Below, one piece after another: positions 1 through 64,000 of a stretch of 64,000 bases of DNA. Location: positions 1 through 64,000 of the forward strand of contig NZ_CAKLPY010000001.1 of the NCBI RefSeq assembly GCF_923079645.1, read 5' to 3'. The number at the start of each line of letters is the position of its first letter. Position 1 is the stretch's first letter. The notes under the pieces are model-generated. The model was not told the DNA's origin, did not search any database, and saw only the letters and a list, made by a program, of their open reading frames with translations. Made by a program: the position numbers and the translations under genes. This stretch comes from Emticicia aquatica (GTDB lineage Bacteria; Bacteroidota; Bacteroidia; Cytophagales; Spirosomataceae).

Positions 1-1774
1 ATTCAGTAGTAATCACGACAGGTAGCAGTCCAGCAGCCCCAGTTATTAGCAGCAACAAGAACAGCTTGTGTAATGGCGAGACAGCGACCTTAAGTGCGAC
101 AGGATGTGCAGGTACAGTTAAGTGGAGCAACACCTCAACAGGTACAAGCATCACAGTAAGTACATCAGGCACATACACAGCAAGTTGTTTGAATAGTTGT
201 GGCGAGAGTGGCAACAGCAATTCAGTAGTAATCACGACAGGTAGCAGTCCAGCAGCCCCAGTTATCAGCAGCAACAAGAATAGCTTGTGTAATGGCGAGA
301 TAGCGACATTAAGTGCTACAGGATGTGCAGGAACGGTTAAGTGGAGTAATACTTCAACAGGTACAAGCATCACAGTAAGTGTAGCAGGCACATATACAGC
401 AAGTTGTATGAATAATTGTGGCGAGAGTGGCAACAGCAATTCAGTAGTGATCACGACAGGCAACAGCCCAGCAGCCCCAGTTATCAGCAGCAACAAGAAC
501 AGCTTGTGTAATGGCGAGACAGCGACGTTGAGTGCAACAGGTTGCAATGGCACAGTTAAGTGGAGCAATACTTCGACAGGTACAAGCATCACAGTAAGCA
601 CCGCAGGCACATACACAGCAAGTTGTATGAATAGTTGTGGCGAAAGTGGCAACAGCAATTCAGTAGTGATCACGACAGGCAACAGCCCAGCGGCCCCAGT
701 TATCAGCAGCAACAAGAATAGCTTGTGTAATGGCGAGACAGCGACCTTGAGTGCAACAGGATGTGCAGGGACAGTTAAGTGGAGTAATACTTCAACAGGT
801 ACAAGCATCACAGTAAGTGTAGCAGGCACATACACAGCAAGTTGTATGAATAGTTGTGGCGAGAGTGGCAACAGCAATTCAGTAGTGATCACGACAGGTA
901 GCAGTCCAGCAGCCCCAGTTATTAGCAGCAACAAGAATAGCTTGTGTAATGGCGAGACAGCGACCTTAAGTGCGACAGGATGTGCAGGTACAGTTAAGTG
1001 GAGCAACACCTCAACAGGTACAAGCATCACGGTAAGTACATCAGGCACATACACAGCAAGTTGTATGAATAGTTGTGGCGAAAGTGGCAACAGTAATTCA
1101 GTAGTGATCACGACAGGCAACAGTCCAGCAGCCCCAGTTATCAGCAGCAACAAGAATAGCTTGTGTAATGGAGAAAGTGCGACCTTGAGTGCAACAGGAT
1201 GTGCAGGGACAGTTAAGTGGAGTAATACTTCGACAGGCACAAGCATCACGGTAAGCACCGCAGGCACATATACAGCAAGTTGTTTGAATAGTTGTGGCGA
1301 GAGTGGCAACAGCAATTCAGTAGTGATCACAACAGGTAGCAGTCCAGCGGCCCCAGTTATCAGCAGCAACAAGAATAGTTTGTGTAATGGAGAAAGTGCG
1401 ACCTTGAGTGCAACAGGATGTGCAGGCACAGTTAAGTGGAGTAATACTTCAACAGGTACAAGCATCACAGTAAGTACATCAGGCACATACACAGCAAGTT
1501 GTATGAATAGTTGTGGCGAGAGTGGCAACAGCAATTCAGTAGTAATCACGACAGGCAGCAGTCCAGCGGCCCCAGTTATCAGCAGCAACAAGAACAGTTT
1601 GTGTAATGGCGAGACAGCGACCTTGAGTGCAACAGGATGTGCAGGGACAGTTAAGTGGAGTAATACTTCGACAGGCACAAGCATCACGGTAAGCACCGCA
1701 GGCACATACACAGCAAGTTGTATGAATAGTTGTGGCGAGAGTGGCAACAGCAATTCAGTAGTAATCACGACAGG
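1..1774 (+). repeat. Eight near-identical 219-bp tandem repeats
   Basis: The phrase attcagtagt(a/g)atcacgac recurs at 1, 220, 439, 658, 877, 1096, 1315, 1534 and 1753, an exact 219-bp period (73 codons, no frame change). Units differ by few bases, and variants are shuffled: unit 1 and unit 5 share almost the same variant set, as do the second halves of units 6 and 8. This mosaic suggests recent unequal exchange or gene conversion. The array continues upstream of the window. Confidence 0.95.
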
Positions 1775-4700
1775 CACTAGCTCAAATCCGCCATCAATTA
1801 GTACAAATAAAACTAGTTTGTGTGGAACAGAGACTGCGACATTAAGTGCAACAGGCTGTACAGGAATTATTGTTTGGAGCAATGCATCAACAGGAACAAG
1901 TATTACTGTAAACTCTGCGGGAACATATACTGCAAAATGTACAGGAGTTGGTTGTGGTGAAAGCGTTGCATCAAATCAAGTAATTATTACAATAGGTACA
2001 CCGCCAACCGCACCAGTTATTAGTACAAACAAAGTTGACCTTTGTGGTTCAGAAATAGCAACATTAACCGCATCTGGCTGTGCAGGAACAATTAAATGGA
2101 GCAACACCTCAACAGGCACAAGTATCACAGTAAGTGTTGCAGGAACATATACTGCCAAATGTGTTAATAGTTGTGGCGAAAGTGGAAACAGCAATGCAGT
2201 AATTATTAAGAAAACAGAATTACCTTCAGTACCAACTGTAACAACTAATACTACAAGTATTTGTGGAACAGAAAAAGCTACTTTAACCGCTTCAGGCTGT
2301 TTAGGTACAGTCACTTGGAGTACTGGTTCAACAGGTACAAGTTTATTAGTAAGCACTGCAGGAACTTATTCAGTCACTTGTAAAAATGTTTGCGGCGAAA
2401 GTAATGCAAGCCAAGGTGTTGTAATCAAATCGGGAACTTTACCTGCTGCACCTATGATTTCATCAAATAAAATAGGTGTTTGCGGAACAGAAAAAGCAAC
2501 ATTGATTGCAACCGAATGTAGCGGAACAATTACTTGGAGTAATGCTGCAACAGGCACAAGTATTCAAGTAGGAGCAGGAACATATACCGCAAAATGTGTA
2601 AATAGTTGTGGTACAAGTGGCAACTCAAATGCACTTACAATTACGACAGGCGGTAATCCAACAGCACCAACTGTAGTTGCAGATAAAACAAGTTTATGTG
2701 GAACAGAAGCTGCAAAATTAACGGCATCGAATTGTTCAGGAACAATCACTTGGAGTACTGGAGCAACAGGTAGCACATTGTCAGTAACAACAGCAGGAAC
2801 TTATTCAGCTATTTGTAAAAATGATTGTGGAACAAGTCTTTCATCTGAAAAAGTTACAATAACGACAGGAGGCAATCCATCAGCACCAACTGTAACAAGT
2901 AGTAAAACTGAAATTTGTACGAATGAATCAGCAATATTAACAGCAGCAGGTTGTTCAGGAATCATCACTTGGAGTACAGGAGCAACAGGCAGTACTCTAA
3001 CTGTAACAACAGTAGGAACTTATACAGCAACTTGTAAAAATGATTGTGGAACAAGTACAACATCAACGCCTGTTATAATCAAAGCAAAAGCAGATTGTGG
3101 TTGTATAACTCCATCAGCACCAACGGTGGTTACCAACAAAACAAGTTTATGTGGAACAGAAACTGCAACATTGACAGCATCAAATTGTTCTGCAACCATC
3201 ACATGGAGTACAGGAGCAACAGGTAGCACATTGTCAGTAACAACGGCAGGAACTTATACAGCAACATGTAAAAATGATTGCGGAACAAGTCCAGCATCGT
3301 CAGTGATAACAATTACGATAGGCGGTAACCCAACAGCACCAACTGTAGTTGCAGATAAAACAAGTTTATGTGGAACAGAAACGGCAAAATTAACGGCATC
3401 GAACTGTTCAGGAACCATCACATGGAGTACAGGAGCAACAGGTAGTACCTTGTCAGTAACAACAGCAGGAACTTACACAGCAATCTGTAAAAATGATTGT
3501 GGAACAAGTGGTAACTCAAATGCAGTCATAATAACGACAGGTGGTAATCCATCAGCACCAACTGTAACAAGTAGTAAAGCTGAAATTTGTACAAATGAAT
3601 CAGCAGTATTGACAGCAGCAGGTTGTTCTGGAACCATCACATGGAGTACAGGAGCAACAGGTACTACTTTAGCTGTAACAACAGTCGGTACTTATACAGC
3701 AACATGTAAAAATGATTGTGGAACAAGTACAACATCAACGCCTGTTATAATCAAAGCAAAAGCAAATTGTGGAGATGATTGTAACGTAACAGCTCCAGTG
3801 ATAACTGCTTCTAAAGCAATTATCTGTAAAGCAGAAAATGTGACATTAACAGCGACTGGTTGTATCACTGGCACAGTAGTTTGGTCAACTGGTCAAACGG
3901 GTACTTCTGTAACAGTAAAACCAACGGCAACATCAACCTACTCAGCAGTTTGTAATGTCTCAAGCACTTGTTCGAGTCCATTATCAAATCAAGTAGCTGT
4001 GAAAGTCGGAAGTGTTGAAACACCAATTCTTGCTTGTAGCACTGAATTAGTTTGTGCAGGAGAATCTGTAACAATCAAAGCTTCAGGATGTGAAGGCACA
4101 ATCGTTTGGTCGAATGGAAGTACAGGTAGTACAATCACAGTTACACCAGACGGAACAAGCACTTATACTGCAAAATGTAAAATAGGTGATTGTGAAAGTC
4201 TAAATGCTGAACATATCGAAATAGCCGTTGGAACACCAAACAAACCATTCATTTCTTGTAAAAATAGTGTGATTTGTTACGGTGGTACAGCAACTTTAAC
4301 AGCATCAGGTTGTACAGGAAAAATCGTTTGGTCGAATGGAGAAACAACAGCAGTAATCAATGTTTCACCTCAAATTGAAAAATCAACTTATACAGCCATT
4401 TGTAAATCTGTTGGAGGTAAATGCGAAAGCGAGAAATCGAACGAAATTGTGGTGACAGTTGGTAAGAAAGTAGATGCTCCGAAAGTAGTAGCCGAAATCA
4501 AGAATGTTTGTCCATTCAATACAGCCGACCTTAACACAGCAATTCTAAGCGAACCATCAACAGTTGGCGGTCAGTTTGAATTCCATACCACGAGTTCACC
4601 AAACTCGCCACTTGTAACTAACCCAGGAGCAGTTGGAGCAGGAACTTACTACGTATTTGAACGTAGCACAGTAGGTTGTTACTGCGATGGTGCATCTGTA

Positions 4701-6371
4701 AAAGTGGCAATCACGGTTTGTGAAGGCGGCGTAACACCATCAAATCCAGAAGTTGATATTGCAATCAAGAAAGTAGCTTCGGCAAAAATCGTTGCACTGA
4801 ATGAATCGCTGGATTATAAAGTTGTGGTGAAAAACGTAGGAACAATTACCGCATCGGGTATCGAAGTAAGAGATATTCTTCCAAGTGGATTAACTTTTGA
4901 AAGTGTAAGTAACAACGGAACTTTCGCCAATGGTATTATTTCAATGAAAATTGATTCCTTGAAAAAAGGCGATAGTACAACATTTACTTACAAAACGAAA
5001 GTAACAAGCGTTGGTAAAATTGTAAACAAAGCAGAGTTATTCAGAGTAAAAGAAAGCGACACCGTATTGTCGAATAACTCAAGCGAAGCAATCATCAATG
5101 ACCCAGCTTCTGGTAAGTTAATTGGTTTGAGCAAAGTAAGCGAAACACCTGTTTTAGTGAGCGACAAAATTTACAATGTACCATTCGTAATTTATGTCAC
5201 AAACTTAGGTGGTGAAGATGTAAGCAAAATTCAAGTAAAAGATGACCTTAACCGTGCATTTGGTAATGGAGCAAAAATCCTAAACGATACAATCAAAGTT
5301 GTAGCAGATGCAGGATTAGTAGTAAATCCGAAATTTACAGGTCGTGGCTCAAATACTGAATTGCTTGTTGATTCATTGAGTAGCATTAAGAAAGGACAAA
5401 AATTAGCATTGAAATTTACAGTAAAAGTAGATTTGAAAGATGCCACAGTTACTAACTTCTTTAATATTGCTCAGGTTATATCGAACGGTAAAACAGACCA
5501 ATCAACGGATGGCGTAATTGCTGACCCAGATGGTGACGGTGACCCAACAAACAACGATCAACCAACGCCAATTGAGTTTAAAATTGATATTACACCAAAT
5601 ACTCCAGCCATCGGTATCGCATTGTCAGTAGCTGATTCGGCAAAAATTGATGAAACATCTTACAATGTAACTTACCTAGCTTTAGTGAAAAACTTTGGTA
5701 ATGCTAAGTTGACAAATGTTCAAGTTTCAGATAGTTTAACCAAAACATTTGCAGACAGCGTATCATACAAAGTTGTTGGTTCAACAATAGGAAGTAACAG
5801 TACCTTGAAATTGAATCCAAACTTTGATGGAAAAGATGATGTAAATCTCTTAATCGCAGATTCAACAAGTAAATTGGAAATAAATCAATTAGATTCATTA
5901 TTCTTTACTGTAAAAGTTTATCACAATGGTTACAAAGGGCCATACAATAACAACGCTTATGCAAAAGCAATTGGCAGTGGCAAAATTGTAACTGATATAT
6001 CAAATGCAGGCACTGAAATCAAAATTAACGAATCGACTCCAACGCCGATAACGTTACCTTTGACCGATGAACTTATCATTCCAGAAGCATTCTCGCCAAA
6101 CGGTGATGGTAAAAATGATAACTTTATCATTAAACTACCAGCAGGTGCTAAATTGATTACTTGTGATATTTATAACAGATGGGGACACGTTGTCTTCAAA
6201 GATAAAGAAGGAATCTTGACCGATAAAGCCAAAGGTTGGGATGGAACCTCAAATCAAGGTATTCGATTCGGTTCGGATGGTGTGCCAGATGGTACTTACT
6301 ATTATGCACTCGATTACGAATTAGACGGAAAACGAGTACATCTTGTTAATTATCTCACACTTGCGAGATAA
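1..6371 (+). CDS. Giant Ig-like repeat protein with DUF11-like domains and type-B T9SS sorting domain, 5' end outside the window
   Basis: The reading frame is open from the first bases (frame of position 3) and no start is visible, so the gene begins upstream; the TTG at 66 is only an internal leucine codon of a repeat. What is present encodes about 2,120 residues. First come about 20 Ig-like repeats of about 73 residues, each with a Trp (VKWSN or ITWST) and four cysteines (in LCNGE, TGC, ASC/AKC and NSCGES contexts). Then three DUF11-like domains (about 4750-5105, 5140-5510, 5620-6040) and a C-terminal CHU_C gliding-motility-type domain (about 6070-6369; motifs EAFSPNGDGKND and DIYNRWG) that marks export by T9SS as a type-B cargo. 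Likely a very large cell-surface adhesin or matrix protein. The first eight repeats are nearly identical in DNA and richer in G+C than the rest (about 47% in one line counted). The function of the repeats is inferred; the export route is well supported by the family. Confidence 0.9.
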   Translation, partial: SVVITTGSSPAAPVISSNKNSLCNGETATLSATGCAGTVKWSNTSTGTSITVSTSGTYTASCLNSCGESGNSNSVVITTGSSPAAPVISSNKNSLCNGEIATLSATGCAGTVKWSNTSTGTSITVSVAGTYTASCMNNCGESGNSNSVVITTGNSPAAPVISSNKNSLCNGETATLSATGCNGTVKWSNTSTGTSITVSTAGTYTASCMNSCGESGNSNSVVITTGNSPAAPVISSNKNSLCNGETATLSATGCAGTVKWSNTSTGTSITVSVAGTYTASCMNSCGESGNSNSVVITTGSSPAAPVISSNKNSLCNGETATLSATGCAGTVKWSNTSTGTSITVSTSGTYTASCMNSCGESGNSNSVVITTGNSPAAPVISSNKNSLCNGESATLSATGCAGTVKWSNTSTGTSITVSTAGTYTASCLNSCGESGNSNSVVITTGSSPAAPVISSNKNSLCNGESATLSATGCAGTVKWSNTSTGTSITVSTSGTYTASCMNSCGESGNSNSVVITTGSSPAAPVISSNKNSLCNGETATLSATGCAGTVKWSNTSTGTSITVSTAGTYTASCMNSCGESGNSNSVVITTGTSSNPPSISTNKTSLCGTETATLSATGCTGIIVWSNASTGTSITVNSAGTYTAKCTGVGCGESVASNQVIITIGTPPTAPVISTNKVDLCGSEIATLTASGCAGTIKWSNTSTGTSITVSVAGTYTAKCVNSCGESGNSNAVIIKKTELPSVPTVTTNTTSICGTEKATLTASGCLGTVTWSTGSTGTSLLVSTAGTYSVTCKNVCGESNASQGVVIKSGTLPAAPMISSNKIGVCGTEKATLIATECSGTITWSNAATGTSIQVGAGTYTAKCVNSCGTSGNSNALTITTGGNPTAPTVVADKTSLCGTEAAKLTASNCSGTITWSTGATGSTLSVTTAGTYSAICKNDCGTSLSSEKVTITTGGNPSAPTVTSSKTEICTNESAILTAAGCSGIITWSTGATGSTLTVTTVGTYTATCKNDCGTSTTSTPVIIKAKADCGCITPSAPTVVTNKTSLCGTETATLTASNCSATITWSTGATGSTLSVTTAGTYTATCKNDCGTSPASSVITITIGGNPTAPTVVADKTSLCGTETAKLTASNCSGTITWSTGATGSTLSVTTAGTYTAICKNDCGTSGNSNAVIITTGGNPSAPTVTSSKAEICTNESAVLTAAGCSGTITWSTGATGTTLAVTTVGTYTATCKNDCGTSTTSTPVIIKAKANCGDDCNVTAPVITASKAIICKAENVTLTATGCITGTVVWSTGQTGTSVTVKPTATSTYSAVCNVSSTCSSPLSNQVAVKVGSVETPILACSTELVCAGESVTIKASGCEGTIVWSNGSTGSTITVTPDGTSTYTAKCKIGDCESLNAEHIEIAVGTPNKPFISCKNSVICYGGTATLTASGCTGKIVWSNGETTAVINVSPQIEKSTYTAICKSVGGKCESEKSNEIVVTVGKKVDAPKVVAEIKNVCPFNTADLNTAILSEPSTVGGQFEFHTTSSPNSPLVTNPGAVGAGTYYVFERSTVGCYCDGASVKVAITVCEGGVTPSNPEVDIAIKKVASAKIVALNESLDYKVVVKNVGTITASGIEVRDILPSGLTFESVSNNGTFANGIISMKIDSLKKGDSTTFTYKTKVTSVGKIVNKAELFRVKESDTVLSNNSSEAIINDPASGKLIGLSKVSETPVLVSDKIYNVPFVIYVTNLGGEDVSKIQVKDDLNRAFGNGAKILNDTIKVVADAGLVVNPKFTGRGSNTELLVDSLSSIKKGQKLALKFTVKVDLKDATVTNFFNIAQVISNGKTDQSTDGVIADPDGDGDPTNNDQPTPIEFKIDITPNTPAIGIALSVADSAKIDETSYNVTYLALVKNFGNAKLTNVQVSDSLTKTFADSVSYKVVGSTIGSNSTLKLNPNFDGKDDVNLLIADSTSKLEINQLDSLFFTVKVYHNGYKGPYNNNAYAKAIGSGKIVTDISNAGTEIKINESTPTPITLPLTDELIIPEAFSPNGDGKNDNFIIKLPAGAKLITCDIYNRWGHVVFKDKEGILTDKAKGWDGTSNQGIRFGSDGVPDGTYYYALDYELDGKRVHLVNYLTLAR
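2652..3772 (+). repeat. Higher-order duplication inside the diverged repeat array (offset 672 bp)
   Basis: Bases 2652-3100 (two repeat units ending in an IIKAKADCG-type spacer) recur at 3324-3772 with the same order of units and the same KAKA(D/N)CG spacer. A single extra unit lies between them. This is older than the 219-bp block because many silent differences have built up. Confidence 0.75.
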
Positions 6372-6393
6372 TTCTTAAAACAAAACGTTCACT

Positions 6394-6446
6394 AAGTGCC
6401 ACTGCTCAAAGCGTTTAAAACGCAATGAAAAGTGGCACTTTTCTTA
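6394..6446 (+). terminator. Terminator-like hairpin after the repeat protein
   Basis: Arms aagtgccact (6394-6403) and agtggcactt (6431-6440) are perfectly complementary, with a second inner pair gcgttt/aaacgc, and are followed by ttcttatt. It lies 22 bases past the stop codon. Confidence 0.7.
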
Positions 6447-6595
6447 TTAATAACCTTTTAAATAGCTCAATAATGTGAGTTCAAAGCTATCTTTTACTTA
6501 AAATCTATTCGCCCCGTACAATCTTAATCGTTAAAGGCATGATTTTTGTAAATCGTTCGTTATTATTTATATCAAGAAGCAGCTATTCAGTGAAA

Positions 6596-9148
6596 ATGCT
6601 ATTAAAGAGATTCATCATATTTATTTATCTCGCAACAGCTAATTTTGTTTTATTTGCCCAAAATCCCTCAAAAGTGTTTCAAAAAGCAAACACTCAGTTT
6701 GAGACTTTAGGGTACGCAAAAGCAATTGAGCTGTATGAATCTGCCTTGAAAAAAACGAAGGGAGCAACCGATGACGAAATAGTAAAAGCAAAAATTAATC
6801 TCGCTCTGAGTTATAAATTGGTGAAAGATTATGCTAATGCCGAAAGAGCTTTTCGAGATGTGTTGAGTGCAAACCCAATCTTAAAAGGTGATGATATTAA
6901 AGCTTATCGTCATTTTGCTCAAGTTTTATCAAGTAACGGAAAATACCCCGAAGCGAATATTTACTGGCAAAAATTTAACGAATTACAAGAACAAGATAAA
7001 CGTGGGGTTGAATTTATAAAACTCAATAGTAACCGTGAAGCTTTAGAACGAAATGCAGGAAGTTATAAAATCGAATATGTTGGAATCAATTCGAGTAGTG
7101 CCGATTTTAGTCCCGTTTATTATAAAAAAGGTTTAGTTTTTGTTTCAGGAAGAAGTGCAAATTCGGCCATCAGAAGAGTTTTTAATTGGGATGCGTCTTC
7201 TTTTCTTGATTTATTTTATCTCGATGATTTAAAAGCACTTGGTACTGATAATGGCGGAGCTTCTGCCATTGGCTCTAGTTCGCAATCAGCAGCAAAAACG
7301 CCATCAACATCCAAAAAACTCGGCAATGACTATTATACACCGCCGACCGCCAACGATACCAAAACAGTCGGTCGTAAAGGCAATGAATATATCACAGGCA
7401 GTAAAGATTTAGACTACGAAGAAAATCCAACTATTCCGACCGAAAAATTTAGCAAATCAATCAATTCAAAATACCATGAAGGGCCATGTGCCTTTTTTCA
7501 TGATGGGTCAAAAATTGTCTTTACTCGCAATAGTCAAAGTGGTGGTGGAGGAATTTTTGGAAAAAAAAATAATGCTGCAATCAATCGACTAAAACTTTAT
7601 ATCGCTGAATATGAAGACAATGATTGGCGAAAAATCAAAGAAATCCCTTTTAATAGCAATGATTATTCGTGCGGGCATCCGACGCTAACCATTGATGATA
7701 AAATAATGTATTTTGTGTCTGATATGCCAGGAGGATATGGCGGTACTGATATTTGGATGACTCGCTACAACAATGGGCAATGGACTAAACCACAAAATTT
7801 GGGCGGAACTGTTAATACACGTGGCAATGAAATGTTTCCATTTATCGATGAACGAGGAAATCTCTATTTTTCGTCCGATGGTCATCCTGGACTAGGAGAT
7901 TTGGATATTTTCTTTATCCCTATGAATACCGCAACGGCTATGCCAAGTGGTAAAGTTCGTAATATTGGAGCTCCACTTAATTCAAACAAAGACGATTTTG
8001 GCATCATAACTGACAGCGAACGCCAAACAGGATTCATCAGTAGCAACAGAAAACGTGGTGGAACAGATGATGATATTTATAAATTCACTCGATTAGGTAC
8101 GCTTTATGGTTGTCGAGAATTGGTGGTAAATATCTATGACAACGAAACCAAAAAACCTTTTGACCGCATTAGATTTGAATACGAAATCAAAGGAAATACA
8201 TCTTCTCGTGAAAGTGCCATTACCAGTAATTTGGGAACAATAAAACTTTGTTTGGAAGCCGATAATGATTTTAATTTTTTGGTCAAACAAAATGGTTATC
8301 AACCTGAAACGGTGAATTTTTCAAACAAAGAAGCTTCAGATTATGAGTCCTCGAAATTAGATATTTACCTAAAAAAAGAAATAATTGTTGTTGATAAAAA
8401 CAAGAAAAACAAAGTCGTCGAAACCCAGAAAGAAGCGGATGTTTTGGTCTCACGACGCAATGGAAATGCTGTTTCAACTATTTTTAGAGGTATCGTTACG
8501 GCAGGAAAAGACAGTACCCCAATTGCTGGCGTTCTAATCAAGTTTACTAACCAATGTACAGGAGTTACACAAGAAATGACTACGGGAGCAGATGGTTCGT
8601 ATGAATTTAAACGTGAACTGAACTGTGACTATATCTTGGAATCATTCAAAGAAAATTTTGGAAAATCAACCGAATTAGTAGCCAAAGTTGAAGAAAAACG
8701 AAGCATAATTAATATTTTTCGCAAGAAAACGCCTGTCATCAACACTGGGTCATTGTTTGATACTAAGCTCTATAAAGTTGGTGATGTGGTTAAGTTGGAT
8801 AATATTTACTATGATTCGGAAAGTTATAAGATAAGGAAAGATGCTGCAAGGGAGCTTGAAAAATTAGTGCTAACGATGCAGAAAAACCCCAATATGATTA
8901 TCGAAATTCGTTCACACACCGATACAAGAGGCAACGCACTTGATAACCTAAGTTTATCGCAACGCCGAGCTAACGAAGTAGTAGATTTCTTGGCACAAAA
9001 AGGCGTAGCAAAAAACCGAATGAGGGGCGTTGGTAAAGGGGAATCAGAACCTGTAAATGGTTGTGGTGATGGGATGCAATGTACCGAAGCTGAGCATCAG
9101 CGTAACCGCCGAACCGAATTCAAAATTCTTTCGATTGAAAGAAAATAA
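6596..9148 (+). CDS. PorE-like OmpA-family envelope protein (TPR, beta-propeller, regulatory-like domain, OmpA)
   Basis: Predicted periplasmic, peptidoglycan-binding protein of 850 residues. An upstream ATG in frame at 6539 would add 19 residues, but the ATG at 6596 gives a clean signal peptide (MLLKRFIIFIYLATANFVLFAQ region), so it is preferred. Order of domains: TPR-like helices (about 25-130), PD40-type beta-propeller blades (about 165-500; VFVSGR, KIVFTRNS, MYFVSDMPGGYGGTDIW, LYFSSDG), a carboxypeptidase-regulatory-like domain (about 630-700; GVLIKFTN, GADGSYEF), and a C-terminal OmpA domain (about 735-845; IRSHTDTRG near 773, LSQRRANEV). This is the architecture of PorE, a T9SS-associated protein, but without a lipobox cysteine. 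The position straight after a T9SS type-B cargo gene fits a helper or anchor role for that cargo (inference). Confidence 0.85.
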   Translation: MLLKRFIIFIYLATANFVLFAQNPSKVFQKANTQFETLGYAKAIELYESALKKTKGATDDEIVKAKINLALSYKLVKDYANAERAFRDVLSANPILKGDDIKAYRHFAQVLSSNGKYPEANIYWQKFNELQEQDKRGVEFIKLNSNREALERNAGSYKIEYVGINSSSADFSPVYYKKGLVFVSGRSANSAIRRVFNWDASSFLDLFYLDDLKALGTDNGGASAIGSSSQSAAKTPSTSKKLGNDYYTPPTANDTKTVGRKGNEYITGSKDLDYEENPTIPTEKFSKSINSKYHEGPCAFFHDGSKIVFTRNSQSGGGGIFGKKNNAAINRLKLYIAEYEDNDWRKIKEIPFNSNDYSCGHPTLTIDDKIMYFVSDMPGGYGGTDIWMTRYNNGQWTKPQNLGGTVNTRGNEMFPFIDERGNLYFSSDGHPGLGDLDIFFIPMNTATAMPSGKVRNIGAPLNSNKDDFGIITDSERQTGFISSNRKRGGTDDDIYKFTRLGTLYGCRELVVNIYDNETKKPFDRIRFEYEIKGNTSSRESAITSNLGTIKLCLEADNDFNFLVKQNGYQPETVNFSNKEASDYESSKLDIYLKKEIIVVDKNKKNKVVETQKEADVLVSRRNGNAVSTIFRGIVTAGKDSTPIAGVLIKFTNQCTGVTQEMTTGADGSYEFKRELNCDYILESFKENFGKSTELVAKVEEKRSIINIFRKKTPVINTGSLFDTKLYKVGDVVKLDNIYYDSESYKIRKDAARELEKLVLTMQKNPNMIIEIRSHTDTRGNALDNLSLSQRRANEVVDFLAQKGVAKNRMRGVGKGESEPVNGCGDGMQCTEAEHQRNRRTEFKILSIERK

Positions 9149-9223
9149 TGTAACTGTAGTATTTTTGATAGAAGCTATTTCGATAATTCGGAATGGTTTT
9201 TTTATTGTTTAAGGAAAAAAAAG

Positions 9224-9250
9224 ATAGGATGAAAAAGCCATTCATCCTAT
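9224..9250 (-). terminator. Perfect hairpin with a 10-bp stem between convergent genes
   Basis: Arms ataggatgaa (9224-9233) and ttcatcctat (9241-9250), loop of 7. A run of A just left of it becomes a T-tract when read on the minus strand, so it best serves minus-strand transcription, though the stem could also stop reading from the plus-strand gene. Confidence 0.5.
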
Positions 9251-9397
9251 ACTATAATAGCCATGAAAACTAGTTTTACCTAGATTGTAACAAACTTACC
9301 AAATAATGGCATTGCCCAATTTTTTTTTCTACGAAATGTATTTATTAATCGTTGAATAGTCAAAAATTAGGTTTTATTGATTTTGATTATCGTAAAA

Positions 9398-9428
9398 AAA
9401 GGCTGGATGATAGCATCAACCAACCTTT
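9398..9428 (-). terminator. Imperfect hairpin with minus-strand T-tract, downstream of the HNH-AP2 gene
   Basis: Arms aaaggctgg (9398-9406) and ccaaccttt (9420-9428) pair with one mismatch; the A-run at 9394-9400 is a T-run on the minus strand. Confidence 0.45.
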
Positions 9429-9497
9429 AAACACACTTTACCCAATTCGAAATATTTATTTCAAACTCAGTAATTCAAAAACAACAGCTACTAGAAC

Positions 9498-10010
9498 TTA
9501 GTTAGGGTTAGGGTTTATATTTTGTATAAAAGGATTCTGCACAATATTCGTCACGGCAAATTCTTTGTATAATTCTATCGCCTTTAAATCATAAACAACA
9601 GCGGCTTCTTCTTCGCTTTTAAATTGACCTAAATAATTCGTCAGTCCATCGTAAGTAATCTTTGAAACATAAAAACCATGCCTGATGTACACACCACGAT
9701 ATATCGAAGATTTGCTGGTTAAATGCCATTCATTAATATGACTTTTCGTGAAAAATGGAATTTGAACAAGGTTTTCACGTTTAAGATTAAGTGTATCTCC
9801 ATCAAGAAACAAAATCGCATGGCCACGTTTGGGTTTGCCCATGATTAAATGATGCAAATATACATCGTGTTTTTTAGGGTGATAGATTGTAGTTCTGGCG
9901 TATTTTTTGCCTTTAGAATTACAAATATTCCACCTATAGCTTGAAACTAAATCAAAGTCTTCCTCATCAAATTGGATTTCCAAATTGTTTTTGGTATGAA
10001 TTTTTGGCAT
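9498..10010 (-). CDS. HNH-like and AP2-domain DNA-binding protein with degenerate nuclease site
   Basis: A 170-residue protein with the layout of phage and mobile HNH-AP2 homing-type endonucleases. An HNH-like region (about 45-85) has LHHLIMG (53-59) and the closing motif LKRENL (76-81). Where active members usually read H-x-N-G-D-G-L-D-N-R-R-E-N-L, this one has Phe68 in place of the His and Leu76 in place of the Asn, so catalysis is probably lost. Residues about 102-155 form an AP2 domain (SSIYRGVY, YLGQF, EEEAAVVYDLKAIE). No signal peptide or membrane segment. It could be a decayed homing endonuclease or a protein kept for DNA binding. It stands alone next to a duplicated non-coding element (10068-10641), which fits a mobile origin. 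Confidence 0.75.
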   Translation of the reverse strand: MPKIHTKNNLEIQFDEEDFDLVSSYRWNICNSKGKKYARTTIYHPKKHDVYLHHLIMGKPKRGHAILFLDGDTLNLKRENLVQIPFFTKSHINEWHLTSKSSIYRGVYIRHGFYVSKITYDGLTNYLGQFKSEEEAAVVYDLKAIELYKEFAVTNIVQNPFIQNINPNPN

Positions 10011-10221
10011 TTTTACGTCATTTATTTTTGATAATCTAAGGTAAGAAGGATGTAGATTGGAGACAAAAAAACTCTATAAGTAGCACTCAATATTCGATGA
10101 ATTGCATAGCCATTGAATAAAAGAAAATTCAATTTATTTGATTAAAATTAAGCATGCTTTTCACAGTTGATTTCAATATTTTTTTTGACTTTAAATACTT
10201 GTTATTAACTGATTATAAAAG

Positions 10222-10250
10222 ATAAAAGACAGATAAAATCTGTCTTTTAT
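10222..10250. terminator. Hairpin of repeat copy A
   Basis: Perfect 11-bp arms ataaaagacag (10222-10232) and ctgtcttttat (10240-10250), loop ataaaat. It resembles an intrinsic terminator with its T-run inside the arm, but no gene clearly ends just before it. Confidence 0.45.
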
Positions 10251-10612
10251 ACTAGAAATTATACTGTTATTTACTTAAAATTAATGCTTTACCATGGACT
10301 TTAGTTATTTTAGCAGTTTTTGAATTTTATTAATTTAGTGTAGTAATATAAATGTGCTAATACGTAAATACGCACGAGAACGCATCTTTTTTCTGACTTA
10401 AACGAGAATTATTTAGAATGAAAAACCTTAACATCAACGCTTCTACTAGCTCCATTATTTATAGCGATAAGTTTGTCAATTAGAGAAAAAAACGCTATAA
10501 GTAACACTCAATATTCGATTAATTGCTCAACAATGAAATAAAATTTGCTAGAGAATACTTTGCATGGTCAATTTTTAAAAGTTTTTGCTCATATTTTAAC
10601 TGATTATAAAAG

Positions 10613-10641
10613 ATAAAAGACAGATAAAACCTGTCTTTTAT
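10613..10641. terminator. Hairpin of repeat copy B
   Basis: Same arms as copy A (10613-10623 and 10631-10641), loop ataaaac. The only change within the hairpin falls in the loop, so the stem has been conserved while the region between the blocks has drifted. Confidence 0.45.
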
Positions 10642-10782
10642 ACCGAAATTTTTGCTGTGAATAATATATTTATGCTATAAAATTGCTTCTAAAAGTCTTC
10701 TTTATTTTCAAATAAATATGTTTTTAATTGATTTAAGTCAATAAAAATTAATATAACTATATTGTATATACGTATAAAAAAT

Positions 10783-12003
10783 TTATAAGACCGACTGCAT
10801 AAGTTTCTCAGATAAATTTTTTGTGTATTTAGAAATTACATCTTTCACTTGAAAAGTTTTGTATGGCTTTTCAACTACATCAGTAAAACCACTCATTCTA
10901 GGCGACTTAATGATTTTTTCAATAACTGATGCTGATTGTAAAATAATGGGTGTGTTTTTGTTGATACAATTTACACTTCTGATAGCCGTTGTTGCATCTA
11001 AACCATTAAGAATTGGCATCTCAAAATCCATAAAAATAAGGTCGTATTTTTCATAAGCCGAAAACTCAACTGCCTCTTGACCATTATTAGCAAAGAAAGA
11101 ATTGAAACCCATAGAAGTAACAATAGCTGATAAAAACTTCTGATTCATAGGTAAATCATCAACAATCAAGATATTTCCTTTTACATGATAATCTTTTTTA
11201 TTATTCGAAATAAGGTTAGTGATATTTGCTTTTTTTGTATCTAAAACCTGAAAGTCACATACCATATTTATGGCAAAATTATTTCCTTCTTTTGACTGCG
11301 ATATAAATGAATTTTGACCCATCATGTTAGTTAAAATATCTATTAAAATTAAACTTGATTCCTGAATATTTGAAAGTGAATCTTTTCTTTCATCGAGAAA
11401 ATTATCAATATTTTTGAACGAATCATTAAAGTATTGACTCGTACTAAATTGATTATTGGTCACGCAAAATCCGATTCTTACTGTATTTTCAACTGATGAA
11501 ATCAACGAGAACTTTAGGAATAGCTCCGAGTTGATTTTTTGACTTTTACTAAAGATAAAATAATATAACGCATTCTTGATTGCAAACCTTAATAAATGAG
11601 CCTTCCCAACAAATTGCTTATCTGATAATGTGCCCAATGAAAAAACTACATTGAGCGGTTGACTATAATTAAGTTCTGCTCGTAAATCAGTTTGTAATTC
11701 ATTAATAATATCTGTGAGTGTGAAAATTCGTTCTTTATTCGATTCCTCACATTTACAGAAATCTTTTAGCATAAATACATTAGTGAAATACTGCTCAATG
11801 GCACTAAAAGAATATTCTAATTTCTCAATATATTTACTCTGAAAGGTTGTTTGTTGTGAAAGTTTCAATGAATCAACACTACCTTTTAAGTTTGAATTGT
11901 ATAGTTCAAACGTTTCTTTGAGCAATTCTGCAAAATTTAACTTCGACAAAGTCTCAGATTCGTTGGGTAAAATTTCAAATGGCCGTAAAGTGATAGGTTT
12001 CAT
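10783..12003 (-). CDS. Receiver-domain protein with a vestigial histidine-kinase-like N-terminus
   Basis: A 406-residue cytoplasmic protein. Residues about 275-395 are a full receiver: acidic pair D282-D283 (ILIVDD), phosphoacceptor D326 (LIFMDFEMP), S357 and K379 (VEKPY). The first 270 residues look like the remains of a hybrid kinase: an HPt/DHp-like helical part, then a HATPase-like fold (about 115-250), but no conserved His box, N box or glycine-rich G boxes. It therefore probably cannot autophosphorylate or bind ATP normally and may act as a phosphate sink or scaffold. It is read divergently from the hybrid kinase at 12650, a natural phosphodonor candidate through that protein's Hpt domain. 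The function is inferred. Confidence 0.7.
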   Translation of the reverse strand: MKPITLRPFEILPNESETLSKLNFAELLKETFELYNSNLKGSVDSLKLSQQTTFQSKYIEKLEYSFSAIEQYFTNVFMLKDFCKCEESNKERIFTLTDIINELQTDLRAELNYSQPLNVVFSLGTLSDKQFVGKAHLLRFAIKNALYYFIFSKSQKINSELFLKFSLISSVENTVRIGFCVTNNQFSTSQYFNDSFKNIDNFLDERKDSLSNIQESSLILIDILTNMMGQNSFISQSKEGNNFAINMVCDFQVLDTKKANITNLISNNKKDYHVKGNILIVDDLPMNQKFLSAIVTSMGFNSFFANNGQEAVEFSAYEKYDLIFMDFEMPILNGLDATTAIRSVNCINKNTPIILQSASVIEKIIKSPRMSGFTDVVEKPYKTFQVKDVISKYTKNLSEKLMQSVL

Positions 12004-12649
12004 GTTTTAGCGTCGTTAGAATAGAATTTACTTACTAACTAATAAATTAGTGATAATTTATTTTGTCGATATTCAAACTTACTAAAGAAACTTGTCGAGT
12101 GGTTGTGTTTTCAATCTGTTTTCTATGAATGGTATTCGATTATCTTTGAATGACATTGTTGGTGAAATAAATGTTTTTAAAATTTCTTCTTAAGAGGCTA
12201 TTTTTTTAAAATTAATTAAAATGAAATGTTTAAAAGGGGAATTAATAAACGAGAACAAATGAACTAAGTCTTAAAAATAGACCGCCAAATAATAGGAAAG
12301 ATTGATGTTCTAAAATGATAATTTTTTATGAGTATAATTGACTAGGTTTATGTTAAAATAGGTAATTATGATATAAATAAGGCAAATAAATTAGTCATTT
12401 TTTTAGGAAAGAAGAGCCATTATTTTAAGAAAAATACCATTCACCGATTATTGAATACTATTCGTAGATTTTGAAAGAGTTCCTTGAGATTTAGGTTCAA
12501 AAAACTACGTTAATCAATGTTACATTAGACAAATTTCAATTTTGTAGCTTTATTCAATCAATTTATTAATTATTATTAAACGGTTAAATTTAGTAATTAT
12601 GGAGTGATTTTTTTCAAATGTATCCATTAAATAATTTTCTCTAAAATTT
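12004..12649. other. 646-bp divergent intergenic region between two signalling genes
   Basis: Strongly AT-rich. A minus-strand -7-like box lies at 12074-12081; apart from that no gene, repeat or strong hairpin was recognised. A 90-codon minus-strand ORF here runs into the kinase gene and looks spurious. Confidence 0.5.
12074..12081 (-). promoter_or_regulatory. Possible -7 box (TAAGTTTG) for the receiver gene
   Basis: On the minus strand the bases read TAAGTTTG, a match to the Bacteroidota TAnnTTTG box, 71 bases before the start codon. No TTG is seen at the usual distance upstream. Confidence 0.3.
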
Positions 12650-15397
12650 ATGAAAAACTTTACAACAAGCTTACTCAATAATCGTGCCAAATTTATTAAA
12701 AAATTTAGTCTCCTAATCCATTGCTTAGGCATAAAATCAAGCAAAGATTTCATTACTGACTGTGAAACACTCAAGGCGAATGTTAAAGACCTTTTTATGG
12801 TGGTTGACACAAACGGAAACATTCTCTATGTGAAAGAGAATATCCAAAAATTGTTAGGACACAACATAAATGTGTTTTCTAAACTATATCTCTTTCGTAC
12901 TTACTCAAGTTTTATTGCCGAAATATTTAGAAAAGCCATAAATGAGAACGAATGGACTTATCCATACATTGAGTTTCCCTTCAAAAATTCAAACGGACAA
13001 TATATTTGGATTCGAGTAAGCTTTTCATTGACCAAAATTCATGATGCACTTTTCATTATTGCAACGGCAAAAGATGTAAGTATTAAGAGAAATACTTTTA
13101 ATCAACTTGAATTAACGCATTCCTGGTCAAAGATTCTCATCGAAAACCTGAAAGAAGGGATTATTATGGAAGACCAAAATCGCCGATTACTCATAACGAA
13201 TAAGGCCTTATTGGATATTTTTGATATGAATTTAGATCCAATAAATTTGGTTGGAGCGGATTGTGAAAATGTTGCACAGCAGCTGAAAAATGTTTTCATT
13301 TCTTCAGAAGAGTTTATTGAGAAAATTCATTTGAATATTGTGAATAAGACGAATGTAATTGCGGAAATTTTGAAAATGAAAAATGGAAAAATTCTCGAAA
13401 GAGATTATTATCCAATTTTAAACAGTAATGGCCAATATAGCCATATTTGGAAATATCGAGATATTACGCAAGAGTTTACAGTTACTGAAAGAATCATGCA
13501 AAGTGAAGAAAAGTATCGAGGTATCATTGAAAACATGGAGCTCGGTATTTTAGAAGTTGATAACAACGATACTATTGTTAATGCCTATGAAAAGTTTTGT
13601 AAAATGGTTGGTTACGAAAAAGAAGAATTGATAGGCCAAAAAGCACATGATGTATTTTTAAGTAAAGAATATTTTCATAGTTTCTCCGAAACTCAAAAAA
13701 AACGCGAAAGTGGTGAAAGTAGCACTTATGAACTGCCTTTATTGAAAAAAGATGGTTCTATCGTATGGATGTTAATTTCGGGTACGCCAGTAATTGAATT
13801 TAACGGCAAAAGTATTGGCTCAATAGGTATACATTATGATATTACAGAGAGAAAAAGATTAGAAGAAGATCTAAGATTGGCGAACAGAATAGCTATTGAA
13901 GCCAAAGAAAGTGAACAATTGTTTTTAGCCAATATGACCCACGAATTAAAAACACCAATCAATGCGATTGTCGGCATGGGAGATTTATTAAAATTGAGTA
14001 AACTTGATACCGAACAAAAAGATTATGTAGAGGTTTTGGATACTTCAACCAAATTTTTACAAAAATTGGTTTCAGATATTCTTGATACCTCAAAAATTGA
14101 GACAGGTAACGTTTATATTAAAAATGAAATATTTGACTTAAATAAGTTATTATATAATGTAACTCAGGTTTTTGAATATAGCCTTCTCAAGAAAAATGTA
14201 AAATTAGAATACGACTTTGATTGTCAAAAAGTTTTGTTGCTTTCAGGCGACAGTATGTTGATGCAGCAAATAATAACAAATCTATTGTCTAATGCAGAAA
14301 AATTTACAAACGAAGGAAAAGTAGTTCTAAGCGTAAAAACAACCGAATTAGATACGAAAAAAATTAAAGTTAAAATAAGCGTTCAAGATACAGGAATTGG
14401 CTTTGATAATTCTCAAAAAGAAATAATTTTTGATAAATTCAAACAACTTCCATCAGTTAACATGCACAAATCGCAAGGAACTGGTTTGGGACTTAGCATC
14501 GTCAAAAAACTTATTGAACTACAAGGAGGCGAAATACAAGTGGAAAGTTTGGTAGGAAAAGGTTCGACGTTTTCGTTTGAACTCATTTTTGAAAAAGTAA
14601 TACCGTCTAAAAACCAAGTTGAAGTCTTCAATAAATTTTCAAATGCTGTAAGTTTACGAAATATCAAAATTTTGGTAATCGAAGACAACGAACTGAATCA
14701 ACAATACATCGAAAGGGTACTTAATAAGTGGTCTGTTCAGTTCGAAATGGCGAAGTCAGGCGAAGAAGGCATAGTGAAATTTGCCAATAATCATTTTGAT
14801 TTAGTTTTATTAGATTTACAATTACCAGGAATTGATGGTTTTCAGACTGCTACTAGACTAAGAATTGATAATCAAGAAAAGTTTTTTGTCATTATTGCCA
14901 TGACAGCGGTAGTTTCGCCAAATATAGAACGAGATGTCCTAAAATTTGGTATGGATGATATTGTAAAGAAACCATTTACGATCAATGAACTTCATGATAA
15001 AATTACATATTATTTTCCAGAAGATAATAAAAGTGATGTCAGTCATGAAACCATTCCTTTTTTTGGTGAATTAGATGCTAGTTTCCTAGCAAAGTTTTAT
15101 GGAAATGACAAAAACTATGCAATTGAAGTTTTTGATACTTTTCAACAACGATATTTTACTGATTTTAAAAAAATTCTGAAAACCATTGATGAAACCCCAA
15201 TTATAGAAGCTAAAAAGAAACTACATTCCATAAAACCTTCTTTTAGAATGGTTGGTTTGACGATGGTTGAAGATGAAATTGACAAATTTCTGAAACAAAA
15301 AAAGAATGATACTGACAAATTTAAAAATCATTTCTCGGAAGAAGAACTTGATAATATGCAACGTAAAATAGCAATACAAATTAACATGCTGAAGTAA
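12650..15397 (+). CDS. Hybrid histidine kinase: PAS x3, HisKA, HATPase, receiver, Hpt
   Basis: A soluble sensor kinase of 915 residues with no membrane segment, so it should sense an internal signal. Three PAS-type domains (about 44-150, 155-285, 290-410; for example TNGNILYVKENIQKLLG) lead into HisKA with phosphorylated H431 (NMTHELKTPINAI). HATPase_c follows with N box NLLSNAEKFT, G1 DTGIGFD and G2 GTGLGLS, then a receiver with acceptor D722 (LVLLDLQLPG) and a C-terminal Hpt domain with H859 (LHSIKPSFRMVG). All four phosphorelay sites are present in one chain, but there is no DNA-binding output, so a separate receiver must take the phosphate. Candidates are the divergent receiver protein (10783-12003) and the LytTR regulator downstream (15806). 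Confidence 0.9.
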   Translation: MKNFTTSLLNNRAKFIKKFSLLIHCLGIKSSKDFITDCETLKANVKDLFMVVDTNGNILYVKENIQKLLGHNINVFSKLYLFRTYSSFIAEIFRKAINENEWTYPYIEFPFKNSNGQYIWIRVSFSLTKIHDALFIIATAKDVSIKRNTFNQLELTHSWSKILIENLKEGIIMEDQNRRLLITNKALLDIFDMNLDPINLVGADCENVAQQLKNVFISSEEFIEKIHLNIVNKTNVIAEILKMKNGKILERDYYPILNSNGQYSHIWKYRDITQEFTVTERIMQSEEKYRGIIENMELGILEVDNNDTIVNAYEKFCKMVGYEKEELIGQKAHDVFLSKEYFHSFSETQKKRESGESSTYELPLLKKDGSIVWMLISGTPVIEFNGKSIGSIGIHYDITERKRLEEDLRLANRIAIEAKESEQLFLANMTHELKTPINAIVGMGDLLKLSKLDTEQKDYVEVLDTSTKFLQKLVSDILDTSKIETGNVYIKNEIFDLNKLLYNVTQVFEYSLLKKNVKLEYDFDCQKVLLLSGDSMLMQQIITNLLSNAEKFTNEGKVVLSVKTTELDTKKIKVKISVQDTGIGFDNSQKEIIFDKFKQLPSVNMHKSQGTGLGLSIVKKLIELQGGEIQVESLVGKGSTFSFELIFEKVIPSKNQVEVFNKFSNAVSLRNIKILVIEDNELNQQYIERVLNKWSVQFEMAKSGEEGIVKFANNHFDLVLLDLQLPGIDGFQTATRLRIDNQEKFFVIIAMTAVVSPNIERDVLKFGMDDIVKKPFTINELHDKITYYFPEDNKSDVSHETIPFFGELDASFLAKFYGNDKNYAIEVFDTFQQRYFTDFKKILKTIDETPIIEAKKKLHSIKPSFRMVGLTMVEDEIDKFLKQKKNDTDKFKNHFSEEELDNMQRKIAIQINMLK

Positions 15398-15805
15398 TAA
15401 ATTAGGCCTTTATCAACTATTTTAAAATAAATGAATCTTAAATAACTCAATTAGCATTAAAAATAGCAGCCACAAGAAACAATTATTGTTTTTTGTGGTT
15501 AACATATTTATGTAATAATTTTGAAACTCATTATACCTTAAATAGTGTTTACTTGAATCCTTTCAAAAACATTTTAATATAGTGTTTCTTCTCTCAAAAA
15601 GTAATTTATAAATTTTAATTATTGCTCAATTACTTATTTTTTATATTAAAAAAATAGGTGAGTAATATGTCTTTCATCGGGTTAGCTGCTCAACTGATAG
15701 ATTTTTGCTTGCACTTCATCGACTTTAAATGTTTTTTTTTTATTAAATTATGATATTCGCTAAAATATTATTCAGAAAAAATGCTATCCTATAAACTTGT
15801 AACTT
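15398..15805. other. 408-bp intergenic region
   Basis: Very AT-rich; it holds the hairpin at 15470-15498. No gene or repeat was recognised in the remaining 300 bases, which presumably contain the promoter of the LytTR regulator. Confidence 0.5.
15470..15498 (+). terminator. Terminator-like hairpin downstream of the hybrid kinase
   Basis: Arms ccacaagaaacaa (15470-15482) and ttgttttttgtgg (15486-15498) pair with a single G-T pair and a 3-base loop; the T-run is in the right arm. Confidence 0.55.
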
Positions 15806-16534
15806 ATGAATTGTATAATAATAGAAGATGATTATCTGTCACAGCAAACGATTCTGAAGTGTTGTCAATCATTTGGAAAGGAAATTAATGTTTTAAGAGT
15901 TTTTAATAATGTGGAGGATGCAGAAGAATATATCAAAAATAGTACAAAAAAAATTGATTTGATATTTTTGGATATAATTTTACCGGGCAAGAGTGGAATT
16001 GATTTTATTTCAGATTTACTGATAATGCCTTATATAATTATGACCACAGCCTATGAGAATTATGCAGTAAAAGCTTTTGATTTGAACGTTGTAGATTACT
16101 TAAAGAAACCAATTATTTTCCGTCGATTTGCACAATCAGTAGAAAAAGTAAAGAAATTAATCAAACTAGACGAAGAAAAGGGAGAAAGTGAAACAATTGT
16201 TCTTAAAAATAAAGGAACAATACTGAGATTTCATACCCATGATATAGATTATATTGAGTCTTATTCAGACTATATCAAGCTATTTATTAAGCAACAACCA
16301 TTTCTACACCTTACTTCGCTAAAATCAATTAAGGAAAAACTTCATTCTGAAAAATTTATACAAATCCACCGACGGTTTATCGTAAATAGTGAAAAGATAA
16401 GTTATATCAATCAAAATAAAGTCTCAATCATTGGATATCCTAATTTAGAGCTACCAATAAGCAGAGCATTAAGAAAAGATTTTTATAAAAACTTTTTGGG
16501 CGATGAAGAAGCAATGAAAGAAAGTGTTTCGTAA
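15806..16534 (+). CDS. LytTR-family response regulator
   Basis: A 242-residue transcriptional regulator of the AgrA/LytR type. The N-terminal receiver (1-120) has E7-D8-D9, acceptor D56 (LIFLDIILPG), T80/T81 and K101 (YLKKP). The C-terminal LytTR DNA-binding domain spans about 138-235 (DIDYIESYSDYIKLF, FIQIHRRFIVN). Such regulators bind direct repeats upstream of target genes and are usually paired with a LytS/7TM-type membrane kinase, but none is adjacent; the nearest kinase is the soluble hybrid kinase 408 bases upstream. Pairing with it is only an inference from position. Confidence 0.88.
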   Translation: MNCIIIEDDYLSQQTILKCCQSFGKEINVLRVFNNVEDAEEYIKNSTKKIDLIFLDIILPGKSGIDFISDLLIMPYIIMTTAYENYAVKAFDLNVVDYLKKPIIFRRFAQSVEKVKKLIKLDEEKGESETIVLKNKGTILRFHTHDIDYIESYSDYIKLFIKQQPFLHLTSLKSIKEKLHSEKFIQIHRRFIVNSEKISYINQNKVSIIGYPNLELPISRALRKDFYKNFLGDEEAMKESVS

Positions 16535-16561
16535 GAAACTCTTTTGCGACAAAAACCTTAA

Positions 16562-16596
16562 AAAAATGGCATATCTCGAAAGGATGTGCCATTTTT
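16562..16596 (+). terminator. Terminator after the LytTR regulator
   Basis: Arms aaaaatggcatatc (16562-16575) and gatgtgccattttt (16583-16596), one G-T pair, ending in a T-run. It lies 27 bases after the stop. An upstream in-frame ATG of the next gene (16586) falls inside it, supporting the later start at 16616. Confidence 0.75.
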
Positions 16597-16615
16597 GTTG
16601 TGTTTAAATACGAAT

Positions 16616-17824
16616 ATGAAAATACTACATACCGCCGATTGGCATTTGGGCAAAAAACTACATAAACACGACCTCTCGAAAGACCACCAAATGTTTTTGG
16701 ATTGGTTGATAAATCTTATTCAAGAAAAAAGCATTGATTTATTACTCATTTCGGGCGATATTTTCGACTTGGCAAATCCACCCATCGAAGCTCGCACGAT
16801 GTATTATTGGTTTTTACGCCAGATGATTCAACTCAAATGTAAAATCATTGTCACAGGCGGAAATCACGACTCGGCTTTGATGCTCGACGCTCCAAAAGAA
16901 ATTCTTCAACTGCTTGATATAAAGGTAGTTGGCGGTGCAACAAACCCAATAGTAAACGAAATTGTAGCACTTGAAAACCTAGTGGTTTGTGCCGTTCCGT
17001 ACCTACGTGATGCTGATTTAAGACAGGCAATTGAGGGCGAAAGTGGTACGTCAAGGATTGAAAATGTGCGTTTGGGAATTAAAAAACATTACGACGAATT
17101 GGCTGAAATTTGTCAAAAAAAGTACCTTAATGTTCCAATAATTGCAATGGGACATTTGTATGCGAATGGCTCAATAAGTTCGGAATCGGAACGAGAAATT
17201 CAGATTGGAAATTTGGCTTCGGTTGATGGCAATGATTTTTCAAAAACGTTCAATTATGTAGCTTTAGGGCATATTCATCGGCCACAAATCATTGGCGGAA
17301 ACGAGCGAATTCGTTATTCTGGTTCACCAATCCCGTTGAGTTTTAGCGAGAAAAACGACCAAAAAATTGTAATAATTCTTGAAGTTTCAGAAAACAAAAT
17401 CCAGCAAATAAGCGAAGTACAAGTGCCAAAATTTAGAGAATTAAAATTGATTTCGGGAACAATCGAAAACGTAAAATCAAAATTAATTGCTTTTCAAAAC
17501 GAAGCTCCTTTAAAATCATTTCTGGAAGTTGAAGTAATTGAAGATAATTTTAATCCGTTGATTATCAAAGAATTAAATGATTTAATTGGTGTTTTTGATG
17601 ATGAAAATGCCATCGTTTTAAAACATAAAATTAGTTTCAAAAATGAAGTAAAAAGTAGCGAAGAACTTTTCGTTGAAGGACAAAACCTAGAAGATATTTC
17701 AGAAAAAGAAATGCTACAAAAACGCTTAGAACGAGAAAATGCACTTTCAGAAATACACAAAGAAATGATGATGGAAGCCTTCACCGAATTATTACTTATG
17801 GTTGAACAAGACGATGAAAATTAA
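16616..17824 (+). CDS. sbcD: SbcD exonuclease subunit (Mre11-like)
   Basis: Nuclease half of the SbcCD complex, which opens hairpins and trims DNA ends in an ATP- and Mn-dependent way. The start is set at ATG 16616 so that the protein begins MKILHTADWHLGK, as in the family; the in-frame ATG at 16586 lies in the preceding terminator. Metal-binding motifs are all present: D8-x-H10, GDIFD, GNHDSA, MGHLY and ALGHIHRPQ. Length 402 residues is usual. The stop overlaps the start of sbcC by 11 bases, so the two are translationally coupled. Confidence 0.95.
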   Translation: MKILHTADWHLGKKLHKHDLSKDHQMFLDWLINLIQEKSIDLLLISGDIFDLANPPIEARTMYYWFLRQMIQLKCKIIVTGGNHDSALMLDAPKEILQLLDIKVVGGATNPIVNEIVALENLVVCAVPYLRDADLRQAIEGESGTSRIENVRLGIKKHYDELAEICQKKYLNVPIIAMGHLYANGSISSESEREIQIGNLASVDGNDFSKTFNYVALGHIHRPQIIGGNERIRYSGSPIPLSFSEKNDQKIVIILEVSENKIQQISEVQVPKFRELKLISGTIENVKSKLIAFQNEAPLKSFLEVEVIEDNFNPLIIKELNDLIGVFDDENAIVLKHKISFKNEVKSSEELFVEGQNLEDISEKEMLQKRLERENALSEIHKEMMMEAFTELLLMVEQDDEN

Positions 17825-20800
17825 TAAAATATACCTCAAAAATATCAATTCATTCAAAGGTGAACATCGGATTGATTTTACCGATAATCCGTTGGCTTCT
17901 GCAGGACTTTTTGCCATCGTTGGCCCAACAGGTGCTGGGAAATCCACACTTTTGGATGCCATTACACTGGCACTTTTTAACCAAATTCCAAGATTTGACA
18001 AAAAAATATCCAAAGATTTTGTCGCTTCGGCAGGGTCAATTCTAACCAAAGGTGAGCGAGAATGTGCCGTAGAAGTGGAATATTCGTGTAAATCAGGCAA
18101 TTTTGTGTCAAAATGGTGGATTGAAATGAACCGCAATCAAAATCTCAATGATTACGGAATGGAAATTACTGACTTGCAATCTGGGCAACTATTGCCACTC
18201 AAAAAAAGCGAAGTCCCAAAGCGAAATGAAGATTTAATAGGGCTTTCGTATGACCAATTTATCAAGTCGATTTTGCTTTCTCAAGGTGAATTTGCTAAGT
18301 TTTTAAAATCAGGAAAGGACGAACGAGGAAAACTTCTTGAAGACATAACAGGCACACAAATTTACCGAAAATTAGGAAAAAAAGCCTTTGAAATTGCCAA
18401 AGAAAAAGGACAAATACTTAAAGATTTACGCACCAATATCGAAACTGAAAACCGAAAACTAAGTAGCCCCGAACAAGAGCAAACTTGGCTCAATCGTAAA
18501 ACCGAAATTGAGCAGTTTCTGAAAGATTTGGACAGTCAATTACAGGTGTTAAAAACCAAAATTGAAATCAAAAATCAGATTCAAAGTATTCAGAAAAGTA
18601 TTTTAGAGAAAAACGGAAAACTATTAAAAGAACGTCAAAATCTTCAAGAATTTGAAAGTTTTGACGCAAAAAAACTTCAAAATCACGAAAAAGCAGAACC
18701 TTTTCAAGCAAAAATATTCCAATTTGAAAGTCAACAAAAAGACCTAAAAAACCTTCAAGAGCGTTTCATAAATGAAGAAAAAAGTTTAGCCGATAATAAT
18801 GCTTTACTAAACAGAATTCTGATTAAAATTGGTGTTTTGACGAAAGAGAATAATACGATTAATTTTGAAAATGCTTTAGAAATACTCCAAAATTTCAGAG
18901 AAAAACTGAGCGAACTCGAAAACCAAAGAAGTGGACAAGGTGCAACTAAAAAGGCTAATGAAAATCAAATTGGCGAATTACTTAATAAAATTTCTGAGAC
19001 AACGTTGCGGTTTGATTACCAACAAATTACTGATGATATCATCGAAAATATCAAAAATGTTGGTGTTCGACACAAAACCATGCTGGATGAAAATTATGCA
19101 TTAGCTAAAATTAATAATTTGGATGAAGTACAAGCCAAAAGAGAAAATTTAGCTACCGAAATCCGAAATTATAGTGATTTAAAACAGCTTGTATGGGAAT
19201 ATCTGAAAATTACTGATGATATAAAAAAGGAACAAGAACAAGAAAATCAACAAAATGCTTTTATTAAAAATCAGAAACCAGAACTTGGAAAAATACAAAA
19301 TTTTGTTTTGGAAATTGGACTAAAAATCAAGCAATTTGAAGCTGAAAAAGAGATTTTAGGTAAATCATTTAATTTTGAAAAAGACCGCCAATCTTTACTG
19401 AAAAAAGATGAACCCTGTCCACTTTGTGGCTCATTGGAACATCCATTTCTGAGCCATTATGCCAATAATTATGTTGAAATTGATTTGAAATTAAACGAAG
19501 CCAAAAAGGAAGAAAAAGCCTTGGTTGAAGCCTTTCAAGAACTGAATTCAAAATTGGCTTCAGCAGAAATTTTACTAAAAAATGCTGTTGAAAAAACAAA
19601 GGTTTTTAATGAGCAAATCGTAACAATAAAAGATAAAATAGAAGAAAAAAAGCAAACTTTAAATCTAGAAAAAGTAGGAGGGAATACCGATATTATTGAC
19701 GCTCAAATCAAAGCCATTGAAGTACAACAAAATGCACTCAACGGAATTGAAAACAAGGCCGAAAAACTCAAAGATTTGCAGCATTTATATCGACTTTGCG
19801 TAGCAACTAAAATTTTGCAAAATGAATGTAAATTGCTGCTCATCAAAGTAAAAGGCTTGTACAATGGAGTTAATTTTGAAAAAGAGTATAATGAAATTCA
19901 GACTTGGTTTGTGAAAACTCAAGCCAATATTCAGTCTTCTAAAAAAATCATTTCTGAACTTAAAGAGGAAATTTTACCTAAACAAAAAATACATGAAAAC
20001 GAGAAAATTAATCTAGAAAATCAAATAAAAAATATTGGATTTGAAGACTTGAAAACTTGCCAATTAGCCATTTTAAGTAGCGAAAATGCCAAGATATTAA
20101 GAGATAAGAAACAAGCCCTACTTTTGGCGATTCAGACTTTAGTTGAACAAATAAAAGAACACCAAATAGAACTAAGTAAGGCTCAAGAAAATGACGATAC
20201 CAACGTAGATTTGGATGTAATTATAGCCCAACAAAATGAAACCATCACAAAGCAAGAAGAGATTAAAAAAGAACAAGTTCAAATATCGGTTAATTTGGTA
20301 ACTCAGACTAAAATAAAGGAAGCCATTAATGGACTGCAAATACAATTGGTAAGCTTAGAAAAAGACAATTTGAAATGGGAACTATTAGATAAATATATTG
20401 GCAATGCGGATGGTAAAAAATTCGCTACTTTTGCTCAAGGACTTACTTTATCTCGATTGATGGCTTTGGCAAATCGTCGATTAATCGATTTGTCGGACAG
20501 GTATTTATTAGACAAACCAAGCGAACAAGAGGAAGATGAATTGATGATTGTTGACCTTTATATGGGCAATGAACGACGGTCGGTAAAGACGCTTTCGGGT
20601 GGAGAAACTTTTATGATAAGTTTATCTTTGGCTTTGGCTTTGTCGGATTTGGCTTCTAAAAATATTAAACTTGATAGCTTATTTATTGATGAAGGTTTTG
20701 GTACGCTCGACCCAGAAACGCTAGATTTAGCACTGAATACGCTAGAAAAATTACAGCAAGAAGCTCAAAAAAATATTGGAATTATTTCACACGTTGAGTC

Positions 20801-20876
20801 GATTAAAGAGCGAATTGCAACGCAAATTCGTCTTGAAAGAAATAATCGAGGTTTTAGTCAAATTGTGATTTCGTAG
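17814..20876 (+). CDS. sbcC: SbcC ATPase subunit (Rad50-like)
   Basis: ATPase and tether of SbcCD, 1,020 residues. The ATG at 17814 is chosen over an in-frame TTG at 17802 because it gives the family-type start MKINKIYLKNINSFKG. The N-terminal half carries Walker A (GPTGAGKST, about residue 37). Long charged coiled coils flank a zinc-hook motif CPLCG at about 535-539. The C-terminal half has the ABC signature LSGGETF (about 926) and Walker B LFIDEGFGTLD (about 957-967). The complex would process palindromic hairpins; the window itself contains several long perfect inverted repeats. Confidence 0.95.
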   Translation: MKINKIYLKNINSFKGEHRIDFTDNPLASAGLFAIVGPTGAGKSTLLDAITLALFNQIPRFDKKISKDFVASAGSILTKGERECAVEVEYSCKSGNFVSKWWIEMNRNQNLNDYGMEITDLQSGQLLPLKKSEVPKRNEDLIGLSYDQFIKSILLSQGEFAKFLKSGKDERGKLLEDITGTQIYRKLGKKAFEIAKEKGQILKDLRTNIETENRKLSSPEQEQTWLNRKTEIEQFLKDLDSQLQVLKTKIEIKNQIQSIQKSILEKNGKLLKERQNLQEFESFDAKKLQNHEKAEPFQAKIFQFESQQKDLKNLQERFINEEKSLADNNALLNRILIKIGVLTKENNTINFENALEILQNFREKLSELENQRSGQGATKKANENQIGELLNKISETTLRFDYQQITDDIIENIKNVGVRHKTMLDENYALAKINNLDEVQAKRENLATEIRNYSDLKQLVWEYLKITDDIKKEQEQENQQNAFIKNQKPELGKIQNFVLEIGLKIKQFEAEKEILGKSFNFEKDRQSLLKKDEPCPLCGSLEHPFLSHYANNYVEIDLKLNEAKKEEKALVEAFQELNSKLASAEILLKNAVEKTKVFNEQIVTIKDKIEEKKQTLNLEKVGGNTDIIDAQIKAIEVQQNALNGIENKAEKLKDLQHLYRLCVATKILQNECKLLLIKVKGLYNGVNFEKEYNEIQTWFVKTQANIQSSKKIISELKEEILPKQKIHENEKINLENQIKNIGFEDLKTCQLAILSSENAKILRDKKQALLLAIQTLVEQIKEHQIELSKAQENDDTNVDLDVIIAQQNETITKQEEIKKEQVQISVNLVTQTKIKEAINGLQIQLVSLEKDNLKWELLDKYIGNADGKKFATFAQGLTLSRLMALANRRLIDLSDRYLLDKPSEQEEDELMIVDLYMGNERRSVKTLSGGETFMISLSLALALSDLASKNIKLDSLFIDEGFGTLDPETLDLALNTLEKLQQEAQKNIGIISHVESIKERIATQIRLERNNRGFSQIVIS

Positions 20877-20899
20877 ATTTTTTCTATTAAAAAAAGCTT

Positions 20900-20925
20900 G
20901 TTTTGTAGTCGAAAGACTACAAAAC
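20900..20925 (-). terminator. Terminator of the thioredoxin gene, overlapping its stop codon
   Basis: Perfect 11-bp arms gttttgtagtc and gactacaaaac around a GAAA loop (TTTC on the minus strand). The A-run at 20889-20895 is a T-tract on the minus strand. The stop codon of the thioredoxin gene (20917-20919) is within one arm. Confidence 0.8.
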
Positions 20926-21216
20926 GCTTCTGAAAGCTCTCAATACTTCAGGCACTGAAATAAGCCCAGTATGACGCCATAGTTGTTTGCTTTTTTGGAA
21001 AAGTATTAATGTTGGTACTGCTTCAATTTTATATTTTTTACGAAGGGCAGCATTTTTATCGACATCAATTTTCATTACTAAAACATCGTCGTCTAATTCT
21101 TCGACTAATTGATTAAGCATTGAATCAATTTTTCTACAAGGTTTGCACCATTCTGCTGTGAAATCTATTAAAACGGGTTCGTCAGACCCAACTAATTCTT
21201 CAAATGTACCTGTCAT
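20917..21216 (-). CDS. Thioredoxin
   Basis: A 99-residue cytoplasmic thioredoxin-fold protein with the active site WCKPC (C24, C27) and the cis-proline loop EAVPT. The usual Gly in WCGPC is Lys here, which in related proteins changes redox potential; a role as a general thiol-disulfide reductase is likely but its partner is unknown. It converges with sbcC and diverges from the pseudouridine synthase. Confidence 0.88.
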   Translation of the reverse strand: MTGTFEELVGSDEPVLIDFTAEWCKPCRKIDSMLNQLVEELDDDVLVMKIDVDKNAALRKKYKIEAVPTLILFQKSKQLWRHTGLISVPEVLRAFRSVL

Positions 21217-21330
21217 TTCGTTTTTTGTTTACTGAATTTATATTACATTTTTTTAGCTGTTTTGGTTCTATTATGAGGTTTAAAACCATTATCAACGCTC
21301 TTATGAAATCATTTTAACAGATTTTCTGCC

Positions 21331-21338
21331 TACCTTTG
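21331..21338 (+). promoter_or_regulatory. -7 box TACCTTTG upstream of the pseudouridine synthase
   Basis: Exact match to TAnnTTTG, 41 bases before the start codon; no clear TTG at -33. Confidence 0.4.
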
Positions 21339-21378
21339 GGTAAATAATGGAGATTTTAAGCAAAATATTACTGTTGAA

Positions 21379-22302
21379 ATGAGAGAAAATAATAATAGAA
21401 CCAAACCCCAATCTACCAATCGTGTTACGAAACCAGAATCTACCCAATTTAAAGTGACATCAGAAACTGAACTTTTGGTGTTTTTGTTGGCCAAAATTAC
21501 ACAGAAAAGTAGAAATGATGTCAAGGTTTTGTTGAGAGACAAACAGATTTTTGTTGATGGAAAACCAATTACACAGTTCAACCATCCATTAAAACCTGAA
21601 CAAATTGTTGAGGTAAAGTGGAAAAAAGGACCTGAAGAACAAAAATATCGGGGATTAAATATTGTTTTTGAAGACCAGTATATTATCGTTATCGAAAAGC
21701 AAGCAGGCGTTCTTTCGATTGCCACCGAAAAGCAAAAAGACAATACTGCTTATAGTATTTTGAGTGGTCATGTAAAAAAACAAAGCCCAAGTAATCGTAT
21801 TTTTGTGGTGCATCGCCTTGACCGTGAAACATCGGGTTTGATGATGTTTGCAAAAAGTGAAAAAGTACAAAAATTATTACAAGAATCATGGAATGCAACC
21901 ATCGAAGAACGTACTTATTTGGCTGTTGTAGAAGGTTATGTACAGAAAAAAGAAGATACAATTATTTCATATTTGGTTGAAAGTAAAGCTTTAATCGTTT
22001 ATTCAAACAAAAATTCAGAAGTTGGACAAAAAGCAATTACGCATTATGAAGTCCTAAAAAGCAATAAAAACTACTCCTTATTGAAGGTAAATCTTGAAAC
22101 GGGTCGAAAAAATCAGATTAGGGTTCACGCCAAAGATATTGGTCATCCAGTTGTTGGCGATAATAAATATGGAGCAACACAAGACCCAATAAAGCGTTTG
22201 GGGCTTCATGCTTGGATTTTGTCATTTAAGCATCCAATTACAGGAAAACAGTTAAGTTTTGAAACAGAAATGCCTACAAAGTTTGTCAATTTGTTTGGAT
22301 GA
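21379..22302 (+). CDS. RluA-family 23S rRNA pseudouridine synthase
   Basis: A 307-residue enzyme converting uridine to pseudouridine in structured RNA. A basic, likely disordered N-terminus (1-25) precedes an S4 RNA-binding domain (about 28-80), then the catalytic domain with the family motif HRLDRETSG (145-153; catalytic D148), RTYLAVVEG and QIRVHAKDIGHPVVGD. RluD-like by its S4 domain; which uridine it modifies cannot be told from sequence. Confidence 0.9.
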   Translation: MRENNNRTKPQSTNRVTKPESTQFKVTSETELLVFLLAKITQKSRNDVKVLLRDKQIFVDGKPITQFNHPLKPEQIVEVKWKKGPEEQKYRGLNIVFEDQYIIVIEKQAGVLSIATEKQKDNTAYSILSGHVKKQSPSNRIFVVHRLDRETSGLMMFAKSEKVQKLLQESWNATIEERTYLAVVEGYVQKKEDTIISYLVESKALIVYSNKNSEVGQKAITHYEVLKSNKNYSLLKVNLETGRKNQIRVHAKDIGHPVVGDNKYGATQDPIKRLGLHAWILSFKHPITGKQLSFETEMPTKFVNLFG

Positions 22303-22308
22303 AAATAT

Positions 22309-22349
22309 ATTTGGCGAACGTATTTTTCAAAAAATTACGCTCGCCAAAT
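22309..22349. terminator. Bidirectional hairpin between convergent genes
   Basis: Arms atttggcgaacgta (22309-22322) and tacgctcgccaaat (22336-22349) pair over 14 bp with one G-T. Confidence 0.65.
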
Positions 22350-22359
22350 GAATATTCTT

Positions 22360-22884
22360 CTAGTTAGAACCAATAAGTCGAGTTTTGATTTTTGAGTAAA
22401 ACTTCAGCTTTAAAGTGAATTTTACTGGAGCTTGATTGACTGTTCCGTTATAATAAACGGTTACTTTATTTGGAGCTTGAATCAAAAAATTTTCCAATTT
22501 TGATGCTGCATTTGAATCATAAACCAAATCGGTTTCTTTGTCCTCAATCGACGCAAGATTGATGTTACTAAAACTTCCAAGATTTACTTTATTACCACCA
22601 TTGCTATCTGCAATATCGAATGTCGCATTGGCGATTTGAGTATTTGGCCCATCAAAGTTGCTAATCGTGTAAGTTACCCTTGAAATATTTATGTCGCTGA
22701 GTTTCTTCAAGTATTTATTGAATGTTTCATCTGTTGTTGGGTCTAATAATTTCGTGCCGCTATACTGAGTACCTGTTTTATTTACATCGATTGTCATTTC
22801 GTTTGATGTATTTACAGATAAGGTCGGAAAATCCTTACAAGATGCCAAAACTAGCATTGAGGCGATAAAAATGTACTTTTTCAT
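22360..22884 (-). CDS. Hypothetical lipoprotein
   Basis: 174 residues with a type II signal peptide and lipobox (LVLASC, Cys16), so it is anchored in the envelope. The mature part is rich in Asn, Thr and Ser and alternates beta-strand-like segments; no catalytic motif or known domain is recognised. No obvious operon partner. Confidence 0.75.
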   Translation of the reverse strand: MKKYIFIASMLVLASCKDFPTLSVNTSNEMTIDVNKTGTQYSGTKLLDPTTDETFNKYLKKLSDINISRVTYTISNFDGPNTQIANATFDIADSNGGNKVNLGSFSNINLASIEDKETDLVYDSNAASKLENFLIQAPNKVTVYYNGTVNQAPVKFTLKLKFYSKIKTRLIGSN

Positions 22885-23046
22885 GGTGTTTTGTTTAGTT
22901 TTATTGAAATCTACTTGTCTGTTAGGACAGCTATTTTATTGCTATCTTATATCATAAAAATAGATGACAATTATCTTCAAAAAAATGATAAATGAGCGGG
23001 TAGATTTATGATAGAAATCAGCTAAATGATTAAGATTAGCATAAAA

Positions 23047-23085
23047 GCAAAAGGTGTTTCTGACAAATTCAGAAACACCTTTTGC
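23047..23085 (-). terminator. Terminator of the dipeptidase gene
   Basis: Perfect 17-bp arms (gcaaaaggtgtttctga and its complement) with a 5-base loop, 27 bases past the stop codon. Confidence 0.75.
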
Positions 23086-23112
23086 TTATTTTTACAAAAA
23101 ATTAGATAATGG

Positions 23113-24267
23113 TCAATCGGGCAGGTTTCTCAAGAAAAAATCTCTGATATTTCCACCCATAATTTGTTCTATTTCTGATTTTGTAAAACCTTCTTTTTGT
23201 AAGGCAGTTACAATCAGCGGTAAACCTGTCACATCGAAGTGCGTACCAATTGCTCCGTCAAAATCTGAGCCTAAACCAACTTTATCAACGCCTATTTTAT
23301 CAGCAACGTAACGAATACTTTTTGCTGTTGCGGCAGCGTCTGTGCCGCAAACGGCAGTTTCCCACAAGCCGATTCCGACTAAACCGTTGTGTTTGCCAAT
23401 GGCAATTAATTGCTCATCGGTTAAGTTTCGATTATTGTCACAAACACCTTTTACCCTAGTATGTGAAACTAAAACAGGACCATTATGTAACCTCAAAACA
23501 TCACTGATAGTCTTTTGGGAAGCGTGTGCAAGGTCAATTGTGATATGAAGGTCGGTCATTTTTTTTATCAATTGTTTGCCTTTTTCAGTCAAACCTTCTT
23601 TTTTCATGCCATGAGCCGAACCCGCCCATTCGTTATCAAAAAAATGGGTTAATCCAATATATCGAACGCCAGCTTTGCTAAATTCATCCAAATTATTTAA
23701 CTCAGTTTCTAAGCAATGAGCACCTTCAATGCCCAACATTCCAGCAGCCAAATTATGGTTTTTTTGACGGTCATCAATGTATTGTTGTAGTTCCTTTTTG
23801 TTGGTAATTACTCTAAATTTTCCATTTGAATTTTGAGCAAAATCGTGTAAATCGTTACATTGATTCAAAGCACGGGTTTTAATGCTAAACCAGTTTGCAG
23901 GAGCTTTTAATTGGGCAAAATTCAGTAATGCAACTTGGTCGGTATGGTCATCGTTTTTTTCGATATTGATGCCTCTCGGCGTTTTGCTAACGATTGTGAA
24001 AACCTGAAATGCCAAATTTGCTTGTAACATCCTTGGCAAATCAACATGTCCATAATCGTGTTGATTCAAGAAGTTTCTATCCCAAAGTAAGGCATCACAA
24101 TGTAAATCAGCAATAAAGGAAATAGAATTATAAAAACTGTTTTTCGGAAAAGTTTCTCTCAAAACCACTTTATTCATTGACTTGTCGAGGTATTGAGGAG
24201 CAAAGGAAAAAAATATAATGGCAATCAGAAGAACAATTGCTGAAGCAATTTTAATTAATTTTTTCAT
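23113..24267 (-). CDS. Membrane-anchored M19 (renal-dipeptidase-type) peptidase
   Basis: A 384-residue zinc dipeptidase with an N-terminal hydrophobic anchor (about 8-24) that places the enzyme outside the cytoplasmic membrane. Metal-binding elements of the family are in order: H56-x-D58 (ADLHCDA), E181 (GIEGAH), LTHFFDN, IDLAHAS (His ligand region), VSHTR, and GLGSDFDG near the C-terminus. It hydrolyses dipeptides, including D-amino-acid-containing ones in some members; the natural substrate here is unknown. Confidence 0.9.
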   Translation of the reverse strand: MKKLIKIASAIVLLIAIIFFSFAPQYLDKSMNKVVLRETFPKNSFYNSISFIADLHCDALLWDRNFLNQHDYGHVDLPRMLQANLAFQVFTIVSKTPRGINIEKNDDHTDQVALLNFAQLKAPANWFSIKTRALNQCNDLHDFAQNSNGKFRVITNKKELQQYIDDRQKNHNLAAGMLGIEGAHCLETELNNLDEFSKAGVRYIGLTHFFDNEWAGSAHGMKKEGLTEKGKQLIKKMTDLHITIDLAHASQKTISDVLRLHNGPVLVSHTRVKGVCDNNRNLTDEQLIAIGKHNGLVGIGLWETAVCGTDAAATAKSIRYVADKIGVDKVGLGSDFDGAIGTHFDVTGLPLIVTALQKEGFTKSEIEQIMGGNIRDFFLRNLPD

Positions 24268-24338
24268 CGGTTGGTTTTTTAGAAGGTTGATTTAAAAGTA
24301 ATTTTACAGAATTAATCTAAAACATCCAAGAGGCATAA

Positions 24339-24373
24339 AACAAAAGCCTTCTGCTCAACAGAAGGCTTTTGTT
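24339..24373 (-). terminator. Terminator of the DUF4286 gene
   Basis: Perfect 15-bp arms aacaaaagccttctg and cagaaggcttttgtt around ctcaa, 18 bases past the stop. Confidence 0.8.
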
Positions 24374-24391
24374 GAAAGCGTGCGTGTTGTT

Positions 24392-24694
24392 CTAAACTTC
24401 TTCGAGCAACGAACTAAACAATACGTATTTTCCTCTGAAAAGCATATTATGTCTGTCTAAAAGTTGTTCTTTATAGTTCATCTCAAAACTCATATAATCT
24501 TCCATTTCATCGAAATAAAATTGAAAGGTATAGGTATTTCCGCCATTTTCTACTTCGGTCAATAATTTTAAAATTTTGCAGCTCTTGGGAAGCTTTGTGG
24601 CAATAACGGCTGGCATAAAATTGGCCTTCATCCACTTTAGCCATTGGTCATGAATTCGACTTTCGATATTGAAAGTTATGTTAAAAAGGAGCAT
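24392..24694 (-). CDS. DUF4286-family protein
   Basis: A small cytoplasmic protein with no known function. The frame is open for 143 codons, but the ATG at 24694 gives the family-type start (MLLFNITFNIESRIHDQWLK) and the usual length of about 100 residues; the extra 43 codons upstream have no family resemblance. Conserved-looking parts: WLKWMKANFMP and the FQFYFDEMEDY region, consistent with a ferredoxin-like alpha/beta fold. Confidence 0.8.
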   Translation of the reverse strand: MLLFNITFNIESRIHDQWLKWMKANFMPAVIATKLPKSCKILKLLTEVENGGNTYTFQFYFDEMEDYMSFEMNYKEQLLDRHNMLFRGKYVLFSSLLEEV

Positions 24695-24879
24695 TACGAC
24701 ATCAGTTTTGTTGATATTAGCACAAAGTTCGTAAAGATTTTTGGTCTTGTTCCTACTTAAATTAATTTTCTTTGCGTTCTTTGTAATATAATTGTAGCAC
24801 AATTTTGATAATTGTGTTGGCAAGTCGGAAACTTGCTATACAAAGTAAAAGATTATTATCCATCCTATTTTTTTAAACA

Positions 24880-27333
24880 ATGTTCAAAAAATATTTCCCT
24901 CATCTCATCGCAGTTGTTGGTTTTGTGGTTGTCAGCTTTATGTATGCTTCTCCACTTTTGCAAGGAAAAAGACTTGCGATGCACGATACTCAAATGGCAG
25001 CTGCATCGGCAAAAGAATTAAATGATTTTCATAAGCAAACGGGCGAGTGGGCTTGGTGGACGAATTCAATGTTTGGAGGGATGCCAGGTTTCATGGTTGC
25101 TGGTGAATATGAGAATAGTTTGCCAACAAAAATAGGGTCTTTCTACATGAATAGCATTCCGTCGCCAGCCAATGTTTTGATACTGCTGATGCTCGGGTTT
25201 TTTGTTTTAATGCGAGTGCTTAAGGTAAACAATTGGCTTGGTTTTTTCGGGTCAATTGCCTACGCATTAAATACTTATAATCTATTATTTTTGGAAGCGG
25301 GTCATGTTTCTAAAATTATTGCCATTGCTTTCGCTCCTGCTGTTTTAGCATCATTTATTGCAGTTTTCAGAGGAAGATATTTGCTAGGATTAGCATTGAC
25401 GACTTTTTTTATGTCAATGGAGTTTTACGGAAATCACCCACAAATAACTTATTATCTATTCTTTTTATTAGGAATTTACGTGCTTTTTGAAAGTTATTTG
25501 CATGTTAAAAAAGGCAATTTTGGCGGATTATTAAAGGCTTACGTTATTGTGTTTGTAGGCTCGTTAATTGGCATGAGTACGCATGGAATGCACCTTTGGA
25601 ACAACTTCGTTTATTCAAAAGAAACCACTCGTGGTAAATCAGATTTGACTTTAGGAAATCTTAATCAATCAGCCGATGGCTTGGGTCGAGATTATGCTTT
25701 TTCATACAGTCCAGGCAAAATAGAAAGCTTAACTTTATTAGCTCCGAATTTTGTGGGAGGGGCGTCGAGAGAGAATTTAGGTGAAAAGTCTGAAACATAT
25801 AAAATGCTCATCAATAAGGGTGTTGACCAAGCTGCGGCATCGCAATTTAGTTCTAATCTGCCCTTGTATTTTGGTCCGCAATCTTTCGTTTCAGGCTCTA
25901 ATTATTCGGGAATAATCATTTTGTTTTTGTTTATTTTGGGAATGATTATCCTGCGAGATGGCCTTCGATATGTGTTATTATTGACTTCTATTTTATATTT
26001 ATTTATCAGTTGGGGAGCTAGTTTTAGTGGTTTCAATTTCTTCATGTTCGACTATTTTCCTTATTTTAATAAATTTAGAGATAGTAAAATGGTTGTTACG
26101 CTCATGCATTTGTGTTTTGTTTTAGGAGCAATGCTTGGCATTAAAAAAATCATGGATGATAAAATGACATTTGCTGAATTGAAAAAGCCACTGATATACA
26201 GCTTAGGTGGACTCTTTTTGGCAATGATTGTTGGCTATTTATCGCTTGATTTTGTTGCAGCAGGTGATGCTGAAATGTTGAAAGGAATGGCTCAAGCAAA
26301 TGGACAAGACTTTGCCAATTCGTTTTCAACTTCGCTCATTGCTGACCGTCAATCGATGGTAATGAGCGATCTGCTTCGCTCTATTTTTCTGTTAATTATT
26401 TCGGCTGGATTACTTTGGGCATTTACAACCGAAAAAATTAAAACTACGGTTTTTGTAGTTGTTTTGGGTGTTTTATTGGCATTAGACCTTGCTTTGGTTG
26501 ATAAAAGATATTTTAATAATGATGATTTTCAACCAAAATCACGAATTGCTGAGGTGTTTAATCCTTCTCCTGCCGATGAACAAATTATGCAAGACAAAGA
26601 CCCTGATTTTAGAGTGGTTGATATGGCCACAAATCAAGGCTTTTTTGCAGATGCAACAGCGTCATATTTTCATAAATCGGTGGGTGGGTATCATGGTGCA
26701 AAATTGAAGCGAATCCAAGAGTTATACGACAATGCCATTACAAAAGATGGTAAATATAATTTGTCGATTTTTGATATGCTCAACACAAAATATTTTATAA
26801 CACCAGGGCAAGACGGAAATCCAGTGGCTCAACTTAATCCGAATGCTTTAGGAAATGCGTGGTTTGTAGGGGAAATTAAAATAGTTAAAAATGCAGATGA
26901 AGAAATCAAAGCAGTTGGTAATTTTAACCCTCGCTCAGTTGCTTTTGTAGATGAAAGATTTAAGCAATATCTTACTGAAAAAACTTTGAAACAAGATTCT
27001 ACGGCAATAATTAAATTGACAGAATATAAACCCAATCATTTAACCTACGAATCAAACTCTGCTTCCAGCCAAGTAGCTATTTTCTCTGAAATTTATTATC
27101 GTGGCAATGAAGATTGGAAATCTTTCGTAGATGGTAAAGAAACGCCACATTTTAGAGCGAACTATGTGCTTCGTGCAATGGTTGTGCCTGCAGGAAAGCA
27201 TAAGGTAGAGTTTAAGTTTCAGCCAAAATCGGTGGCTATTGGAGCTAAAATTGACTTAATTGCTTCAATTCTTATGGTTTTGTTGATTGTTGGGGCAGTA
27301 GTTATTGAAATTCGTTCAAAAAAAGAAGCTTGA
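24880..27333 (+). CDS. YfhO-family multi-pass membrane protein
   Basis: An 817-residue integral membrane protein with a first membrane segment at about 8-28, roughly a dozen more through about residue 545, a soluble part (about 550-775) and a last membrane helix (about 780-805). The polar loop after helix 1 carries HDTQM, as in YfhO/GT-C-type proteins that use polyprenyl-linked sugars; YfhO in Firmicutes helps glycosylate teichoic acid. The Bacteroidota substrate is unknown. It is followed by a methyltransferase and an MFS permease on the same strand. Confidence 0.8.
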   Translation: MFKKYFPHLIAVVGFVVVSFMYASPLLQGKRLAMHDTQMAAASAKELNDFHKQTGEWAWWTNSMFGGMPGFMVAGEYENSLPTKIGSFYMNSIPSPANVLILLMLGFFVLMRVLKVNNWLGFFGSIAYALNTYNLLFLEAGHVSKIIAIAFAPAVLASFIAVFRGRYLLGLALTTFFMSMEFYGNHPQITYYLFFLLGIYVLFESYLHVKKGNFGGLLKAYVIVFVGSLIGMSTHGMHLWNNFVYSKETTRGKSDLTLGNLNQSADGLGRDYAFSYSPGKIESLTLLAPNFVGGASRENLGEKSETYKMLINKGVDQAAASQFSSNLPLYFGPQSFVSGSNYSGIIILFLFILGMIILRDGLRYVLLLTSILYLFISWGASFSGFNFFMFDYFPYFNKFRDSKMVVTLMHLCFVLGAMLGIKKIMDDKMTFAELKKPLIYSLGGLFLAMIVGYLSLDFVAAGDAEMLKGMAQANGQDFANSFSTSLIADRQSMVMSDLLRSIFLLIISAGLLWAFTTEKIKTTVFVVVLGVLLALDLALVDKRYFNNDDFQPKSRIAEVFNPSPADEQIMQDKDPDFRVVDMATNQGFFADATASYFHKSVGGYHGAKLKRIQELYDNAITKDGKYNLSIFDMLNTKYFITPGQDGNPVAQLNPNALGNAWFVGEIKIVKNADEEIKAVGNFNPRSVAFVDERFKQYLTEKTLKQDSTAIIKLTEYKPNHLTYESNSASSQVAIFSEIYYRGNEDWKSFVDGKETPHFRANYVLRAMVVPAGKHKVEFKFQPKSVAIGAKIDLIASILMVLLIVGAVVIEIRSKKEA

Positions 27334-27382
27334 TTATTAATTTAAAAATGTGACCCAAATTGTGGTTACAAATAAAATAAAG

Positions 27383-28312
27383 ATGAATTGTATCCTGTGC
27401 AATAGTAGCGATGTAAAGGTTTTAGAAGAAATAGAACCGTCTATTTTGAAAGAAATATATGAACAAAAAGGTATAAAAGTTAAGCAGTTTTTTACTTCCA
27501 AAGACTTAAATCTTTGCGAGTGTGGCTCGTGCCAATTACTTTATTTTACTCCACCCGCTGTCGGTGATGGAGCTTTTTATGGTGAATTACAACAGAAAAT
27601 AAATGGTTATTATCTGAAAGAAAAAGAAGATTTCGTAATGGCCGCTCGACACATTAATAGTGGAGAAAGTGTGTTGGAGATTGGTTGTGGTGAAGGAAAT
27701 TTTACGAATTATATTACAACTGATAATTATGTTGGACTTGAATTTAACGAAGATGCCATTGCCATTGCACAAAAGAAAGGCCTAAATGTCATCAATCAAT
27801 CAATCGAGGATTTTGCCAAACAAAACCCCGAAAAATATGATGTAGCATGTTATTTTCAAGTGCTCGAACACGTACCTGAACCAAGCCAATTTATTACAGA
27901 ATCGTTGAAATGCCTTAAAAAAGGAGGTAAATTGATATTTGCAGTTCCGAGTGAAGATACTTTTTTACGCTTCGGAGTAAATCTATTTTTGAATGCTCCA
28001 CCGCATCATATTACTCGTTGGCGAGATGCAGTTTTCACTGAAATGCAAAAAAGTTTTCCAATAAAATTAAAGGCTGTTATTCACGAAAAATTACATAGAA
28101 TTCACCATGTATTTTATTTGCAATGTACGATTTATGAATCTCTCCGTAAAATACTAGGGATACCCTTTAAAAATTTCGTGCGAAATGACGATAAATCTTA
28201 TTCACTTTTCAAAATAAGTTTCTTATTGAGTAAAATTCTTTCACCAGTTTATTTCCTTTTCAAAAAAGATGCTATTGGGCAGTCGGTGATTGTAGTTTAC
28301 GAAAAAGAGTAG
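27383..28312 (+). CDS. Class I SAM-dependent methyltransferase with N-terminal zinc-ribbon-like motif
   Basis: 309 residues. The ATG at 27383 is preferred to the GTG at 27350 because it starts MNCILCNSSD, the first half of a zinc-binding CxxC...CxxC pair completed by LCECGSC. The Rossmann fold shows SAM motif I VLEIGCGEGN (about 97-106), acidic strand-2 residue in YVGLEFN, and YFQVLEHV. Enzymes of this layout often modify sugars or lipid intermediates, which would fit the YfhO-type neighbour 49 bases upstream, but the substrate is unknown. Confidence 0.82.
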   Translation: MNCILCNSSDVKVLEEIEPSILKEIYEQKGIKVKQFFTSKDLNLCECGSCQLLYFTPPAVGDGAFYGELQQKINGYYLKEKEDFVMAARHINSGESVLEIGCGEGNFTNYITTDNYVGLEFNEDAIAIAQKKGLNVINQSIEDFAKQNPEKYDVACYFQVLEHVPEPSQFITESLKCLKKGGKLIFAVPSEDTFLRFGVNLFLNAPPHHITRWRDAVFTEMQKSFPIKLKAVIHEKLHRIHHVFYLQCTIYESLRKILGIPFKNFVRNDDKSYSLFKISFLLSKILSPVYFLFKKDAIGQSVIVVYEKE

Positions 28313-28338
28313 GGTATGATTTAAAAAGTTCATCTAAA

Positions 28339-29520
28339 ATGGATATTAGCTCCAAACGCCCATCTTATTTTTTATTGGTTTTGATTTTTGCTCAGTTTGC
28401 TGGAACAACACTTTGGCTTTCTGGAAATGCTGTTGTGGGGCAAATTGAGTCAGAATTAGGCGTAAAACTGGGCGGTTGGCTCACGTCGTCGGTACAATTA
28501 GGATTTATTATTGGTACGTTGATGAATGCTATTTTTGCCGTACCCGAACGAGTTTTAAGTTCAAGACTTTTCTTGGCTTCTGCTCTTTTAGGAGCGTTAG
28601 CGAATTTGAGTGTAACCGTTATTCCTCTCAATGTTTCTACGGTTTTATTGAGTCGCTTTTTGACAGGTCTTTTTCTCGCAGGAATTTATCCAATCGGAAT
28701 GAAAATAGCGGCCGATTGGTACGGCAAAGATTTAGGTCGAGCGATGGGATATTTGGTAGGTGCTTTGGTTTTAGGAAAAGCTTTTCCGTATCTGTTGAAA
28801 GGTATTAGTTTTGAACTTCCATGGAAAGAGTTTTTATTTTGTATTAGTGTTATTTCATTCGTTGGTGGACTTTTACTTTGGACGCTTTTACCAGATAAAT
28901 CATTGCCATCACAAAGAAATAAATTTTCTGTGAAAGCATTATCTGTGCTATTTAAAGTCCCCAAACTACGTGCTGCGGCTTTCGGTTATTTTGGTCACAT
29001 GTGGGAATTATATACTTTTTGGACTTTTTTGCCCATAATTTGGAAAATTTATGCTGCATCCCATTCCGAGTATCAAATAAATATTCCAATGGCTACTTTC
29101 AGTATTATTGCCATAGGATTTTTGGGTTGTTGGCTTGGAGGATTACTTTCGCTCAAATTTGGCAGTGGAAAAATAGCGTTGATTCAACTGATACTTTCGG
29201 CAGTTTGTTGCGTTATATTACCATTTTGTATTGATTCTTCTTTTGTTTTGTTTACTATTTTGATGTTCATTTGGGGGGTAACCGTTGTGGGGGATTCTCC
29301 GCAGTTTTCTACGCTTGTTTCTCGATTTGCTTTGCCAGAGCGTCGTGGAAGTATCATTACTTTGGTTACTAGTATCGGCTTTGCTATAACGATAGTTTCG
29401 ATTCAATTGATTGATTTTCTTTTGTCAAAATTTCCCTCTAACTTAAGTGTATTTTTTATTTTATGTCTTGGACCATTGGTTGGTTTTTGGGCAAGTGCGA
29501 AGCAAATTTATAAGGAATAA
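28339..29520 (+). CDS. MFS transporter
   Basis: 393 residues with 12 predicted membrane helices and a start MDISSKRPSYFLLVLIFAQF. MFS-like features include the N-terminal LFLAGIYPIGMKIAADWYG region in helices 4-5 and duplicated six-helix halves. The substrate cannot be assigned. It starts 26 bases after the methyltransferase stop, so the two are probably co-transcribed. Confidence 0.82.
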   Translation: MDISSKRPSYFLLVLIFAQFAGTTLWLSGNAVVGQIESELGVKLGGWLTSSVQLGFIIGTLMNAIFAVPERVLSSRLFLASALLGALANLSVTVIPLNVSTVLLSRFLTGLFLAGIYPIGMKIAADWYGKDLGRAMGYLVGALVLGKAFPYLLKGISFELPWKEFLFCISVISFVGGLLLWTLLPDKSLPSQRNKFSVKALSVLFKVPKLRAAAFGYFGHMWELYTFWTFLPIIWKIYAASHSEYQINIPMATFSIIAIGFLGCWLGGLLSLKFGSGKIALIQLILSAVCCVILPFCIDSSFVLFTILMFIWGVTVVGDSPQFSTLVSRFALPERRGSIITLVTSIGFAITIVSIQLIDFLLSKFPSNLSVFFILCLGPLVGFWASAKQIYKE

Positions 29521-29589
29521 ACAAACGAAATTAGTAGGTTATTTCAATAAGTAAAATATGCTTCCTATTTTTGAATAAAGTAAAAAATT

Positions 29590-29618
29590 ACTATTCAGAT
29601 AAAGAATAGTTTAATTTT
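29590..29618 (+). terminator. Short terminator after the MFS gene
   Basis: 7-bp arms actattc and gaatagt around agataaa, followed by ttaattttt. Confidence 0.5.
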
Positions 29619-29645
29619 TCATATTTTTATTAGCTCTACACAAAA

Positions 29646-29675
29646 TTGACTATCAAAATACTCCACTAAACTTTG
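29646..29675 (+). promoter_or_regulatory. Candidate Bacteroidota promoter of the pectate lyase gene
   Basis: TTG at 29646-29648, 19 bases, then AAACTTTG at 29668-29675 (one mismatch to TAnnTTTG), 52 bases before the start codon. Confidence 0.4.
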
Positions 29676-29727
29676 TGCTTGTTTTTTGACAAATCATTTT
29701 TTATGAAACTTTCCTAAATAAATCTCT

Positions 29728-31446
29728 ATGAAAAATCTCATCATTTTTCTTCTACAAATCAGTTGTTGTTATAGCCAAATTCCTGCATTTCCAGGGGCGG
29801 AGGGTTTTGGAGCAAATGCCACAGGCGGTCGTGGCGGGAGCGTATATTATGTTACAAACCTAAATTGTTCGGGTGCAGGCTCGTTGCAATTTGGACTAAA
29901 TCAGTCGGGAGCGAAGTATATTTTATTCAAAGTGAGCGGGGTGATTCCGTGTGCGGCGGAGGTTTTCAAGGGTGATGTAACGATTGCTGGACAGACGTCA
30001 CCAGGTGGAATTATTGTTCGAGGGATAGTATTGGATGAAATTTATGAAGAAAACACCGTTTCTCGGAACGTAATCATTCGCCATTTACGTTCGAGACCAA
30101 AGCCAACCCAAGTTTTGCCCAATCAAGGATATGTTTTGGATGATGGTCTAAGGCTTGATGGTGCATCAAATGTCATTGTTGACCATTGTTCGTTTGCAAA
30201 TGCGATTGATGAAAGTGTACAGATTTCAAATTCTCGTAATATTTCTGTTCAAAATTGTATGCTTGCTGAAACTTTGGGTGAGCATTTTTATTTGGGCGGA
30301 ATGCTACTGAATTATTCAACGGCAACGCATCAACAAGATAATATCAGTATTCATCATAATGTTTGGAACAGAATAGGTGGGCGTTTTCCTGAGATTTCTT
30401 GCGAATCGCCTTTTTGTAGCTCAAATCCATTAAATATTGAGGTTTCTTCTAATCTTTTATGGGACCAACAGATTCAGACTTGGTATAATTCATGTACAAC
30501 GGGTGGAAGTGATTGCCAAAATTTTCGTTTAAATATGAATTATACGAATAATTTTTCGGTTGCCAGAAACAACTATAATGGTCCTTTGGCAACCTCTGAT
30601 TTTATAAATAACCCAAATAATAATCTGTTCGTTTCGGGAAATAAAATGAGAAATTATGCACAATATGCTGATTATCAGTTGTTTTATTGTTGCAATGATT
30701 TTAACGTAAATGCTCCTAATACTGATTTAGGTTCGGCAGTAAGATTGGGTACTAGAAATGCTTTTCCACTCATTTCAACAACTTTAGCGGCTGATTTGCA
30801 ACAATATGTAATCAAAAATGTGGGAGCGTTCCCCCGTGACCCAATGGATAGACGTTTGATAAATCCAATTTCTCAAAACGTAATTGCTTCACAAATTATT
30901 GATGGAGTTGATTATTTCAACGATGCGTTTCAGCTAGATTTTATAACAGCACCAACGGCTCCAATTGATAGTGATAACGATGGAATGCCTAACGAATGGG
31001 AAACCGCTAATGGATTAAACCCAAATCTTGAAGACCATAATGGTACACAACTTTCTAAAAAGTTTACGGGAGTGAATGGTTACACGAATCTTGAATGTTA
31101 TTTGAATGAACTTTCGGATAAAAAAATTGGGAATACAAGTATAATTATTAATCCACCAAGTACGACGATAACGAGTTTAGAATTAAATACGACCGAAAGA
31201 GTTTCTGCAACCATAAGTCCAAATCCGAGCGAAGTCGGTATTTTGATAAAAGTGAATGGGCAAGCAGGTAGTGCATGGCGATTTGAGATGATTGATACTT
31301 TGGGCAGAATATTAACCGAGGAAAGCAATATTGTAACGGCGGAAAAGACTTTTTTACTACCAAGGCTGATTCAAAACGGCACTTATTTTATTAAAATTTA
31401 TTTAGATGGGTCAACGATTGAACAACGAATTGTTGTTTTAAAATGA
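29728..31446 (+). CDS. Secreted PL1-like pectate lyase with type-A T9SS sorting domain
   Basis: 572 residues: a signal peptide (about 1-17, ending CCYSQ), then a right-handed parallel beta-helix typical of pectate lyases (FPGAEGFG, ATGGRGG, DGLRLDGASNVIVDHC, ISIHHNVWNRIGGRFPE). A short calcium-loop segment DSDNDGMPNEWE follows (about 410-430), then a C-terminal T9SS sorting domain (about 490-572; SPNPSEVGI, DTLGRIL, NGTYFIKIYLDG). It should cut polygalacturonate by beta-elimination outside the cell, giving 4,5-unsaturated products that the GH105-type enzymes in the minus-strand PUL can process. It stands apart from that PUL, as a single-gene unit. Confidence 0.88.
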   Translation: MKNLIIFLLQISCCYSQIPAFPGAEGFGANATGGRGGSVYYVTNLNCSGAGSLQFGLNQSGAKYILFKVSGVIPCAAEVFKGDVTIAGQTSPGGIIVRGIVLDEIYEENTVSRNVIIRHLRSRPKPTQVLPNQGYVLDDGLRLDGASNVIVDHCSFANAIDESVQISNSRNISVQNCMLAETLGEHFYLGGMLLNYSTATHQQDNISIHHNVWNRIGGRFPEISCESPFCSSNPLNIEVSSNLLWDQQIQTWYNSCTTGGSDCQNFRLNMNYTNNFSVARNNYNGPLATSDFINNPNNNLFVSGNKMRNYAQYADYQLFYCCNDFNVNAPNTDLGSAVRLGTRNAFPLISTTLAADLQQYVIKNVGAFPRDPMDRRLINPISQNVIASQIIDGVDYFNDAFQLDFITAPTAPIDSDNDGMPNEWETANGLNPNLEDHNGTQLSKKFTGVNGYTNLECYLNELSDKKIGNTSIIINPPSTTITSLELNTTERVSATISPNPSEVGILIKVNGQAGSAWRFEMIDTLGRILTEESNIVTAEKTFLLPRLIQNGTYFIKIYLDGSTIEQRIVVLK

Positions 31447-31537
31447 GCTAAATATTACCATACAAGTATTTTGGAAATGTATAATTGCGTCTAATTTAGT
31501 TTGTTTTTACTAAATTTGACTAAAAATCACCATCTTT

Positions 31538-32470
31538 GTGGAAACAACGATATACTTTTCCTTGAAACGCATCATTAAATTTCTTCAAAGTATCTATCTG
31601 TGGGATACCACGGTTTCGCTTTATCATGTTCTTAAAATACTCTGGAAAAAAATTATAACATTCGATATTGACCAGCGTGCGGCATCTGTTTCGTATAGCT
31701 TTTTATTGGCTGTTTTTCCTGGGGTAATATTTTTATTTACGCTCATTCCGTACATTCCTATCGAGCATCTTGACCGCCTTATTATGGAGTTTTTGCGTGA
31801 TGCAATGCCCCAAGGAATCTATGAAAATACATCGTTTACAATTCAAGACATTGTGAGCCGTCGTCGAAGCGATGTGTTATCATTTGGTTTCTTTTTTACT
31901 GTTTTTGCTGCAACCAACGGAATGATGGCCTTGATGAGAGCATTCAATATGGCTTTACAAGTACGAGAAAAAAGGTCTTATTTGAAAGCTCGAATGATGG
32001 CTTTATTTCTTACGGTCTTATTGATTGTTGTGTTGATTTGTGCAATTTTGGTATTGGTTGTTGGAACAATTGTGATTGATTTTTTATTCGATAAAGGTCT
32101 TCTCAATGAAGATTTTAACTTTTATTTGCTTCAAATTGTGCGTTATGGAGGGATTTTCCTGATTTTTTATCTGGGTATTTGTGCTATTTATTATTTTGCC
32201 CCAGCTGTGCATAAACGCCTTAGTTTTTTTAATTTTGGAGCGTTAATTTCTTCTGTTTTAGGTATTTTAGTAACTAATTTATTTTCATTTTATTTAGCTA
32301 ATTTTAACTCTTACAACAAATTATATGGTTCAATCGGAACATTGATTGCTCTTATGGTTTGGATTTATTTGGTTGCCTTGATTTTGATTTTAGGCTTTGA
32401 AATTAACATTTCTGTGCGTGATGCTTTGATGGTTCACGGAATAAAAATAAAAAGTGAGGAAACCGAATAG
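31538..32470 (+). CDS. YihY/BrkB-family inner-membrane protein
   Basis: 310 residues with six hydrophobic segments and family motifs (FDIDQRAASVSYSFLLAVFP; GSIGTLIALMVWIYLVALIL). The family was once called ribonuclease BN in error; its function is unsettled. The GTG at 31538 is the longest start; a TTG at 31559 is also possible, and the promoter-like TTGAC just upstream makes a slightly later start credible. Confidence 0.85.
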   Translation: METTIYFSLKRIIKFLQSIYLWDTTVSLYHVLKILWKKIITFDIDQRAASVSYSFLLAVFPGVIFLFTLIPYIPIEHLDRLIMEFLRDAMPQGIYENTSFTIQDIVSRRRSDVLSFGFFFTVFAATNGMMALMRAFNMALQVREKRSYLKARMMALFLTVLLIVVLICAILVLVVGTIVIDFLFDKGLLNEDFNFYLLQIVRYGGIFLIFYLGICAIYYFAPAVHKRLSFFNFGALISSVLGILVTNLFSFYLANFNSYNKLYGSIGTLIALMVWIYLVALILILGFEINISVRDALMVHGIKIKSEETE

Positions 32471-32490
32471 TAAGTAACATTTTAGATACA

Positions 32491-32521
32491 AAAAAACCGT
32501 AAGTGTTGCTTACGGTTTTTT
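32491..32521. terminator. Bidirectional terminator between YihY and dapA genes
   Basis: Perfect arms aaaaaaccgtaag and cttacggtttttt around tgttg; A- and T-runs on both sides serve both strands. Confidence 0.85.
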
Positions 32522-32539
32522 ATATGAATAAGAAAAATA

Positions 32540-33424
32540 TTATTTCCAGAAATTCTCAGCGTTCATTGCTTTGGTGAGTTTTGCACCTAATTCTTCGGAA
32601 GCTTTTACTAATGGCAAACGAACTTCAGAGCTACAAATTCCTTTTATTTCACAACATTTCTTGATTCCCACAGGATTAGATTCTGCATAAAGCAAAGTAT
32701 CAAAATCTAAGAATCGGTGCTGAAGAGCGGCAGCTTCATCAAAATTGCCTTTTAATGCTGCCCAAGTCATTTCTCCAAATTCTTTTGGGAAAGCATTAGC
32801 AATTACAGAAATCACTCCACTAAAACCAATACTTACGGCTGCTGTTACCAAATTATCATCGCCCGATAATAAAAGAAAATCTTTTGGACATCGTTTGGCT
32901 AATTCAATGGCATTTTCAATACTACTGGCATCTTTTATTCCAATAATATTCGGATGTTTTGCTAACTCTAAAACAGTCGGAATCTGTAAATGCGTAACTG
33001 TTCGCCCTGGCACATTATATAATAAAACAGGAACTGGCGAAGCATCCGCAATGGCTGTGAAATGAGCAATCAGACCCGCTTGAGATGGTTTATTATAATA
33101 AGGACAAACGGATAAGATAGCCGAAACTCCGCTCAAATCGGTGTTCTTAATAGTTTCAAGAACTACTTTTGTATTATTTCCACCTAGGCCATATACGATT
33201 GGCAGATTCTTGGCATTATGTTCTTTCGTGAATTTCAATAAATCGGCTTTTTCTTGGGCAGTAGTAGTAGAGGTTTCGCCCGTAGTGCCTTGAACAACGA
33301 GGTAGTCAACGCCACCTTCACTCGTAAATTCGAGTAAGCGACGAAACCCATCGTAATCAATTTCATGATTTTGGTCAAATGGTGTAATTAGAGCAACACC
33401 GACGCCCATCAATGGATGTTCCAT
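32540..33424 (-). CDS. dapA: 4-hydroxy-tetrahydrodipicolinate synthase
   Basis: Condenses pyruvate with aspartate semialdehyde in lysine and peptidoglycan precursor synthesis. 294 residues forming a TIM barrel with all active-site signatures: T47-T48 (GTTGET), Y136 (LYNVPGRT), R141, and the Schiff-base lysine K164 (GIKDAS). These match true DapA rather than keto-deoxy-sugar aldolases of the same superfamily. It is the last gene of the minus-strand group that starts at uxaC, though a 102-base gap suggests it may have its own promoter. Confidence 0.92.
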   Translation of the reverse strand: MEHPLMGVGVALITPFDQNHEIDYDGFRRLLEFTSEGGVDYLVVQGTTGETSTTTAQEKADLLKFTKEHNAKNLPIVYGLGGNNTKVVLETIKNTDLSGVSAILSVCPYYNKPSQAGLIAHFTAIADASPVPVLLYNVPGRTVTHLQIPTVLELAKHPNIIGIKDASSIENAIELAKRCPKDFLLLSGDDNLVTAAVSIGFSGVISVIANAFPKEFGEMTWAALKGNFDEAAALQHRFLDFDTLLYAESNPVGIKKCCEIKGICSSEVRLPLVKASEELGAKLTKAMNAENFWK

Positions 33425-33526
33425 TATATTCGTATTGTTTTTTTCGAGCTGTAAAATAAGCCAGAAAATTGTATTAAAGAAAGATTTTTACTTGAAAAGT
33501 TTCTATAAAATATAAATTTAGCTATT

Positions 33527-34801
33527 TTAAAGCATTGCCTGATACGCCAAAATCCTGAATTTTCTTACGATGTCCGAATAATAAGCATATGGATGAACAT
33601 TGGTGAAAACTAGCATTATTGTCTTCTCTTTTTGGTCAATTGTATATTCTGAGCAATACATCCCACCCCAAGTTAGCGAGCTAGGTGTTGCGTTATCACC
33701 ATAACGAGATTCGGGCGTAATAATCTGTAAACCCAAACCAAATTTGTCTTGCCTGTCCCACACGAAACTTTCACCTATTTGGTTTCGTCCCATCATATCA
33801 ACGGTTGAACGACTCAATAATCTTTTACCATTAAATTCGCCTTTGTTTAACAAAAATTGACAAAATTTTGCATAATCTTCAATGGTACTCAAAAGTCCAG
33901 CACCGCCAGATAAATAAGTTTTTGCTCCTGAAACAGCGAATTTTCGATAAGTATCATTGTCATGAACCGTCAAATCATCATTTCTATTTTCTTTTGAATA
34001 AAGTTCTACCAAACGAGGTGCTTTACTATTAGGAAGGTAAAAATAAGTGTCATTCATGCCTAAAGGTGTAAGCACTTTTTTACGTAAATATTCATCAAAA
34101 GGCATTCCTGAAAGTATTTCGATTAATCGACCGAGTACATCGGTATTGAGTCCGTAAACAAACTTTGTTCCAGGGTCAGCAACGAGCGGACGAGCAGCAA
34201 TTTTATCGACAACATCTTTAAGCAATTCTTTTTCGGTTGAGCAATAGAAAGGAACTTTGAATTCGGGCAAATTTTGCAAAGCGTGTTCATAAGGAATGCC
34301 TGCCGAATGGCTTAATAATTGTCGAATGGTAATTTCTGATTTAGCTGGGCGAGTGATATATTTTTGAGGGTCTTTTTCGTCATAACTAACCAAAACTTTT
34401 GGGTTTTTGAATGCAGGAATATACTTTGAAATAGGTTCATCAAGAAAGAACTTTCCTTCTTCAAAAAGCATTAAAAGACCAACTGTTGTAATGGCTTTTG
34501 ATTGTGAGGCAATTCGAAAAATATCGTCTTTTTTGAGAGCAGTTTTTGTTTCAAGATTACTGTATCCAAAAGCTTTAAAATGTACAATTTTACCTTTTTT
34601 TGCAATGAAAGTAACAATATTTGGGGCAATTCCTTTATCAATAACTTCTTGAAAGTGAGCATCTAATTTCTTTAAACCTTCGCTCGAAAAACCAGCTTCT
34701 TCAGGGTTTTTAGCAGCCGTTAGTGTTTGTGGTAATTGGGCATTTACGCCAGTTAAAAAGAATAAAAATAGGAAGGAAAAAAGAATAGAAAGGTTTTTCA
34801 T
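33527..34801 (-). CDS. Secreted serine hydrolase, class C beta-lactamase / esterase family
   Basis: 424 residues with a signal peptide (about 1-21, GVNAQ). The penicillin-binding fold shows S99-x-x-K102 (SQSK) and the second motif Y-x-N in FVYGLNTD. Bacterial relatives are esterases, D-aminopeptidases or transesterases rather than true lactamases; the substrate is unknown. Neighbours are an NTF2-like secreted protein and an uronate permease, so an esterase acting on decorated sugars is possible but not shown. Confidence 0.85.
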   Translation of the reverse strand: MKNLSILFSFLFLFFLTGVNAQLPQTLTAAKNPEEAGFSSEGLKKLDAHFQEVIDKGIAPNIVTFIAKKGKIVHFKAFGYSNLETKTALKKDDIFRIASQSKAITTVGLLMLFEEGKFFLDEPISKYIPAFKNPKVLVSYDEKDPQKYITRPAKSEITIRQLLSHSAGIPYEHALQNLPEFKVPFYCSTEKELLKDVVDKIAARPLVADPGTKFVYGLNTDVLGRLIEILSGMPFDEYLRKKVLTPLGMNDTYFYLPNSKAPRLVELYSKENRNDDLTVHDNDTYRKFAVSGAKTYLSGGAGLLSTIEDYAKFCQFLLNKGEFNGKRLLSRSTVDMMGRNQIGESFVWDRQDKFGLGLQIITPESRYGDNATPSSLTWGGMYCSEYTIDQKEKTIMLVFTNVHPYAYYSDIVRKFRILAYQAML

Positions 34802-34932
34802 AGCAATTTTAGTTTTTTTTCAAAAATAAGGAAAAACTATGAAAATCGAGATATTAGACACAAGATTATAAGATTGGAAAAACTTTTTTTTATTCCTAAA
34901 ATCCTATATCTAATATCACGTTAATCAATCAA

Positions 34933-35367
34933 TTAATTGGCTAATTTTAGCGACTGCCAAGTATTCAGTTGCCAGCCTTTTTTGCCATTTTTTGCATAGA
35001 CAACTACATAGCGTAAATGAAGCAAAACTGTTTTTCCATCGGCAGAAGGTTGTTCAATCATGATTTTTCCATTCACAACGGCCATTTTACCGTAATCTCT
35101 TACGACGATTTCTTCTACATCAATTTTATTATAGACACTTTTACCTTCTTTTATTGAAGCAATATAAGTGGTTTTGTTATCTTGTTTTCCACTCGAATGC
35201 GTATATACTAGGTCGTCAGCAAAGATTTTTTCAAGAAAATCGTAGTCTTTCGATACCTGTGCTGCAAATCGTTGTCTTTCGAGTGCTTCTACATCGGCTT
35301 TGGTATTTTGTGCAAAAGCTGTTTGACCAAAGATTAGCAATAAAGCGATGATTAATGTTTTTTTCAT
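34933..35367 (-). CDS. Secreted NTF2-like (DUF4440-type) protein
   Basis: 144 residues from the ATG at 35367 (the in-frame ATG at 35385 only lengthens the N-terminus before the signal peptide MKKTLIIALLLIFGQTAFAQ). The mature part is a single NTF2-like cone fold (AALERQ-like helix, FADDLVYTHSSG, VVNGKIMI, WQLNTWQS). Such domains bind small ligands or act as simple enzymes; no catalytic assignment is possible. Confidence 0.82.
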   Translation of the reverse strand: MKKTLIIALLLIFGQTAFAQNTKADVEALERQRFAAQVSKDYDFLEKIFADDLVYTHSSGKQDNKTTYIASIKEGKSVYNKIDVEEIVVRDYGKMAVVNGKIMIEQPSADGKTVLLHLRYVVVYAKNGKKGWQLNTWQSLKLAN

Positions 35368-35418
35368 AGTTAAAAAGAATATCAAAGCAGTAAGTTTTTT
35401 TACCTTACTGCTTTTTAG

Positions 35419-36711
35419 TTAAATATCGACTTTATTCATTTTCGGTACTAAAAGGTGCATAATGAGCCAAGCTAATAAATAAGCTCCTGCACAGATAGCA
35501 AACATAATATAATAAGCTGTTTCGATTTGATTGATGCTACGGTAATAAACAAACATATTTTTTTGTACAGCCCATGTGAGTAAAATACCACCTAAACCGC
35601 CTGCCATTCCACCAATACCAACAACAGAAGCAGTAGCTTTTTTAGGAAACATATCTGATACCGTAGTGAAAATATTGGCACTCCAAGCTTGGTGAGCCGC
35701 TGCTGCAATTCCTATCACGAGAACTGCCAACCACATATTTGTTTTTCCAGCTAATTGTGAAAAAATAACAGGAATAACAAATAGTGCAAAAATCAACATT
35801 GATGTTTTGCGAGCTTTGAAAACAGGCATATTTTTGTTGATAAAGGCCATTGGCAAATAGCCGCCACCAATACTTCCAATCGTAGAAATAATATATACAA
35901 CCGCAACTGGAACAGAAATTTCAATCAAAGTGAGTTTGTATTCGCTTTGCAAAAAATCTGGTAACCAAAAAAGATAAAACCACCAAACGGGGTCAGTCAA
36001 AAATTTACCTAAAGCAAACGCCCAAGTTTGGCGAAACCCTAAAAGTTTAATCCAAGGTACTTTTTCTTCATTTTTGATATTTTCTTCCTCTTCTTTATCA
36101 GAATGAATATAGTCAAACTCGGCTTTGCTTAATTTTTTAGAATCCTTCGGTGAAGTGTAATAAATTTGCCATAAAACTAGCCAGATGAAGCCAATCAAAC
36201 CTGTAATGATAAATGCCCATTGCCATCCCCAAACAACGGCAATCAACGGTACGGTCAGCGGTGCTACAATCGCTCCGATATTAGTGCCAGAGTTAAAAAT
36301 ACCTGTTGCTAAAGCTCTTTCTTTTTTAGGAAACCATTCGGCAGTTGATTTGATAGCCGCAGGAAAATTTCCCGCTTCAGTAAGGCCCAAAGCTGCTCGG
36401 GCAATCATAAAACCAAAGGCTGAGTTGGCAAATGCGTGTCCGATTGCTGCTAAACTCCAAAGTCCAGTAGCCCACCCATAGCCTTTTTTTGTGCCGAGTT
36501 TGTCAACAATGCTTCCAGCCACGAGCATACCGAACGAATAGAAAATTTTGAATGTAATTTCGATATTGGCGTAGTCGCCGTCGTCCCATTTTAGGTCTTG
36601 TGATAAAACCGATTTTAAAAGACTGATTACTTGTCTGTCAAGGTAGTTGACTGTGGTGGCAAAAAAGACCAGACTACAAATAGTCCAGCGGTACTTTCCG
36701 ATTTTTTCCAT
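35419..36711 (-). CDS. ExuT-like hexuronate MFS permease
   Basis: 430 residues, 12 membrane helices, anion:cation symporter type of MFS. Family-like motifs are NYLDRQVISLL in helix 1, GLTEAGNFPAAIKSTAEWFP between helices 4 and 5, and GTNIGAI. This group carries D-galacturonate and D-glucuronate. The gene lies downstream of uxaC (90-base gap) on the same strand, supporting uronate as its cargo. Confidence 0.85.
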   Translation of the reverse strand: MEKIGKYRWTICSLVFFATTVNYLDRQVISLLKSVLSQDLKWDDGDYANIEITFKIFYSFGMLVAGSIVDKLGTKKGYGWATGLWSLAAIGHAFANSAFGFMIARAALGLTEAGNFPAAIKSTAEWFPKKERALATGIFNSGTNIGAIVAPLTVPLIAVVWGWQWAFIITGLIGFIWLVLWQIYYTSPKDSKKLSKAEFDYIHSDKEEEENIKNEEKVPWIKLLGFRQTWAFALGKFLTDPVWWFYLFWLPDFLQSEYKLTLIEISVPVAVVYIISTIGSIGGGYLPMAFINKNMPVFKARKTSMLIFALFVIPVIFSQLAGKTNMWLAVLVIGIAAAAHQAWSANIFTTVSDMFPKKATASVVGIGGMAGGLGGILLTWAVQKNMFVYYRSINQIETAYYIMFAICAGAYLLAWLIMHLLVPKMNKVDI

Positions 36712-36742
36712 ATTTTTTTAGGGTTGAATATTTTTGCTGTTT

Positions 36743-36796
36743 ACTATTGGCGACTCTCTTTGCGAAAGGTTGTTCTTTGAGCTAATCGCCAATAGT
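36743..36796 (-). other. Intercistronic inverted repeat between uxaC and the permease gene
   Basis: Perfect 11-bp arms actattggcga (36743-36753) and tcgccaatagt (36786-36796) with a 32-base spacer. It could be a weak terminator or an mRNA processing/stability structure; no strong T-tract follows on the minus strand. Confidence 0.45.
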
Positions 36797-36801
36797 TTTT
36801 A

Positions 36802-38202
36802 TCAAAATCCAAAATAATCTTTGGCGTTGTTGTAACAAATATTTTGTACGATTTGCCCCGTCCATTTAATATCGTTCGGAATTTCGCCATTTTCGATATC
36901 ATTTCCTAGAATATTACACAAAATTCGGCGGAAATATTCATGTCGAGGGAACGACAAAAAGCTTCTTGAATCAGTCAACATTCCGATAAAACGGCTCAAT
37001 AAACCCATATTTGAAAGGGCGTTGATTTGTTTTTCCATACCATCTTTTTGGTCGAGAAACCACCAGCCTGAGCCAAATTGTACTTTTCCTGCAATTGAAC
37101 CATCATTGAAATTGCCAATCATGGTTGCAATGATTTCATTATCGGCAGGATTAAGGTTATAAATAATGGTTTTGGCTAATTGGTCATTTTCGTCTAATCG
37201 ACCTAAAAATTTGGAAAGGGCTATCGCTTGAGAATAATCACCGATTGAATCCCAACCCGTATCAGGGCCTAAAACTCTCAAAGCACGGGTATTATTGTTA
37301 CGCAAAGCACCTAAGTGAAATTGTTGCGTCCAACCCAAATCATGGTACATTACACCCAAAGCATGTAAGATGGCCGATTTAAAAACAAGGGCATCTTCTG
37401 CACTAAGTGTTTTTCCTGAAATTGCTTTTTGGAAAGCGGCATTGGCCAATTCTGGAGTAAAATCAGCGGCATATAATTGCTCTAAACCGTGGTCGCATAT
37501 TTGACATCCAACACTAACAAAGAAATCTGCACGCATACGAAGAGCTTTCAATAAATCTTCATAAGTATTGATTTCAAAGTTGACGATTAAGCCTAATTTT
37601 TGAATGTATGTAGAAAAATTCGGGTTTTCAATCAAGATAAATTTATCAGGACGGAAAGCTGGTAACATTTTTACTCCTGCACCTTCAATTTTATGGTATT
37701 GTTGGTGAAATTCAAGCGAATCAAGCGGGTCATCGGTCGTACAAACGATTTCGACGTTCATTTTCCCCAAAAGATTTCTTACAGAATAATCGGGTGTTTG
37801 GATTTTTGCTGTACAATCGTCGTAAATTCTTTTCGAACTCGCTGGATTTAATACTTCATGCACATCAAAATAGCGTTGTAATTCCAAATGAGTCCAGTGA
37901 TACAATGGATTACGAAGTGTATAAGGCACTGTTTCTGCCCATTTTTCAAACTTTTCGTAATCAGAAGCTGCACCTGTACAATATTTTTCATTGATGCCAT
38001 TGGTTCGCATGGCTCTCCATTTATAATGGTCGCCATAGAGCCAAACTTGCGTGATATTATCAAAAACCTTATCGCCCAAAATTTGGTCTGGCGGAAGGTG
38101 ATTGTGGTAATCAATGATGGGCATATTCTTCGCATACTCATGGTAAAGTGTGCGAGCAGTTTTGGTTTGTAGTAAAAAATCTTCGTCTAAAAACGGCTTC
38201 AT
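36802..38202 (-). CDS. uxaC: Uronate isomerase
   Basis: Interconverts D-glucuronate and D-fructuronate, and D-galacturonate and D-tagaturonate, the first step of hexuronate catabolism. 466 residues, amidohydrolase-like barrel with the metal-binding motif D31-x-H33-x-H35 (IIDYHNHLPP) and long family-wide identity (AMRTNG, TTDDPLDSL, LGALRNNNTR, GPDTGWDSIGD). It heads a minus-strand set with the ExuT-like permease. It should also take the D-glucuronate made by the inositol oxygenase at 58580. The next enzymes of the pathway (UxaB/UxuB, UxaA/UxuA, KdgK, KdgA) are not in this window. Confidence 0.95.
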   Translation of the reverse strand: MKPFLDEDFLLQTKTARTLYHEYAKNMPIIDYHNHLPPDQILGDKVFDNITQVWLYGDHYKWRAMRTNGINEKYCTGAASDYEKFEKWAETVPYTLRNPLYHWTHLELQRYFDVHEVLNPASSKRIYDDCTAKIQTPDYSVRNLLGKMNVEIVCTTDDPLDSLEFHQQYHKIEGAGVKMLPAFRPDKFILIENPNFSTYIQKLGLIVNFEINTYEDLLKALRMRADFFVSVGCQICDHGLEQLYAADFTPELANAAFQKAISGKTLSAEDALVFKSAILHALGVMYHDLGWTQQFHLGALRNNNTRALRVLGPDTGWDSIGDYSQAIALSKFLGRLDENDQLAKTIIYNLNPADNEIIATMIGNFNDGSIAGKVQFGSGWWFLDQKDGMEKQINALSNMGLLSRFIGMLTDSRSFLSFPRHEYFRRILCNILGNDIENGEIPNDIKWTGQIVQNICYNNAKDYFGF

Positions 38203-38291
38203 ATCTCTAAGTCTGTTAGCTTTTAGCGGTTAACTATTGGCTTTTTTTAATTGAATTTTATTCAGAAAACATCATTGTCTGATTAATTTAG

Positions 38292-38325
38292 CAAAACTAT
38301 TGAGTTTATTTTATTTATTCTGCAA
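38292..38325 (-). promoter_or_regulatory. Candidate promoter of the uxaC operon
   Basis: On the minus strand TTG (38323-38325), 23 bases, then TAGTTTTG (38299-38292), matching TAnnTTTG, 90 bases before the uxaC start. Confidence 0.45.
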
Positions 38326-38467
38326 TAATATTTCTTTTTTTAATACTATTTTGACAAAGAAACTTGTTGACTGTGCTGTTTTTGTTATTTCTCGTCAATT
38401 GTGAGGGTAAATATTCTATATTTACTATTAAAGAAATGGAAGCGTATATATTTTAAAATAATAAAAT

Positions 38468-40087
38468 ATGAAAAAGCTATTCGTATTTATACTTATTATT
38501 TCGAATCCAGTAATTGCACAAACAATCGTTCGTTTTACGGCGAATAAGTTACAAATTGATAGAAATAATCAAGAAATTGGTCAAATAGAACAAACGGGAG
38601 AGAATTTTATTGGAAAAGCAATTCTTCAATTTGATGATAAAAAAATCAACTTATCACTCACAAAAAGCCCAATAAAAAACTATAAAAGCCTAATTTATGT
38701 AGCGGGCGAAGCAGTAAGCGAGGTTGAAATATTTGTAGATTGTTCGCAAACAACTAAGTATTTTATTGCCACAATCAATAAACAATTTTATAGTTTATTG
38801 ATGCTTGAAAATGGTAATCTGAGTAGGCTTGAAAGTGTAAAAAACGAAAATTATGTTTATAAAAAACACGCCATTATAGAGGAACAAATCAAAGAAATTA
38901 TTGATATAGATTTATCTTCAAAATCAGATTTGACAAAGCTTAAACCTAACAATGTGAGTGGCTGCGTTGAGTTTCCAATTGCTTTCATTATAGATTTTGC
39001 TCAATATCAAAAATATGAAAATATAGAAAATGGTAGAGCCAAATTAGAAGCTGATAATCTGCTACAAATAGCTGCCGTACAAGAACTTTATGCTCCTTAT
39101 GCGTTTAATGCTAGAATTAGTTTTAAGGTTATCGGGCAAATGATTTTTGATAAACCAGGAATAGCACCTTGGCCAGAAGATGACAAGAAAATTAATTTAG
39201 GACAATTGATAAGTTATGCAGCAACCGCTATAAAAAAACCAGTAGAATGGCAAAATAGTAAGCTACTTATCACAATCTTGATAACTGGTGTGGATTATGA
39301 ATCACCTTATATTTATGGGAGAGGAGGAAGCAATCCAAAAGAACATGAGTTGGGTCAAGCTGTCGTTAAAGGCTTTCTGGATAAAGACAAGACTTTATGG
39401 ATTACTGCTCATGAATTAGGTCATGTTTTTGGTGCATCGCATGATGATGGCTCTATAATGGCACCACTATATGAAGGTCGAGGGTATAATTTTAGTATAA
39501 AAAGCAAGGCTGAAATCAATGCAGTATTAAATATTTTGGATACTAATAAATGGCTGAAAGTATGTCCAGAAATATTATTAAGTTGGGATACTAAAAGTGA
39601 TAGTTTATTGCTTTTTTGTCAAACAAATTATGATAAGCTGGGTGATATTTTTACGCTTGAATATAGTGAAGATAAAGCCCAAACTTGGACTAAAATAGTA
39701 GAAATTAAATCAAACGAAAAATTCAAATATCAATTTACTTTACCACAAAAGAAAGAATATATTTCTGGTTTGTATTACAGGGTTAGTCAGCGAGGAATAA
39801 ATAATATTACTTCAGATAAAACCTATATTCTGTTGACTCCTACTGAAGAAAAAGAAACAATTGTAAAACCAGTTGTCTTTTTAGATAATATAAATAACAA
39901 GCTGATTATTAGGTCTTTACAAAATGAGGATGTGAAGTTATATGATATTTATGGAAGACAATTATTGTATGAAAATATGATGAACCATGAACAAACGATA
40001 GACGTAAGTATGCTAATTTCTGGAATTTATATCGTCAGATTAGAAGGAAAATCGGTGTTTACATACAAGATTTTCAAGATATTGTAA
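38468..40087 (+). CDS. Secreted metzincin-type metalloprotease with T9SS sorting domain
   Basis: 539 residues: signal peptide (about 1-18), a prodomain-like N-terminal half, and a zinc endopeptidase domain with H315-E-x-x-H319-x-x-G-x-x-H325 (HELGHVFGASH) and a Met-turn candidate M331 (SIMAPL), the pattern of M12B/reprolysin-like peptidases. A fibronectin-like segment follows, then a C-terminal type-A T9SS sorting domain (about 465-539; VKLYDIYGRQLL, ISGIYIVRLEG). An extracellular protease, on the opposite strand to both flanking sugar operons. Confidence 0.87.
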   Translation: MKKLFVFILIISNPVIAQTIVRFTANKLQIDRNNQEIGQIEQTGENFIGKAILQFDDKKINLSLTKSPIKNYKSLIYVAGEAVSEVEIFVDCSQTTKYFIATINKQFYSLLMLENGNLSRLESVKNENYVYKKHAIIEEQIKEIIDIDLSSKSDLTKLKPNNVSGCVEFPIAFIIDFAQYQKYENIENGRAKLEADNLLQIAAVQELYAPYAFNARISFKVIGQMIFDKPGIAPWPEDDKKINLGQLISYAATAIKKPVEWQNSKLLITILITGVDYESPYIYGRGGSNPKEHELGQAVVKGFLDKDKTLWITAHELGHVFGASHDDGSIMAPLYEGRGYNFSIKSKAEINAVLNILDTNKWLKVCPEILLSWDTKSDSLLLFCQTNYDKLGDIFTLEYSEDKAQTWTKIVEIKSNEKFKYQFTLPQKKEYISGLYYRVSQRGINNITSDKTYILLTPTEEKETIVKPVVFLDNINNKLIIRSLQNEDVKLYDIYGRQLLYENMMNHEQTIDVSMLISGIYIVRLEGKSVFTYKIFKIL

Positions 40088-40110
40088 GCAATTCTTGTTT
40101 AGCTAAACTG

Positions 40111-40147
40111 ATGATATTCTATCTTTTTAGAAAAGATAGAATATCAT
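40111..40147. terminator. Bidirectional terminator between protease and GH105 genes
   Basis: Perfect 17-bp arms (atgatattctatctttt and its complement) with a 3-base loop, between convergent stops. Confidence 0.8.
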
Positions 40148-40170
40148 GAAATTTCATTAAGTTTTAAAAA

Positions 40171-42081
40171 CTATTTAACTCCCAAAGCCCACTTAGCTAA
40201 ATCTTTTGCGGCACTAAAATTCTCATAAATAACAGGTATTCTTCGTCCGTCTGTATATTCGTTATAAAGCCATGGGTCGCCAACCACGAAAACTGTTCCT
40301 TTTCCTACCTTTGCCGTTGCAATAATATTATCTCCACCTTCCTTAAGAATTGCTTTTGCAGGCGTTTTTACATGCAATGTAACCAACTCTTTTATATAAA
40401 CTGTTTTGGTGTTTTTGAATACAGGATTGCCCGCAGGAATATCCAAACGTCCTTGTTCCCATTGTGTTCCTTGTACCATATTACGGCTTTTGTTGGTAAA
40501 CTCAATGCCAAATGCTTTTGCTAATTCGTTGAAATGTGGAATTTCACAATTAGAGGTGTCATTGGCCATCAAAATTAATGTACCACCTGCTTTTACCCAA
40601 TTGTTAATCGCTTGAATATCAGGTTTTTGCACGAAATTTGGACTTACAGTCTCTTTTTTTGTATCGGGGTCAACGATGATATATACATCCACTCCTTTAA
40701 GGTTTTGAGCAGTTGGAGCAGCCGAAATAGTTGTAGTTTTTGCTCCTAATTCATTGAAAATTTGCCCCCAAACCCAAAAACCAGAATGCTGACGGTCTTC
40801 CCAAGTATAATGAAAAGCTTCTTGATTTCCATTTAGATCTTTTCTGAATTCATGGTTGAAAAAATTATCAACGGCAACGCTTTTTCCTTTTCCCAAACTA
40901 TTTTCAGCCGCAATTTCCATTTCTACGCTTGCAAAAATAAACGGGCCAACGCCTTTCAAATCATTTTTTCGGATTGGCTCACTCAAGTAATATTCGTAGC
41001 TGCCATCACGGTAAGGCGTTCCACCCAAACCACCAACACTCACTGTTTTATTGAGGCTTATTGAGCCATTTGCTTCTTTTTCAACAAATTCTTTCAAGAT
41101 TCCTGCGTAGCCTTTCTTGGCAGCAGTCAAATAAATTTGAGATAAATAACCTTTACGGACACCTTTTGCGAGCGTGTAAACAAACATACATGAGCCAGAA
41201 GCTTCAAAATAATTTCCTTTGCGGGTGCCTTGTGTAGTCATTTGGTACCAAACACCCGATTTTGAATCTTGGTATTTGACCAATGCAGGTGCTAAACGTT
41301 GTAAATATTTGATAAGATTGGCTCTTTCAGGGTGATTTTCAGGAAAATAATCTAACACATCAACCAACGCCATGGCGTACCAACCAATGGCTCGACTCCA
41401 GAAATGTGGTGAAAGTCCAGTTTTTTTATCAGCCCATTTTTGTTCTTTTCTTTCATCATATCCGTGATAAACCAAGCCAGTTTTTGCATCAACGGCGTGT
41501 TTTTCAATCAAAGCAAATTGGTGAGCAATGTCATTGAAATGTTCTGGTTTATTAAAAATCTTGCTATATTCGGCTGCAAAAGGCTCACACATAAAAAGTC
41601 CATCAAGCCACATTTGGAATGGATAACGTTTTTTGTGCCAATAACCGCCTTCATTGGTTTTTGGTTGATTTTCTATTTGATTCCAAAGTAAATCTGCTGC
41701 TTTTTTGTACTTTTCTTTTTCTGGTTGCGACTGTTGAGCCAACATCAATAATGCTCGTCCCGTAGGTACATTATCTAAGTTAAAATCATCGTATTTGTAG
41801 GTACGAATGCTGCCATCTTTTTGAACATAACGGTCTAAATCTTTACGTATATATTCAAAATATTTTCCATCACCAGTGCGATACCAAACTTTTTCTAATG
41901 CTTTGTGCATCAATCCTTGTTCATAATCCCAGCCTGCGGGTTTGCCTTCTTTTACCGCAATCGAATCTTTGTGCCAAGTCATAAAAGACTCAGCCATTTG
42001 GATAGAATAAGGCTTCGTTTGGGCAAAACTTATTTGATTGATGAAAAATAAAAGGACAAGGAATATTTTTTTAGGGTTCAT
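40171..42081 (-). CDS. GH105-like unsaturated rhamnogalacturonyl hydrolase fused to a DUF4350/ThuA-like domain
   Basis: 636 residues. After a signal peptide (about 1-20) residues 25-400 form the (alpha/alpha)6 barrel of GH88/GH105 enzymes of the YteR type, with the likely catalytic acid D160 (QMWLDGLF) and motifs GWDYEQGL, VPTGRALL, HFWSRAIGWY. They release the 4,5-unsaturated galacturonate left at the non-reducing end by pectate or rhamnogalacturonan lyases. Residues about 440-636 look like a DUF4350 / glutamine-amidotransferase-like fold (VDVYIIVDPD, WVKAGGTLILMAND, VGKGTVFVVGDPWLYN), whose role is unknown. This fusion is less usual than the single-domain enzyme. It is the last gene of the PUL strand run. 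Confidence 0.88.
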   Translation of the reverse strand: MNPKKIFLVLLFFINQISFAQTKPYSIQMAESFMTWHKDSIAVKEGKPAGWDYEQGLMHKALEKVWYRTGDGKYFEYIRKDLDRYVQKDGSIRTYKYDDFNLDNVPTGRALLMLAQQSQPEKEKYKKAADLLWNQIENQPKTNEGGYWHKKRYPFQMWLDGLFMCEPFAAEYSKIFNKPEHFNDIAHQFALIEKHAVDAKTGLVYHGYDERKEQKWADKKTGLSPHFWSRAIGWYAMALVDVLDYFPENHPERANLIKYLQRLAPALVKYQDSKSGVWYQMTTQGTRKGNYFEASGSCMFVYTLAKGVRKGYLSQIYLTAAKKGYAGILKEFVEKEANGSISLNKTVSVGGLGGTPYRDGSYEYYLSEPIRKNDLKGVGPFIFASVEMEIAAENSLGKGKSVAVDNFFNHEFRKDLNGNQEAFHYTWEDRQHSGFWVWGQIFNELGAKTTTISAAPTAQNLKGVDVYIIVDPDTKKETVSPNFVQKPDIQAINNWVKAGGTLILMANDTSNCEIPHFNELAKAFGIEFTNKSRNMVQGTQWEQGRLDIPAGNPVFKNTKTVYIKELVTLHVKTPAKAILKEGGDNIIATAKVGKGTVFVVGDPWLYNEYTDGRRIPVIYENFSAAKDLAKWALGVK

Positions 42082-42134
42082 ATTTGAATAGATTTTTTGG
42101 TAATAAATAGTGTGCTATTTCGCTAATAAAAATG

Positions 42135-43487
42135 TTATTTACTTAACATAATTGCACTGTCGTTAAGAGCAAATTTTTTATTTTTCAAGAGGTTAATGAC
42201 TTCTGCCCCCGCAAATAATACAGGCCCATAACCATGAGCAGCATAAACATTAACTGGACGATAATAATAAAAAGCTGGTTCAAAACCCATGCCTGTACCT
42301 ACGCAAACACCTTCAACTTGACCTTTTTCGGTTACTTTGGTAGCAACTGCATTCCAAGCTAATAAAGTCATTGGCCCATAAGTTGCAGCATCTAGCCATC
42401 CTTCGTTAATACCTTTGGCGATGCAATATGTATAAATTGCAGTTGCAGATGTTTCTAAATAAGAATCATTTTTATCGAGTAATTGATGCCAAAAACCCGT
42501 ACCTGTTTGTTGAGCGGCTAATCCTTTGGCATGAGCCTTATACAACGCCAAAATTTCTGCACGTCCTTTATAGTCTTTTGGTAAAACATCCAATACTTCA
42601 ACCATCGTCAAAATTGCCCAGCCGTTGGCTCTTCCCCAGTGAAATTCGGGATGTGTTTCCATACTTTCAACCCAACCGTGCATAAATAATCCTAAATCTT
42701 TGTTAAACATCCGTTTAGAAAATTGCAGGATTTGCTTGACAGCTTCATCGTAATATTTTTTATCACCTGTAAGTTTGCCCATTTGAGCCAAAGCAGGTAC
42801 GCCCATAAACATATCATCAAGCCAAATGGTATTAGGCAATGGTCGATTACGAGCCAAAGTGCCATCTGTTAAGCGGTATTCTTTGGTGTAAATATAATTG
42901 ATATAATTATCAATCAACGGACGAACGGAATTCTTTACGAGCCCATCACGAGAGGCTTTAATCATGGCTGTACAAACCGCACCGCAATCATCTAAGGCAT
43001 GTGGAGATAAAACCTGACGCAAAGGCATTGTTGGAGCAATTTTGAATTTTGACTTGATAATTGGAGCTAAATCAGCCAAAAAATTCATTCGTTGCGTAGC
43101 ATATTGCGTAAAAAGCGGATCGCCAGTTGCTTTTCCAGCAGCTAACATAGCGGCATAAGTTACACCCCATTCGTAACTTGTCAGACTAAAATCACCTCTA
43201 TAAACGGTTGCGTTTGTATCAATTTTTGAGAAATCTGTGATTTCTTCTTGTGTAATTTTATTAATAACTTTTGTAGGTGTTACAGCATCTAAATAGCCAC
43301 GAACTTTTCCTAAAACCTGTTTAACTTCTTCAATTTTTGGACTACCATAAGGTGTCGGATAATCAGGTTTGGCTGTATGCAATGATTCTGAATGCAAAGT
43401 TGAAGCAGGTGCCTGAACTTGGGAAAAGACTTGATTTGAAACACAAAAAGCTAGTAAAATGAGCGATTTTTTGAATAAATTAATCAT
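42135..43487 (-). CDS. Second GH88/GH105-family hydrolase
   Basis: 450 residues with signal peptide (about 1-22, NQVFSQ). The (alpha/alpha)6 barrel has the family motif IWLDDMFMGVPALAQMG with the likely catalytic Asp at 224 or 225, HWGRANGWAI, and FWHQLLD. It probably cleaves unsaturated uronyl residues from pectic fragments, with a specificity different from its neighbour: the two share only the fold. The start lies 12 bases downstream of the rhaM stop, so they are co-transcribed. Confidence 0.88.
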   Translation of the reverse strand: MINLFKKSLILLAFCVSNQVFSQVQAPASTLHSESLHTAKPDYPTPYGSPKIEEVKQVLGKVRGYLDAVTPTKVINKITQEEITDFSKIDTNATVYRGDFSLTSYEWGVTYAAMLAAGKATGDPLFTQYATQRMNFLADLAPIIKSKFKIAPTMPLRQVLSPHALDDCGAVCTAMIKASRDGLVKNSVRPLIDNYINYIYTKEYRLTDGTLARNRPLPNTIWLDDMFMGVPALAQMGKLTGDKKYYDEAVKQILQFSKRMFNKDLGLFMHGWVESMETHPEFHWGRANGWAILTMVEVLDVLPKDYKGRAEILALYKAHAKGLAAQQTGTGFWHQLLDKNDSYLETSATAIYTYCIAKGINEGWLDAATYGPMTLLAWNAVATKVTEKGQVEGVCVGTGMGFEPAFYYYRPVNVYAAHGYGPVLFAGAEVINLLKNKKFALNDSAIMLSK

Positions 43488-43499
43488 TAAAGTAATATT

Positions 43500-43814
43500 T
43501 TAAGCTAAATAAAAAACATCTTTTAAATCCATACTTACAGGCGAATTATCGGAGTTTGTCTCCATGATATCTGCCATATATTCCCACCATCTTTTTATGA
43601 CTGGATGCGATGGTATTTGGGCGAATTTATCTAAATCTTTGACCTTCAAAGTTGCGAAGAGAATATGTGTTTCTTCATCCAAAAAAATGGAATAATCGCT
43701 TACAGTCGAGTCTTTTAATAATTGTTTTACATCGTCCCATAATTCGTCGTGGCGACGTTTGTATTCTGCTGCTTTTCCAGCATGAAGCTTCATTTTTAGT
43801 GCTAATCGGTGCAT
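43500..43814 (-). CDS. rhaM: L-rhamnose mutarotase
   Basis: Interconverts alpha and beta anomers of L-rhamnose. 104 residues, the usual length, with the family pattern Y18/H22-type residues in EYKRRHDELW, DYSIFLDEETHILFA, IKRWWEYMADIM and the C-terminal NSDNSPVSMDLKDVFYL. No rhaA, rhaB or rhaD is in the window, so released rhamnose must be used elsewhere. Its place between a GH65-like enzyme and GH105 supports a rhamnose-containing substrate. Confidence 0.93.
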   Translation of the reverse strand: MHRLALKMKLHAGKAAEYKRRHDELWDDVKQLLKDSTVSDYSIFLDEETHILFATLKVKDLDKFAQIPSHPVIKRWWEYMADIMETNSDNSPVSMDLKDVFYLA

Positions 43815-43836
43815 ATTTTTATGGTTGAAATTTATC

Positions 43837-45966
43837 CTAAAAAAACTTTTCTAAACCTTCCCATTTTACTTTCCAAGAGCCATCTTTCGGAAAACCAGGA
43901 TTTGAGTTTTTACAATCGTCATAACCCGCACACATGAGTGCAACGGCAGTTAATAAACCACCATTTCCTGGTAAATAAATGCGTAATCTTGCATCTTGAT
44001 AGTTATGACCATTATTCAAATAGGTATTGGTTCTGATTTTCATCATCAATCCATCAATGGCTTTTTCTGGTAAATCCAAGCGAGTGGCGGTCATAGCTAC
44101 CATTGGGAAATCCCAACCCCATGTGTCTTGCCAATCCCAAACTTCCCAAACTTTCTCGAATGTTCGCTTCATGGTCGGTTTATCAAGCATTGAGGTTTCG
44201 GGTAGCATTCCGAGCGTACACAAAACCGCTGGATGGTCGGTCAAATAAACAGGGTTTAAGTACGAATCTTGTGCATTTTCAGTCGCTAAGTAAACACCAT
44301 CTTTGATAGGTAGAGGCGAAAGATTATCAATTACTTTTTGCCAATTTTCATTAGGTTTTAAACCTAATCTTTTACGCCAGTTTTGGGCAATTGTAAGTGC
44401 TTGATACCAATAGTTTAACTCATAAGTTGGATTAAAAGTATCTTCAGGTTTGAAACGTTCTTGGGCTGAAATAATACCTTTTCCTAGAATATATTTGCCT
44501 TTTTGTTGGTCGAAATAAGCAAAAGAAGCCATAAAATCGGCAGTTTCAAAAACTACTTCTTTGTACTTTTCTAAGGTTTGTTTGGTTGGTTTTTGGCGGT
44601 AAACTAATTCTGAAAATGTAATTATATGCGGTTGTTGCCAGAGCAAATAAGAACCAACTGACGACGATGTTTCACCTCCTTCATTATCAGTCATTTTTGG
44701 CCACCTTGCCCCAGTGAAACCTTGTCTTTGTGCAATAATTCTGGCAGTTGGCAATGCTTTTTTATACCAACCTAAACTTTTTTCTAATAGCTCAACTCGT
44801 CCCCATAAGGCAAAATGTACCGCATGCCACCAGTGCATTTCGAGGTGGGGTTTACCAAACCAAGAGTTATATATCAAGCCCGTTTCTTGCGGAGGAGCAG
44901 AACCAGCACATTGTATTTTAGTAAGATACTCTGAAAGAATAATTTGTCGTTCAAGTTCGTTGGCTCGTGGGTCAGTGCTTCCTGCAAAATCAATCGCTCC
45001 GCCTGAATGCCAAAATTTTTGCCAATGTAAAATGCTACTGTTTTGAATAGCGACAAAAGTGTTTTTTGACGAAATATTTTGTGGCGAAAACTGACAATTA
45101 AAGGTCAAGTTTCCAGTAGAATTTGATGGTTCAAATAAGAAATAATGTGGTTCAATTTCTTTCAGTTTTCCGTTGTTGCTCCATGTTAAATGAATGAAAT
45201 ATTGGTCTTGGTCTAACGTGTGTTTGACAGTAGCTTGATTTGATGTTGACGTAATAATTTTCGACGAATGTCGCTCGATTTTTGACCAATTATTTCCTGC
45301 ATCAATAAACTTATCGGTAGGGTAGGGAAGTCTTAATCTAATTTTTAAACGCCCACTTTTTATTAAATTAGATTGTACTTTTACTGCAATAATATCGTGC
45401 TGTTGATGGCAAAAAGTTTGTACATCAACTGTTTCTCCATCAAAAACAAAATGACTTTTTATTTCACCCGTATAAGGGTTAAGTGTTTGTTTAATATCTT
45501 GAATATCAGTTGTTTGTGTTTTAGATTGGTCTTTTTTGAATAACTCAAAACCAATATTTCCTAACTGCAAACGATGTGGGTTTTGGCGAACAAAATCCGA
45601 TGCATCTTTCTTGCGTTTTGGTTCATTCCATTGAGCGGCATAAGGAACTTTTCGCCCGTGAGAATTAAGTTCTTTAAGTGTTTCTTCAATTTTGTAGTTT
45701 TCAATATTGGGAAAACTGTGCCAACCCCATTCTGACTGTGCTCCGAGCGGAACGCCATTGGCATAAAAGTCAGGAAATGTCTGTAAACCAGTTGCATCAA
45801 CAGTAAAAGCAAAATGCCCATTTCCTACCGAAAGAGACGATAAAGTATCAATTTTAGTGACATTTACTTGATGTCGCTCGACTACGGTTTTACGGTCAAT
45901 TTTCTGAGAAAAGACAGAAAATTGATAAAATAATAGTGTAAATATGAAAATATAATACTTAATCAT
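43837..45966 (-). CDS. Secreted six-hairpin glycoside hydrolase, GH65-like
   Basis: 709 residues from the ATG at 45966, which places the signal peptide (MIKYYIFIFTLLFYQFSVFS) at the N-terminus; the in-frame ATG at 46014 adds 16 unsupported residues. It has an N-terminal beta-sandwich (about 25-330; SVGNGHFAFTVDATGLQ) and an (alpha/alpha)6 toroid (about 335-690; NSWFGKPHLEMHWWH, WPKMTDNEG, YLPGNGGLLTAVALMCAG), an arrangement seen in GH65, GH95 and related clans. No exact family can be named with confidence. The product should be an exo-acting enzyme on a pectic side chain, given the neighbours. The start lies 59 bases after the upstream gene's stop. Confidence 0.75.
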   Translation of the reverse strand: MIKYYIFIFTLLFYQFSVFSQKIDRKTVVERHQVNVTKIDTLSSLSVGNGHFAFTVDATGLQTFPDFYANGVPLGAQSEWGWHSFPNIENYKIEETLKELNSHGRKVPYAAQWNEPKRKKDASDFVRQNPHRLQLGNIGFELFKKDQSKTQTTDIQDIKQTLNPYTGEIKSHFVFDGETVDVQTFCHQQHDIIAVKVQSNLIKSGRLKIRLRLPYPTDKFIDAGNNWSKIERHSSKIITSTSNQATVKHTLDQDQYFIHLTWSNNGKLKEIEPHYFLFEPSNSTGNLTFNCQFSPQNISSKNTFVAIQNSSILHWQKFWHSGGAIDFAGSTDPRANELERQIILSEYLTKIQCAGSAPPQETGLIYNSWFGKPHLEMHWWHAVHFALWGRVELLEKSLGWYKKALPTARIIAQRQGFTGARWPKMTDNEGGETSSSVGSYLLWQQPHIITFSELVYRQKPTKQTLEKYKEVVFETADFMASFAYFDQQKGKYILGKGIISAQERFKPEDTFNPTYELNYWYQALTIAQNWRKRLGLKPNENWQKVIDNLSPLPIKDGVYLATENAQDSYLNPVYLTDHPAVLCTLGMLPETSMLDKPTMKRTFEKVWEVWDWQDTWGWDFPMVAMTATRLDLPEKAIDGLMMKIRTNTYLNNGHNYQDARLRIYLPGNGGLLTAVALMCAGYDDCKNSNPGFPKDGSWKVKWEGLEKFF

Positions 45967-46025
45967 CGGTTTGTTTTTTTCAAAAATAGGCCTTAAAAAC
46001 AAAATAGCTATCATGTACTTACAGG

Positions 46026-48416
46026 CTATTTAACATCAAATTGTGCTATTTTACTGCCAGTTTTACCTTCTTTTGTAATTCCTTGAAGTATTATCACGAA
46101 TTTTCCTGTTAAATCTGAACTATAAAAATTGACTTCTTGCTTTCCATTTTGGTCAGTTTTTAAAATTGGCGACCAATACAAAACATTTCTAAAGTCGGGC
46201 ATTCGGCTGGCGACTTGTTGCTGATTTTGATAAATTGGTGAATAAAAATCTCGTTGTTTTTGCAAACCTTCATAGTCAATGACGGTTGTGTTTGGGTCAA
46301 GCTCAAAATTGGCTAGATTTCCTTGATAAGTTGTGAAATTTAGGATACCACTAAACGATTTTTTGCCCAAATAATATTGTCGAGAGACAATTTCTAACTT
46401 CTTGATTTTACTCGGATTATGGGTAATAAATTTATCAATATCGAAAATCGGAACGCCATCTAATAATACGAGTGGGTCATCTTCAAAAAACTTATTTTTC
46501 AATAAATCATAGACAAGAAAATGCGATTTACCATTTCTTTTTCTCACAATAACTGGTTTTACATATTCTCTTAAAACTTCGTCAACAGTTGCGAAACGTA
46601 CATAATTATCTAGAAGGTAGGTTTCATCAGGTTTTGAATAAAAAGCTGACGTGTCAATGATTGGAGCGATAAATTGTTTGAGCTTATTATTAGCATAAAC
46701 ACTTTGAACTTGCACGCCCACATGATGATTGATTAATTCTCTAAGATTTATTTGATTTTGAGAAAAATTTGGAAGTAAATTAGTGGTGTATTTTTCAGAA
46801 AATGGGTTCATTATTTCCACATCATACAGACTATCTGTTTGCAAAATGATTTCGTTATTGGTATAAAAATCTTTGATTTCAAATTTCACAATACCATTAG
46901 TATCACTTTTGGCAGGGCGAAAGAGCGTTCGATTACTTGCTACTGAAAGAAAAGCTTCAATGTTTTGTGCAGGAATATCAGTTCGTGGGTGGGTGATTTT
47001 ACCAGTAATTACATGACCGACATATTCTGGCATGAACTCAAAACTTGATTTTTTGATTGAAATGATGTTTTCCCATCGGAATCTTCGCCAGCCATGCGTC
47101 AGCATCAAATTATCAATGGCTTCATGCGTTCCGTTTTCAGCACTAAAATAATAGGTTGGAGACTCAATTTTTCCAACCAAATCAGAGGATAGCCAAAAAT
47201 AACTATTTATATCTTCATCGCAAATTGTTTGTAAAGAGTCAATTTTATAAACCGACATTGATAAATTTGCCTGTATTGGTTTTTCATCTTGATTGGTTGC
47301 ACGAATATTAAGCGAGATTTTTTTTCTCGTTTCGTATATTGATTTCTCAGAAGATAAAATCAAATTTAAAGGTTCGGGATATTTGAAATATAACCTCTCA
47401 CAAAGTGGGTGTTTTTGGTCATTAAAAATTGTAAAATGTGAAATTCCATCACCAATTTTGGCTTTTTCAATCAAGAATGTAGCATTTCCATGTTGAATCT
47501 TAGCATTTTGCACCGATTTAATAATACCTCTTGTATGTACAAAAAGATAAACGTTTGATAGATTAGTGGTCTCTACTCTTACTTTTAATTGTTGGTTATT
47601 AGCTTCTTCAAGGTGCATGACAGTGCCATTGACATAGGCAATTGGCAGATTTTGTTTGATTTTTGTGCTGTCATTAAGCCAAATAATTGCCTGATAGGCT
47701 TGTCCAGATTCTGGTGTTAAAGTAAAATTTCCAATACCAAATTTATGGGTTGAAAATTTTACGACCGTATCAGATTTTGTGTTTATTATAACTCCATTAC
47801 ATGATTGTCCCGTATTGTTTTTTAGCACATGAAAAGCAATTTTACTTGAAAGTCCATTAACAAGATTGCCACCTTCAGGGAAAAAAGCGACTTCAATTTG
47901 GTTTTTTTGATGCAAAGAATCACCTTCATAAGCTTTTTTGGAATTAATAATGGTAAGTTTTTTCTCAAAAAAATAATTTGCATTAAAGTTTTTCATCCAA
48001 TGCGTATAAGCTCGTATTTTATAATTGCCCGAACCGATAAAATGAGGCAATTGTAATGAACCATTGCCAAAACCATCTTTCAAAGCAAGCTTTGTTTTTA
48101 AAACAGATTTATTATTTTTATCAAGCAATTCTACATAAGCTACTTTGCTGATATTGAGCGGTTTATGAAAAAAAGCATCGACATTGTATATTTTAAACCA
48201 TAAGATTTCATCGCACAGATAAAATTCTTTATTAGTATGCAGAAAGATTTTTTCTTGTAGATTGTTTTGATGATAAGCTGTAAACTGGTTTTGTAACGAA
48301 TCTTGCAGCGAATTTTGAGCAAAACAAGCATTTGTCATCCATACAAAAGCAATGATGATAACTTTAATAAGCGTCTTTTGAGCTTGAATTATATTTAATA
48401 AATTGTTTTTTAGCAT
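46026..48416 (-). CDS. Macroglobulin-like (MG2) protein with a TonB-plug-like C-terminal part
   Basis: 796 residues with a signal peptide (about 16-34). The N-terminal part matches the macroglobulin MG2-type strand pattern common in Bacteroidota envelope proteins (EKIFLHTNKEFYLCDEILWF, GSGNYKIRAYTHWM). A regulatory-like beta-sandwich is near 470-530 (GKITHPRTDIPAQNI), and close to the C-terminus a plug-like segment (PLVLLDGVPIF, IKKLEIVSRQYYLGKKSFSG) occurs without any beta-barrel. It is last of three genes with a DUF4249 lipoprotein (8 bases upstream) and a TonB receptor, a set that recurs in the phylum and whose substrate is unknown. Confidence 0.78.
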   Translation of the reverse strand: MLKNNLLNIIQAQKTLIKVIIIAFVWMTNACFAQNSLQDSLQNQFTAYHQNNLQEKIFLHTNKEFYLCDEILWFKIYNVDAFFHKPLNISKVAYVELLDKNNKSVLKTKLALKDGFGNGSLQLPHFIGSGNYKIRAYTHWMKNFNANYFFEKKLTIINSKKAYEGDSLHQKNQIEVAFFPEGGNLVNGLSSKIAFHVLKNNTGQSCNGVIINTKSDTVVKFSTHKFGIGNFTLTPESGQAYQAIIWLNDSTKIKQNLPIAYVNGTVMHLEEANNQQLKVRVETTNLSNVYLFVHTRGIIKSVQNAKIQHGNATFLIEKAKIGDGISHFTIFNDQKHPLCERLYFKYPEPLNLILSSEKSIYETRKKISLNIRATNQDEKPIQANLSMSVYKIDSLQTICDEDINSYFWLSSDLVGKIESPTYYFSAENGTHEAIDNLMLTHGWRRFRWENIISIKKSSFEFMPEYVGHVITGKITHPRTDIPAQNIEAFLSVASNRTLFRPAKSDTNGIVKFEIKDFYTNNEIILQTDSLYDVEIMNPFSEKYTTNLLPNFSQNQINLRELINHHVGVQVQSVYANNKLKQFIAPIIDTSAFYSKPDETYLLDNYVRFATVDEVLREYVKPVIVRKRNGKSHFLVYDLLKNKFFEDDPLVLLDGVPIFDIDKFITHNPSKIKKLEIVSRQYYLGKKSFSGILNFTTYQGNLANFELDPNTTVIDYEGLQKQRDFYSPIYQNQQQVASRMPDFRNVLYWSPILKTDQNGKQEVNFYSSDLTGKFVIILQGITKEGKTGSKIAQFDVK

Positions 48417-48424
48417 TATTTATA

Positions 48425-49597
48425 TCAGTTGGGCCAAAAAGAAGGTTTAACATTCGTGCCACTTAATCGACAATCAACACATTCGGGCGGAGCTGCAAAA
48501 AATGAAACTATTGTTGGAAATGGAGCTAATAATGGAACAACATTGGTTGGCATAAATCCCAAAGATTTATCTCGAATGGTATTACTATTATTGCTAAACA
48601 TCGTTTCTTTACAATTAGAATTATAATCCCAGTTTGGTACTTGTTTATGGTCAATAAAAATTCTTTTTTCTTGAATTGGGCAAATAGAAAGATAGCCAAT
48701 GACGGGTTCGTTAGGGTCGGTTACACCATGAATATTGCCGTATAAAACAGCGGGTTGAGCATCAAAAATTGTTCCTGTCATTTCTGAGTTTTTTTTCATT
48801 ATTTCCAAAAACTCAAAGGCTTCTTTGGTCAAACTTTTTTGTTTCACTTGAATGCTATAAAGGGCATTTAGTTTGGCTGAAGTGGAAGGAATAAATGTCA
48901 GTGGTAGATTGATTTCATCTTTACTTAATTTGACCGAAGTACCAATCAAGATTTGCGTAGAAACCTGCGATTGCCAACAAAAATACATGCTACTATCAAA
49001 ATAATTGTTGTTGTTGGGGTCACGATAAACAACTTTATACGTATTTCCTCGCTGACCGCCAGTGATAACTTCGTATTTGAGGTATGACTTAAAATCCGCA
49101 GGATGCTCCCAGGTTTCAGTAAACTCCCAAAGATAATAACGTGTATTCCCTTCAGAATCGTGGGTGTTTACATATAATTGAACGCCGTTTGTTTCACGTT
49201 GCCAATAAATACTATCAATCGGTGGATTGTTTTTTATTGTCAGAAAATCTGATAGGTATTCTTTGCCTGCTTTGGTTTTGATGTTAAGTCGGTATTTTTT
49301 TTGCGTGTTCAAATTTAAATTATTGGCAATATAATGACCTGCTGTCTTTTCTGTCAATACATTAAAAGTATTGTCGTCTGCTTCAACTCTCACGCTTGCA
49401 CCGAGTTCAAAAACAGTTTTTCGACTGTCTAATTTTGTAGTTCGACTTAACGTAATATCAGTAATTCCTTGACCGCTATTGATTGCTCCTTCGACCACCA
49501 AATAGCCAGTTTCGGGTGTGATAACAGGCGAGTCGTATTTTTCTTTACAACCCGTTATTATCCACAAAAAGATTAAGTAAAAATATATTTTATTCAT
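48425..49597 (-). CDS. DUF4249-family lipoprotein
   Basis: 390 residues. The start is set at ATG 49597, which gives a type II signal peptide with lipobox (IITGC, Cys17); 63 upstream in-frame codons overlap the TonB-receptor gene. The mature protein begins with a DUF4249 domain (SPVITPETGYLVVEGAINS) and is beta-rich. DUF4249 lipoproteins sit beside TonB receptors throughout Bacteroidota and may act like SusD as a surface partner, but this is unproved. Gap to the receptor stop is 4 bases. Confidence 0.88.
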   Translation of the reverse strand: MNKIYFYLIFLWIITGCKEKYDSPVITPETGYLVVEGAINSGQGITDITLSRTTKLDSRKTVFELGASVRVEADDNTFNVLTEKTAGHYIANNLNLNTQKKYRLNIKTKAGKEYLSDFLTIKNNPPIDSIYWQRETNGVQLYVNTHDSEGNTRYYLWEFTETWEHPADFKSYLKYEVITGGQRGNTYKVVYRDPNNNNYFDSSMYFCWQSQVSTQILIGTSVKLSKDEINLPLTFIPSTSAKLNALYSIQVKQKSLTKEAFEFLEIMKKNSEMTGTIFDAQPAVLYGNIHGVTDPNEPVIGYLSICPIQEKRIFIDHKQVPNWDYNSNCKETMFSNNSNTIRDKSLGFMPTNVVPLLAPFPTIVSFFAAPPECVDCRLSGTNVKPSFWPN

Positions 49598-49601
49598 TGA
49601 G

Positions 49602-52358
49602 CTAAAATCTGATATTAAAGTTGATAAATGGTATTGCACTACCAAAAATGGAAAGTTTATAACCATTGGTTTGTCCATTTTCCGAAATGTAATAGACCGA
49701 ATACGGGTTTTTCCGCCCCGTAATATTATAGACGCCAAGTGTCCAAGAATTATGCGTTTTTTGAAAAACCTTATGATTACCCTCAATATTCATAGAAAAA
49801 TCCGAGCGAAAATAATCTGGAATCCTATAACCGTTTCTTTCTAAATATAATGTACGCACCGAGCCACCATAGTTATATGCCCCCGACGGCAAAGTTATGG
49901 GGCGACCTGTGCTATATGTTACATTTAATGAAGTACTGAAACGATGACTAAAATGATAGTTTGTAATCACAGACACATCGTGTGGTTTGTCATAATTAGC
50001 AGGGTAAAACATGCCTTTATTGATGAGTTCGCCAGCCTGTGGGTCATCCATTTTCAAAAGAATTCGAGACCAAGTGTAGCTTACCCAGCCATTTAATTTG
50101 CCTTTAAGTTTTTTTACAAGAAACTCAACACCATAAGCTTTGCCCTTTGTTGCAATCACGTCTGTTTCGATGTGATGATTCATTATCAATTGAGCACCAC
50201 TTTTATAATCTAAATAATTTTTGATGTTTTTATAATAAACCTCGACCGATGTTTCGATGCTATTTGATTTAAAATTATTATAAACACCCAAAGAAACTTG
50301 GCTACCATGTTGAGGTTTTATATTCGTATCGCTTAATTTCCATACATCAGTTGGGGCAATTGAAGCAGTATTTGAAATCGAATGAATGTATTGTTGTTGG
50401 GTATTATAGCCTGCTTTTAACGAAAAATTATCAGTAAAAGCATACCGTAAAGATGCTCTGTATTCGGGAGCGGCGTAGGTTTTGATAATACCATTTTGAG
50501 AAACACTATTGAGCATATTGTTCAATGTTTTCGGCAAATTTGCAGGGTAAATATTTACTTCGTGCGGCCCTAAATAGTTGAAAACAGAAAATCTAATCCC
50601 CGCATCGAGGGTAAATAAACTCGAAATTGTATAAGTATCACTAAAATAAATAGCACTTTCTAAGGCTTTTTCGGTAGCAATTTGGTCAGGCTTTACCAAA
50701 GATTCATTGCTCAATGGTAAATATGAGCCAGGATGTAATTGATAATGAAGCGTATTTATACCAAAATCGAATGTATGTTTTTTGTCTAAATAATAATTGA
50801 AATGTGCCTTGAAAAAAGCTTGATTGATGTCAAAACCCAATTGATAGGCTGTTGCTGGAAATTTTTGGCTAGAAATTTTATAATGATAATTTGTCAAACC
50901 ACTTGTGAAAACACTTTGGAGTTTGTCATTGTAGAGATGTTTCCATTTTATCGAAACATTCTTGTTTCTGTAGCCAAAAAGGGTATCGCTATTGAGATTA
51001 AAATGGTCTTGACTTAAATAAGCAGTCAGATAAACATTGTTTTTCTTATTGATTTCGTGGCTAATATTGAGATTTAAGTCATAAAATGTGGCTTTACTTC
51101 CTTTATATGGCTCTGGTAAAAGATTCAAAAGCCAATTCGCATAAGTGGTACGCCCGCCAACAATAAATGAAGTTTTACTGTTGATTGGCCCTTCGATATT
51201 CAAACGGCTAGTGAGTAGGCCAATACCTGCTGAACCCGTAAATTTTTCTTTGTTTCCTTCGCGTGTATTAATATTTAAAACTGAGGATAAGCGTCCGCCA
51301 TAACGTGCTGGAATGCTACTTTTGAAAAGTTCAACATCCTTAATAATTTCAGGATTAAAAGCCGAAAACATTCCAAAAAAATGTGAAGGATTATAGATTG
51401 GAGAATCATTGAATAAAATAAGGTTTTGGTCAGCCGAACCGCCCCTAACATTCAAACCTGTACTGGCTTCACCCGTTGTTTTTACCCCTGGCAAAGTGCT
51501 TATTACTTTCAAAATATCAGTTTCTCCAAATACAACTGGCACTTGTTTTATTGCCTTAATATCAACTTTCTGAACTCCCATTTGGGCGTTTTTGATGTTA
51601 CTTTCTTTTTGAGCAGTGATGATAACATCGTTCAACGCAACAACGGTTTCTTTCAAATCAATATTAAATTTGCCATTATTATAAATATAAATTTGCCTTT
51701 TAGTATCTTTCATTCCTACGCTTCTGATGTGTAAAGTATGCCGACCTTTCGGTAACAAAAGCGAATAATAACCATTGGCATCGGTCGAAATTCCGACGCG
51801 AGGTTGCTCAATAAAAACCGAAGCACCTACTATTGCTTCGCCACTGATGGCGTCTTTTAAATATCCAGAAATACTAAAGTTTTTTTGTAAACTTTTGATT
51901 GATTTATCACCAATTTCGTAGAGCTTATTTTCCCAAACAGCTTTTTGTTCTGGTTCTTCAGCGTAATTAATGTTTGTTTGTGTTTTTCTTCTATTATTTT
52001 GATTGGAATTGGCAAAAAAATCTGTTGCAATAAACAAGTTTAAGGTTTTACCTTTTGTAAGAAAAACATGAAAATTATTGTCAAAAGCAAAGTTAAAATC
52101 GGTCTTATTGAATAGCTGATTAAGGGCATTTGCCAATGGTTGTTGTTTAATAGAAATTGTTACCAAAAGACTATCAAACTCAGACGCATCATAGTAAAAA
52201 TGATAATTTGTTTGTTTTTCTAACTCAGTAATTATTTCGTTAATTTTTGCATTTTTTAAGTCTAAAGAAACAAATGACAGAGAATCCTGTTGCCCAAAAG
52301 CTTTTGAAAAAAACAAGAAACCCATTATAAAAAGTAAAAAAATAAAGCGTTGTTTCAT
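49602..52358 (-). CDS. TonB-dependent outer-membrane receptor with STN domain
   Basis: 918 residues. A signal peptide (about 1-22) is followed by an STN domain (about 28-100; FVSLDLKNAKINEIITELEK), a carboxypeptidase-regulatory-like domain (about 155-240; GYLKDAISGEAIVGASVFI), a plug (about 250-375; LNVRGGSADQNLILFNDSPI, ELFKSSIPARYGGRLSSVL) and a 22-strand-type barrel to the C-terminus (INFNIRF). STN domains usually signal to a FecR anti-sigma factor, yet no FecR or ECF sigma gene is nearby. It is distinct from the SusC at 61375, so the locus carries two outer-membrane importers. Confidence 0.92.
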   Translation of the reverse strand: MKQRFIFLLFIMGFLFFSKAFGQQDSLSFVSLDLKNAKINEIITELEKQTNYHFYYDASEFDSLLVTISIKQQPLANALNQLFNKTDFNFAFDNNFHVFLTKGKTLNLFIATDFFANSNQNNRRKTQTNINYAEEPEQKAVWENKLYEIGDKSIKSLQKNFSISGYLKDAISGEAIVGASVFIEQPRVGISTDANGYYSLLLPKGRHTLHIRSVGMKDTKRQIYIYNNGKFNIDLKETVVALNDVIITAQKESNIKNAQMGVQKVDIKAIKQVPVVFGETDILKVISTLPGVKTTGEASTGLNVRGGSADQNLILFNDSPIYNPSHFFGMFSAFNPEIIKDVELFKSSIPARYGGRLSSVLNINTREGNKEKFTGSAGIGLLTSRLNIEGPINSKTSFIVGGRTTYANWLLNLLPEPYKGSKATFYDLNLNISHEINKKNNVYLTAYLSQDHFNLNSDTLFGYRNKNVSIKWKHLYNDKLQSVFTSGLTNYHYKISSQKFPATAYQLGFDINQAFFKAHFNYYLDKKHTFDFGINTLHYQLHPGSYLPLSNESLVKPDQIATEKALESAIYFSDTYTISSLFTLDAGIRFSVFNYLGPHEVNIYPANLPKTLNNMLNSVSQNGIIKTYAAPEYRASLRYAFTDNFSLKAGYNTQQQYIHSISNTASIAPTDVWKLSDTNIKPQHGSQVSLGVYNNFKSNSIETSVEVYYKNIKNYLDYKSGAQLIMNHHIETDVIATKGKAYGVEFLVKKLKGKLNGWVSYTWSRILLKMDDPQAGELINKGMFYPANYDKPHDVSVITNYHFSHRFSTSLNVTYSTGRPITLPSGAYNYGGSVRTLYLERNGYRIPDYFRSDFSMNIEGNHKVFQKTHNSWTLGVYNITGRKNPYSVYYISENGQTNGYKLSIFGSAIPFINFNIRF

Positions 52359-52360
52359 GC

Positions 52361-53098
52361 TTATTTGGTTAGCTGGTCATGGAAATTACTCACATTTACG
52401 AGAAATATATCTCTGTCATTTTTGAAATTCAAAGAATTGTTTTTTAAGTATTTTTGAATATCTTTTTTATAGTCTTTATAAACCCGAAACACGTCTGTTT
52501 TTTGCCTTATTGGATAATAAATGTTGTTGTTTTTGATATAAAAAAACCTTTCAATTTTTATGTATCGAAGCACTCCTTCAACCGTCGAACCTAATGTTTC
52601 ATTAACAGTTTTTGTTTCTCGCTTTAGTACATTTACTTTTCCATCGTAAAGGACTTGATAGAACCCTGAAGTCAAATTATTCAAACTGTCTTTTTGAATG
52701 CGAATAAAAAAAGCATTTTCAAGGGTAAACTGTGAAATTTTATCATTGATTAATTGGATAAAATGAGAAGAATCTTGAAAAATAATTACCTCGGCTACTT
52801 CATCATAAAGCAACTTAACGTTTGGATAAAGTACATTTTCGTACACAATTGAGCCTTTACAAAAGGTATTTTTATTAAAGTAAGGATGACCATTTTCTTG
52901 AAATACAAATTGATAAGTTGGATATTGACTTCCATTGTAAAGCCCCGATTGTTCTCCCATTTTTTGATGATACAAAGCCACCGAATTATCAATGGCTTTT
53001 TGATAAAAAACACTGTTACTGACCGATGTTTGTGCAACCGTTCTGTGGGTTTTACCAATGAAAATAATGAATAAAATTGATACTAAAAATGGTTTCAT
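52361..53098 (-). CDS. Secreted protein of unknown function, next to the TonB receptor
   Basis: 245 residues with a signal peptide (about 1-22, TVAQ). The rest has no recognised domain; it is rich in aromatic and Asn residues and strand-like repeats (YPTYQFVFQENGHPYF, YIKIERFFYIKNNNIYYPI). The gene ends 2 bases before the receptor start, so it is almost certainly part of the same operon and may help the receptor or its ligand. Confidence 0.75.
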   Translation of the reverse strand: MKPFLVSILFIIFIGKTHRTVAQTSVSNSVFYQKAIDNSVALYHQKMGEQSGLYNGSQYPTYQFVFQENGHPYFNKNTFCKGSIVYENVLYPNVKLLYDEVAEVIIFQDSSHFIQLINDKISQFTLENAFFIRIQKDSLNNLTSGFYQVLYDGKVNVLKRETKTVNETLGSTVEGVLRYIKIERFFYIKNNNIYYPIRQKTDVFRVYKDYKKDIQKYLKNNSLNFKNDRDIFLVNVSNFHDQLTK

Positions 53099-53163
53099 GC
53101 GTACATAAATAAATGAGTCAATTAGAGCAAAATTTGTACATCATTTGTTGTCTAAATAAAATT

Positions 53164-54852
53164 TTACCAATCTAATTTTAGTAAAGAAACGCCTTGTCGA
53201 GGTAAAGAAATGTTAAGTTTTAGCTCACCATTCGTAGTTTTTAAATAAATCGGTGATGTCAACAAGGTCAATTGTCCTGCTTTTTCTAACACAGCGATTT
53301 GCTCATTCGTTGGATTTTCGGGAGAACCCATTTTTTTCCAAACTTCGTACGCATTACTATTTTCATTATCAATGCGATAATGGAATAAATTGACTGTTTT
53401 TGCTGGTAAACCTTTCAAATTTAGGTCAATAATAGCATTTTTCGCCTGCACATCGTCGTCATGATAATGCCAAAGCATAATCGCTGCCGAGCGATTATCT
53501 TTGCTTGCAAGGGCATCAATGTCAGCATTTTTGCCTCGAACACTCGAATCTCGCACCATCGAAAAAGTATAATTTTGATTGCCTTTTACTTCTGCTCGTG
53601 AGCCACTCATCAGACCAAACATTCGGAAAACATTCAATACTGGTTTATCAATGCCATTGGTTGCCAAATCTCTAAAACCGTAGAAATAAGGTTGGTTTTC
53701 AAATTCAAAAGACCAGCTTACGGCTCCCAAAAGATTGGCGTTGAAATAATCTGCGAGGGCATATTTTCGAGCAAAAGATGCGGCTGTATAACTCGAATAC
53801 ATAGTGCCATTTCGGTAGGCGTTTTGTGGATTGGTTTTCATGCCACAAGCGGCACAGCCTTCGGGGTCAGACTCGCCAATAATGATGGGAAGCTTTTTTA
53901 GCGTTGGAAAAGAAGTAACTATTTTAAAGCCTTCCGAAATATCTCGCAGCTGAGTTCCCATATTCATTTGCACATGTCCATCAACTATTTTCGGTGAACC
54001 TTTGGCATGAAAGCTAATAAAATCAAGTGGAGAACCAATTTTCCCAGTTACATAATTGGTGTCAGCTACGCAATGTTTTAAAAATATTTTCAAAAACTCA
54101 GAAGCTTTGCTCCAACTTGGGCCTGTTGTTTCGGGGCCACCCATTTTGATTGTAGGCAAAGCTCGTTTGGCGGCATCAGCAGTATAATCGTATAATTTGC
54201 AGTATTCCTGCACAGTTCCGCTCCAATAGCCGATATTCGGCTCATTCCAAAGTTCCCAATACCAACTTTCCACTTCTGTTTTGCCGTATCTTGTTACTGA
54301 GTGTTTTACCCATTCATATACCAAATCAGCCCATTTTTTATAGTCTTTGGGCGGGTAAGTCCAGCCTGTATAAACTTTGTCGTAGGGCATTCCTGGCTGC
54401 CAATGATGTTCGTACGGCTGTGGTTTTGTAGAAAGTGCTTCTGGCATAAAGCTAAATTGAGCCAAAGGTTTTACGCCACGTTGCAGATAAGTATCAAAAA
54501 TTTTATCTACAATTGTCCAATCATAAACAGGGTTTCCTTTTGCATCTTCGGTATAAACATTGGTCGAACCCCATTTTAAATTAAGTGTATCATGGCCAGA
54601 AGTCAATAAGTTATGAGCCCGAAAATAAACAGGAACTGGACTCATTGCCGACAACTCGGAAAGAAGTTTTTTCCCATCTTTCATGTACGCATAATTTGGT
54701 TCATCAGCACCAAAAAATGCCCAAAATGGATACATTTTTCCAATGTTTTTATTGAAATCTACGTCTATTTTTGTCGTTTCAATTGTTTGTTTTTGAGCAG
54801 AACTTAACAATGAAACCAACAATATGATAGCAGAAATGGAGATTTTTTTCAA
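53164..54852 (-). CDS. GH39-like glycoside hydrolase
   Basis: 562 residues with signal peptide (about 1-19). A TIM barrel (about 25-400) has the clan-A acid/base E204 in WELWNEPNIG and a nucleophile candidate E327 in PIIIGESDPEG, then a C-terminal beta-sandwich. The family includes beta-xylosidases, alpha-L-iduronidases and arabinose-active enzymes. In this pectin-type locus action on arabinose- or xylose-containing side chains is plausible. The gene follows the GH43-like gene by 23 bases. Confidence 0.85.
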   Translation of the reverse strand: MKKISISAIILLVSLLSSAQKQTIETTKIDVDFNKNIGKMYPFWAFFGADEPNYAYMKDGKKLLSELSAMSPVPVYFRAHNLLTSGHDTLNLKWGSTNVYTEDAKGNPVYDWTIVDKIFDTYLQRGVKPLAQFSFMPEALSTKPQPYEHHWQPGMPYDKVYTGWTYPPKDYKKWADLVYEWVKHSVTRYGKTEVESWYWELWNEPNIGYWSGTVQEYCKLYDYTADAAKRALPTIKMGGPETTGPSWSKASEFLKIFLKHCVADTNYVTGKIGSPLDFISFHAKGSPKIVDGHVQMNMGTQLRDISEGFKIVTSFPTLKKLPIIIGESDPEGCAACGMKTNPQNAYRNGTMYSSYTAASFARKYALADYFNANLLGAVSWSFEFENQPYFYGFRDLATNGIDKPVLNVFRMFGLMSGSRAEVKGNQNYTFSMVRDSSVRGKNADIDALASKDNRSAAIMLWHYHDDDVQAKNAIIDLNLKGLPAKTVNLFHYRIDNENSNAYEVWKKMGSPENPTNEQIAVLEKAGQLTLLTSPIYLKTTNGELKLNISLPRQGVSLLKLDW

Positions 54853-54875
54853 TATAAATTTAGTTAAATGGTGGT

Positions 54876-55811
54876 TTAAAATTTCTTTTTCAAATCGTTA
54901 AAAAATATTTCTGTAACCTTAAAAACTGTTCCGTGTCGTAAGCCTTTCGGGAAGTTTACTTGGCTAGAAATATCTTCCCAATTTTTGAAGTCATTTGAGC
55001 GAATGGCACCATATTGATGGTCAATATATTTATCAAAATAAACGTAAACATATTCACCAATACGAATAGAAGTTGGGCCTTCTGCCCAATAATTTCCAGT
55101 AATTGGCGGAGAAACTTCGGTAGAAAATGAATTGACTTGATTAGATTTTATAATACGAATGTTTTTTTGTGGAGGATTTGGGTTTTCATTTTTAACAAAC
55201 ATATAATAGCTTTTTCCATCATCGAGTATTGTGGCATCAATGGCACTGAAATTAGGATTAAAGAATATTTTTGTTGGACTAAAAGTTTTAAAATCAGTAG
55301 TTTCGGTGTAGTAAATTCGATGGTTCAACCCTTTTTCTTTTTCAGAATCGGCAATATCCGAATGCCTTCCTGGAATTGTTGTTGCCCAAAAAATGAGGTA
55401 GTTTTTCTTTTTTTCATCGTAAAAAACTTCAGGAGCCCAAGCGTTTTTGGCGGTTGGCTCGTGTTCCATTACAGGAATTGCTTTTTGTTCTGACCAATGT
55501 ACTAAGTCATTTGAAGATGCATAACCAATGATTTGGTCGTGCCAACCCGAAGTCCAAACCATTTGAAAAGTACCTTCGGGAGATTGAATAATGCAGGGGT
55601 CTCGCATTAATTTATCTTTACCTATTTCGGGTTTCAAAAATGATTTTCCAGCGTTGAGTGTTTCCCAAGAAAGGCCATCCTTACTATAAGCTAAGTGTAA
55701 ACCGTCTTGACCATTATCAGTGAAATATGAGAATAAATAAACGTCTTTTTGGGCGAATACGATGGTTGGAAGAAATAGTAAAATGAGTTTTACTAAAACT
55801 GGTATTTTCAT
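54876..55811 (-). CDS. GH43-like five-bladed beta-propeller glycoside hydrolase
   Basis: 311 residues with a signal peptide (about 1-20). Propeller motifs expected in clan GH-F are present: RDPCII (D71), NAWAPEVFYD (E128), SAIDATILDDG (D192) and the likely general acid E244 in YWAEGPT. GH43 enzymes remove arabinose, xylose or galactose from pectin and xylan; which one here is not clear. It is first in a unit with GH39 and lies downstream of the tandem LacI-type operator-like sites. Confidence 0.83.
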   Translation of the reverse strand: MKIPVLVKLILLFLPTIVFAQKDVYLFSYFTDNGQDGLHLAYSKDGLSWETLNAGKSFLKPEIGKDKLMRDPCIIQSPEGTFQMVWTSGWHDQIIGYASSNDLVHWSEQKAIPVMEHEPTAKNAWAPEVFYDEKKKNYLIFWATTIPGRHSDIADSEKEKGLNHRIYYTETTDFKTFSPTKIFFNPNFSAIDATILDDGKSYYMFVKNENPNPPQKNIRIIKSNQVNSFSTEVSPPITGNYWAEGPTSIRIGEYVYVYFDKYIDHQYGAIRSNDFKNWEDISSQVNFPKGLRHGTVFKVTEIFFNDLKKKF

Positions 55812-55825
55812 TTTCGGTTGAATAG

Positions 55826-55847
55826 TTTAAGGTCTATTGACCTTAAA
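55826..55847 (-). promoter_or_regulatory. Inverted repeat in the leader of the GH43 gene
   Basis: Perfect arms tttaaggtc and gaccttaaa around tatt, 15 bases before the start codon. It may be a 5' hairpin or a second regulator site. Confidence 0.35.
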
Positions 55848-55891
55848 TTTAACCTAATTATTGCAGTAAATCAATTAATAAAGAAGGTTAT

Positions 55892-55921
55892 TTTACGCAA
55901 ACGTTATCGGGAACGTTCCCG
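55892..55921 (-). promoter_or_regulatory. Tandem LacI-family operator-like sites upstream of GH43-GH39
   Basis: The first site reads ACGCAAACGTTAT (55895-55907). The second is a perfect 14-bp palindrome CGGGAACGTTCCCG (55908-55921). Both centre on AACGTT, the CG-centred core of many LacI/PurR-family operators, with centres 12 bp apart. The bases 55892-55905 are identical to 59549-59562 upstream of MIOX. Confidence 0.55.
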
Positions 55922-55955
55922 CCATTTGTTTTCAGAATAAAATTTTTGAAATAGC

Positions 55956-56003
55956 TGTGACCTACTTTGACAATCGAATAACAGATTGTCAAAGTAGGTC
56001 ACA
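55956..56003 (-). terminator. Long hairpin downstream of GH95
   Basis: Perfect 20-bp arms (55956-55975 and 55984-56003) with an 8-base loop, 5 bases past the GH95 stop. No long T-tract, but the stem is the strongest in this intergenic region. Confidence 0.65.
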
Positions 56004-56008
56004 AAGTA

Positions 56009-58402
56009 CTACCAATTAACCTCTATTTTTTGGCCAGCAGTGAGCGAAATTTGTTTAGTTTTTTTGCCAAAAATCAAAGTGGTTTTGCCACCCTTTTTTG
56101 AAGAAATAACTGTTTTTTTGAGGTTTTTATTTTGCCAATCTATCGCAATTTCAAAACCTCCTCTTGCACAAATACCTTTTGCTGAGCCACTTTCCCATGC
56201 ATCAGGTAAAGCAGGAAGTAACCTTATTTCTTTCTCATCAGATTGTACGAGCATTTCGGCTACGGCCGCAGCTCCACCAAAATTTCCATCAATCTGGAAA
56301 GGTGGATGAGCATCAAATAAGTTTGGATAAGTGCCACCACCACGTGCATAATTGGTTTTTACTTCATCGGGTTCAACATAATGCAATAACTCACGGTACA
56401 TTTTATACGCATGATTGCCGTCCCAAAGTCTTGCCCAAAGATTAATTCTCCAACCTTTGCTCCAACCTGTGGTTTCATCGCCTTTAATTTCAAGTGTTTT
56501 CCTGCAAGCATCGGCTAAAGCGGGCGATTTTATTGGTGTAATATGGTTTCCTGGGAAAAGCCCAAACAAATGCGATTGATGACGGTGTTGCGGTTCGGCA
56601 TCTTCCCAATCGAAGTACCATTCTTGTAAATTACCTTTTTTCCCAATTTGATAGGGATATAATTTTGCTAAAGCATCTTCCAATTTTGCTCTGAATGCAG
56701 CATCTATATTTAATATTTTTGAAGCTTTAATTGTTTTGTCAAAACACTCACGAATCATGGCTAAATCGGCACTTCCACCATACATTGTTGCTCCTTTATA
56801 TCCATCAGAGGCAATGTAAATATTCTCTGGAGAAGTTGATGGTGAGGTAATTAGCTTACCGTTTTTGTCTAATACTAACCATTCCAAACAAAACTGTGCA
56901 GCACCATGCATGATGTCGTATGCTTCATTTTTTAGGAAGTTTTTGTCTTGAGTGAAAACATAATGTTCCCATAAATGTGTACTTAACCAGGCTCCAGCCA
57001 TGTTCCAGTTTGCCCAACATGGGTCGCCTTGACCAAATTCACCAACAGGATTACTCATCGCCCAAATATCAGAATTATGGGCTGCTGTCCAGCCGTTTAC
57101 GCCATAAAAAGTTTTAGCTGTAATTTTACCAGTTTTTGATATATTTTTAATGAAACTGAGCATTGGCGAGTGCATTTCACTCAAATTGGTATTTTCAGCC
57201 AACCAATAATTTTCTTCAGCATTGATATTTGTGGTATAATTACTGCTCCAAGGTGGACGCATATAAGGGTTCCAAATTCCTTGTAAATTAGCAGGAACAC
57301 CTTCAGTTCGTGAACTGCTAATGAGCAAATAACGTCCATATTGGAAATACAAAATTTCTAAATTTTTATCTTCTTCTCCTTTGGCATAACGTCGCAAGCG
57401 TTCGTCAGTTGGAAGATTTGGGGCAGTGGTTTTGCCTAAATTTAAACTTACACGATTGAAATAATTTTGGTAGTTTTTTAGGTGAGCGAGTTTAATTTGG
57501 GCGAAAGTTTTGGCAAAAGCTTTTTGTAAGTTTTGGTTCGCAATGGCATTATTATTCAAGCCTTCGGTTGCTGGATTTTTATCAAAACCGTTAAAACTAC
57601 TTGCAATTGATACATAAATCAACGCTTCGCTAGCATTTTTTATACCTAACGTACTGTCTGTTGTTATGATTTTGCCATCCGTATTTTTGATTTTTGCCAA
57701 AGTTGTAAATCGTGTGCCTTGGTTTTCATCAAAAATGATTGGATTATCACTTTTTCTATAACTTGGCTCTGCATGAATAGGAGCGTAGCCGTTTATTTGT
57801 AGTGTATTTTTGGTAGTTATAGTTTTGTATTTTAACAAACTATTAAATTTCACATCGAAAGACAAAGCCCCTTTTTGACTACTCGTAAGTTTAATAACCA
57901 TGATTTGGTCTGGATACGAAACAAAATATTCACGCGTAAATTTTACGCCTTTCACTTCATAACTTACCTTAGAAATAGCTTCTGAAATATTCAATTCACG
58001 GTAATAATTTGTATATTCTTTGGGTTCATCGGAGTTGATATACATTGTTCCGAGCGGAGCAAATGATTCCGAAAATTTCCCTTGCAATTTTTTGTTGAGT
58101 TTATCTGCCAGTTTATAATCTTCATTTTGCAAAGCCTCCCTAATTGCAGGAAGATTTTTGTATGCCTCTGGATTCATATTGGCATTTACAGGGCCACCTG
58201 ACCAAAGAGTGGCATCATTGAGGTAAATTTTATCCGAATTTACGCCACCAAAAACTGTTGCTCCTATTTTTCCATTGCCCAAAACTAAGCTTTCTTCAAA
58301 ATATTGGGCGGGTTGTTTGTACCAAAGCGTATTGGTCGATTGGCCAAAAACACCAATAAAAGTAAATAAAAGTAAAATAATGCTGAAGTTGTATTTTTTC
58401 AT
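56009..58402 (-). CDS. GH95 alpha-L-fucosidase / alpha-L-galactosidase
   Basis: 797 residues with signal peptide (about 1-20). The GH95 pattern is complete: N-terminal beta-domain (LGNGKIGATVFGG, NDATLWSGGP), (alpha/alpha)6 barrel with EGVPANLQGIWNPY, the paired N392 and N394 (TNINAEENYW), E526 (STSPENIY) and the catalytic-base region FQIDGNFGG. These match the catalytic residues known from the bifidobacterial 1,2-alpha-L-fucosidase. Residue 395 is Ala where many fucosidases read NINTEMNYW, which could alter specificity. In pectin loci GH95 removes terminal L-galactose or L-fucose. Confidence 0.92.
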   Translation of the reverse strand: MKKYNFSIILLLFTFIGVFGQSTNTLWYKQPAQYFEESLVLGNGKIGATVFGGVNSDKIYLNDATLWSGGPVNANMNPEAYKNLPAIREALQNEDYKLADKLNKKLQGKFSESFAPLGTMYINSDEPKEYTNYYRELNISEAISKVSYEVKGVKFTREYFVSYPDQIMVIKLTSSQKGALSFDVKFNSLLKYKTITTKNTLQINGYAPIHAEPSYRKSDNPIIFDENQGTRFTTLAKIKNTDGKIITTDSTLGIKNASEALIYVSIASSFNGFDKNPATEGLNNNAIANQNLQKAFAKTFAQIKLAHLKNYQNYFNRVSLNLGKTTAPNLPTDERLRRYAKGEEDKNLEILYFQYGRYLLISSSRTEGVPANLQGIWNPYMRPPWSSNYTTNINAEENYWLAENTNLSEMHSPMLSFIKNISKTGKITAKTFYGVNGWTAAHNSDIWAMSNPVGEFGQGDPCWANWNMAGAWLSTHLWEHYVFTQDKNFLKNEAYDIMHGAAQFCLEWLVLDKNGKLITSPSTSPENIYIASDGYKGATMYGGSADLAMIRECFDKTIKASKILNIDAAFRAKLEDALAKLYPYQIGKKGNLQEWYFDWEDAEPQHRHQSHLFGLFPGNHITPIKSPALADACRKTLEIKGDETTGWSKGWRINLWARLWDGNHAYKMYRELLHYVEPDEVKTNYARGGGTYPNLFDAHPPFQIDGNFGGAAAVAEMLVQSDEKEIRLLPALPDAWESGSAKGICARGGFEIAIDWQNKNLKKTVISSKKGGKTTLIFGKKTKQISLTAGQKIEVNW

Positions 58403-58435
58403 TGAATATGATAGGGAAGGGTTGAATTGATTTTA

Positions 58436-58443
58436 CAAATATA
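58436..58443 (-). promoter_or_regulatory. -7 box TATATTTG upstream of GH95
   Basis: Exact TAnnTTTG match on the minus strand, 34 bases before the start; a TTG lies 16 bases further upstream, shorter than the usual spacing. Confidence 0.4.
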
Positions 58444-58501
58444 AGAAACGATTTTCAAACAATGGACATGGCTTTGTTGATTTGATATTTAGTAGATTTC
58501 C

Positions 58502-58555
58502 AAAAAAAATGCTTGACATTTCCAACTTTTGAAGTCGAAATATCAAGCATTTTTT
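58502..58555 (-). terminator. Terminator of the MIOX gene
   Basis: Arms aaaaaatgcttga and tcaagcatttttt enclose 26 bases; A- and T-runs at both ends, 25 bases past the stop. Confidence 0.7.
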
Positions 58556-58579
58556 ACGTTTTAATTGAATCAAGTAAAA

Positions 58580-59455
58580 TTAAAACTTCAACGTACTTGG
58601 TAAATATTTGGCTACCAAATCTTCGTAATATGGTCGAAGTGCTTTTGCATCAGGCGGAACAGGCACTTTTGAATATAAATCATAAGGATTAAACTTATCT
58701 ACCCATTTAAACATTTTGTAGTCGTGTGCCGACATCAAATGGCTATATGCGTCGTCACGGTGTTGTGGATAAAATGAGTGATAGCGAATCGGATATAACG
58801 CTTCTTCAGGCAAATAATTTTTCATCATTTGGTAAAGATATTCGTCATGTCCCCAAGACATTTTTACATTTTCAAGACCGCAATTAGGTGAATAAACACC
58901 ATATTTTGTATTGTATCTTTCGTCTTTTGAATCAGGATTTGCCTCAAAGAATTCTGGATAAACAATTTTGTCGGAGTGTTTGCAACCAACAGGGAAAGTA
59001 TCGCCTACAACTGCCCATTGAGGTTCGCCGAATAGACATAAAACTTTGCCCAAGTCGTGCATAAAACCCATTAATACAAACCAATCTGGATGACCATCAG
59101 CTCTGATTGCTTCCGAAGTTTGTAATAAATGTTGGAATTGGTCAAGATTTGTATCAGGGTCAGAATCATCAACTAATGTATTCAAGAAATCAATGGCATC
59201 CCAAACTGACATTTCTCGTTTGTCGAATTTCAAGAATTCTTTTTCTTTCTCCAACACAAAATCGTAAGTTTGGTAAGTATGATTCAAACGATAAAATTCT
59301 CTTACAGTATTTACTCGCTCAGAATCTACGTAATTACGGTATTCTTCTTTGGCTTTTTTCTCAGCATTTTTTGGCTCTGGGTATCTTTGAAGTAAATCAT
59401 CTTCCCATTCATCCATGCTTGCCAAAGGCGAAATTTCTTTTTCGGTGAAGCTCAT
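58580..59455 (-). CDS. myo-Inositol oxygenase (MIOX)
   Basis: Di-iron oxygenase that opens myo-inositol to D-glucuronate with O2. 291 residues strikingly close to the animal and plant enzyme: [18 protein letters not shown] is nearly identical to the human protein as recalled. All metal ligands are in place: H109, H133-D134 (FMHDLGK), H203 (SWGHDEY), H226 (YHSFYP) and D259 (NPYDLYSK), plus substrate-side K137. No signal peptide, so it acts in the cytoplasm. It sits directly after susCD in its own unit, preceded by a LacI-type operator-like site and closed by its own terminator. Its product is the substrate of UxaC at 36802. Confidence 0.95.
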
Positions 59456-59548
59456 TTGTATTTTCTTTTGAATTTTCTAAAGATTTTGCTTAAAAACTAA
59501 CAAATATTGTGCAATAAAGTTATAAAATCTATAATATTTCAAATAAAA

Positions 59549-59565
59549 TTTACGCAAACGTTTGA
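59549..59565 (-). promoter_or_regulatory. LacI-family operator-like site upstream of MIOX
   Basis: ACGCAAACGTTTG with a perfect 10-bp palindrome CAAACGTTTG (59555-59564), about 95 bases before the MIOX start. It shares 14 identical bases with the site upstream of GH43 and closely resembles the PurR/LacI consensus half-sites. Confidence 0.55.
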
Positions 59566-59572
59566 AATCGTT

Positions 59573-59606
59573 GTAGAAGAGACGTTGCCAAACAACGCCT
59601 CTTCTA
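59573..59606 (-). terminator. Terminator of the susCD unit
   Basis: Arms gtagaagagacgttg (59573-59587) and caacgcctcttctat (59592-59606) pair over 15 bp with two G-T/A-C type exceptions; it lies 19 bases past the susD stop. Confidence 0.6.
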
Positions 59607-59624
59607 TCGAAATTTTGAATAATA

Positions 59625-61310
59625 TTAATACCCTTGGTTTTGTTTCAAATAACCAGGAAGATTTGATGCACCATCAATGGCAGTTTGTGGAATTGGGAAA
59701 ATTCTCTTCAACTTATCGCTGTTAGTTTTTTCAGTCCAAGTTCCTTCATATTTACCAAAACGAATCATATCTGTACGTCTTTGGTGTTCCCAATAAAACT
59801 CAAATCCACGCTCTTTGAATAAAATATCCAACGACATTGATGTCAATGCAGGTGGTGCAGATGTTCTGGCAGCTCTAACAATATTTACGTCGGCTAAAGC
59901 ACCTGCAGCATCATTACTTTTACGCAATTTTGCTTCGGCACGCATCATAAAAACATCAGCCAAACGAAGTATCACGATATCGGCTTCACCGAAGTTTCGT
60001 CCACTAACCGACTTCTTGCTAAATTCATATTTTTCAACTCTGTAACCCGAACTATAATCACTTCCTGCAGTAGTGAAGTCAACATTTTCAGTAAAAAATA
60101 CCGGTGCGGTTGGGCGGTTACGTGTATCATTGAAAAGCTTACCTACTTTGAAGTTTTTACCATCTGGACACTTCAAGAAAACACCATTTTTTCTAATTAA
60201 GCCATATTGTTGGCCACGTAAAATACCACGATTGATATTGAAATCTGCTTCAGCAACACAAGAATCGGCTGGATTAGAATAAATAGACAAGTTTTGCTTG
60301 TGAAATCTTGGGTCAACTGCTGCTGGATCTTTTGGTGCGTATTCGTTTGCCCAAGTTCTATAAAAATCAGGGGTAATGGCTGGGCCATCAGTTCCGTTGG
60401 CATTCGGATAATTTGGAAGCGGAAATTGGTCACCCGATAACGAGAAATATGCCATACGGTTATGTCCATTCAATTCTGCTCTTTGGTCAATCGCAAAAAT
60501 TAATTCTGGATTTGTGTGATTATCCGACCCAAAAATTGAGAAATAGTCAGCAGATAACTTGTATTGTCCTGAGTTAATAATTTTATCGCAATACTCTGTT
60601 ACTTTGTCCATTTCTTCTGGTTTGAAATTAGGCGTACCATAAATATCACGGTAAACTGCGGCGTTTAAATACAAACGAGCGAGTAAACCCCAAACTGCAC
60701 CTTTTGAAAGGCGACCAGGCCCGACGGTAGCATCTAAATTTGGCTCAATTGCAAGAAGTTCATTTTTGATGTATTGAAAAGCTTCTTCTCCACGAATAAT
60801 TTTTGATGTTTCGCCGATGTCCTCTTTCACGAAAACCAAACCAAAAAGGTCTAAAGTTAACATTGAGTAGTAGGCACGCATACCTCTTGCTTCTGCAAGA
60901 TACACTTTTGCACTTGGGTCATTGAGGGTTGGCAAAGTATTGATTGCCGTAATTGCTCTTGACATTCCTTGCAAAATAAAGTTCCAAGTATTACGCAAAT
61001 TTGGGTCAGTACTTTGGTAGGTATGTTGGTGCATAGCCATATAAATTCCGTTATCGCCCCAATCGGTACCGCCACGATATGGTAAAATAGCTTCGTCGGT
61101 AGAGATTTCTTGAATGGCAAAATAGTTAGTATGCAAGAAAATATCGGGAAGACGAGCATAAACGGGAGCAATGATTCCGTCGGCTGCTTGTTTGTCGGTT
61201 AATTTAGCTGCAGAAAGCGTTTCATCCAAGATTTCTTCTTTCAAGTCGGTACAGCTTTCAAAAAATATGATACTAAAAAGCATCAGTACTGAATATATTT
61301 TCTTTTTCAT
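59625..61310 (-). CDS. susD: SusD/RagB-type glycan-binding lipoprotein
   Basis: 561 residues with a lipobox (FFESC, Cys20) and the SusD fold: N-terminal TPR-like helices (NTWNFILQGMSRAITAIN, EARGMRAYYSMLTLDLFG) and a C-terminal RagB segment with ILRLADVFMMRAEAKLR and FKERGFEFYWEHQRRTDMIRF-type helices. It forms the surface lid of the adjacent SusC and binds the oligosaccharide. It follows susC by 64 bases. Its ligand is not evident, but the neighbouring enzymes point to a pectic glycan. Confidence 0.95.
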   Translation of the reverse strand: MKKKIYSVLMLFSIIFFESCTDLKEEILDETLSAAKLTDKQAADGIIAPVYARLPDIFLHTNYFAIQEISTDEAILPYRGGTDWGDNGIYMAMHQHTYQSTDPNLRNTWNFILQGMSRAITAINTLPTLNDPSAKVYLAEARGMRAYYSMLTLDLFGLVFVKEDIGETSKIIRGEEAFQYIKNELLAIEPNLDATVGPGRLSKGAVWGLLARLYLNAAVYRDIYGTPNFKPEEMDKVTEYCDKIINSGQYKLSADYFSIFGSDNHTNPELIFAIDQRAELNGHNRMAYFSLSGDQFPLPNYPNANGTDGPAITPDFYRTWANEYAPKDPAAVDPRFHKQNLSIYSNPADSCVAEADFNINRGILRGQQYGLIRKNGVFLKCPDGKNFKVGKLFNDTRNRPTAPVFFTENVDFTTAGSDYSSGYRVEKYEFSKKSVSGRNFGEADIVILRLADVFMMRAEAKLRKSNDAAGALADVNIVRAARTSAPPALTSMSLDILFKERGFEFYWEHQRRTDMIRFGKYEGTWTEKTNSDKLKRIFPIPQTAIDGASNLPGYLKQNQGY

Positions 61311-61374
61311 TTGAGTAATATTTTTATGATTTCAACTATTTATGCCTTTTTTAGTTAGACATAATTTCTAAAAA

Positions 61375-64000
61375 TTAGAATGAAACATTTAGTCCAAAAA
61401 TGATTGATTTAGCTTTTGGATAACTTAAATAATCAATACCGTATGACGATATTCCGTTGATAGTTCGGTCAGTGTTAACTTCTGGGTCGTAACCGTTATA
61501 TTTCGTGATAACGAAAAGGTTTTGGCCCGTTACTGACAGACGTAATGTTGGAATATATTTGTCAATTCCTAATGCTCTCGTATTGAAATTATAGCCTAAA
61601 GCCAAGTTGTTTAGACGAAGGAATGCACCATCTTTTAAGAATCTAGTCGAAACAGGAGCGGCATTATTTGTTGATTCATTGGCATTTTTTACGGCTTCAG
61701 GAGTTGTATTAATTCCTTTCGATAATCTCAATTTATAGAAATTCGAGTTGGCAGTATTATCATAAATTTTATTACCACGCACACCATTGAAATTGACAAT
61801 CAAATCGAAACCTTTGTAACCGATATTTCCAAAAAAGTTATATTGCATGGTTGGCAATGCACTTCCTGCTGCAATTCTATCTTTGTCAGTCACAAGTCCG
61901 TCTCCATCAACATCTCGGTAAGTACTCAAACCTTTGTCGTCAAATCCTGTAAATTCTTTTAAGAAAAACGTACCGATTGGCTGACCGCTGATGTAACCAT
62001 TAATTGTAGCCGAGGTTAAACCAGAACCTGATGCACTTCCTGAAGGAATAACCGAATAGGGTGAATTATTAACAACATTTTTGATGAAAGTAACATTTCC
62101 ACCAATTCCATAGTTAAGTCCACTTTTAGTTTTTTGACGGTAAGCTAAATCAATTTCCAAACCTTTATTGACAATTTTCATGTCGTGAACATTTGTCCAG
62201 AAAGTACCCGCAGGCTGCACTGGGTCAGAAGGAATAACTTCCAATAAAATATCGTTTGAAACTTTATTGAAATAGTCAACCGAGCCCGATAACGCACCAT
62301 TCAAAAAGCCAAAATCAACTCCAATATTACTTTGTGATGAAACTTCCCACTGAATATCAGGGTTTGCCAAGCGAGTGTAGGTAGTTCCTGCTGGATAAAC
62401 ATTTGATGAATTAAGAGGATAACTCGTTGAAGCCGCAACTTGTGAAGTAAACAAAGCTTGGGTAATTTTTGAAGGAATTTCTTGATTACCTGTTTGTCCC
62501 CAACCAGCTCTTAATTTTAGATTACTTACTGGCGAAGATTTCATGAATTCTTCTTCCGAAATTCTCCAACCTGCTGCAAATGAAGGGAAAATACCGTATT
62601 TATTGTTTGCACCGAATTTTGATGAACCATCAGCACGAACAGTTGCGGTTAATAAGTACTTATTTTTGTATTGATAATTTACTCTTGAAAAAAATGATTG
62701 AAGTTCATTTTTAAGAGCATAACCCGATGGTTTGTTGTTGGCAAGGGTTAATTCTTGACCTAAACCTGGGTTATAAATTGGCTCAATATCAGAAATTGGA
62801 AATTTATTGATACTAGATGAACGTCCTTGTAAGAAAAACTTTTGATAAGAATGACCTGCTAATGCCGTTAGGCTATGGTCTTTCCAATCGTGCGAATAAG
62901 TAAGGTAGTTTTCGATGAGACTGTTACTGTTCGTATTGTAAATGGTTTCGAGGCGACCGTCTTGTAAAGGCACTGCATTAGGCAAAGACTCTAAATCACG
63001 AACTGAGTTTGAATTATCAATGCCATAATTTAAACGGTATGTTAAATCTTTAGTAATTTTGAAAGATGGAGAAATGTTTCCAATCAAACGGTTTGTTTTA
63101 GTGATGTCTTTTTCCAACTTTAAACTAACCAAAGGATTCACTAAGTTTGGATAAACTGCTGGATTTCCATTAGAATCATACGCTGGGTATGTTGGGTTGG
63201 TAGAAATGGCATTTCCAAGCATGCTTCCAATTGGTGGACGAGCATTTGTTGTAGAAGTTACATTTAAGTTGGCATCAACTATTAAGCGGTCATCCCAAAA
63301 CTTTTGGCTAACGTTGATTCTTCCTGTATATCGGTCTAAATCATTGTTTTTCAGAATACCTTCTTGTTTTTGAGCACCAAACGAAGCATAATAAGTCAAT
63401 TTTCCTGCTCCGCCACCCAAAGTTAAGTTATGGTTTTGTGTGTATGCGGTTCGTGTAATTTCTTTTTGCCAGTCGGTATTTCCTTTCAAATCTTCTAAAA
63501 CACCGCCTACACTTGGTACGGCTTTACGGTATTCGTCGGCCGTGTAAATAGGCAACGCACGTGCGATTTCTGAAATACCTAAACTTGCCGAATAGTTAAG
63601 CGATGAGCTGCCTGCTTTCCCTTTTTTTGTTGTAATCAAAATAACACCATTTGCTCCACGTGACCCATAAATGGCAGTTGCGGAAGCATCTTTCAATACA
63701 TCAATTGTTTCAATATCTTGTGGATTCAAGAATGTTAGCGGATTCATTGCTCCGCCTGTTCCCGAATTATCTAAAGCTAAACCATCCACTACAAATAGTG
63801 GTGTACTTCCTGTACGAACACCACCAGGGCCTCTAATCGTAATTCCTTGTGCTGAACCTGGCTCTCCACTTGCCGACGTAACATTTACACCTGCAACTTT
63901 ACCTTGTAATAATTGCTCAGGCGAGTTGATAATTCCTTTGTTAAATTCTTCACTTCTGACTGATTTCACCGCACCAGTAATATCAGTTTTTTTAGCTGTA
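61375..64000 (-). CDS. susC: SusC-type TonB-dependent transporter, 5' end outside the window
   Basis: About 875 codons are present and the frame is still open at position 64000, so the signal peptide and the regulatory-like domain lie beyond the edge; the GTG at 63969 is an internal valine. The visible plug begins with the SusC hallmark AKKTDITGAVKSV and continues with LLQGKVAGVNVTSASGEPGS, ITIRGPGGVRTGSTPLFVVD and IYGSRGANGVILITTKKGK. The 22-strand barrel ends in YPKAKSIIFGLNVSF. It imports oligosaccharides across the outer membrane together with SusD. Confidence 0.95.
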   Translation of the reverse strand, partial: TAKKTDITGAVKSVRSEEFNKGIINSPEQLLQGKVAGVNVTSASGEPGSAQGITIRGPGGVRTGSTPLFVVDGLALDNSGTGGAMNPLTFLNPQDIETIDVLKDASATAIYGSRGANGVILITTKKGKAGSSSLNYSASLGISEIARALPIYTADEYRKAVPSVGGVLEDLKGNTDWQKEITRTAYTQNHNLTLGGGAGKLTYYASFGAQKQEGILKNNDLDRYTGRINVSQKFWDDRLIVDANLNVTSTTNARPPIGSMLGNAISTNPTYPAYDSNGNPAVYPNLVNPLVSLKLEKDITKTNRLIGNISPSFKITKDLTYRLNYGIDNSNSVRDLESLPNAVPLQDGRLETIYNTNSNSLIENYLTYSHDWKDHSLTALAGHSYQKFFLQGRSSSINKFPISDIEPIYNPGLGQELTLANNKPSGYALKNELQSFFSRVNYQYKNKYLLTATVRADGSSKFGANNKYGIFPSFAAGWRISEEEFMKSSPVSNLKLRAGWGQTGNQEIPSKITQALFTSQVAASTSYPLNSSNVYPAGTTYTRLANPDIQWEVSSQSNIGVDFGFLNGALSGSVDYFNKVSNDILLEVIPSDPVQPAGTFWTNVHDMKIVNKGLEIDLAYRQKTKSGLNYGIGGNVTFIKNVVNNSPYSVIPSGSASGSGLTSATINGYISGQPIGTFFLKEFTGFDDKGLSTYRDVDGDGLVTDKDRIAAGSALPTMQYNFFGNIGYKGFDLIVNFNGVRGNKIYDNTANSNFYKLRLSKGINTTPEAVKNANESTNNAAPVSTRFLKDGAFLRLNNLALGYNFNTRALGIDKYIPTLRLSVTGQNLFVITKYNGYDPEVNTDRTINGISSYGIDYLSYPKAKSIIFGLNVSF

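Follow-up and report, generated by a model that had tools for sequence, protein, structure and literature searches.

Candidate operators of two LacI-type regulators, one KdgR-like and one inositol-linked, probably meet in a single PUL of Emticicia aquatica

The window, meaning the whole stretch of 64,000 nucleotides analysed here from contig C1 of a 4.94-Mb Emticicia aquatica genome, includes a PUL whose minus-strand genes encode a GH43-type glycosidase, a GH39 protein, a myo-inositol oxygenase (MIOX) and a SusC–SusD pair (Table 1). GH43, GH39 and MIOX had been named correctly in the original prediction, each being recovered by Pfam, and the hairpins lie where it had put them. It had further reported a 14-mer, TTTACGCAAACGTT, at two positions and a perfect palindrome, CGGGAACGTTCCCG, after the first of these. 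Both 14-mer copies are exact (0 mismatches), no other exact copy occurs in the window, and the palindrome is present. The absence of a LacI gene from the window also holds, as all five PF00356 matches of the genome fall outside it.

Table 1. Features at and around the two candidate operators in the window
Feature	Position	Strand	Basis
GH39, gene after GH43	53164–54852	-	PF01229
GH43-type glycosidase P0004, first gene after O1	54876–55811	-	PF04616
Predicted -7 element TAAATTTA, GH43 promoter	55844–55851	-	Consensus TAnnTTTG (PMC7366714)
Predicted -33 element TTG, GH43 promoter, 22 bases after O1	55872–55874	-	Same TTG spacing in 35 of 39 distinct O1 instances
14-mer copy 1, left half of O1	55892–55905	+	Exact match
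O1, candidate composite LacI-type operator CGCAAACGTTATCGGGAACGTTCCC, with two CG centres spaced by 12 bp	55896–55920	-	0-mismatch match to Emticicia O1 pattern
Perfect palindrome CGGGAACGTTCCCG, right half of O1	55908–55921		Palindrome search
Hairpin between GH95 and O1, 20-bp perfect arms	55956–56003		Hairpin search
MIOX, myo-inositol oxygenase	58580–59455	-	PF05153, E 4e-109
Possible -7 element CTTTATTG, MIOX promoter; register clearer in other genera	59512–59519	-	Inference
14-mer copy 2, at O2	59549–59562	+	Exact match
O2, candidate LacI-type operator unit ACGCAAACGTTTGAAATCGTT upstream of MIOX	59552–59572	-	O2 pattern; family-wide InoR–O2 link
Hairpin between susD and O2, 14-bp arms (93%)	59574–59606		Hairpin search
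SusD-like	59625–61310	-	PF07980
SusC-like receptor, continues to C1:64413 beyond the window	61375–64000	-	Plug domain

Each 14-mer copy belongs to a longer element. The first copy and the palindrome are the halves of a 25-bp element, O1 (YGCAAWCGTTRTCGGKAACGTTVYC), upstream of GH43–GH39, and an element of the identical kind occupies the gap between kduD and a lacI gene at C1:111471. The palindrome alone is no evidence, since GGNAACGTTNCC occurs at three places in the genome compared with four for a control pattern. It also scored as terminator-like in a terminator scan; we judge it an operator rather than a terminator because it is kept as part of O1. The second copy lies at O2 (AYGCAAACGTTTGAAATYGWT), a 21-bp unit before MIOX, two tandem units of which (C1:64827–64868) fill part of the gap before the susC–susD pair of the same PUL, just beyond the window end; C1:64827 is also where the third intergenic copy of the 11-mer ACGCAAACGTT is found. 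A wider pattern, TTWAYGCAAWCGTT, has four exact matches in the genome, namely the two window copies, C1:111467 and C1:631776. Both elements contain an even palindrome with a central CG, GGGAACGTTCCC in O1, whose full length exceeds that of a single palindrome, and ATTGCAAACGTTTGCAAT for O2 in locus L274.

Repetition of a 14-mer is in itself nothing special, given that the window holds 851 distinct repeated 14-mers, compared with 73–131 in 20 Markov-1 simulations. Genome scans were unspecific for the exact 11-mer (seven matches versus 10 for the reversed control), for TTWAYGCAAWCGTT with two mismatches (631 versus 842 for the control) and for GCAAACGTTTG with one mismatch (152 versus 124), which is of no use for a regulon scan. 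Random copies in coding DNA, which the original prediction had named as adverse evidence, were found in part: four of the seven 11-mer copies are coding. The repeat is shown to be real by three properties, namely where it lies, the longer elements and their conservation. That the 14-mer is a chance repeat without function, as its frequent company in the window and the coding 11-mers might suggest, is extremely improbable, being already contradicted by conserved islands inside otherwise changed gaps in two genera and by the family-wide link between O2 and the regulator InoR described below.

Two LacI genes of the genome keep company with these elements. The first, P0001 (C1:111618–112631, 48 kb past the window), is linked to kduID with O1 in the gap before them, as is characteristic of KdgR; kduI matched NCBIfam over the cut-off and kduD just below it (335.3 bits against 338.85), and NCBIfam gave no equivalog over cut-off for P0001. 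The second, which we label InoR (C1:451573–452607), is unlinked in this genome. Across 20 family loci InoR is accompanied by iol (5), MIOX (3), susCD-MIOX (5), susCD (3) or none of these (4), so that iol or MIOX genes are its neighbours in 13 of the 20; this placement and the conservation of an operator there are as expected of an inositol regulator. In L217 and L218 it is the last gene of the iol operon. P0001 and P0005 both combine a LacI helix-turn-helix with a periplasmic-binding-protein-like sensor domain (PF00356 and PF13377/PF00532 over cut-off). A LacI tree of 50 rows separated the P0001 clade (10 rows) from the InoR clade (10 rows). O1 accompanies the kduD-linked LacI P0001, and O2 the LacI P0005/P0006 linked to iol, MIOX or susCD.

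Mapping O1 across genomes placed it in the kduD–lacI gap in all 10 Emticicia genomes having a P0001-type LacI, as well as in Dyadobacter. Eleven Emticicia genomes contained 20 zero-mismatch copies plus one with three mismatches, against one for the reversed control, and these 20 fell in the kduD–lacI gap (10), at a GH43-containing operon (6) or before another gene of such a locus (4). Of 31 loci with a P0001 relative, 26 had O1 without a mismatch, L103 had it with two mismatches and L107 with four, and three had none at that limit. Loss of the motif from the same promoters in close relatives had been put forward as a refutation; instead, six of seven Emticicia genomes with MIOX retain an O1 at the GH43-containing operon and an O2 at MIOX, both intact. 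In the seventh, G002, both sites have decayed. It carries MIOX and gave no InoR match, in keeping with its decayed O2, yet it still has the KdgR-like LacI together with the site at kduD, and the decay of its GH43 site counts against the two-regulator reading developed below.

An O2-like site was present at InoR or a neighbouring gene in 17 of the 20 family loci, 15 of them with 0–1 mismatch, L272 with two and L271 with three. Co-presence of MIOX and InoR is no argument alone, with MIOX in 121 of 150 genomes, InoR in 57 and both in 36. We compared the regions upstream of MIOX in 25 of the 36 genomes with both genes and in 44 of the 85 with MIOX and no InoR match; of the remaining 11, six Emticicia and four others were read separately and G146 was left out. 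A palindrome with at most two mismatches was present in 12 of 25 InoR-positive and one of 44 InoR-negative genomes (0 of 1380 shuffles; Fisher p 6e-6), three of the InoR-negative loci having fewer than 300 bases upstream (L282, L300 and L334) and L304 being omitted as from the same genome as L328. The single InoR-negative case, G020 (L282), has its site about 95 bp before MIOX and gave no InoR match at E 1e-85 in an assembly that is 88% complete and in 700 contigs. Nine of the 25 InoR-positive genomes (eight of genus g13, plus G063) lacked such a site at MIOX, and in these MIOX is not behind InoR-linked susCD in the sequence read. G020, these nine genomes and the unlinked InoR of the present genome weigh against the two-regulator reading.

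CG-centred sites kept beside LacI genes in many genomes support the original prediction of LacI-type operators. From the sites, their neighbours, their conservation and their fixed spacing, all features of the sequence, we infer the binding proteins, their effectors and activation: probably two LacI regulators with operators of their own, KdgR-like for O1 and InoR for O2, meet in one PUL, mainly as activators. O1 upstream of GH43–GH39 would belong to the KdgR-like LacI beside kduD–kduI, and O2 at MIOX and its tandem at susCD to InoR, the 14-mer being common to both because both proteins use the half-site GCAAACG. The single regulator joining inositol and pectin units that was first proposed is improbable, for the full elements differ (O1 ...TATCGGGAACGTTCCC, O2 ...TGAAATCGTT) and sort with different LacI clades, and O2 at MIOX promoters tracks the presence of InoR. 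In favour of one regulator are the identity of the 14-mer and the form of O1 at the GH43-containing operon, which in G000, G005, G008 and G010 carries CGCAAACG, closer to O2 than the TGCAATCG of most kduD sites, so that a single protein may touch both. In Chitinophagaceae, a distant relative of P0001 also has ACGCAAACGTTCCC in its upstream gap (L106), indicating that P0001-type proteins may accept the GCAAACG half. Under the two-regulator reading, the common half-site may equally allow cross-binding of the two proteins.

The position of the sites relative to predicted promoters bears on the sign of regulation. TTG occurred at +22 from O1 in 35 of 39 distinct instances and in eight of nine sequence clusters, against at most four in shuffles (1 of 5000), placing O1 upstream of the predicted core promoter at a fixed helical register, the class-I arrangement. 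For O2, a -7 box at +46 was present in four to five of 16 clusters, against at most three in shuffles (3 of 5000), once distal tandem copies had been removed (77 to 64 rows); the full 77 rows, which include coding matches, distal repeats and reverse readings, had +46 in 27, +47 in four and neither in the rest. This register was seen in several genera and unrelated promoters and is less clear in Emticicia itself: no TAnnNTTG lies at +46 from O2 at its MIOX and susC, and in clade B the distances are +56/57 for single sites and +35/+56 for tandem sites. A sigma-70 scan gave no more promoter matches than shuffles (16 versus 14.5). Both O1 and O2 are centred near -64 of the predicted starts. Such a fixed distance upstream of the core promoter suggests that both LacI proteins turn genes on rather than off, in which case they would make contact with RNA polymerase along one constant face of the helix, their nearest site being centred some 64 bp before the start.

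Characterized LacI-type proteins of sugar use are mostly repressors, and a distinctly less probable, though serious, account keeps the same two regulators and sites and makes both ordinary repressors lifted by ligand. A precedent is Bacillus subtilis IolQ, which is of the LacI type and represses an inositol gene (PMC5504672). Against this account, the sites do not overlap the predicted core promoter but precede it, in a register that is fixed in unrelated promoters, and comparable positions are described at promoters believed to be activated by LacI-type proteins (PMC6882875). In that source CcpA and AraQ/MalR1 are thought to activate from upstream sites spaced in helical turns from -35, which is concluded from site position, with no significant expression change in the mutant for those genes; the distances given there vary (15–16 or 33–35 bp), whereas here one register dominates for O1. 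A bolder extension, which we regard as unlikely, is that LacI-type proteins of the family in Bacteroidota are generally activators at one helical register (sites centred near -64 and followed by the -33 element after 22 bp and by the -7 box after 45–46 bp) and that the GH43 operator is a hybrid read by both LacI proteins, coupling inositol and pectin use. Two other LacI loci of the genome (C4, C5) have sites in rough agreement with this register.

The 21-bp spacing of the tandem O2 copies could alternatively point to an AraC-type or hybrid two-component regulator, given that hybrid two-component sites in B. theta are direct repeats (PMC3878776). This is very unlikely: LacI sites 21–22 bp apart are known (PMC4052901), and other genera have a single CG-centred palindrome at the LacI gene or its neighbour, for which reason this reading of the tandem was dropped.

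Control of Bacteroidota PULs is usually ascribed to SusR, hybrid two-component and ECF/anti-sigma systems. In the present case the sequence allows PUL promoters to be assigned to two LacI-type regulators, one of which has a candidate operator at MIOX; should the fixed register reflect activation, LacI proteins of this group would act in the opposite sense to the textbook case. LacI-type KdgR and IolR are already known elsewhere. KdgR regulates uronate breakdown (B. subtilis kdgR-kduID; Bacteroides KdgR BT0487; PMC3878776, PMC4052901), and a cited reference title places B. subtilis KdgR sites in the kdgR–kduI gap; the present system resembles these in family and pathway and differs in having a double operator of 25 bp that precedes the -33 element by 22 bp and is also found before PUL glycosidases (GH43/GH44). 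Seven IolR groups of the LacI family are tabulated in PMC4052901, and IolQ and IpsA (PMC3899939) are LacI-family regulators of inositol genes too. Unlike these as described, one InoR clade and operator is found with either an iol operon or MIOX, and with susCD. Regarding site spacing, overlapping gntKU sites of GntR lie about 13 bp apart and double sites of RafR and ScrR 21–22 bp apart (PMC4052901), compared with 12 bp between the CG centres of O1 and an O2 that is single or double within one regulon. A literature search found neither the MIOX link nor the register described, and no paper on a regulator of myo-inositol oxygenase in bacteria.

Service of either of two unrelated inositol pathways by one InoR clade and operator points to myo-inositol as the signal: InoR would respond to it as the sole metabolite that the iol and MIOX routes share, and the KdgR-like LacI to a uronate breakdown product. 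We also considered that a resident InoR was kept while Emticicia swapped iol for MIOX, and dropped this as InoR of the two Emticicia clades were not drawn as sisters. In the InoR tree (36 InoR rows and three outgroups, the root resting on long outgroup branches) Emticicia clade A falls together with genus g13 (95/89), and clade B is split from all others by a branch with 91/92, below the mark for firm support. The pathway present in each genome, mapped as a label on this tree, required three changes compared with 9.6 in shuffles, and InoR and the inositol pathway thus seem to travel together.

Both copies of the repeat TTTACGCAAACGTT were confirmed in the positions given by the original prediction, and the CGGGAACGTTCCCG palindrome, the terminator hairpins and the gene names all agreed with it. 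The window was also said to lack a LacI gene, which held; the Emticicia aquatica genome (4.94 Mb in 25 contigs, with the window at C1:1-64000) carries five by PF00356, all elsewhere. Such a repeat, taken by itself, would be expected by chance. A third intergenic copy of the 11-mer ACGCAAACGTT lies 827 bases past the window end, within two 21-bp units before susC, and the remaining four copies in the genome are inside coding DNA.

The longer candidate operator before GH43-GH39 (O1) recurs beside a KdgR-like LacI gene (P0001), which is transcribed divergently from kduD-kduI and from genes of pectinesterase and GH28 type. The kduD-lacI gap contains TTTATGCAATCGTTATCGGTAACGTTGCC, and the window's TTTACGCAAACGTTATCGGGAACGTTCCC aligns with it. 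Of 11 Emticicia genomes, 10 encode P0001 itself or a near relative at 71-100 % identity, each with the O1 element in this gap (10/10). Scanning the 11 genomes with the pattern YGCAAWCGTTRTCGGKAACGTTVYC (≤3 mismatches) gave 21 matches, 20 of them with zero mismatches, versus one for a control pattern. Ten matches were located in the kduD-lacI gap. Six genomes had O1 before a GH43-containing operon, directly in G000 (E. aquatica), G005, G008 and G009, and with a GH44-type gene preceding the GH43 gene in G003 and G010 (read at L225). The four matches in G001, G004, G006 and G007 fell in the gap before a YNPEKPDL-type gene, a homologue of which is present in E. aquatica. Across 31 loci with a P0001 relative in named genomes, O1 was found with zero mismatches at 26, with two at L103 and with four at L107 (gap sequence CCGGGAACGTTTCC); no O1 with ≤4 mismatches was found at L106 (gap sequence ACGCAAACGTTCCC), L109 or L110.

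The 21-bp candidate unit before MIOX (O2; AYGCAAACGTTTGAAATYGWT) occurs once before MIOX and twice, 21 bp apart, before susC in six of the seven Emticicia genomes with MIOX. Four MIOX-less genomes (G001, G004, G006 and G007) carry the close variant ATGCAAACGTTTTAAATYGTT in tandem ahead of an iolB-led operon (read in three; the G007 pair comes from the match list only), and also as a tandem pair before one susC-like gene and as a single copy before a second, both judged susC-like by appearance. The operon order is iolB-iolC-iolA-iolG-transporter-iolJ-iolD-iolE, with a LacI gene last in G004 and G006. iolB, C, D, E and G were called above NCBIfam cut-offs, whilst iolA and iolJ were named from place and appearance; the putative aldolase could be placed no more finely than in the ketose-bisphosphate aldolase subfamily. 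In a tree of 50 LacI proteins, those of these four genomes, the putative inositol LacI of E. aquatica (InoR; P0005) and five more formed one clade (100/100). The susC start in E. aquatica lies ~410-455 bases beyond its O2 pair, such that the transcript would begin with a long leader, of perhaps 300-350 bases; similarly long gaps precede susC in G003 and G005.

InoR relatives (E 1e-85 or better) were identified in 57 of 150 family genomes. At 20 loci read, the neighbours were iol (5), MIOX (3), susCD-MIOX (5), susCD (3) or none of these (4), and an O2-like site (≤3 mismatches; 0-1 in 15) was present at InoR or an adjoining gene in 17; none was found there in L258, L259 and L265. A site before MIOX (TTGCAAACGTTTGCAA, ≤2 mismatches) was found in 12 of 25 InoR-positive genomes versus 1 of 44 InoR-negative genomes, and in 0 of 1380 shuffles. 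Four of the other 13 InoR-positive genomes (G024, G069, G090 and G098) had MIOX behind susCD, with the site there. At the same threshold, no site was found at MIOX in eight genomes of another genus (g13) and G063; InoR and the site were both at susCD in the two g13 loci read. The sole InoR-negative genome with a site (G020, locus L282) has ATTACAAACGTTTGCAAT ~95 bp before MIOX and a -7 box at +46. This assembly is 88 % complete in 700 contigs; either InoR was missed or a different regulator would use the site.

G002 (loci L351 and L171), the seventh MIOX-bearing Emticicia genome (90 % complete), is a natural decay case of both operators. It has no InoR match, two decayed O2 units before MIOX and no susC there; its GH43 O1 is also decayed, although both the gene for the KdgR-like LacI and the site at kduD remain intact. 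The MIOX O2 is altered to AAAGCTTT, and both CG centres of the GH43 O1 are altered (GGAAATGTTCCCCAAAACATTTGC), with the core promoter kept.

Register to the core promoter was measured from the final C of ...TTGC, the site end when read towards the gene. For O1, TTG lay 22 bases on in 33/37 or 35/39 distinct instances (two counts), with a -7-like box at ~45; the four exceptions, all one promoter type, had AAT at 22 and TACTTTTA at 46. Clustered at 75 % identity, eight of nine clusters had TTG at 22, whereas in 5000 shuffles the best shared position covered four clusters, and that once. For O2, TAnnNTTG was at 46 in 27 of 77 rows and at 47 in four, spanning several genera and the promoters of iolB, susC and MIOX; position 46 was common to 4-5 of 16 clusters, against at most three in 5000 shuffles. 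Clade B O2 sites, at 35/56 (tandem) and 56-57 (single), are about one turn off, 35 being 56 minus the 21-bp repeat. The E. aquatica MIOX and susC promoters have no clear -7 box. The -7 and -33 elements are known (part of PMC7366714); taking the -7 box as -12 to -5 (part of PMC9723704), the centre of a site with the +46 register is at -64.5.

Sites, neighbours, conservation and spacing are established at the level of sequence. P0001 would bind O1 and InoR O2, both probably as activators. The iol and MIOX routes are not known to have a common metabolite besides myo-inositol, so InoR would sense myo-inositol. Upstream sites in helical steps are described for LacI-type proteins believed to activate (part of PMC6882875). 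Overlapping LacI sites ~13 bp apart and site pairs 21-22 bp apart are also on record (PMC4052901, section 9). Regulators of LacI type have already been published as KdgR in Bacteroides and, elsewhere, as IolR (parts of PMC3878776 and PMC4052901). A literature search mostly outside subscription journals revealed no publication on a LacI-type regulator of MIOX, O1/O2 operators or LacI control in Emticicia, and 'laci' and 'miox' had 0 occurrences in the main text of an iol gene survey (PMC9430895).

Coordinates of features in the E. aquatica genome
Feature	Position	Remark
Third intergenic ACGCAAACGTT	C1:64827	
Stretch upstream of susC with the O2 pair	C1:64414-64970	outside window
YNPEKPDL-type homologue	C1:66228-67451	
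P0001 (KdgR-like LacI)	C1:111618-112631	
P0005 (InoR)	C1:451573	
LacI with CxxC...CxxC segment	C1:1474008-1475171	L015:9008-10171
GGAAACGTTTCC	C1:1475292	upstream of the LacI with CxxC...CxxC segment
LacI-like site before susC-like gene	C4:51810	GTGCAAACGTTTGAATC
LacI-like sites before susC-like gene	C5:103241-103266	two, 12 bp apart

The LacI-like sites on contigs C4 and C5 precede two other susC-like genes, each close to a LacI gene of its own, and have a roughly similar register to the -33/-7 elements. A further LacI carries an additional CxxC...CxxC segment, resembling a zinc ribbon, N-terminal to the HTH; 16 of the 50 LacI rows from the genus share it.
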